Source: a virus. From it: a stretch of DNA of 26,669 bases. The translations under genes were made by a program, and so were the position numbers. This document shows positions 1 through 26,669 of this stretch, one piece after another. The number at the start of each line of letters is the position of its first letter. Within the stretch, counting starts at the first letter, position 1. The notes beneath the pieces are model-generated. The model had not been told where the DNA came from. It saw nothing but the letters and a program-made list of their open reading frames with translations, and did no database searches. The stretch lies in IMG/VR virus record IMGVR_UViG_3300048839_000750, positions 1 to 26,669 of that record; one strand, given 5' to 3'.

Positions 1-288
1 CGCGGACCCGGCAACGACGACCGGATACCACGCATCGTTCTGGCGGCTGTGTCGTGCGTAGGTCCGGCGCATCAGCGACGCGTATTGATCTCCGTCGAAC
101 GGCGACGGGGCAGGCGCGGACACGATCGGGCCGGCGAACGCCGGCAACGTGGCGGCGTAGTCGGCCGCCTCTTCGCGGGTCGGACGCGTGCCGATCACTC
201 GCGTGATGCACGTCCCATTGTGCTCGGCGATCTGATACTTGCCGCCGCCCACCGGCCCAGAAACTATGTAGCCATTCACATGCGTCAT
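1..288 (-). CDS. Unknown protein, partial (runs off left edge)
   Basis: An open frame of 96 codons starts with ATG at 288 and stays open to base 1, so its C-terminus is outside the window. A GAGGA ribosome-binding site lies at 296-300, seven bases before the start. The protein begins MTHVNGYIVSGPVGGGKYQI and contains a TRPTREEAADYA stretch that looks like a short helix. I recognise no family. It is the most leftward gene of the minus-strand arm and has its own promoter/operator-like site and a perfect hairpin upstream (308-361), so it may be controlled separately from the repressor gene at 381-629. The frame choice is supported by the good Shine-Dalgarno sequence and by G/C-rich third codon positions. 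Function unknown. Confidence 0.6.
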   Translation of the reverse strand, partial: MTHVNGYIVSGPVGGGKYQIAEHNGTCITRVIGTRPTREEAADYAATLPAFAGPIVSAPAPSPFDGDQYASLMRRTYARHSRQNDAWYPVVVAGSA

Positions 289-307
289 TTCATTATCCTC
301 TCGTTTC

Positions 308-334
308 GTCGGGCGGGAACCACTCCCGCCCGAC
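308..334. promoter_or_regulatory. Perfect 11-bp hairpin in the leader of the left-edge gene
   Basis: The arms 308-318 (GTCGGGCGGGA) and 324-334 (TCCCGCCCGAC) are exact reverse complements with a five-base loop. It sits between the repressor gene and the gene starting at 288. Neither side is followed by a run of T, so it is not a standard intrinsic terminator. In the leftward transcript it would lie in the 5' leader of the 288 gene. It could be an attenuator, an mRNA-stabilising stem or a processing site. The structure is seen; its role is inference. Confidence 0.55.
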
Positions 335-342
335 ACCCATAT

Positions 343-361
343 ATTATCACGACTAGAGATA
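343..361 (-). promoter_or_regulatory. Putative leftward promoter with a repressor half-site
   Basis: On the minus strand this reads TATCTCT-AGT-CGTGATA followed by AT, giving a -10-like GATAAT (348 down to 343). The heptamer CGTGATA is the same one found as both arms of the inverted repeat at 667-684, also placed at a -10 element. The second arm is imperfect (5 of 7) and the spacer is 3 instead of 4. I see no convincing -35. It would drive the gene starting at 288. Confidence 0.35.
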
Positions 362-380
362 AAGTAAATACGAGTAGCAA

Positions 381-629
381 TTATTTCTCGGATTTTTTTC
401 GGGGCTGCTCCCGGGGCGGGAACAGCGCCCCGACGGGCACGCCGAGGGCGTAAGCGATGAGCCAGACCATGCGGGCCGACGGGGCGCGGGTGCCGCCCTC
501 CAGGGCGGAGATTGTCCCCTGCCCGGTGCCGACCCGCTTGGCAAGCTCGGCCTGGGATAGGTTGCCCCGGGCCTCGCGGAGTAGTTCGGGCTGGCCGGGG
601 ATTATGTCCCGGCCCTTGTGGCTCGACAT
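381..629 (-). CDS. XRE (Cro/CI)-type HTH transcriptional regulator
   Basis: An 82-residue protein, close to a bare HTH_3 domain. The five-helix Cro/CI fold is visible from about residue 14 to 70: LREARGNLSQAELAKRVG, then TGQGTISALEGG as recognition helix, then the closing helices ending in LGVPVGALFPP. The C-terminus is basic. ATG at 629 is preceded by AGGAGT at 638-643. Proteins of this family bind short inverted repeats as dimers, and such a repeat (TATCACG-N4-CGTGATA, 667-684) overlaps the -10 of its own likely promoter, so autorepression is the simplest reading. It lacks a LexA-like cleavage domain, so induction would need another route. It is a candidate lysogeny or early-gene repressor; the family is clear, the phage role is inferred. 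Confidence 0.85.
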   Translation of the reverse strand: MSSHKGRDIIPGQPELLREARGNLSQAELAKRVGTGQGTISALEGGTRAPSARMVWLIAYALGVPVGALFPPREQPRKKSEK

Positions 630-662
630 GCTGGCGTACTCCTGTGTTTGGGATTGCCAGTC

Positions 663-684
663 AGTATATCACGCCGACGTGATA
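663..684 (-). promoter_or_regulatory. Repressor-gene promoter with 18-bp operator
   Basis: The inverted repeat TATCACG-CCGA-CGTGATA (667-684) has two perfect 7-base arms. On the minus strand it runs straight into TATACT (668 down to 663), a five-of-six match to the -10 consensus, placed about 34 bases before the repressor start. A repressor bound here would block RNA polymerase. The -35 is poor (TTTCCC-like). The link to the adjacent XRE protein is inferred from position. Confidence 0.6.
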
Positions 685-695
685 ATGGGAAAGTG

Positions 696-794
696 CATCC
701 CCCGCCCGCGCCGGGTGCGGTGTGGGTGCGGTGTGGGTGCGGTGTTCATCACCGGCGCGTGATCGTGCCCGTGCCGCCGCAGTCGGGGCAGGCG
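696..794. repeat. Long direct repeat, copy A (99 bp, three 11-bp units)
   Basis: This segment matches 1819-1906 almost base for base. The length difference is exactly one copy of an 11-bp tandem unit, GGGTGCGGTGT, present three times here (713-723, 724-734, 735-745) and twice in the other copy. On the minus strand the segment holds the end of a Cys-containing reading frame (CPDCGGTGTITRR) and the start of a small open frame. This looks like a duplication followed by slippage of the tandem unit. Confidence 0.8.
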
Positions 795-832
795 ATCCAC
801 GCGACCGCGTAGCCCGCCCCGCCGCACGATCC
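749..832 (-). pseudogene. Remnant of a Cys-pair (CPDCGG) gene end
   Basis: Directly after the stop codon of the TIGR02996 gene, in the same frame, 27 codons stay open and end with ACPDCGGTGTITRR and TGA. There is no start codon. The same ending (CPDCGGPGTITRRG) closes the intact gene at 1858-2241, so this is most simply the 3' fragment of a second copy, brought in with repeat copy A. Reading through the TGA at 833-835 would fuse it to the TIGR02996 protein, but I see no evidence of readthrough. Confidence 0.45.
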
Positions 833-1537
833 TCACGTCGATGGCAGCACCCACTTGATCGGGTGGTAGTGCTCCTTGCCGTCGTCGGTGCGATAGCGGC
901 AGTGACCGGGGAAACGTCTATCGAGCATGTCCACGGTGCCTATCCTGACAAGATCGACATAGTTTGGTGGCTGATGCGGGTTGCCAGCCGGGACGGTTCC
1001 GATAGCGGGGTGATCGTCCACCCACACACGCAGCCTCGCCGGGTGTGTCGTCCATTGTGTTTTGACCGGCACCGGCGTCGTAAGCTCGACCTGCCGCAGC
1101 ACCACGTCCGGGTGGGCCAGGATGGCCTCGTGGCAGTGGAGCCAGCGGATCGAGTCGATGCTGACCAGTTCCACGAACCCACGCATCCACCCCCAACCCC
1201 GCGTGCGGATCTTGGCGTGGCGCCGGTCGTCGGAGAAAATGCCCGTGAGCCATTCGGTGCCGTGTGTCCTCAATATTTCATCACTGCGCTCATGGAGCGG
1301 GGCTGCGAACGTGTGGGCACCGCAGGCGCCGCACCACGACTCGGAATTTGGGTCGCCCTTTCGGCATGTGTGCGAGTTGGCCGAAATTATGGCCATCCCG
1401 CACTGCACGCGGATCAGTTCCGAACGGTCATACTCTCCGTGCTCGTATAGCCAGTCGGCATAGACGAGCCGGGGGAGGTCATTCTCCGGTTCGGCCCGGA
1501 CGGCGGCCAGCAATGCGGCGTCCCGTTGCATCGGCAT
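833..1537 (-). CDS. TIGR02996-domain protein
   Basis: A 234-residue protein. Residues about 5-45 match the TIGR02996 pattern: DAALLAAVRAEPENDLPRLV, then YADWLYEHGEYDRSELIRVQ. This domain is known mainly as a paralogous N-terminal module in Gemmata-type planctomycetes, often beside leucine-rich-like repeats; its function is unknown. The middle contains two CxxC-like pairs (CRKGDP...CGACG), and further on a region with WGWMRGFVELVSIDSIRWLH resembles the repeat-like part that follows this domain in host proteins. ATG at 1537 lies three bases after the stop of the upstream gene, with a GAGG about 9 bases before; a second ATG at codon 3 is possible. It is the strongest host marker in the window and probably derives from a host gene family. 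Confidence 0.75.
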   Translation of the reverse strand: MPMQRDAALLAAVRAEPENDLPRLVYADWLYEHGEYDRSELIRVQCGMAIISANSHTCRKGDPNSESWCGACGAHTFAAPLHERSDEILRTHGTEWLTGIFSDDRRHAKIRTRGWGWMRGFVELVSIDSIRWLHCHEAILAHPDVVLRQVELTTPVPVKTQWTTHPARLRVWVDDHPAIGTVPAGNPHQPPNYVDLVRIGTVDMLDRRFPGHCRYRTDDGKEHYHPIKWVLPST

Positions 1538-1540
1538 GGG

Positions 1541-1792
1541 CTAGTACCTCGCGTTTTGGTTGGCCTCGGCAATCTCAGCCCCGCTCGGGCGGCACCGGCA
1601 CGGTCCGTTCGTGTGTTGCCGCCCCGTCCGCCGGCAGAAGCATTGCCAGCACTCCGGCCCGTCATCCCGCCACCCATCCGCGTATGCCTGACAGGCCGAG
1701 CAGAGATTCGTTTCGACCGCCTGCCTCGCCTTGCTCCCCGGGGCTCCGATCGCCACGACCGCACACCCGCACCGTGCCCATGTTGTGTTCAT
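1541..1792 (-). CDS. Small Cys-rich protein (probable metal binding)
   Basis: An 83-residue protein starting MNTTWARCGCAVVAIG, with CxC, CSAC, CWQCFC and CRC motifs (eight or more cysteines), suggesting one or two zinc sites. I chose ATG at 1792 because the purine-rich GGAGGAGGATGAGGGG lies right in front of it. The frame is open further upstream to an ATG inside repeat copy B, but that stretch would encode a PTPHPARAG segment produced by the 11-bp tandem repeat and looks non-coding. It is followed after three bases by the TIGR02996 gene, so the two are translationally close. I do not recognise a family; function unknown. Confidence 0.6.
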   Translation of the reverse strand: MNTTWARCGCAVVAIGAPGSKARQAVETNLCSACQAYADGWRDDGPECWQCFCRRTGRQHTNGPCRCRPSGAEIAEANQNARY

Positions 1793-1818
1793 CCCCTCAT
1801 CCTCCTCCCGGCCCTGTT

Positions 1819-1906
1819 CATCCCCCGCCCGCGCCGGGTGCGGTGTGGGTGCGGTGTTCATCCCCGGCGCGTGATCGTGCCCGGGCCGCCGCAGTCGGGG
1901 CAGGCG
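1819..1906. repeat. Long direct repeat, copy B (88 bp, two 11-bp units)
   Basis: Near-identical to 696-794, but with two instead of three GGGTGCGGTGT units (1836-1846, 1847-1857). It overlaps the 3' end of the gene at 1858-2241 on the minus strand. The two copies flank the TIGR02996 gene and the Cys-rich gene (1541-1792), so homologous recombination between them could delete or amplify that pair. Confidence 0.8.
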
Positions 1907-2241
1907 GCCTGCGAGGCGAGCCAGTCGATGCACCGGCGCCAGAGCTTCGGGGCGGTCCGGGCGAACCCCTTCGTCTGGCGGGGCTGCTCCTGGGCGTAGT
2001 CCATCAGGGCGGCCAGTGCCGTGGCCTGGGTGGCAGCGTCGGTGCCGCTGATGAACCCGAACAGGCTCAGGTACAGGCCCCGGGCGGTCGGGTCGTTCTT
2101 GAACGTGTGGCGGACCATGTGGGAGTAGTTCTTCGTCTTCCGGGTGGTGTCCCAGATCGTGACGGCGAAGCTGTCGCCGTCGTGCCCGCCGCTGACGCTG
2201 ACGGTGACGTCGCCGAATCGTTGCTGTGTGCAGAGGCCCAT
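1858..2241 (-). CDS. Unknown early protein with C-terminal CPDCGG motif
   Basis: A 127-residue protein beginning MGLCTQQRFGDVTVSVSGGH. The first half looks like beta-strands (DVTVSVSGG, DSFAVTIWD), followed by a charged region (TTRKTKNYSHMVRHTFKN) and helices; it ends WLASQAACPDCGGPGTITRRG. The single CxxCGG pair is of the type seen in half zinc ribbons or DnaJ-like CxxCxG repeats, so metal binding might need a dimer. ATG at 2241 has GGAG at 2248-2251. It is the second gene of the leftward operon that starts at 2459. No family recognised. Its 3' end lies in the duplicated segment, and a fragment of a second copy lies at 749-832. Confidence 0.65.
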   Translation of the reverse strand: MGLCTQQRFGDVTVSVSGGHDGDSFAVTIWDTTRKTKNYSHMVRHTFKNDPTARGLYLSLFGFISGTDAATQATALAALMDYAQEQPRQTKGFARTAPKLWRRCIDWLASQAACPDCGGPGTITRRG

Positions 2242-2297
2242 GGCGTTCTCCGTGCTCGGTGTCGTTGATGGCGAGGGTGGTCAGGTTCGGGCGATGT

Positions 2298-2459
2298 TCA
2301 GAACACGAAGGAGAAGGCGGCGACCGCGGCGACCGCGATCAGGACGGCGGGCACGGTCGGGGCGCCGCCGGTGATGGCCAGGGCCACGATCGCCACCTGG
2401 GCGGCCCGGCAGGCCGCGGTCAGGGTCAGCTTGATCAGCTTGCGGGTGAAGGTCTTCAT
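2298..2459 (-). CDS. Small hydrophobic membrane protein (53 aa)
   Basis: A 53-residue open frame from ATG at 2459 to TGA at 2298. It begins with a basic stretch (MKTFTRKLIK) and is then almost wholly hydrophobic: TAACRAAQVAIVALAITGG and PTVPAVLIAVAAVAAFSFVF. It could cross the membrane once or twice with the N-terminus inside. GGAG lies seven bases before the start. It is the first gene behind the leftward promoter at 2501-2529. A membrane-located early phage peptide could act in superinfection exclusion, but that is only a guess. Confidence 0.6.
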   Translation of the reverse strand: MKTFTRKLIKLTLTAACRAAQVAIVALAITGGAPTVPAVLIAVAAVAAFSFVF

Positions 2460-2500
2460 CTCGGTGCTCCGTTGGTTGGTTGCGTTTGCTCTACACCCTT

Positions 2501-2529
2501 AATATACCCTTACGGTACCGTAGTTTCAA
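2501..2529 (-). promoter_or_regulatory. Leftward early promoter with operator in the spacer
   Basis: On the minus strand TTGAAA (2529-2524) and TATATT (2506-2501) are separated by exactly 17 bases, each matching the sigma-70 consensus in five of six positions. The spacer contains the perfect palindrome TACGGTACCGTA (2511-2522), so a protein bound there would cover the promoter. It would drive the leftward genes from 2459. Confidence 0.65.
2504..2522. promoter_or_regulatory. Operator-like site 1 (perfect palindrome)
   Basis: ATACCCTTACGGTACCGTA; its right 12 bases are a perfect palindrome. An additional half-copy ACACCCTTA (2493-2501) lies one helical turn (11 bp) away from ATACCCTTA (2504-2512). 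Tandem half-sites one turn apart are typical for ribbon-helix-helix proteins, one of which is encoded next door (2648-2905). Confidence 0.6.
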
Positions 2530-2591
2530 CATCTGGTGCCGGTTTTTTTCAAGAATTTTTTTGCGAGGATCGCGACGTGTTGTTCTGATTG

Positions 2592-2610
2592 ATACCCTTG
2601 CGGTACCATA
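2592..2610. promoter_or_regulatory. Operator-like site 2
   Basis: ATACCCTTGCGGTACCATA, identical to site 1 in 17 of 19 positions and in the same orientation. Its right end overlaps CATAAT (2607-2612), a plausible -10 for the rightward gene at 2648, with only a weak -35 (TCTGAT) 17 bases before. The two sites thus sit on the two divergent promoters. T-rich tracts (2542-2562) between them may act as upstream promoter elements or bend the DNA. Confidence 0.55.
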
Positions 2611-2647
2611 ATTTTGCGTCATCATTGGTCGATAGTCGGAGGGCGGG

Positions 2648-2905
2648 ATGGAACGAGTTCAGACGGGGTTGAAGCTGCTAAAGTCGAGCGTGGAGGCGCT
2701 CGACGCGGCGGCCGAGCGCATGGGCGGCAAGAGCCGTGCGTTCGTGGTGGATGTGCTGGCGTCCATGTACGCGAGCAAGCTGGACGGGGACACGATGATC
2801 CCGGCGTCCATGACGCCGGCCGGGTCCAGGGCGAAGAAGGTGCCGAGGGCCGGGAAGCCGAAAGCTGCCCAGAAGAAAAAGCAACCCAAGAAAGGGGCCG
2901 AATGA
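2648..2905 (+). CDS. Ribbon-helix-helix-type DNA-binding protein (putative)
   Basis: An 85-residue protein. Residues 2-45 fit the MetJ/Arc pattern: a short strand (ERVQTGLKLLKSS), helix 1 (VEALDAAAERMG) and, after a GGKSRAF turn, helix 2 (VVDVLASMYA). The remainder is a linker and a Lys-rich tail (KKVPRAGKPKAAQKKKQPKK) that may add unspecific DNA contacts. GGAGGG lies at 2638-2643, directly before ATG 2648. Such proteins bind tandem half-sites as dimers of dimers; the sites at 2504-2522 and 2592-2610 in front of the gene suit that, suggesting control of both itself and the leftward operon. The fold is assigned by pattern only. Confidence 0.6.
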   Translation: MERVQTGLKLLKSSVEALDAAAERMGGKSRAFVVDVLASMYASKLDGDTMIPASMTPAGSRAKKVPRAGKPKAAQKKKQPKKGAE

Positions 2906-3096
2906 TGGGGAGGCCACTCACTCACGGCATGACATACACCGCCGAATAGGGCAGAACCCAGACCGTTCAGGAGTGGGCCGACGAGGTCGGCTTGCGTCGC
3001 GGCACCTTGTACCAGCGAATTTATCTTTGTGGCTGGCCTGTCGAACGAGCCCTGACAACACCGCCCATGATCGACCGTCGGAGGAAGCTTCGATAG
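2902..3096 (+). pseudogene. Small phage HTH-like protein interrupted by an amber codon
   Basis: ATG at 2902 overlaps the stop of the previous gene (ATGA). The frame encodes MMGRPLTHGMTYTAE, then TAG at 2947-2949, and then continues open for 48 codons to TAG at 3094. The second part (GRTQTVQEWADEVGLRRGTL, followed by YQRIYLCGWPVERALTTP) is recognisably the small phage/mobile-element module that normally reads 'TYNGRTQTLAEWA...TLYxRLxxGWSVERALTTP'. Both parts therefore belong to one gene and a single codon breaks it. Either it is a recent nonsense mutation (from CAG, TGG or TAC/TAT) or the amber is suppressed. The family is common in phages but its role is not established; it looks like a minimal helix-turn-helix. 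Confidence 0.7.
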
Positions 3097-3128
3097 GATG
3101 ACCTCTTGTCCCGAACAAGGAGTCTCCC

Positions 3129-3521
3129 ATGCGATCGCTCCAGCAATCGCTCCGCCTCGCCGCCCTGGTCGCCGGCGTCCTGCTCATCCCCGCGTGCGGC
3201 CAGCGACAGGCCGTCACCATCCGCGAGACGGGCGGGGCCTGGACCGTCGTCGTCCCACAGCCGGCGGGTGCCGCCGAGCCAAAGCCCGACACCGAACCGC
3301 CTCGGACAACGCCGGTCCCACGCCCCGAGCCAAAGCGAGTCATCATGCCGGACGGTTCCGGAGAGATGCTCGCCGCGGACATCAAGAAGACATATCAGGG
3401 TGTCACTACCTCTCTCAGGAATGGCCGCTACTGGTTGGCGGCGCAGATCGTGATCGCCGGCATCAAGGTCATGGCGATTCGATGGGAGCAGCTCCGCCGC
3501 CTCGCCACGCCGGCCGACTGA
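3129..3521 (+). CDS. Putative phage lipoprotein
   Basis: A 130-residue protein with a classical lipoprotein signal peptide: basic start (MRSLQQSLR), hydrophobic core (LAALVAGVLL) and lipobox IPAC with the lipidated cysteine at residue 23. A short beta-like segment (QAVTIRETGGAWTVVVPQP) is followed by a Pro-rich linker (about 45-70, TEPPRTTPVPRPEPK) and an alpha-helical end (KKTYQGVTTSLRNGRYWLAA). AAGGAG lies six bases before ATG 3129. It is predicted to be anchored in a membrane and exposed outside the cytoplasm. A surface lipoprotein expressed near the regulators could serve in superinfection exclusion; its position upstream of the terminase is unusual for an outer spanin. Family unknown. 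Confidence 0.7.
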   Translation: MRSLQQSLRLAALVAGVLLIPACGQRQAVTIRETGGAWTVVVPQPAGAAEPKPDTEPPRTTPVPRPEPKRVIMPDGSGEMLAADIKKTYQGVTTSLRNGRYWLAAQIVIAGIKVMAIRWEQLRRLATPAD

Positions 3522-3528
3522 TCCCGGA

Positions 3529-3558
3529 CTGACACCGGCACGCCACACCGGGTAGAAT
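3529..3558 (+). promoter_or_regulatory. Possible promoter for the late/terminase operon
   Basis: CTGACA (3529-3534) and TAGAAT (3553-3558) are separated by 18 bases and each matches the sigma-70 hexamers in five of six positions. It lies in the 173-base gap (3522-3694) before the terminase gene. The rest of the gap holds TTGACA (3597-3602) without a good -10, and the small dyad TTGCA-T-TGCAA (3660-3670). A cos or pac site may also be here, but I cannot identify one. Confidence 0.35.
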
Positions 3559-3694
3559 TTCTGTACACCCATGCGGCACGACGGGCGGATCGTATGTTGA
3601 CATTAACATAGGTTCTTACGCGAGTCTGTCCGTCGCGACCCGCATAGGGAACAGCGGGTTTGCATTGCAAAGTTAGTTGTTGTAGCGGGTTAGC

Positions 3695-5785
3695 GTGGCG
3701 AAATCGTCGGCGGCATACGAGGAGTACCGCGACCGGCAGGCCGAGATCAGCCGGGAGCGGTCCCGCACCGGCCGCGAGATCGGGCCGCTCCCCGAGGTCG
3801 CCCACCCCCGCCGCAAGAAGCGTTGCCGCCGCGACCTCCGCGAATTCTGCGACACCTATCTGAGAGAACGCTTCCCGATCCCGTGGTCCGACGACCACTT
3901 CCGCGCGATGCGGCGGCTCCAGACGTGCGTCCTCGACGGCGGGCGGTTCGCCTTCGCCATGCCCCGCGGCTCGGGGAAAACCTCGCTCTCGGAGGCCGCG
4001 TCGCTTTGGGCCGTCCTGTACGGCCACCGGCGGTTCGCGGTGCTGATCGGCGCGACCGAGTCGGCGGCCGAGGAGAACCTGGAGTCGGTCAAGGTCGAGC
4101 TCGAGACGAACGACCGGCTCGCCGAGGATTTCCCGGAGGTCTGCTACCCGATCCGCAAGCTGGAGGGGATCGCCCACCGGGCGCCGGGGCAGACGCTCGA
4201 CGGCGAGCGGACCCGGCTCGGCTGGACCGGGAAGGAGCTGGTGTTGCCCACCGTGGCGGGGTCGCCCGCGTCCGGGGCCCTGGTCCGGGTGACCGGCATC
4301 ACCGGCCGCATCCGCGGCATGCGGGCGGCGACGGCCGAGGGCCAGACGATCCGGCCGGACCTGGTGATCATCGACGACCCGCAGACGGACGAATCGGCCC
4401 GCAGTCCGACACAGAACGCCTACCGGGAGAACGTCCTGGCCGGGGCGGTGCTCGGCCTGGCCGGGCCCGCCAAGAAGATCGCGGCGGTGATGCCGTGCAC
4501 GGTCATCAGTCCCGGCGACATGGCGGACCGGATCCTCGACCGCGACCGACACCCGGAATGGAACGGCGAGCGGACCAAGCTCATGTACGCCATGCCGGAA
4601 CGGGAAGACCTCTGGCAGGAGTACGCCCGGGTGCGTGCGGAGGGCATGCGCGGCGGCGACGACGGCCGGGCCGGGACCGAGTTCTACCGGGCCAACCGCG
4701 AAGAGATGGACGCCGGGGCGAAGCCGGCGTGGGAACAGCGGTTCAACCCGGACGAGTTGTCGGCGATCCAGCACGCCATGAACCTGCACTTCGACAACCC
4801 GCGGGCGTTCGCCGCGGAGTACCAGAACGAGCCCATCTCCGAGAACGACGTCGCCGACCTGGCCCAGGTCGAGGCCGACCCGGTCGCGAGCCGCCTGAAC
4901 CGACTCCCCGCCGGCGCCGTGCCGCGCGACTGCTCGCGACTCACCGCCGGGGTGGACGTGCAGGGGCGGGTGATCTACTGGCTGTTGGCCGCCTGGGATG
5001 AACGGTTCGGCGGCGCGATCGTGGACTACGGCACCTTCCCACGCCAGAATCGGGCGTACTTTGCCGCGTCGGACGCCCGGCCCTCGCTGGAGGACGCATT
5101 CCCCGGGATGTCCGAAGAGGCCCGCATTTACGCCGGGCTGAAGGCCGTCACGACTGACATCCTGGCCCGTTCGTACCGCCAGCACGAGACGGGGGCGGAT
5201 CTGCGGGTCGAGCGGGCCCTGGTCGATTCCGGGTGGAAGACTGAGGTAGTTCACCAGTTCTGCCGGACGTCGCCGCTGGCGTCGGTGGTGATGCCGTCGA
5301 AGGGCCGCGGCGTCCGGGCCGGCGACAAGCCGTTCCGCGAGTGGTCGAGGAAGCCGGGCGACCGGACCGGGCGGGACTGGCGGATCGACGCCGCGAGCCG
5401 GGGGCAGGGGCGGTTCGTCCTCTACGACGCCAACTCCTGGAAGTCGTTCCTGGCCGAACGCCTGTTGTGCCCGGTCGGTTCGCCCGGCACGGTCTGGCTC
5501 CCGGGCACCCGCCCCCACGAACACCAACTCCTCGCCGACCACCTGTCCGCCGAGTTCCGGCAGAAGACCGAGGGCCGGGGCCGCACGGTCGAGGAATGGC
5601 GGCTGCGACCCGAGGCCACCGAAAACCACTGGCTCGACTGCCTCGTCCTCGCCGCCGTCGCCGCCTCCGTCCAGGGTCTGGACTGGGACCCGGCCGGCGC
5701 CGCGGGCGAGTCAATCCGCGACCACGCCTCCCGAAAAGTGAAGCTCTCCGAGATCCAGGCCCGCAAGAGGACGCCCCCTCCGTAA
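3695..5785 (+). CDS. Terminase large subunit (GpA type)
   Basis: A 696-residue DNA-packaging motor and nuclease that loads phage DNA into the prohead through the portal. The ATPase domain shows Walker A (PRGSGKTS, residues about 90-97), followed by the adenine-side region, and Walker B (LVIIDDPQTDES, about 223-234). The C-terminal RNase H-like nuclease begins at about 415 (LTAGVDVQGRVIYWLLAAWD, acidic residue D421), continues with a second acidic segment (ALVDSGWKTEVV) and ends with ENHWLDCLVLAA, the usual last metal-binding Asp. Length is normal for the lambda GpA/ Pfam terminase_GpA group. The start is GTG at 3695 with a poor Shine-Dalgarno. No small terminase subunit is recognisable; the gene for it would have to be one of the unassigned small genes or lie outside. 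Assignment is firm. Confidence 0.95.
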   Translation: MAKSSAAYEEYRDRQAEISRERSRTGREIGPLPEVAHPRRKKRCRRDLREFCDTYLRERFPIPWSDDHFRAMRRLQTCVLDGGRFAFAMPRGSGKTSLSEAASLWAVLYGHRRFAVLIGATESAAEENLESVKVELETNDRLAEDFPEVCYPIRKLEGIAHRAPGQTLDGERTRLGWTGKELVLPTVAGSPASGALVRVTGITGRIRGMRAATAEGQTIRPDLVIIDDPQTDESARSPTQNAYRENVLAGAVLGLAGPAKKIAAVMPCTVISPGDMADRILDRDRHPEWNGERTKLMYAMPEREDLWQEYARVRAEGMRGGDDGRAGTEFYRANREEMDAGAKPAWEQRFNPDELSAIQHAMNLHFDNPRAFAAEYQNEPISENDVADLAQVEADPVASRLNRLPAGAVPRDCSRLTAGVDVQGRVIYWLLAAWDERFGGAIVDYGTFPRQNRAYFAASDARPSLEDAFPGMSEEARIYAGLKAVTTDILARSYRQHETGADLRVERALVDSGWKTEVVHQFCRTSPLASVVMPSKGRGVRAGDKPFREWSRKPGDRTGRDWRIDAASRGQGRFVLYDANSWKSFLAERLLCPVGSPGTVWLPGTRPHEHQLLADHLSAEFRQKTEGRGRTVEEWRLRPEATENHWLDCLVLAAVAASVQGLDWDPAGAAGESIRDHASRKVKLSEIQARKRTPPP

Positions 5786-5922
5786 TGCTGATCATATAAG
5801 TGAGTTTCTTTGCTTTTCATCCTTTACCTAGGGGTGGCACAAAAACAGATTTATGCGTTCAGTGGCATCTTGTACAGTAATAGTGGTATTGTGTTCAGTA
5901 TATAGCCCGGGAGAATGGTCGC
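5786..5922. promoter_or_regulatory. AT-rich gap with NrdR-box-like repeats
   Basis: This 137-base gap is much richer in A/T than its surroundings. CAGTATATAG at 5896-5905 matches the core of the NrdR-box consensus (CWATATATWG) in nine of ten positions, and a related CAGTAATAG lies at 5875-5883, 21 bases (two helical turns) upstream. It directly precedes a gene for a NrdR-like zinc ribbon. A promoter is likely here, but I see no convincing -35/-10 pair. Confidence 0.35.
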
Positions 5923-6117
5923 ATGTCTGAACCCGCCGGGACGGTCCGGACGTCTGGGGTCCGCTGCCCCGAGTGCCGCCAGAAGATGGCTACGATTCGC
6001 TCCCGCACCCGCGCCGACGGGCGGATCGTCCGGCGCCGCAAGTGCGCCGTTTGCGGCGTCCGGGTGACCACGGAAGAGCGCCCCGTGGGGCCATATTTGA
6101 CGCCCCGACAGATGTAG
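5923..6117 (+). CDS. NrdR-like zinc-ribbon protein (no ATP-cone)
   Basis: A 64-residue protein with four cysteines, C15-x2-C18 and C41-x2-C44, spaced 22 residues apart, and a basic stretch between them (RSRTRADGRIVRRRK) followed by CAVCGVRVTTEER. This closely follows the N-terminal zinc ribbon of the ribonucleotide-reductase repressor NrdR (CPxCxxxxTxVxDSRxxxxGxxIRRRRxCxxCxxRFTTYER), but the nucleotide-binding ATP-cone of NrdR is absent and the chain ends shortly after. GGGAG lies upstream of ATG 5923. A stand-alone ribbon could still bind DNA. It is placed between terminase and head genes, where small morons are common. An alternative is an Ogr/Delta-like late activator, which also uses a four-cysteine zinc site. 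Confidence 0.65.
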   Translation: MSEPAGTVRTSGVRCPECRQKMATIRSRTRADGRIVRRRKCAVCGVRVTTEERPVGPYLTPRQM

Positions 6118-6177
6118 CAATCAATTCGCACGTTTCGACCCGACCCCGCCAAACCGCGGGTTGCACCCGCCGCGTCT

Positions 6178-6218
6178 CAGGTGAAAGACTGCACACATAC
6201 CGCAGTTGTGTTCACCTG
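6178..6218 (+). promoter_or_regulatory. Two-part hairpin before the connector-position gene
   Basis: CAGGTGAA (6178-6185) pairs perfectly with TTCACCTG (6211-6218), and inside it ACTGC (6188-6192) pairs with GCAGT (6202-6206), leaving a nine-base loop and a small asymmetric bulge. It ends 17 bases before the GTG at 6236. There is no T-run, so it is more likely an RNA structure affecting translation or processing than a terminator. Confidence 0.45.
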
Positions 6219-6235
6219 TGTTCGCTGGTGCTGTC

Positions 6236-6469
6236 GTGGCCGACGACCTGAACGACGAGATCCGTGAAGCCGCCGAGGGGCCCAAGCGTGCGAAGCGCGA
6301 CGGCCAGGAGGCGGAGTCGCACGACCTCGATCAACTCATCAAGGCGGACCAGTACCTCCGGGCGACCTCGGCGGGGTCGGGCACGAACGCCAACGGCGGC
6401 GAGAAGTCCGGCTGGGGCATGCTCCGGCCGGCACGCGGCGTTCCCCCCGGCGCGACGGGGGACTGCTGA
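6236..6469 (+). CDS. Small head protein in gpW-like position
   Basis: A 77-residue, charged protein (VADDLNDEIREAAEGPKRAK, then DLDQLIKADQYLRATSAG). In phages with a GpA terminase a small gene sits between terminase and portal; it is gpW (head-tail joining) in lambda, and related small proteins carry a 'DLIEADRYL' element like the one here. I chose GTG at 6236 over an upstream TTG at 6206, since the latter lies inside the hairpin at 6178-6218. Neither has a clear Shine-Dalgarno sequence. The stop is two bases before the portal gene. The role is inferred from position and the short motif. Confidence 0.6.
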   Translation: MADDLNDEIREAAEGPKRAKRDGQEAESHDLDQLIKADQYLRATSAGSGTNANGGEKSGWGMLRPARGVPPGATGDC

Positions 6470-6471
6470 CC

Positions 6472-7941
6472 ATGTCCGTCCTCGGCCGAACCTGGCGGTG
6501 GATGATGGGGGGCTCCTTCTCGGACCCCCGGCGGTCGAGCTACGATTCCGCCAAGACCACCAAGGAAAACAAGAACCACTGGGCCGAGGCCGACGCCCTC
6601 GACGCCCGCGCCGCCAACTCCCCGGAGGTCCGCAAGACCCTCCGCGAGCGGGCCCGGTGCGAGCGGGACAACAACGGCTACTGTTCTGGTCTGATCGAAA
6701 CCATCGCCGATGACCTGGTCGGGACCGGCCCGACGGCGCAGTTTCGGATCCCCGGCCTGGACGACGACGCGACGGCCCTGGTCGAGCGGAACTTCTGGGT
6801 CTGGACGCAGGCGATCGGACTGGCGACCAAGCTCCAGATTCTGGAGATGTCCGCCCTCTGTGACGGCGAGGGGTTCGGCGTCCTCGTGACGAACCCGGCC
6901 GTGGCCGACCACTGGCTGAACCCGCGGGTCCAGCTCGACCTGCGGCTCTACGAGTGCGACCAGTGCGGGGACGCGATCCTCGACCCCGCGAGCCTGAACG
7001 CGGTGGACGGCATCCGGTTCGACGACCACGGCAACCGGACGGAGTACCGCTTCTTCAAGGCCCACCCCGGCGGCCAGACGGTGCTGTCGTCCTACCTGGA
7101 GACGGAGCCGATCCCGGCCCGGGACGTGATCCACTGGTTCAAGCGGAAGCGTGCCGGCCAGGAACGCGGCGTCCCCGAGATCACGCCCGCGCTGCCCCTG
7201 TTCGCCCAACTCCGCAGGTACACCCTGGCGGTCCTGTCGGCCGCGGAACTGGCCGCGTGCATCGCCGGCGTCCTCAAGACGAACCTGCCGGTGCCGAGCG
7301 AAGTCGTCAACGGCGACACGACCTTGTTCGACGAGATCAACATCGTCCGGAACAAGCTGCTGACCCTGTCGGACGGCTGGGACATCAGCCAGCTCAAGCC
7401 GGAGCAGCCGACCAACACCTACCCGGACTTCAAGCGCGAACTGCTGAACGAGATCGGCCGCCCGTTGCAGGCCCCGTTCAACGTCGTGAGCGGCAACAGC
7501 TCGGGCTACAACTACTCGTCCGGCCGGCTCGACCACCAGCTCTATCACCGCTCCCTCCGGGGCAAGCGCCGCCGGCTGGAACAGGAAGTCCTGGACCGCT
7601 GCCTGGTCGCCTGGTTCAACGAGGCGTCGATGGTGCCGGGCCTGCTGCCCGAAGGGTTGCCCCCGCTGGCGGCCTGGACGTGGTCCTGGCAGTGGGACGG
7701 GTTCGGCAGCATCGACCCGGTCAAAGAAGCCAACGCCAACGAGACGCGGCTGGCGAGCGGCCAGACGACCCTCGCCGAGATCGCCGCGGCCGAGGGCAAG
7801 GACTGGGAAGAGCGGATGGAGCAGCGGGCCCGCGAGCGGCGCAAGGCCGAATCGCTCGGGTATCCCGACCTGGCCGACGCCCCCAGGAGCGGCGGTAATT
7901 CCGCGAGCCGAGACCCCCAGGAACAGGAGTCCGCCGCGTGA
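6472..7941 (+). CDS. Portal protein (lambda gpB family)
   Basis: A 489-residue protein that forms the dodecameric ring at one head vertex through which DNA enters and leaves. Typical features of the lambda-type portal family are visible: N-terminal AANSPEVRKTLRERARCERDNNGYCSGLIETIADDLVGTG (read in parts), 'ILEMSALCDGEGFGVLV', the 'IPARDVIHWFKRKRAGQERG' stretch followed by 'VPEITPALPLFAQLRRY', and 'FNVVSGNSSGYNYSSGRLD' near the crown/stem. The last 60 residues are charged and rich in Arg/Glu. ATG at 6472 has GGGGGA upstream. Its stop overlaps the GTG of the protease-capsid gene (GTGA). Assignment is firm. Confidence 0.92.
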   Translation: MSVLGRTWRWMMGGSFSDPRRSSYDSAKTTKENKNHWAEADALDARAANSPEVRKTLRERARCERDNNGYCSGLIETIADDLVGTGPTAQFRIPGLDDDATALVERNFWVWTQAIGLATKLQILEMSALCDGEGFGVLVTNPAVADHWLNPRVQLDLRLYECDQCGDAILDPASLNAVDGIRFDDHGNRTEYRFFKAHPGGQTVLSSYLETEPIPARDVIHWFKRKRAGQERGVPEITPALPLFAQLRRYTLAVLSAAELAACIAGVLKTNLPVPSEVVNGDTTLFDEINIVRNKLLTLSDGWDISQLKPEQPTNTYPDFKRELLNEIGRPLQAPFNVVSGNSSGYNYSSGRLDHQLYHRSLRGKRRRLEQEVLDRCLVAWFNEASMVPGLLPEGLPPLAAWTWSWQWDGFGSIDPVKEANANETRLASGQTTLAEIAAAEGKDWEERMEQRARERRKAESLGYPDLADAPRSGGNSASRDPQEQESAA

Positions 7942-10466
7942 AGACCCGACTCCTGGTCCCCCACTTCCGGCGGCTCTCCGACTACTTCGGCTGCTGGGCG
8001 ATCGAGCCCAACGCCGGGCGGTCGCTCTGGGAGCTGGCGTCCCGGACCGACCTGGCGGCCCACGTCGCCGACGACGAACCGCCGAAGCCGAAGTCCCAGA
8101 TCATCCTGTACCCGGTCAACGGGTCGAACGACCGCAACGTCGCCGTGATCCCGGTCGCCGGCCCGCTCATGAAGGCGGTGCCGAGCCTGTCCGCCGGCAC
8201 CTCGACGGTGCAGCTCCGCCGGGACATCCGCGCGGCCGCCGCGGACCCGAAGGTGTCGGCGATCCTGCTGGCGATCGACAGCCCCGGCGGCACGGTCTCC
8301 GGGACGGCGGACCTGGCCGCCGAGGTGGCACGGGCTCGCAAGAGCAAGCCGGTCTGGGCCCAGGCCGAAGACCTGACGGCCAGCGCCGCCTACTGGGTGG
8401 CGAGCCAGTGCGAACAGATCTGGGTGAACCAGGGGACGGCCCTGGTCGGCTCGATCGGCACGCTGATGGTCATCTACGACCTGGCCGGCGCCGCCGAGAA
8501 GGAGGGCGTCCGGACCCTGGTGTTCGCGACCGGCAACCTGAAGGGGGCCGGCGCCGCCGGCGCCCCGGTGACCGACGCGCAGGCCGAGTACTTCCAGCGG
8601 ATCGTCGACGCGGCCCAGGAGTCGTTCGACGCGGCGGTCCGCAAGGGCCGGTCGCTGAGTGAGAAGCAACTGAAGGCGGTCCGCTCGGGCGAGGTGTTTC
8701 CCGCCGGCGAAGCCGTGCGGCTGGGCCTCGCCGACGGGGTCCGGTCGATGGAATCGACGATCCAGGCGCTGGCTGCTGCCGCCGGCCGGCGCCCCCGGGA
8801 AGGCCGTGCGGCGTCACCACCAACGCCACCCATCGGCGCTAAAACGAGGGTTGAACGAATGGGATTTGAAGCATGGCTGGCGTCGAAGGGTTTCACCGAC
8901 ATCGACGCCCTCAGTGACGATCAGCGTACTTCGCTCAGGGCGATGTACGACGCCGAGATGGTCGCCGCCGCGAACCCGCCGGTACCGGTGGTCAACCCGC
9001 ACCGGCCCTCGCCCGAACCGGATCCGGCGCCGGCCGCCGACCCGGTCGCCGAGTACCGCGAGCGGATCGCGGCCGAGCAGGAGCGGGTGAGCCAGATCAA
9101 CACGATCTGCGCCCGATACGGCAGCCCCACGTTCATGGTGCAGGGCGAGAAGGTCGATCTGGCCTCGCACGCCATCCGCGAGGGTTGGTCCGCCGAGAAG
9201 GTCGAGCTGGAGGCCCTGCGGTCGTCCCGCCCGAACCCGGCGATCATCAGCCGCAGCCACGAGACGGATTGCACCCGCGACACCCTGACGGCGGCCCTGA
9301 TGCTGGGGGCCGGGTTCGACTTCAACGCGAATCTGCCGCCGGTGCTGGCCGCCAACCCGCGGCTGCCGGCCTGGGTCCGTGCCGGCGTCAACGCCGACCA
9401 GCGGCAGCGGGTGCTCGAGCAGGGCCACCGCTTCGCCGGGATCTCGGCGATGGACCTGGCCCGGGAGTGTGCCCGCCTCAACGGCAAGCCGGTCTCCGGC
9501 TACGACGACGGCGAGATCCTCGCCGCGGCGACCTCGGGCGGTGCGCTGACGCACATCTTCACCGACTCGATCAACCTCCGGCTGCTCGTGACGTTCATGG
9601 AGCACCCGGACACGTCGGCGGCCTGGTGCCAGATCACGGAAGTCGGAGACTTCAAGGAGAACAAAGACATCCGCCTCAAGAAGGCGGGCGGCATGAAGAA
9701 GCTCCCCCGCGGCGGCACGGCCGACCACGGCAGCCGGGAGGACGAGGCCGAGACGTTTTCGGTGGCGCGGTACGCCGAGCAGATCGTGGTGGACGAGCAG
9801 GACATGATCGACGACGCGATCGGCGCGATCATGGAGTTCCCGGTCGAGATGGGCAACGAGGCCCGGCGGATCGAGCCCGACCTGGTGTACTACGTCCTCC
9901 TCAGCAACCCGACCCTCGAGGCGACCGGGCGGGCCCTGTTCAACACCACCGACGGCAACTACGTCGCCTCGGGCGCCGCCCTGGCGGCCGACAAGCTCCG
10001 GGTGGGGGTGCAGAAGATGTACCTCTACCAGGAGAACGGGGTCAACCTGAACATCCGGCCGCGGTACCTCCTGGCCGGCCCGTCCCTGCGACACCTCAGC
10101 TACGAGCTGGCGAAGAGCGCCCAAATCCTTGTTTGCCGGGCGGGCACCACGGACACGACCGTCGAGCGGGGCGCCAACAACGCCCTGTTGGCGGACGGCC
10201 TGGTCCCGGTCACCGACGCCCGGCTGGAGAACGGCGTCACCGACCCGGACTCCGGGGCCACCGCGAGCGGTTCCGCGACCAAGTGGATCCTCGTCGGCGA
10301 GAACGTGCCCACGGTCCTCAAGGCGTACCGGCGCGGCACCGGCCGCATGCCCCGGGTCCGCAGCTTCACTCTGGACAAGGGCCAGTGGGGCATGGGCTGG
10401 GACATCAACCACGACGTCGGCGCGGCCCCCCGCGGCTGGCGAGGCTTCTACCAGGGCAACGGCTGA
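7938..10466 (+). CDS. S49 head-maturation protease fused to major capsid protein
   Basis: One uninterrupted 842-residue frame holds two virion functions. Residues about 60-280 are an SppA/S49 (lambda gpC-like) protease: DSPGGTVSGTA (114-124), the nucleophile in DLTASAAYWVAS (Ser149), LVGSIG (169-174) and the lysine in GNLKGAG (Lys202). The Ser-Lys spacing of 53 is close to that in SppA. Residues about 308-420 are a Pro-rich and coiled-coil-like scaffold/delta region (EYRERIAAEQERVSQINTIC). Residues about 440-842 resemble the Mu gpT-type major capsid protein, with ETFSVARYAEQIVVDEQDMI, then PDLVYYVLLSNP and LNIRPRYLLAGPSLRHLSYE. GTG at 7938 has AGGAG eight bases before. A second start at 8859 would give the capsid part alone (535 residues). 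Protease-capsid fusions are known from other phages. Confidence 0.9.
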   Translation: MKTRLLVPHFRRLSDYFGCWAIEPNAGRSLWELASRTDLAAHVADDEPPKPKSQIILYPVNGSNDRNVAVIPVAGPLMKAVPSLSAGTSTVQLRRDIRAAAADPKVSAILLAIDSPGGTVSGTADLAAEVARARKSKPVWAQAEDLTASAAYWVASQCEQIWVNQGTALVGSIGTLMVIYDLAGAAEKEGVRTLVFATGNLKGAGAAGAPVTDAQAEYFQRIVDAAQESFDAAVRKGRSLSEKQLKAVRSGEVFPAGEAVRLGLADGVRSMESTIQALAAAAGRRPREGRAASPPTPPIGAKTRVERMGFEAWLASKGFTDIDALSDDQRTSLRAMYDAEMVAAANPPVPVVNPHRPSPEPDPAPAADPVAEYRERIAAEQERVSQINTICARYGSPTFMVQGEKVDLASHAIREGWSAEKVELEALRSSRPNPAIISRSHETDCTRDTLTAALMLGAGFDFNANLPPVLAANPRLPAWVRAGVNADQRQRVLEQGHRFAGISAMDLARECARLNGKPVSGYDDGEILAAATSGGALTHIFTDSINLRLLVTFMEHPDTSAAWCQITEVGDFKENKDIRLKKAGGMKKLPRGGTADHGSREDEAETFSVARYAEQIVVDEQDMIDDAIGAIMEFPVEMGNEARRIEPDLVYYVLLSNPTLEATGRALFNTTDGNYVASGAALAADKLRVGVQKMYLYQENGVNLNIRPRYLLAGPSLRHLSYELAKSAQILVCRAGTTDTTVERGANNALLADGLVPVTDARLENGVTDPDSGATASGSATKWILVGENVPTVLKAYRRGTGRMPRVRSFTLDKGQWGMGWDINHDVGAAPRGWRGFYQGNG
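8846..8861 (+). promoter_or_regulatory. Internal ribosome-binding site and start inside the fusion gene
   Basis: GAGGG at 8846-8850 stands eight bases before an in-frame ATG (8859, codon 308), exactly at the border between the protease and the scaffold/capsid part. The codons before it are unlike the rest (AT-richer AAAACGAGGGTTGAACGA). The product would begin MGFEAWLASKGFTDIDALSD and lack the protease. It parallels the internal in-frame start for Nu3 within lambda gene C. Confidence 0.65.
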
Positions 10467-10475
10467 CCCGACGTC

Positions 10476-10493
10476 GGCCCGTCAGATCGGGCC
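10476..10493 (+). other. Short RNA hairpin after the capsid gene
   Basis: GGCCCG (10476-10481) pairs perfectly with CGGGCC (10488-10493) over a six-base loop, in the 56-base gap between the capsid gene and the next gene. No T-run follows, so it is not a standard terminator. It could protect the 3' end of capsid mRNA. Confidence 0.4.
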
Positions 10494-10522
10494 TCCCCGA
10501 CACCGCAATTGAGGACCGACCC

Positions 10523-10906
10523 ATGCAGATGTTTCGCTTCACCAAGTCCCTCAAGGTCGAGGGCGTCGACTACGCCGCCGGCGAGCTGGTCGGCCCGGAC
10601 GAGCTACCGGCCGGGGCGTTCCAGAGCTGTCTCCGGTTGGGCCACGTCGAGCCGGTGGGCGAGTTGGCCGAACCGCCGCCGGCACACCAGGTCGGCCGCG
10701 AAGTGGAGGAGCTTCGCAAGCACTGCAAGACGCTCACGATCTGTCTCGAACTGAACGAGAAGACCGTCACCGGACTCATCGAGCGGGTGACTCTGATCGA
10801 GGCCGAGCTGACCCGGTTGCGTGAGGATCTCGGCGCCGAGCCGGCCCCGGTTCCTCCGCCTCCGCCTCCGCCACCGGCCGACGACAAGGCCAAGCCCAAG
10901 AAGTGA
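10523..10906 (+). CDS. Coiled-coil protein with polyproline tail, unknown
   Basis: A 127-residue protein. The first 45 residues (MQMFRFTKSLKVEGVDYAAG, then ELVGPDELPAGAFQSCLRLG) resemble small beta-rich domains found next to capsid genes. Residues about 58-103 are heptad-like (EVEELRKHCKTLTICLELNE, then LIERVTLIEAELTRLREDLG), suggesting a coiled coil. The end is eight consecutive prolines and a charged tail (ADDKAKPKK). GAGG lies in front of ATG 10523. Its position between capsid and decoration gene suggests a head or head-completion role, but I do not recognise a family. Confidence 0.65.
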   Translation: MQMFRFTKSLKVEGVDYAAGELVGPDELPAGAFQSCLRLGHVEPVGELAEPPPAHQVGREVEELRKHCKTLTICLELNEKTVTGLIERVTLIEAELTRLREDLGAEPAPVPPPPPPPPADDKAKPKK

Positions 10907-10962
10907 ACCACCGGCCGCGCACAGGGCGGCCCTGAACGCAGCAACGAACCCGGGGAGTATCG

Positions 10963-11907
10963 ATGTCAGACGCGATTCCACTGCGAGATCGGCACGACGT
11001 GCGGAAGACGGCCGCGGCGGCGATCGCCGGCGGCGAGATCCACCAGATGGCCGACGGGCGGGCCGGCTACCTGGCCGCCCTCAAGGCCGCGGCCTCGGGC
11101 GACGGCGTCGCCTTCCGGACCGAGGGCCAGGTCATCGTGACCAAGACCTCGGGCGTGGTCTGCCTCGACGGGGGGCCGGCCTACTGGGACCACTCCGCGA
11201 ACGCCTGCACCCCGCTGAAGCCGACCGGCGACCGCGACTTCGCGATCGGCGTGTTCGTCGGCGACGCTGCCAGCGGGGACACGACCTGCACGGTCAACCT
11301 GAACGTCGAGCCGCGGTACAAGATCGACGTGGCCCGGGACGGCTTCACCACGGCCCTGGTCGCCAACGGCACGCTGACCCGCTTCGGCGGGAAGCACCTG
11401 CTCAACTTCACCACCGCGGCCGAAGCCCAGAAGGTCGACATCCTCTCGGACGACAGTTTCCACCTCGACGCGAACGCGATCGTCGAGTTCGCCGCGGCGG
11501 TGGTCACGAACGCGGACGCGGACGTCGCCGACCTGAACATCGGCGTCGCCAACGCGACCCACGCCTCGGACGCCGACGCCATCACCGAGAGCGTGTTCCT
11601 GCACCTGGACATGGGGGCGGACCTGAACATCGACGCGGAGTCCGACGACGGCACCACCGAGGTGAACGCCACGGACACCACGGTCGACTTCGCGGTCGGC
11701 ACCCGGTTCGAGGGCTGGATCGACATGCGTGATCCGTCGGACGTGCAGATCTACGTCAACGGCGTCCTGGTGCTCTCCGGGACCACGTTCGACGTGTCGA
11801 ATGCTACCGGCCCGCTGAAGCTGCTGGCCCACTTCGAGAAGTCGAGCAACGACAGCCCCGGCGTGGTGGCCCTGCACTGGCTGCGGTGCCGGACCGCCGA
11901 GCAGTAA
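10963..11907 (+). CDS. Capsid decoration protein (DUF2190-like plus beta domain)
   Basis: A 314-residue protein. Residues about 35-120 fit the DUF2190/capsid-cement pattern: FRTEGQVIVTKTSGVVCLDG, 'GPAYWDHSANACTPLKPTGD' and 'FAIGVFVGDAASGDTTCTVN'. From about 145 on, a concanavalin/LamG-like beta-sandwich is suggested by strand-rich sequence with 'RFEGWIDMRDPSDVQIYVNG' and 'LKLLAHFEKS'. Such proteins sit on the outside of the head lattice and stabilise it or bind surfaces. GGGGAG lies five bases before ATG 10963. The order capsid, small gene, decoration, connectors is normal. The first domain is fairly sure, the second is by pattern only. The following 107-base gap (11908-12014) holds only GC-rich short inverted repeats (CCCCGGGG and similar). 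Confidence 0.7.
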   Translation: MSDAIPLRDRHDVRKTAAAAIAGGEIHQMADGRAGYLAALKAAASGDGVAFRTEGQVIVTKTSGVVCLDGGPAYWDHSANACTPLKPTGDRDFAIGVFVGDAASGDTTCTVNLNVEPRYKIDVARDGFTTALVANGTLTRFGGKHLLNFTTAAEAQKVDILSDDSFHLDANAIVEFAAAVVTNADADVADLNIGVANATHASDADAITESVFLHLDMGADLNIDAESDDGTTEVNATDTTVDFAVGTRFEGWIDMRDPSDVQIYVNGVLVLSGTTFDVSNATGPLKLLAHFEKSSNDSPGVVALHWLRCRTAEQ

Positions 11908-12014
11908 TCCGAAGACCCTACCCCGGGGACCCCGGGCGGGGAGGTGATCCCGCGCTGACACTGGTCAGAAGTGCGAGGCCGACGATCCGCCCGGGGAGGG
12001 CACGCGAGGGACCG

Positions 12015-12395
12015 ATGGCGAGCCTGTTCGAGAAGGCGGAACCCTGGCTCCCGGCCCGCATGAAGCAGGCGGGCGGGAAGTCGGTGACCTACGCCCGAGC
12101 AGGCTCCTCTGATGTGACGTTGACTGTCTGGGTGGGGCGTACCCTGTTCGCGATCGAGGGCCGTGGCGAGGGTGCTGCGAGGGTGGAGTGGGGGGAGCGT
12201 GACTACCTGATCGCCGCCGCCGATATGGCCGACGCTGGCCTGGGAGTTCCGCAGGTGGGGGACCGAATCACCGAGGTGCTGCCGGTCGAGGGAGCGGTCA
12301 CCTTCGAGTTGATGCCGGACTCACGCGAGCCACCGTGGCGATGGTCAGACGCTGATCGCACCACGTACAGACTCCACGTCAAGCAGGTGGGCTGA
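12015..12395 (+). CDS. Head-tail connector (stopper-like) protein
   Basis: A 126-residue protein starting MASLFEKAEPWLPARMKQAG. The middle has a beta-rich pattern (VTLTVWVGRTLFAI, VEWGERDYLIAAADM) and then the typical end of small phage connectors: a 'PQVGDRITE' turn and 'WRWSDADRTTYRLHVKQVG'. This arrangement is common for head-completion proteins between the decoration protein and the tail terminator. I chose ATG 12015 because GAGGGA is directly upstream. The stop overlaps the next start (TGATG). Confidence 0.6.
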   Translation: MASLFEKAEPWLPARMKQAGGKSVTYARAGSSDVTLTVWVGRTLFAIEGRGEGAARVEWGERDYLIAAADMADAGLGVPQVGDRITEVLPVEGAVTFELMPDSREPPWRWSDADRTTYRLHVKQVG

Positions 12396-12847
12396 TGCCG
12401 AATGCACGGCTGATCGAGGTTGCCGATGCAGTGACGGATCGGATCGAGGCCACCCTTGACGATCCTGCGTCGACGACCGTCAGTCGCGAATACACGCTCG
12501 ACATCAAGGCCGCATCGGTGACCGGCCGGCTGGTGTATGTGCTCCCCGGTGGCGTCGAGAACCAGGGGCCCGCGAATCGAGCGACCGATTACGACCACTA
12601 CAAGATCGGCGTGGTTGTGGTTGAGCGGTACACCGGGACGGGACCGGCTCCCAAGGAATGGCTCGATGCTCGGTTGCTCTGGGTCGAGTCCCAGATCTGG
12701 AACCGGCTCCAGGATGTGCGGCAAGGGTTGTTGCTGGGGTGCCTGTGGCCGCAATTGTCGAACTGGTTGGTGTACGACTACGACCTGCTGCGAGAAAAGA
12801 AGTTGTTCTGGTCGGAGCTTGAGATCACCTATCGCGAGGACGAGTAA
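12395..12847 (+). CDS. Tail terminator / minor tail protein
   Basis: A 150-residue protein: MPNARLIEVADAVTDRIEAT at the N-terminus, then 'LVYVLPGGVENQGP', 'YKIGVVVVERYTG', 'LDARLLWVESQIWNRLQ' and 'LFWSELEITYREDE'. A helix followed by strands and a final strand that ends in a plain E/D-rich tail is what the gpU-like tail terminator proteins and their relatives show, and the place (after the connector, before the tube protein) agrees. It probably caps the tail tube for joining to the head. Overlaps neighbours by one base on both sides (TGATG, TAATG). Confidence 0.55.
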   Translation: MPNARLIEVADAVTDRIEATLDDPASTTVSREYTLDIKAASVTGRLVYVLPGGVENQGPANRATDYDHYKIGVVVVERYTGTGPAPKEWLDARLLWVESQIWNRLQDVRQGLLLGCLWPQLSNWLVYDYDLLREKKLFWSELEITYREDE

Positions 12848-13320
12848 TGGCATCACTGGGCATCCTTGCCAAGGCGTACCGAAACACTGCCAGCTACGGT
12901 ACACCGACCTGGGTCGAGATCGACAAGATTGCCGACCTGGCCGTGAACCCATCCTGGGATGAGGCCGAGGGCGGCTCCCGCGATAGCCGCGTAAAGAAGA
13001 TCGCCAAGACCATGCTCGGCATCGAGATCACCGGCCGCATCAAGGTGGACACCGCCGACGCCGGATACATCGCCCTTCGGGATGCAATGTACACGGACAT
13101 CGCAATCGACCTACTGATCCTCAACGGTGCCAGCGATGGCAACGGCAACCACGGCTGGCGGGCCGACTGGCACGTCTTCGAGGGCGGCGAAGATCAGGCG
13201 ATGGGCAATCGGCTGTACATGGATTTCGTGCTCCGCGTGGCCGACACGGCGAACGATCCAAAGTACGCCGAAGTGTCCGGCGGAGCGCCAACCTTCACCG
13301 ACCCGGGAGCGACGAGCTAA
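12847..13320 (+). CDS. Major tail tube protein
   Basis: A 157-residue protein with the profile of siphovirus tube proteins: GTPTWVEIDKIADLAVNPSW at the N-terminal strand, 'ITGRIKVDTADAGYIALRDA' (a 'typical range' segment), 'MYTDIAIDLLILNG', then 'GWRADWHVFEGGEDQAMGNR' and 'MDFVLRVADTAND', ending in a G/T-rich tail. It would polymerise around the tape measure to form the tube. GAGG is upstream; the ATG overlaps the previous stop (TAATG). Its place before the HK97-gp10-like gene and the chaperones supports the call. Confidence 0.65.
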   Translation: MASLGILAKAYRNTASYGTPTWVEIDKIADLAVNPSWDEAEGGSRDSRVKKIAKTMLGIEITGRIKVDTADAGYIALRDAMYTDIAIDLLILNGASDGNGNHGWRADWHVFEGGEDQAMGNRLYMDFVLRVADTANDPKYAEVSGGAPTFTDPGATS

Positions 13321-13324
13321 TCCG

Positions 13325-13735
13325 ATGGACGTGCTCGCGCAGGTCAAGCGGTCGTTCTTCGACCGACCGGAAGTCGAGCGTGCGGTCAAGGCCGGCGAGC
13401 GACGAGCACTGTCCAAGTTCGGGGCGTTCGTTCGTCGGCGAGCACGCAGTTCGATCCGGCAACGCAAGAAGATCAGCGAGCCGGGCAAGCCGCCCAGCTC
13501 GCACTCCGGCGAGCTGCGGAAGCTGATCTTCTTCGCCTACGACGCCTCGACCGGTTCCGTGGTGATCGGGCCCTTGCCCCTGAATCGGTTCACCGGCGTG
13601 CCCCGGCTGCTCGAGGAAGGCGGCGTCGTGGTGGACATGCGGCCCAAGTTCTACCGCCCGCACCCGTACATGGTGCCGGCGATGATGGCCGAGCGCCGGT
13701 CCGGGGCCCACTCCTTCAAGAACTCCGTGAGGTGA
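13325..13735 (+). CDS. HK97 gp10-like head-tail / tail completion protein
   Basis: A 136-residue basic protein with the family's conserved centre: an N-terminal helix (VERAVKAGERRALSKFGAFV), 'RRRARSSIRQRKKISEPGKP' followed by 'PSSHSGELRKLIFFAYD', 'GSVVIGPLP', and 'LLEEGGVVVDMR...RPHPYMVPAM'. These are the marks of the HK97_gp10/phage neck or tail-completion proteins, which join head connector and tail. ATG at 13325 follows the previous stop by four bases; the Shine-Dalgarno is weak. Usually this gene stands before the tube gene; here it comes after it. Confidence 0.75.
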   Translation: MDVLAQVKRSFFDRPEVERAVKAGERRALSKFGAFVRRRARSSIRQRKKISEPGKPPSSHSGELRKLIFFAYDASTGSVVIGPLPLNRFTGVPRLLEEGGVVVDMRPKFYRPHPYMVPAMMAERRSGAHSFKNSVR

Positions 13736-13736
13736 C

Positions 13737-14210
13737 ATGGCGACGTTCAGAGACGCCGACAACCGCGAGTGGAAGCTGAGGCTGACCGTGGGCCTGCTCG
13801 GCGACGTGAAGCGGGACGCGGACGTCGACCTGGGGGCGGCCATCAAGACGCCCCAGAGCATGGCCGAGATCCTGTACGCCGACCCGGCCAACCTGGTCCG
13901 CGTGCTCTGGGTGATGGTCGAGAAGCAGGCCAGAGAGGCCGGCGTGACCCCCGAGGAGTTCGGCCATGCGTTCGACGGGGAGGCCATCGAGCGGGCCGGT
14001 GAAGCGCTGCTGGAGGCGGTGGCGGATTTTTTCCCCCGGTCGGCGATCGCCCGGAAGATCAGGAGCGAGCTGCCGAAACTGCTGGAGGCGGCGGACCGGG
14101 AGATGATCGCGAAGCTGGAGGCGGTGACGAACTCGACGTCGAGCGGCTCGGGTGGGAACTCGGGGGAGTCGTCGGGATCGACCCCCGGCCCCACACCCTC
14201 CGCGAACTGA
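13737..14210 (+). CDS. Tail assembly chaperone (G-like)
   Basis: A 157-residue protein beginning MATFRDADNREWKLRLTVGL. This start, with 'VGLLGDVKRDADVDL' and 'MAEILYADPANLVRVLWVMV', 'AGVTPEEFGHAFDGEAIERA', is characteristic of the chaperones that hold the tape measure during tail assembly (gpG of lambda). GAGG is just before ATG 13737. After residue about 132 the protein is low-complexity (Ser, Gly, Thr, Pro) while another frame becomes well coding, which marks a frame overlap. A T TTT TTC heptamer at 14027-14033 is in the right phase for a -1 shift into the frame of the T-like domain. Confidence 0.75.
   Translation: MATFRDADNREWKLRLTVGLLGDVKRDADVDLGAAIKTPQSMAEILYADPANLVRVLWVMVEKQAREAGVTPEEFGHAFDGEAIERAGEALLEAVADFFPRSAIARKIRSELPKLLEAADREMIAKLEAVTNSTSSGSGGNSGESSGSTPGPTPSAN
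14027..14033 (+). promoter_or_regulatory. Candidate -1 frameshift site (T TTT TTC)
   Basis: In the chaperone frame the codons read GAT TTT TTC CCC, so the heptamer T-TTT-TTC has the canonical X-XXY-YYZ phase. After a -1 shift the frame is open without stop from 14033 to 14443. Against it: third-position G/C suggests that the normal frame is the main one until about 14130, so the overlap would be about 60 codons, longer than in lambda G/GT. Confidence 0.55.
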
Positions 14211-14215
14211 CGTGG

Positions 14216-14443
14216 ATGGCCGCCGAGCGGCGGCGCTGGTGCGGCGAGATGCTGGGCCTGCACATGGCGTGGGTCGCCGGGGTCTGGTCCGGGAAGATGC
14301 CCGACGCGGAACGACTGAACCCGTACCGCGGGCGGGGCAAGGCCGACCCGCCGAAGACGCCCGAGCAGGTCGAGCACGAGAGCGGGGCGGGCTGGGCGGC
14401 GTTCGATTGCTTCATGGGGAAGAAGTCCAAGCGGAAGGCGTGA
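14216..14443 (+). CDS. T-like domain of the tail chaperone (frameshift product)
   Basis: This is the in-frame ATG part of a frame that lies -1 to the chaperone gene and is open from 14033 to 14443. Just before the ATG the frame reads LGWELGGVVGIDPRPHTLRE, followed by LTWMAAERRRWCGEMLGLHM. 'GIDPRPHTLRELxWMAxxR' is the hallmark of the T extension of gpG-T chaperones. Because this motif starts before the ATG, translation from 14216 alone would lose it, so the real product should be a G-T fusion made by frameshifting. The fused part would recruit the tube protein. No ribosome-binding site suits an independent start. Length after the ATG is 75 residues. Confidence 0.7.
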   Translation: MAAERRRWCGEMLGLHMAWVAGVWSGKMPDAERLNPYRGRGKADPPKTPEQVEHESGAGWAAFDCFMGKKSKRKA

Positions 14444-14447
14444 TCCG

Positions 14448-16628
14448 ATGGCGGTCGGCAACGCGGGAGGCGGGGGAGCGAGTGCGGGCGCCGTGAGGGC
14501 GGGCGCCGCGTTCGTCGAGGTCTTCACCAACGACACCCGCCTGAAGCGTGGGCTCGCGCGGGCCGCCGCCCGCGTGAAGGCGTTCGGCCGGCAGATGACC
14601 GACGCGGGTTCGCAGCTCCTGAAGTTCGGGGCGACGGCGGCCGCGCCCCTGGCGCTGGCCGCGAAGGTCTTCGCCGACTTCGACGACCAGATGCGGGCGG
14701 TGAAGGCGGTCACCCAGAGCACCGGCGAGGAGTTCGTCCGGCTGACGAACAAGGCGAAGGAGTTGGGCCGGACCACGTCGTTCACCGCCGGCCAGGTCGC
14801 CGGGATCATGACCGAACTGGGCCGGGCCGGGTTCGCCGCGGACCAGATCGAGGAGATGACCGGGGCGGTGCTCGACCTGGCCCGCGCCACCGGGACGGAC
14901 GCGGTCCAGTCCTCGGGCATCATGGCCGCCACCTTGCGGCAGTTTGGCATGGGCGCCCACGAGGCGACCCGGGCGGCCGACGCCCTCACCGTGGCCGCGA
15001 ACAAGAGCTTCAACACGGTCGAGAGCCTCGGCGAGTCGCTCTCCTACGCCGGCCCCGTCGCTGCCGACTTCGGCATGTCGCTGGAGGACACCCTGGCCGT
15101 GCTCGGGGCGTTGGGCAACGCCGGCATCCAGGGCTCATCCGCCGGCACGGCGATCCGGAGATTGCTCACCCTCAGCGCCGTCGAGGCGGAAAAATTCAAG
15201 GAGATGTTCGGCGTCGAGATGGCCGACGCGGCGGGCAACCTCCGGCCGCTGGTGGACGTGCTCGACGAGATCAACGAGGCGACCAAGGATCTGGGGACCG
15301 CCGAACGCGGGGCCAAGTTCGGACAGGCGTTCGGCCTCCTGGGCGTGACCAGCGCGTCCGTGATCGGCAAGTCGGCGACCAGCGTCCGCGAACTGCGTGA
15401 GGCCCTTGATGACGCCGAGGGAACGGCGGCCCGGACCGCGAAGGAGATGGACTCGGGCATCGGCGGCGCGTTCCGCAAGTTCATGTCCGCGGCCGAGGGC
15501 GTGGCGATCGCGGTGGGCGACCGGCTCGCCCCGATGCTCATGAGGCTGGCCGACTGGCTCACCCTGATCGCCGGCAAGGTGACCGCCTGGGTGGATGCCA
15601 ACCCCGAACTCATCGAACAGGTAGCCCTGATCACCGCCGGCGTGCTGGGGGCAGGGGCCGCCCTGGTGGCCGCCGGGACGGCCGCCGCCGCGCTGGGCGC
15701 GATCTTCGCCGGGCTGGCCGCCGTGGTCGGCGTCGTGGGCTCGCTGCTGGGGACGATCTTCTCGCCGGTGGGGATCGCGGTCGCCGCCGTGGTCGCACTG
15801 CTGGCGGTGTTCTTCACGCAGTTCGAAACGGGCCGTCAACTGGCCGGCAGGTTCGCGGACGCCTGGTCGGACGTGGTCGGCGTGTTCGCGAAGGCGTGGG
15901 GCGGCATCACCGCCGCGATCCAGAAGGGGGATCTGAAGCTGGCGTTCGAGATCGCCGTCGCCGGGCTGAAGGTGGTCTGGTGGAAAGCCATGATCGAGCT
16001 GCGCAAGGCGTGGGACGGGCTCGGGGCGTTCATGATCGACGTCTGGAAGGAACGGACGCTGATGATCAAGAACGCCATCTTCGACCTGATCGACTTCGCC
16101 CGTCGCAACGGCAAGCTGCTGGTGAAGGCCCTGTTCGGCGGGTCGGCGGTCCTGTACGAGATGCTCGCCGGCGGGGGCGGGGGCGGGGACGTGTCCGCCG
16201 AGGTCGCGGCCGCGCGGGCGGCTCTCGGCGGCGGGGGCGGCGGCGGGGGATTAATCCCGACCGTCGAGGAACTGACCGCCAACATGAAGAAGGCCGAGGA
16301 CGCCCTGAACAAGCTGATCGAGAGGGCCAACAGGCCCGACCCGGTCGAGGAAGGGGCACTCCTGGCGGGCCTGGCCGGCAACGCACTGCGGCAGGGGTTC
16401 GACCTGCTCGCCGGGCTCAAGCCGCAACAGGTCCGCAAACTCCAGGAGGTCGGCGAGCAGGTGGGCCAACTGGCCGCGTCCGTGAAGGGCGTGTCGGCCG
16501 GCTCCGGGAACCTCCAGCGGCAGCTCGGGATCGGCGAGGGCGTCAAGGTCCAGGACCAGATCCTGGAAGAGAACAAGAAGCAGAACGAGAAGCTCGACAA
16601 GCTGGCTCGGGCGCTGGCGTTCGGGTGA
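14448..16628 (+). CDS. Tape measure protein (TP901 type)
   Basis: A 726-residue protein that sets tail length and is ejected ahead of DNA. Residues about 75-330 match the TP901-family core: FADFDDQMRAVKAVTQSTGE, 'LGRTTSFTAGQVAGIMTELG', 'VQSSGIMAATLRQFGM', 'NTVESLGESLSYAGPVAADF' and 'IQGSSAGTAIRRLLTL'. Residues about 390-465 are hydrophobic (several stretches of A, V, G, L) and could insert in the host membrane at ejection. After that come a Gly-rich linker (GGGGGGGLIP region near 600) and a coiled-coil C-terminus. At about 0.15 nm per residue, a rule for this family, the tail would be around 110 nm long. It follows the chaperone genes, as expected. The Shine-Dalgarno is weak. Confidence 0.9.
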   Translation: MAVGNAGGGGASAGAVRAGAAFVEVFTNDTRLKRGLARAAARVKAFGRQMTDAGSQLLKFGATAAAPLALAAKVFADFDDQMRAVKAVTQSTGEEFVRLTNKAKELGRTTSFTAGQVAGIMTELGRAGFAADQIEEMTGAVLDLARATGTDAVQSSGIMAATLRQFGMGAHEATRAADALTVAANKSFNTVESLGESLSYAGPVAADFGMSLEDTLAVLGALGNAGIQGSSAGTAIRRLLTLSAVEAEKFKEMFGVEMADAAGNLRPLVDVLDEINEATKDLGTAERGAKFGQAFGLLGVTSASVIGKSATSVRELREALDDAEGTAARTAKEMDSGIGGAFRKFMSAAEGVAIAVGDRLAPMLMRLADWLTLIAGKVTAWVDANPELIEQVALITAGVLGAGAALVAAGTAAAALGAIFAGLAAVVGVVGSLLGTIFSPVGIAVAAVVALLAVFFTQFETGRQLAGRFADAWSDVVGVFAKAWGGITAAIQKGDLKLAFEIAVAGLKVVWWKAMIELRKAWDGLGAFMIDVWKERTLMIKNAIFDLIDFARRNGKLLVKALFGGSAVLYEMLAGGGGGGDVSAEVAAARAALGGGGGGGGLIPTVEELTANMKKAEDALNKLIERANRPDPVEEGALLAGLAGNALRQGFDLLAGLKPQQVRKLQEVGEQVGQLAASVKGVSAGSGNLQRQLGIGEGVKVQDQILEENKKQNEKLDKLARALAFG

Positions 16629-16635
16629 TTGATTC

Positions 16636-17508
16636 ATGGCGACGCGGACATACGAACTGTACGACAGCCGCGAGGTGACCAACGGGTTCGACGGCCCGTC
16701 CGCCCGGCTGAAGTTCCGCACGCTGGAGGCGGCCGACGAGATCGAGGCCATCGCCTCCGTGTCGGCCGTCGCCCCGTCCGCGTTCAACGGCCTGCCGCTC
16801 AAGACGTACACCCTGACCCCGCTGGGCGGCGGGGCCTGGACGACCGAGGCGAACTACGCCCCGAAGGACTCCGCCCCGATCGACGGCCAGGGCAACCCGG
16901 CCGACCCGCCGGAGTCACCCGGCGAACCGGCGGGCGACGAACCGCTGACGGACGAGTACAGCTTCGACACCTCGGGCGGCACGATCCACATCACCCAGTC
17001 GGTGGCGACGCGCGAGGCGAAGGGGCGGGACGGCGACCAGGCCGCGGACTTCGGCCGGGCGATCGGCGTGTCGAAGGACGGCGTCGCCGGCACGGACGTC
17101 ATCTCCCCGAAGCTGGAGTTCTCGGTCACCAAGGAAGTGGAGTACGTCACCCTCGACTACGTCCGGGTGTTGCGAGACCTGACCGCGACCACGAACAAGG
17201 AACCGTTCCTCGGTTTCCAGGCCGGGGAGGTGTTGTTCACCGGGGCCAAGGGCTCACGGCAGGGCGGGCCGTGGAAGGTGCAGTATTCGTTCCTGACCGC
17301 GAAGAACCGCGACCTGGTCGTGATCGTGCCCGGCGCGAACGCAAACGACCCGCCGATTTTGTCGCTGCCGAACGTCCGGGGGCATGACTACGTGTGGGTG
17401 ACCTACGAGGACGCCGAGGACGAGGGCGAGCTGATCCAGCGACCCAGGGCGGCCTACGCCGAGCAGGTGTACGAGGAAGGCGACTTCACCAAGCTTGGGA
17501 TCACATGA
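16636..17508 (+). CDS. Unknown tail/baseplate protein
   Basis: A 290-residue protein starting MATRTYELYDSREVTNGFDG. The N-terminal third has short beta-strands (ARLKFRTLEAADEIEAIASV, LKTYTLTPLGGGAWTTEANY); a Pro-rich linker (about 88-104) leads to a larger beta-rich domain with 'YSFDTSGGTIHITQSVATRE' and 'WKVQYSFLTAKNRDLVVIVP'. It ends 'YVWVTYEDAEDEGELIQRPR', acidic. The gene stands directly behind the tape measure, where distal tail or baseplate genes occur in siphoviruses, so a distal-tail role is the likely one. I do not recognise the family. The stop overlaps the glycosyltransferase start by four bases (ATGA). Confidence 0.65.
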   Translation: MATRTYELYDSREVTNGFDGPSARLKFRTLEAADEIEAIASVSAVAPSAFNGLPLKTYTLTPLGGGAWTTEANYAPKDSAPIDGQGNPADPPESPGEPAGDEPLTDEYSFDTSGGTIHITQSVATREAKGRDGDQAADFGRAIGVSKDGVAGTDVISPKLEFSVTKEVEYVTLDYVRVLRDLTATTNKEPFLGFQAGEVLFTGAKGSRQGGPWKVQYSFLTAKNRDLVVIVPGANANDPPILSLPNVRGHDYVWVTYEDAEDEGELIQRPRAAYAEQVYEEGDFTKLGIT

Positions 17509-18437
17509 GCGTGACCGCCGAGGAGATCCGGGAATTCCAGCTCGCCGGCGACATGGCGTACCAGCTCGCCCGGGTCGAGGAGTGCCCGCGCGAATGCTCC
17601 GGCGACGGGTGCGTGATCGTCGGGGGAGGCCGCTACCTGATCTCGGCCTACGTCACGGCCCGGATGCTCCGGCTGCACGCCCCGTGGATGCCCGCCCAGG
17701 TCTGGCACCTCGGGCCCGCGGAGATGCCCCCGGAGTGGGGCCAGCGGTTCGCCGAGCTGCGAGTCGAGCCGGTGGACGCCTTCACGATCGGGGGTGATCA
17801 CGCGCCCGGCGGGTACGCCCTGAAGGCGTTCGCTGTCGAGCGATGTCCGTGGGAGCGGGTGCTCATGCTCGACGCGGACAGCTACCCGGTGGCGCCGCTG
17901 GATGGGCTGTTCGGCTGCTCCCGTGCCGACGCCCACGGGGCGGTGTTCTACCCCGACGCCCCGTTCACCGACCGCTGGACCGACTGGGACTTCTGGGGCG
18001 TGAAGCCCTACGGGCCGGCGTGCGGCTGGGAGACGGGGCAATACCTGATCGACAAGCGGCGGCACTGGCCGGTGCTGCGTCTGGCTCGCTGGTACGACGA
18101 GCAGGGCGAGTTGTGCTACCGGAAGGGACCGGAGGACCCGCGAGGCGATCACGGCGACAAGGGACCGTGGCGAGTGGCGTTCGCTCGGTTCCGCCGGGAG
18201 CCGGCGTTCTACTCGACGTTCCTCTCCTACTGGCCTCCGGCGGTAGTGCATCCTGGACCGAATGGGAGGCCGCTGTTTGTGCACCGCACCAGGGACAAGT
18301 TCCGACTTACCCCGAAAGCGGATTGGACGACCGGCCAACTGTACCCGACGAATCGGTTCGTGCCCGAGCTGCCCGGCGAGAAGGACGCATGGGCTGCCTA
18401 CTTCGACGTGATCGAATCACAGATCGGAGGGGCGTGA
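17505..18437 (+). CDS. Putative GT-A glycosyltransferase (DxD motif)
   Basis: A 310-residue protein. The N-terminal part reads VIVGGGRYLISAYVTARMLR (a Rossmann-like sugar-nucleotide segment), then 'MPAQVWHLGPAEMPPEW' and 'KAFAVERCPWERVLMLDADS', with the metal/nucleotide-binding DAD at residues 123-125, followed by 'PLDGLFGCSRADAHGAVFYP'. This order (…LK..A...S..E.VL.LDAD..P...) matches the mannosyltransferase MNN1-type and related GT-A transferases. 'WETGQYLIDKRRHWPVL' agrees with the 'xSGQxxIDK' acceptor-side block of that group. It probably adds a sugar to a phage structural protein or to a host surface sugar. ATG 17505 overlaps the previous stop. Specificity cannot be read from the sequence. 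Confidence 0.75.
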   Translation: MSVTAEEIREFQLAGDMAYQLARVEECPRECSGDGCVIVGGGRYLISAYVTARMLRLHAPWMPAQVWHLGPAEMPPEWGQRFAELRVEPVDAFTIGGDHAPGGYALKAFAVERCPWERVLMLDADSYPVAPLDGLFGCSRADAHGAVFYPDAPFTDRWTDWDFWGVKPYGPACGWETGQYLIDKRRHWPVLRLARWYDEQGELCYRKGPEDPRGDHGDKGPWRVAFARFRREPAFYSTFLSYWPPAVVHPGPNGRPLFVHRTRDKFRLTPKADWTTGQLYPTNRFVPELPGEKDAWAAYFDVIESQIGGA

Positions 18438-18438
18438 C

Positions 18439-19959
18439 GTGGCAAACTCAGCGGGACTGCTCAACGACCGCAAGACACCGGGCGATCCGCTCCACATCGA
18501 CGCACGGACCTGGAATGCCCTGATCGAGGCGGCCCGGAAGGTGCTCGGCCCGGGCGCCGGCGACCTGGCCGGCGGGGAACTGCTGTCCCGCTTGTACCCG
18601 CGCACGACGGTGCTGGCCCGCAACGACACCGGGGGCGACCTGGCGAACCGGGCGGTCCTGCAGCTCGGCTCCCCGGTGGTCGATCCGGGGGACTCGCCGC
18701 TGGCGTTCTCGGGTCGCCCGGCGTTCGTGGGCGACGCCCCGTCTGCCGACTATGTCCGCTTCGTCGTCGGCCTGGAACCGGCCAAGTCGGGGGCGTTCCT
18801 GCGTGCGGTGCTGGGCGGGATCGCCGTCGCGAACGTCGAAGTCGAGGACACCTCCCACGCGTTCGCGCATGCCTCCGAGAACGATTCCGGGAAGCTGGTG
18901 TCGGGCGTCGCGGGGCAGGCCGAGATCCTGTGGCGGGAGACGGAATCGACCGGGGAACAGACGTGCGTGGTGCTGCTGAAGGACGGGACGTCGTGCTGCG
19001 AGGAATGCGGCGGCATCCCGAACGCGCCGCTGGCGTACTGGCTGTCGTGGCCGACCGGCGTGGACGGCTCCATTACGGGGACGAAAGGCGAAGCGGTTCG
19101 GTACATCTGGCTCGGGTGCAACAACGCTGACAGTCTGACGCTCGATCCGTCGCACCCGCTGTACGCGGCGAGTCCGCTCTATTGCAGCCAGATCCAGCTT
19201 AACGGCGGCTTTAACCAACTGAACGGTCAGGTGGTTCTGCTCGGGTACATCCCGGACGAATACAGCGAGGTCACGCACGAGGGGTACTGGCACCTCTGGG
19301 TGCAGGACAATCCGCTGAGTGGCGGCGACGGCACCGGGGCGACGGCGACCGCCAAATGGCGTTCCTCGCCGGTGGCGAACGGCAGTCGCTTCCTGCCCGG
19401 ATCTTCGCACTTGTGGACCGCCGGCGGATGGCCGGACCTGAACCGGATCTACCCGGAGATTGACCCGGAAGAAGAGACGCCCACATACGCGGAACGGGTC
19501 GAAGTGATCGCAGACCGGGACGGGGGTCGCGGCGTGTTCCTGCGCAACATCACCGCCGGTACCGGGCTGTCCGTCGCCTACCCCATGCCGTCGGGCGTCA
19601 TGGCGGGGGCGAGGTTTTCCGAGAGCGATTTCGACGACCTCGTCGCGGCGAACGGCGGCAACCAGCCACACACGATCAAGATCGGCCTGGCGACGTCCGG
19701 CAACTATATCACCGCGTCGATGCTCGGCAGCGACAGCGTCACGACGGCCAAGATCGTGGACGGGGCGGTCACGCAGGCCAAGATCGCGAACGGGGCGGTG
19801 GGCACGTCCCAACTCGCCCTGAACTCGATCGGCGCCGGGAACATCATCGACGGCCAGGTCGGCACGTCGGAACTGGCGAACGGCGCGGTGACCGCCGCCA
19901 AGATCGCGGACGGGGCGGCGTTCAAGAGCGGCGACACTCTCGACGGGGGTACCTTCTGA
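18439..19959 (+). CDS. Tail fibre / baseplate protein with AKI-DGAV repeats
   Basis: A 506-residue protein, GTG start with GGAGGGG upstream. The first 170 residues contain 'LLNDRKTPGDPLHIDARTWN' and strand-rich sequence (a base that attaches to the tail). A Cys cluster, 'CCEECGG', occurs at about residue 190. The centre (about 200-400) is beta-rich. The C-terminus is a repeat region: DSVTTAKIVDGAVTQAKIAN, 'VGTSQLALNSIGAGNIIDGQ', 'VGTSELANGAVTAAKIADGA', typical of trimeric tail-fibre shafts. Its likely job is host contact. The stop overlaps the next gene's start (TGATG). Confidence 0.75.
   Translation: MANSAGLLNDRKTPGDPLHIDARTWNALIEAARKVLGPGAGDLAGGELLSRLYPRTTVLARNDTGGDLANRAVLQLGSPVVDPGDSPLAFSGRPAFVGDAPSADYVRFVVGLEPAKSGAFLRAVLGGIAVANVEVEDTSHAFAHASENDSGKLVSGVAGQAEILWRETESTGEQTCVVLLKDGTSCCEECGGIPNAPLAYWLSWPTGVDGSITGTKGEAVRYIWLGCNNADSLTLDPSHPLYAASPLYCSQIQLNGGFNQLNGQVVLLGYIPDEYSEVTHEGYWHLWVQDNPLSGGDGTGATATAKWRSSPVANGSRFLPGSSHLWTAGGWPDLNRIYPEIDPEEETPTYAERVEVIADRDGGRGVFLRNITAGTGLSVAYPMPSGVMAGARFSESDFDDLVAANGGNQPHTIKIGLATSGNYITASMLGSDSVTTAKIVDGAVTQAKIANGAVGTSQLALNSIGAGNIIDGQVGTSELANGAVTAAKIADGAAFKSGDTLDGGTF
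19733..19920 (+). repeat. Fibre-shaft repeat units at the end of the fibre gene
   Basis: The coding sequence repeats a unit of about 9-10 codons ('TAKIVDGAV', 'QAKIANGAV', 'TSQLALNSI', 'AGNIIDGQV', 'TSELANGAV', 'AAKIADGAA'), giving near-identical DNA such as AAGATCGCGAACGGGGCGGT. Such units can change number by slippage, altering shaft length. Confidence 0.55.
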
Positions 19960-20789
19960 TGTCCACCATTCCCGGCACCATCCTGCTCAAGCGGGGCGAG
20001 GAAGCCAACCTGCCCACGCTCGCGGCGGGCGAGCCGGCGTTCACGACCGACTCGCACAAGCTGTTCGTCGGCGACGGCTCGACCAACCACGAGATCGGCG
20101 GCACGGGCGGTACCGTTACCAGCATCGACGTCTCCGGCGGCACCACGGGTCTGACGTTCAGTGGCGGGCCGGTCACGTCGTCGGGCACGATCACGATGGC
20201 GGGCACACTGGCCGTGGCGAACGGCGGCACCGGGGCCACGTCCCTGACCGCGTACAACGTGTTGGTCGGCAACGGCACGTCGGCGGTCGCCGCCGTCGCC
20301 CCGTCCACGGCGGGCCACGTTCTCACGGACAACGGGGCGAGTGCCAATCCGAGCTTTCGGGCGTTGCCGACCGACTCGAACGGATACGACGAGGCCGCAC
20401 TCAACACCAACCTGGACAGCTCGCCCGACACCTGGACTGACACCGGGGCGGAGTTCACCGCCCCGTCTACGGGCGACTACCTCGTCGCCGCCACCGTGCG
20501 GTATGGGCTCGGTCTTTCGTCCGGGATGGCCGCCATCCGCTGCCGACTCTACAACTTCACCGATTCGGCCGTGGTCACCGGCTCGGAGTTTCAGCCAGTC
20601 CAGGTGGACGACACCGTGAAGCGACTGGGCACCAGTAGTCACACGTTCGTGGCGGCCTTAACGTCGGGCAAGAACTACCGACTTCAGGCCGTCGCCGCCG
20701 ACCTTGTTTCTGCTTCGTTAACCGGGGCGGACGTTACATCCGACTCCGACGGCCGGACGGCGATCAGCTATGTGAAGCTATCCGACTGA
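19959..20789 (+). CDS. Tail fibre / receptor-binding protein (Mtd-N-like head)
   Basis: A 276-residue protein. The first 50 residues, ILLKRGEEANLPTLAAGEPA and FTTDSHKLFVGDGSTNHEI, match the N-terminal domain of major-tropism-determinant-type fibres ('RGxxxNxPxLxxGExxxxTDxxxLxVGDGxxxxxI'). A Gly/Thr/Ser-rich shaft follows (TVTSIDVSGGTTGLTFSGGP, 'VANGGTGATSLTAYNVLVGN'), and the C-terminal 130 residues look like a C1q-type jelly roll ('FTAPSTGDYLVAATVRYG', 'NYRLQAVAADLVSASLTGAD'). It is likely a host-receptor-binding tip. I see no reverse transcriptase or template repeat in the window, so no retroelement-based diversification can be claimed. Start overlaps the previous stop (TGATG). Confidence 0.8.
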   Translation: MSTIPGTILLKRGEEANLPTLAAGEPAFTTDSHKLFVGDGSTNHEIGGTGGTVTSIDVSGGTTGLTFSGGPVTSSGTITMAGTLAVANGGTGATSLTAYNVLVGNGTSAVAAVAPSTAGHVLTDNGASANPSFRALPTDSNGYDEAALNTNLDSSPDTWTDTGAEFTAPSTGDYLVAATVRYGLGLSSGMAAIRCRLYNFTDSAVVTGSEFQPVQVDDTVKRLGTSSHTFVAALTSGKNYRLQAVAADLVSASLTGADVTSDSDGRTAISYVKLSD

Positions 20790-20830
20790 TCGCCCTGCTG
20801 TGCCCGGGGCCGTCAGACTGGAATGAACGG

Positions 20831-20920
20831 ATGAGCGAGCCGACGCCGAGCGCCGACGACCTGACCGCCCGCGTGAACCAGACGAGAAAGGCCCTGCCAT
20901 GCCGACCGAGACTGAGTTGA
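20831..20920 (+). CDS. Very small open frame (29 aa), doubtful
   Basis: ATG at 20831 opens a 29-codon frame (MSEPTPSADDLTARVNQTRK, then ALPCRPRLS) ending at TGA 20920, overlapping the start of the next gene by 22 bases. A weak GGA precedes it. A translated leader could couple expression of the following gene; it might also be a chance frame. The remaining 40 bases of the gap after 20789 hold nothing I can name. Confidence 0.3.
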   Translation: MSEPTPSADDLTARVNQTRKALPCRPRLS

Positions 20921-21282
20921 CCACCGCGGGCGTTTTGTTCGCGATCCTGAGCGCGTTCGGTACATTCGTCGGCGTCATGGCCCGGGTGATCTGGGTGCGA
21001 CTGTTCGGCGCGGAGCACGGGCTGATTACGCACGCGGCGAGTGCCCACCTCAAACTGGTGGCGACGCTGCAAAAAAACCTGGACGCCCAGACGGTCCACA
21101 TCACGCGCCAGACGGAAATCCTGGCCCGGATCGAGGTCAACACTACGCGGGCGATTGAGGAGATTCTGGGGCACCGGCGAGATTACCACGCCTCCCGCGA
21201 CCACGCTGATCACCTGACCGACAGACCCGACGGCGGAATCGCCGCCAACCACTGCCCCGAAAATCCCGGAGGTCGATCGTGA
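20899..21282 (+). CDS. One-TM membrane protein, holin candidate
   Basis: A 127-residue protein with one clear membrane segment, TAGVLFAILSAFGTFVGVMA (about 9-28), followed by a coiled-coil-like region ('LKLVATLQKNLDAQTVHITR', 'EILARIEVNTTRAIEEILGH') and a charged C-terminus. This form, a short N-terminal anchor plus a cytoplasmic helix, occurs in holin or holin-like phage proteins and in tail-associated membrane proteins. AAAGG lies before ATG 20899, and the stop overlaps the next GTG (GTGA). The place, right after the fibres and before a protease gene, agrees with a lysis gene, but a single membrane segment fits only class III holins. Confidence 0.55.
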   Translation: MPTETELTTAGVLFAILSAFGTFVGVMARVIWVRLFGAEHGLITHAASAHLKLVATLQKNLDAQTVHITRQTEILARIEVNTTRAIEEILGHRRDYHASRDHADHLTDRPDGGIAANHCPENPGGRS

Positions 21283-21935
21283 GACGTTTCGCCGCCAGTT
21301 GCGCGGTCCTGCTGGCGTTTTGTGCCGGCGCCTGGGGTCAGCCGATCAGCGGGCCGGGCGAGTTCCCGGAGCACACGATCGGCACCTACAAGGTGGCCAC
21401 GACGGGACAGTTGGCGATCAAGATCCCGCCGGGCCTGTCGGTCCACAAGCACGCCGACTGCTGGTGCGTGACCGGCAAGCCCGGATTGTACGAGTTCGAG
21501 GGCTGGTGGGTCGATTTCGACGCCCGCAAGATCGAGCCCGTGGGCCTGACGATCCGCATCACAGGCGACAACCCGCCCGAGCCGGAACCCGGGCCGGGGC
21601 CACAACCCGGCCCGGCTGACGAGTTCACCGAGTCGATCAAGCGGGCGTACCGGGCGGACCTGGACTCGAAGAAGGCGGAATCGCTCCGCGGGCTGGAGTC
21701 GCTGTATCGCACCACCAGGCCGGGCGATTACGCCAACGCCGGAGCGCTGTTCCTGGCCATGAAGGCCGAGGCCAACCGGCTCGGGGTGGCGGGCAAACTG
21801 CCCGGCGTACAGGCGGTGATCCAGCCGGAGTTGAAGAAGTACCTGCCGACCGACCCGGCGGCGTCGTTCGACCCGGCGATGGTGTCGGGCGTGTTCGGGA
21901 AGATCGCGGACGCCCTGAAGGAGGCCGGCAAATGA
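21279..21935 (+). CDS. Secreted protein of unknown function
   Basis: A 218-residue protein with a signal peptide (MRRFAASCAVLLAFCAGAWG, likely cut after A-W-G). The next part, about 20-95, is beta-rich ('FPEHTIGTYKVATTGQLAIK', 'ADCWCVTGKPGLYEFEGWWV'), resembling a small immunoglobulin-like fold. A Pro/Glu/Gly linker (about 97-113, PPEPEPGPGPQPGP) leads to a helical C-terminal domain ('DEFTESIKRAYRADLDSKKA'). GTG 21279 has GGAGG upstream and overlaps the previous stop. It lies between the holin-like and the protease gene (ATGA overlap). It may act in the periplasm during lysis; family unknown. Confidence 0.65.
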   Translation: MRRFAASCAVLLAFCAGAWGQPISGPGEFPEHTIGTYKVATTGQLAIKIPPGLSVHKHADCWCVTGKPGLYEFEGWWVDFDARKIEPVGLTIRITGDNPPEPEPGPGPQPGPADEFTESIKRAYRADLDSKKAESLRGLESLYRTTRPGDYANAGALFLAMKAEANRLGVAGKLPGVQAVIQPELKKYLPTDPAASFDPAMVSGVFGKIADALKEAGK

Positions 21936-22981
21936 CCAACTACGAAATCCAGAAGTTGTGCGGGCTGGTGATCAACCCGGCCGAGGTCGAGCGGGTCGTG
22001 GCGTCGCTGCCGAACCCGCAGTTCGTCTCCTGCGCGTCCCACCTCGCCGGCACGGGCGAGGGCAAGGATATCTGGTTCTGGGCCGCGGAAGAGGCGATTC
22101 TTGGCAAGGTGCTCGCAAGCTATCACCAGAAGATCGGCGACTGCGTTTCCCACGGTTGGGCTCGTGGGTGTCAGGATCTCATGCTGATCGAGATTGCCAA
22201 CGGTGACATGGAAGAGGTTCCCAAGGCGATCCTCGATCGGCTGGTGTCCGAAGACGGCGAACACGGCATTGTGGCCACAGAACCGATTTACGGCGGTTCA
22301 CGCTGCGAAGTCGGTGGCTGGTGGGGTCGAAACGACGATGGCTCAATCGGGGCGTGGGGTGCCAAGTGGGTGAGCCAGTGGGGGGTCATCCTTCGCGATC
22401 GCCACGAGATCGGCAGCGATGTCTATGACCTGACGCACTACGATTCGAGCCGTGCCAAGTCGTGGGGCGCTCGTGGGTGTCCTGATCCGCTCGAAGGCGT
22501 TGCCAAAATGCATCCAGTCCAGACCGTAACGCAGTGCAGCACCTACGAAGAGGTGCGTGACATGCTCGCCAACGGCTACCCGGTTCCGGTGGCGAGCATG
22601 CAAGGATTCGCCATGAAACGGAGCGTCGGCGGCTGGTGCCGCCCGTCCGGGACGTGGGCTCACCAGATGACCTTCCGGGGTTCCCTGGTGGTCAAGGGCA
22701 ACCGCCCGGCGGTGGTCTGCCAGAACTCCTGGGGTGACTACCTCGGGAGCGAGAACAACCGGGTGCAACTGGAATCCGGCAAAGAACTGACATTGCCCTC
22801 GGGTGCGTTCCTGGTCGAGCCGGAGATCGTGACCCGAATGGCCCGAGGTGGCGACACGTTCGCGGCGTCAAGCTTCAAGGGCTTTCCGCGACGGAATGAA
22901 CCGATCCCCTGGATCTTCGCCTCAGCCACGGAAGAACCCAAAACCGCCCGCAAGAAGGGCAAGGAACAATCCCATGCGTGA
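21932..22981 (+). CDS. Papain-like (C1) cysteine protease, lysis candidate
   Basis: A 349-residue protein with the complete papain-type active site: oxyanion Gln66 and nucleophile Cys71 in QKIGDCVSHGWARGCQ, His244 in WAHQMTFRG, and Asn265 in CQNSWGDYLGS. The supporting 'GYPVPVASMQGF' before the His and 'EPIYGGSRC' (about 117-125) are also family-like. No signal peptide is visible at the N-terminus, so it would need a holin or another route. Behind the catalytic domain comes a basic tail (KTARKKGKEQSHA). AAGGAGG precedes ATG 21932, which overlaps the previous stop. No muramidase, amidase or NlpC gene is visible in the window, so this may be the cell-envelope-degrading enzyme. The alternative is a capsid/tail-related or host-directed protease. 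Confidence 0.8.
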   Translation: MTNYEIQKLCGLVINPAEVERVVASLPNPQFVSCASHLAGTGEGKDIWFWAAEEAILGKVLASYHQKIGDCVSHGWARGCQDLMLIEIANGDMEEVPKAILDRLVSEDGEHGIVATEPIYGGSRCEVGGWWGRNDDGSIGAWGAKWVSQWGVILRDRHEIGSDVYDLTHYDSSRAKSWGARGCPDPLEGVAKMHPVQTVTQCSTYEEVRDMLANGYPVPVASMQGFAMKRSVGGWCRPSGTWAHQMTFRGSLVVKGNRPAVVCQNSWGDYLGSENNRVQLESGKELTLPSGAFLVEPEIVTRMARGGDTFAASSFKGFPRRNEPIPWIFASATEEPKTARKKGKEQSHA

Positions 22982-23555
22982 CCTACTCGTCGCTCTGTGC
23001 GGCTTGCTGCTCTGTTCATTCGCCGCGGCCGGCGAGCCGATCGACTGGACGTTCTCCGTCGAGGAGCGGTTGACGGCCGTGGAGAAGCGGCTCGACGCCC
23101 TCGAGAAGAAGTGTGCGAACTGCTGCCCCGCCCCCGTCGGCGAGCGTTGGCCGAACATGAAGGGGTGCATGCCGGGATGCCACTGTGGTCCCGACTGTCG
23201 ATGCCCGCATGACACCGGCGAGAACTGTCAGGCACCGTGCTCCCGGGAGGCGAAGACCAAGCCGGCCAAGGGCGGCAGTTGGCAGTGCGGCCCGGACGGT
23301 TGCAAGTTCGTGCCCGCCGCCGAAGTCCCGGTCGGTGCCCCGCCGAAGCCGGACGGCGAGGGGTGGCAATACGACGCCGCGCTGAAGCAGAGCAACCCGG
23401 CCTGTACGGGTTGGTATCGGCCGGTGTCGTCTTCGGCGGTGTCCGCCCCCGTGCCGGCGATGCCACGGTATTCGCCGATGCCGTCTTACTCGCCGGCGGT
23501 TCGGTCGTCGTTCGGCGGCGGTTGCCCCGGCGGCAACTGCCCGACACGTCGGTGA
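22974..23555 (+). CDS. Secreted Cys-rich protein
   Basis: A 193-residue protein with signal peptide (MRDLLVALCGLLLCSFAAAG), then a short heptad helix (VEERLTAVEKRLDALEKKCA) and a stretch with many cysteines (CANCCPAP, CMPGCHCGPDCRC, CQAPC, CGPDGC), and a Pro/Ser/Tyr-rich C-terminus ending in CPGGNCPTRR. The cysteines could form disulfides outside the cytoplasm or bind metal. AAGGA precedes ATG 22974, which overlaps the protease gene by eight bases, so it is co-translated with it. It might be a spanin-like bridging or an envelope-binding factor of the lysis cassette. Family not recognised. Confidence 0.65.
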   Translation: MRDLLVALCGLLLCSFAAAGEPIDWTFSVEERLTAVEKRLDALEKKCANCCPAPVGERWPNMKGCMPGCHCGPDCRCPHDTGENCQAPCSREAKTKPAKGGSWQCGPDGCKFVPAAEVPVGAPPKPDGEGWQYDAALKQSNPACTGWYRPVSSSAVSAPVPAMPRYSPMPSYSPAVRSSFGGGCPGGNCPTRR

Positions 23556-23582
23556 TCCTGGGAGTTTGCGGGGGGTCATGCC

Positions 23583-23960
23583 GTGACCATGCGAGAGATC
23601 CTGATCGGCCGCGTCCGCCGCAAGTTCGGCTCCCGGGAAGGGGAATATTTTCTCAATTCCGAGAAGGTATCCTTTGCCTGGGAGTCGATCCTGGTGGCGA
23701 TCGTGACGGCCCTGGTGCGGTGCCTGATCGACCGCTACGCGGCGGAGGACGTGCCCGCCCTGGCGGCCCGGCCGGGTCCGCTGATGCGGTGGCGACTGCG
23801 GCGGCTGGTGCGGGGCACTGTGCGGGATTACTTCCCGGAAACCGCGCGGAGCGAGTGCAACCTGTTGGCCGACGACATCCTCGCCGTGGGCGGGGCGTGT
23901 ACGGCGGCGGATTTCAAATCGGTGGCCCGCGAATACGGGCTCACCTTCAAGGGAGAGTGA
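23583..23960 (+). CDS. Unknown protein
   Basis: A 125-residue protein (GTG 23583; an ATG at 23589 is possible). The basic start (MREILIGRVRRKFGSREGEY) is followed by 'FAWESILVAIVTALVRCLID', a partly hydrophobic helix that could be membrane-associated, and a helical, Arg-rich C-terminal half. GGGGGG lies upstream. I see no known family and no active-site pattern. It lies in the unassigned tail-end block, four bases before the next gene. Confidence 0.55.
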   Translation: MTMREILIGRVRRKFGSREGEYFLNSEKVSFAWESILVAIVTALVRCLIDRYAAEDVPALAARPGPLMRWRLRRLVRGTVRDYFPETARSECNLLADDILAVGGACTAADFKSVAREYGLTFKGE

Positions 23961-23963
23961 GCG

Positions 23964-24239
23964 ATGTTGAACAAGATCGTGTATTTCATCTGGAAGTACG
24001 GCGACGCGGTCCAGGCCATCTACGTTCGCTTGAAGCACGGCTACGACACGGCTGACTTCGACGCTGAGTTCGTCGAGCAAGTGCGGCACTGGATGGAGGT
24101 GGCGGAGGGGCTACTTCGCTATGCTCTTCAGCGGTTTTATGGCGCCCAGATGGTCGCGGCGTTCGGCTATCAGACGGTCGAATTGAGCGCCGATCAACAG
24201 GCCGAAGTGAATGCTTTTGAGGCATCTCTGGCTGCGTAA
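23964..24239 (+). CDS. Unknown small helical protein
   Basis: A 91-residue protein: MLNKIVYFIWKYGDAVQAIY, 'EFVEQVRHWMEVAEGLLRYA', 'GYQTVELSADQQAEVNAFEA'. The N-terminal 20 residues are amphipathic or weakly hydrophobic. GGGAG is well placed before ATG 23964. Its base use is normal for the late genes. No family recognised. Confidence 0.6.
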   Translation: MLNKIVYFIWKYGDAVQAIYVRLKHGYDTADFDAEFVEQVRHWMEVAEGLLRYALQRFYGAQMVAAFGYQTVELSADQQAEVNAFEASLAA

Positions 24240-24292
24240 ATGTGTGGCCGGGCGGGTCGATGATCTGCCCGGCGTATTTAAGGAGTGAGCCC

Positions 24293-24754
24293 GTGTCGAA
24301 CATCCTGTACACGAAGCAATTCGAGCTTGCCTACAAAGGCGACTTCGATTGGGAGGCGGACACGATCCGCTGCCTGTTGGAGCGGTCCACGTCCAGCTAC
24401 ACGCCCGACAAGGATCACGACTTCCTCGATTCGTTCACGGGAGGCTCGGGAGTCGAAATCTCCGTGTCGAGCTACGCCCGGCAGACGATCGCGAGTGCCG
24501 CCGTCAACATCGACGACGCGAACGACCGCGTTGAACTGGACATGGGCGACATCGACTTCGGCACGCTGGAGTCGGGCCAGACGGTGCGGGCGATGATCTT
24601 CTACAAGCAGTTCGGCGGCGACGACACCACCCCCGAGAATGATCCTCTGATCGCGTACATCGACACGGCCACGGGCTTGCCGGCCGTACTCGGCGGCGGC
24701 ACTTTCAGCGTTACGATTGATTCCGAGGGCTTTATCCAACTCAGCCAACCGTGA
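24293..24754 (+). CDS. Phage structural protein of the 'tail-fibre accessory' type
   Basis: A 153-residue protein, GTG start with AAGGAG seven bases before. The order 'GDFDWEADTIRCLLERSTSS', 'YTPDKDHDFLDSF', 'VEISVSSYARQTIAS', 'VELDMGDIDFGTLESGQTVR', 'AMIFYKQFGGDD', 'NDPLIAYIDTATGLP' and 'GTFSVTIDSEGFIQLS' matches a well-known small phage protein family whose usual form reads 'xxxxTIKxxLLxSxYTPDxDHDFxxD' and 'PLIAYID'. The family is found next to tail-fibre genes of many phages; its precise role is not settled, probably a virion surface or fibre component. I rejected an upstream ATG at 24242 (no ribosome-binding site). Confidence 0.7.
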   Translation: MSNILYTKQFELAYKGDFDWEADTIRCLLERSTSSYTPDKDHDFLDSFTGGSGVEISVSSYARQTIASAAVNIDDANDRVELDMGDIDFGTLESGQTVRAMIFYKQFGGDDTTPENDPLIAYIDTATGLPAVLGGGTFSVTIDSEGFIQLSQP

Positions 24755-24762
24755 GGACTGCC

Positions 24763-25065
24763 GTGGAAGGCATCGAGATCTATCAGTGTCCGGAAGGGCA
24801 CAAGCGGGCGGGCAGGTGGACGTTCCGCGTCGGGGGCGTGGAGTCGCTGTACTACACGCCAACGCGGGCTGGTGTGTTGAAGAAGATCACCGCCCTGGAG
24901 TCGTCGCCGAAAGCGAAAGTCGTCCTCCGGGCGGTGAAGGCGAACGCGAAGAGGGCGGGCGACGAGGCAGCGGCCGAGCCCGAGCCGCCGGCTCGGGACA
25001 TGGCTTCGTTCATGAAGCGGGGCAAGCTCGCGGGGGTGCAACGTGCCGACGCCGAATCTGACTGA
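24763..25065 (+). CDS. Unknown protein with Ala/Lys-rich tail
   Basis: A 100-residue protein: VEGIEIYQCPEGHKRAGRWT, 'FRVGGVESLYYTPTRAGVLK', then a basic and Ala-rich half ending in RADAESD. The CPEGHKRAGRWTF stretch has a single Cys near His and is not a full zinc site. I prefer GTG at 24763 because GAGG stands six bases before it; GTG at 24751, overlapping the previous stop, gives four more residues. The 3' end overlaps the next gene by 23 bases. Confidence 0.5.
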   Translation: MEGIEIYQCPEGHKRAGRWTFRVGGVESLYYTPTRAGVLKKITALESSPKAKVVLRAVKANAKRAGDEAAAEPEPPARDMASFMKRGKLAGVQRADAESD

Positions 25066-25501
25066 CGTGGAAATGCTGCTCGTCGCGGGCCTTCTCGCCG
25101 AACCCGAGTACGCCGGCCTGTCCGACGCCGAGGCTGCCGTCGCGCTGACGACGCGACCCGTGCTCACGCGGGACGTGACCGTTCCCGTCTCGCTCACTCA
25201 CGCCGGCCTGCTGAGCCTCATCAGCCCGGCGAACCTCGCCAAAATCCCGGATACGACACTGGACAGTATCTCGGCCCTCGTGAAAGCTCAGGACCGCGAG
25301 GCACTGGCACGATGGGCTCAGGTGCAACTGCTCAAGGGCAACGTGTCGAGCGATGAGGTAGACGCGGTCAACGCCTACCTCGCGGCGACCTCGACCGTCC
25401 AAGAATCCTATCTCGGTGACTCGCCCTTAGCCGTGGCACTCGGCCGTCCGGCCGGCGGGCTGGCGGCTTCCGAGGTCGCCGCCGTGAGGGCAATGCAATG
25501 A
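25043..25501 (+). CDS. Phage protein of the 'YAGLSDAEAA' type, function unknown
   Basis: A 152-residue helical protein. Its N-terminal part, LLAEPEYAGLSDAEAAVALT, 'TRPVLTRDVTVPVSLTHAGL', corresponds to the small phage proteins that read 'ADPxGxGYAGMSDxxAAxxLNTVxR', common near tail genes; their function is unknown. Later part: 'DTTLDSISALVKAQDREALA' and 'VQLLKGNVSSDEVDAVNAYL'. GTG start at 25043 with GGGGG upstream. Overlaps the next gene by four bases (ATGA). Confidence 0.6.
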   Translation: MPTPNLTDVEMLLVAGLLAEPEYAGLSDAEAAVALTTRPVLTRDVTVPVSLTHAGLLSLISPANLAKIPDTTLDSISALVKAQDREALARWAQVQLLKGNVSSDEVDAVNAYLAATSTVQESYLGDSPLAVALGRPAGGLAASEVAAVRAMQ

Positions 25502-25917
25502 GCCAGTTCGGGCAGCAGCTAGGGGCGTCACAAACGCAGGTCGATTCGGCGGTGTCGGTGTCGGCGGGCGGTTCCGCCAACGGCACGTCCGTGGACATCG
25601 GGGCGGCCACGTCGCCGCAAGCTACGTCTGTAACGGCACAGTTCGGGCTGACCCAAGCTGGCACGACGAACTCAGCCGCACTGACCGTACTAGTTCAGTA
25701 CAGCCACGACAATTCGACCTGGCCTGACTCGGGTGAGGGGAGCCCGATCTACTCGTGGAAAGCAGGCTCTGCTGGGGCTGATCTCACGCGAGGCAGTTTG
25801 GTGTCGTTCGTGCCCCAGGCCAGATACTTTCGATTCGTCTATCAGAACGGCAACGGCACCGACAGCTTCACCGTGAATGGTTGGTACGCCCTGAATTACC
25901 TTCAGGATGACAACTGA
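25498..25917 (+). CDS. Putative beta-sandwich virion protein
   Basis: A 139-residue protein, rich in Ser, Thr and Gly: QVDSAVSVSAGGSANGTSVD, 'ATSVTAQFGLTQAGTTNSAA', 'LTVLVQYSHDNSTWPDSGEG', 'ARYFRFVYQNGNGTDSFTVN', 'GWYALNYLQDD'. The pattern ('VxVQYSxDNSTWxDS...ARYFRFVYQN') is that of a coagulation-factor/galactose-binding-like or beta-sandwich phage protein. GAGG precedes ATG 25498. It probably belongs to the virion surface or fibres; no enzyme motifs. Confidence 0.55.
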   Translation: MSQFGQQLGASQTQVDSAVSVSAGGSANGTSVDIGAATSPQATSVTAQFGLTQAGTTNSAALTVLVQYSHDNSTWPDSGEGSPIYSWKAGSAGADLTRGSLVSFVPQARYFRFVYQNGNGTDSFTVNGWYALNYLQDDN

Positions 25918-26669
25918 TGGTGTACGGGCCGCGAGGGCTGGTCGTCGCCGACGCCGACTCCATCGACATGGGGTCGCCGGTCGAGCACGGCCACGAATTG
26001 TGCCCGGACCATTTCTGGCTTGCCCTGCCTCAGTTGAGAGGCGAGAGGTGGTTCGACTTCGGGCGGCGAGCCAACGGCCAGACCAACGGCACGCTCACCA
26101 ACGGGCCGGCGTGGTCGGGGCAGGGTCCGCAGGGCGGGTGGGGGTCGCTGAGTTTCGACGGGAGCAACGACTACGTCCAGGCCGGCATCTCCGTCACGCT
26201 CCCGCTGTCCGTGTCCGTGCGATACCGGCAGGCGGCGGTGTCCGACCAGAAGGCAATTTTCGAGATTTCCGACCTGTCGGGCAATTCGGCGGACGCCGTG
26301 CGGCTGGCCGAAGTGTCCTCCCAGTTGGTCGCATTCAAGCGGGAGGCGACCGGTTCCGGCCCGACGGCCGCCATCACGCCCACGGTGTTCTCGCCACAAT
26401 GGGCCAGGGCGACCGCCGTCTTTTCGACCGCCGCGGCGACGCTCCATTACCAGAATTCGTCCGCCGTCGTGGCGGACGCCCGCGTCCCGGACGGCCTGAT
26501 CGGCATCAAAGTAGGGTGCCTTCGGCCCGCCGTGTGGCACTGGCCGGGCGACATATCGGATGTGGCCGTGTGGTGCCGCGAGGTGGACGCGGGCTGGCAC
26601 GCGGCATGGGGCGAGGAGTCCGCCAGGGGCTACCCGACCCTGCTTCGTCGCCTGCGTGGCACGGCGTTC
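25917..26669 (+). CDS. LamG/concanavalin-like surface protein, partial
   Basis: An open frame of 251 codons from ATG 25917 to the end of the window with no stop, so the C-terminus is missing. It contains the LamG-like signature 'SLSFDGSNDYVQAGISVTLP', strands 'LSVSVRYRQ' and 'ARATAVFSTAAATLHYQNSS', and 'WPGDISDVAVWCREVDAGWH' near the end, which is the last strand of this fold. Such domains bind sugars or proteins and occur in phage fibre and capsid decoration proteins. AGGA lies before the start; the start overlaps the previous stop (TGATG). Confidence 0.65.
   Translation, partial: MVYGPRGLVVADADSIDMGSPVEHGHELCPDHFWLALPQLRGERWFDFGRRANGQTNGTLTNGPAWSGQGPQGGWGSLSFDGSNDYVQAGISVTLPLSVSVRYRQAAVSDQKAIFEISDLSGNSADAVRLAEVSSQLVAFKREATGSGPTAAITPTVFSPQWARATAVFSTAAATLHYQNSSAVVADARVPDGLIGIKVGCLRPAVWHWPGDISDVAVWCREVDAGWHAAWGEESARGYPTLLRRLRGTAF

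Follow-up and report, generated by a model that had tools for sequence, protein, structure and literature searches.

A Conserved Internal Start at the Protease–Scaffold Border of a Viral S49 Protease–Capsid Fusion Gene, with Two Nested Products Predicted

Results

Layout of the Fusion Gene

The window (the whole stretch of DNA analysed, a virus record of 26,669 bases) contained an uninterrupted frame of 842 codons on the plus strand (7938..10466), in which an S49 protease, a likely scaffold and a major capsid protein were joined. The frame opened with GTG, and its Shine-Dalgarno sequence AGGAG was located at 7925..7929 on the same strand (duplex energy of -6.9 kcal/mol). The context of this full-length start was closed, with a dG of -16.5 kcal/mol. 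The last 4 bases of a lambda-type portal gene (6472-7941) overlapped the GTG at 7938.

The S49 domain, which has the SppA fold, covered 8139..8783 (+), or about residues 68-282. Residues 133-282 matched PF01343 Peptidase_S49 in Pfam with 107 bits against a curated cut-off of 24.9 (E 8.5e-31), and SppA entries of the PDB were matched by the protease part both in sequence and in fold prediction (TM about 0.8 on the target). Ser149 (codon AGC, 8382-8384, +) and Lys202 (codon AAG, 8541-8543, +), the catalytic pair, were found where the first-pass annotation had placed them and were without variation in 16/16 aligned phage S49 proteases, including the protein of the lambda-like phage HK630. The S49 family also contained a 393-residue protease of Vibrio phage 1.175.O (MG592542.1, 4862-6043; L031) that was labelled as a major capsid protein; its sequence suggests that this label is a misannotation.

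The capsid domain occupied 9453..10451 (+). Its residues 506-838 matched PF25209 Phage_capsid_4 in Pfam with 87.5 bits against a cut-off of 27 (E 2.4e-24). The AlphaFold2 model of residues 308-842 (pLDDT 86) matched HK97 and other capsids with E values of 1e-9 to 1e-7. Structure prediction, which had been proposed as a check on both halves, thus gave the SppA fold for residues 1-307 and the HK97 fold for residues 308-842. The match to the Mu gpT family PF10124 was weak (21.2 bits against 20.1, E 2e-4) and covered a short stretch, with none passing alone. Hence, the single 842-codon frame and its S49 protease were borne out, whereas the capsid part, earlier called gpT-like, is better named Phage_capsid_4 with an HK97 fold. 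Residues 308-505 (8859..9452, +), modelled by AlphaFold2 as largely helical and lying between the protease and capsid domains, are likely the scaffold (delta-like). The N-terminus of this region carried the conserved motif M-x-F-x-x-W-L-x-x-x-G-F.

Three very long open frames were present on the minus strand. They lay antisense to the genes for the terminase (3428-5629, 733 codons), the tape measure (13295-15016, 573 codons) and the capsid protein (8814-10412, 532 codons). High GC content together with codon bias is expected to produce such frames, and they are probably not genes.

Internal Start at Position 8859

An in-frame ATG (8859..8861, +; residue 308) was located at the domain border, 8 bases behind the Shine-Dalgarno sequence GAGGG (8846..8850, +). 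Both had been reported by the first-pass annotation and were confirmed. The ATG opens a predicted scaffold–capsid chain of 535 residues and about 57 kDa that starts with MGFEAW (MGFEAWLASKGF).

The fold energy around 8859 was -7.4 kcal/mol, whereas the mean of the frame was -18.0 kcal/mol, which ranked the site among the most open 2.3% of the frame. The GC content of the 50 bases around the ATG was 54%, compared with 71% for the gene as a whole. The internal Shine-Dalgarno sequence was moderate in strength; its energy (-6.4 kcal/mol) was similar to that of the full-length GTG start (-6.9 kcal/mol), and it was stronger than in alternative synonymous codings of that peptide stretch (p = 0.018). 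The frame held 17 in-frame ATGs, and the other 16 were all poorer than 8859 when Shine-Dalgarno energy and openness were combined. On Shine-Dalgarno energy alone, the ATGs at 9693 and 10017 were better, yet their contexts were strongly structured. Shine-Dalgarno strength by itself was therefore rejected as proof, and weight was given instead to conservation, to the split relatives and to the context taken as a whole. The site at 8859 exceeds chance expectation. Given the similar Shine-Dalgarno energies and the closed context at GTG 7938, the ATG at 8859 should, judged by sequence alone, be at least as active as the full-length start.

Start Signals in Fused Relatives

To collect relatives, viral contigs and planctomycete genomes were scanned with profiles. 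A scan of the viral contigs with the S49 domain of the window alone gave no confirmed match; a profile built from two sequences succeeded where this single query had not. The start-site set contained 62 distinct protease–scaffold–capsid fusions, whose proteases were either S49 or of the HK97 type, which is unrelated to S49. A planctomycete host for the virus of the window is suggested by its relatives.

Seven distinct S49–capsid fusions were recovered, namely, the window, L012, L045, L063, L113, L118 and L121. A border start codon preceded at the usual distance by GGAG or GAGG was present in all seven, the codon being GTG in L063 and ATG in the other six. Five of these fusions had a diverged scaffold N-terminus; their site was judged homologous solely by its position and was chosen as the best within the border region. 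The remaining fusions of the set carried the HK97-type protease. A strong border ATG (duplex energy <= -5.5 kcal/mol) occurred in 49 of the 62 fusions. Of 106 border ATGs, 54% passed this threshold; the pass rate among 780 in-frame ATGs used as controls was 10.5% (Fisher p 3e-23). Among the 13 fusions without a strong border ATG, several used GTG and a few showed no clear site.

The scaffold motif provided another view of the same codon. In motif-bearing fusions whose initiating residue at the border was not Met, the residue was Val and was coded by GTG in 5/5 cases, whereas GTG made up 34% of Val codons. This test was partly circular because the 41 seeds of the motif were picked with Met and small offsets were permitted; its fair part was the 11 motif-bearing fusions outside the motif-building set, in which the start codon lay at offset 0 in 11/11 and at the border in 10/11. 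The site of L016 was discounted because it sits at the N-terminus of the frame, away from the border. In L016 (4212 onward) and L019 (3924 onward), both HK97-type fusions, a scaffold-like motif (VDKTLRAVLVARGL and LRPLRKALEARGL, respectively) preceded the protease and a scaffold region also followed it, an arrangement that resembles a duplication of the scaffold start.

The same-border site was also found in cultured phages, namely, cdtI and mEp043 of E. coli (ClpP-type), RcKemmy of Rhodobacter (HK97-type) and Pd_22F of Paenibacillus (HK97-type). In each of these four phages, one in-frame ATG topped both Shine-Dalgarno energy and openness, and it was located at the border (residue 211 in mEp043 and residue 215 in RcKemmy).

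Across the fusions, synonymous shuffles of the upstream peptides weakened the Shine-Dalgarno sequence (mean of -5.3, compared with -7.5 for the real sequences; p 6e-9). The Shine-Dalgarno core was found in all three reading phases, with different peptides across it. Both observations indicate that the nucleotides, rather than the residues only, were conserved. Moreover, structure at the border was weaker by 7 kcal/mol, and GC content lower by 14 points, than elsewhere in the gene (p about 1e-9). Judged from these comparisons, protein-sequence constraint alone does not account for the strength of the Shine-Dalgarno sequence and the open border.

Split Relatives and the Capsid Tree

In L111/L112, L119 and L140, the S49 gene stopped at the border, and the scaffold–capsid gene was a separate one that began at the corresponding ATG and had a Shine-Dalgarno sequence of its own. 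The same held for the HK97-type split genes of L027, L096 and Faecalibacterium phage Epona, in which the scaffold–capsid gene opened at the corresponding codon behind a Shine-Dalgarno sequence. The protease stop and the scaffold–capsid start overlapped as ATGA in L119 and L140 (S49) and in L096 (HK97-type). L022 was also split, and its site was weak. A lack of conservation of the ATG and GAGGG in relatives had been named beforehand as grounds for refutation; the claim withstood this test, since all seven S49 fusions and the split relatives agreed.

A tree of 84 distinct capsid sequences was used to follow the proteases. The S49 label required seven changes, always joined at the border start, and the fused or split state required at least seven; the tree was built rapidly and several of its forks lack support, so the exact number of events is uncertain. 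Two sister pairs each joined a fused form to a split one, L118 (fused) with L140 (split) and L121 (fused) with L119 (split). Most of the 84 rows of this deep tree were fused forms, 61 of them HK97-type and 7 S49. The label changes and the sister fused and split forms indicate that unrelated proteases were repeatedly exchanged, fused and split at one joint that retained its start signal.

Close S49 relatives (54-57%) were also present in L115 and L116, where the protease gene ended about 30 residues past the domain. No match to the capsid family of the window was found downstream of the S49 gene in these two. S49 proteases of this type may also serve other capsid types.

Discussion

Comparison with Known Systems

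Protease-bearing and protease-free chains with a common assembly part are known from I/Z of phage Mu, UL26/UL26.5 of herpesviruses and Gag/Gag-Pol of retroviruses. These systems differ in mechanism (nested genes, an internal promoter, and frameshift or readthrough), and the capsid protein of Mu is separate. For the nested start, the nearest parallel is lambda C/Nu3, in which, as in the window, an S49 protease is followed by a scaffold and a shorter product starts within the gene. HK630 has its protease and scaffold annotated as nested coding sequences. Like this lambda-type nested scaffold, the window has an in-frame start with a Shine-Dalgarno sequence between the S49 protease and the scaffold. 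However, the capsid protein of lambda-type phages is encoded by a separate gene, whereas the frame of the window runs through the capsid domain, and its predicted nested product is scaffold plus capsid.

For the fusion itself, the closest precedents are two NCBIfam families. NF045541 (HK97-type prohead protease/MCP fusion, e.g., RcKemmy) has a homologous scaffold–capsid half and the same gene order and border internal start as the window, but its N-terminal protease is unrelated. NF045540 (ClpP-like prohead protease/MCP fusion, e.g., cdtI and mEp043) has a homologous capsid half and the same border Shine-Dalgarno sequence and ATG, with a ClpP-type protease in place of S49. The window scored 182 bits against NF045541 (curated cut-off of 525) and 141 bits against NF045540 (curated cut-off of 475). 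Only the scaffold–capsid half matched in both cases, and the different protease explains why the scores fell below the cut-offs. The window is thus a new variant that combines both precedents, with S49 fused to this scaffold–capsid chain and an internal start in addition. The first-pass annotation had placed the novelty in an internal start within an S49 fusion; the start is present, but it is not specific to S49, being equally conserved in HK97-type (S78) fusions and seen in ClpP-type ones. No paper on internal starts in protease–capsid fusions, or on an internal start common to all three fusion kinds, was found in the open-access literature searched.

Two Products from One Gene

The gene very likely gives two products, the full chain and a separate scaffold–capsid chain. 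Ribosomes entering at GTG 7938 would make the 842-residue protease–scaffold–capsid chain, and those entering at ATG 8859 would make the 535-residue scaffold–capsid chain without the protease. Both chains would have the scaffold and capsid parts in common and would co-assemble through them in the prohead. The shell would thereby contain a minority of tethered proteases, which would then, as the head matures, cut themselves and the scaffold parts. The use of the start, co-assembly and a ratio in which the protease-linked chain is the minority and the scaffold–capsid chain the majority are inferred from conservation and the lambda C/Nu3 precedent. This reading as a whole, in which one gene encodes two nested proteins with a shared C-terminal part that co-assemble, with a tethered protease, cleavage and a border that serves as an exchange joint, is considered highly probable.

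Since the start was kept across fusions and split genes with different proteases, it is a property of the scaffold–capsid module and not special to S49. It is probably also the joint at which S49, S78/HK97-type and ClpP-type proteases are swapped, fused or split. A wider claim, considered probable, is that every protease–scaffold–capsid fusion gene of this capsid family (S49, HK97-type and ClpP-type) is a two-product gene. In this view, the proportion of protease-bearing and plain chains would be set by the conserved internal start, which would also mark where head proteases are swapped, fused or split.

The internal start could instead be a leftover, no longer used, from the recent joining of two genes, with all capsid protein coming from the full-length chain and the protease freed by self-cleavage. 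Adjacent separate genes do exist in the family, from which a fresh fusion would inherit the start for free, and fused and split forms interconvert. Fusions nevertheless dominate the deep tree, and the Shine-Dalgarno sequence, the start codon and the open structure have outlasted the needs of the protein, with differing peptides across them. A full-length-only product would also put hundreds of proteases of roughly 30 kDa into each prohead. Such a leftover is considered unlikely. Alternatively, the short chain could arise by protease cleavage near residue 308 without initiation, the ATG and the purine-rich stretch being a matter of linker composition. Head proteases cut at domain borders, and a protease–scaffold linker is a natural cut site. 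However, the residues before the border vary freely in relatives, whereas the start codons (including the GTG-coded Val) and Shine-Dalgarno sequences are kept, and the codon is a genuine gene start in the split relatives; cleavage as the source of the short chain is very improbable.

An assembly or sequencing error could have deleted a stop between two genes, and the split relatives have stops exactly at the border. However, the seven distinct S49–capsid fusions and dozens of HK97-type fusions came from independent samples, and NCBIfam holds fusion families for the HK97-type and ClpP-type versions. Because the fusions recur, the artefact was rejected, and its probability is close to nil.

Protease–capsid fusions are currently annotated as single polypeptides, which leaves unexplained how a protease for every capsid subunit could fit into one head. 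With a conserved internal start, the gene would resemble Gag/Gag-Pol but act by initiation, which would solve this problem directly. If the two-product reading is true, the fusion-family records miss a second, probably more abundant product. It would also make a translation start a module joint, where unrelated proteases have been exchanged repeatedly. The same layout occurs in cultured phages of E. coli and Rhodobacter, which makes the idea testable in laboratory hosts.

A Candidate Decoration Protein

Positions 10963-11907 of the window encoded a 314-residue protein, in which a head-decoration/cement domain (PF09956, phrog_122) was joined to an SO2946-like, concanavalin-like lectin domain. 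These domains suggest a capsid decoration protein that presents a sugar-binding domain.
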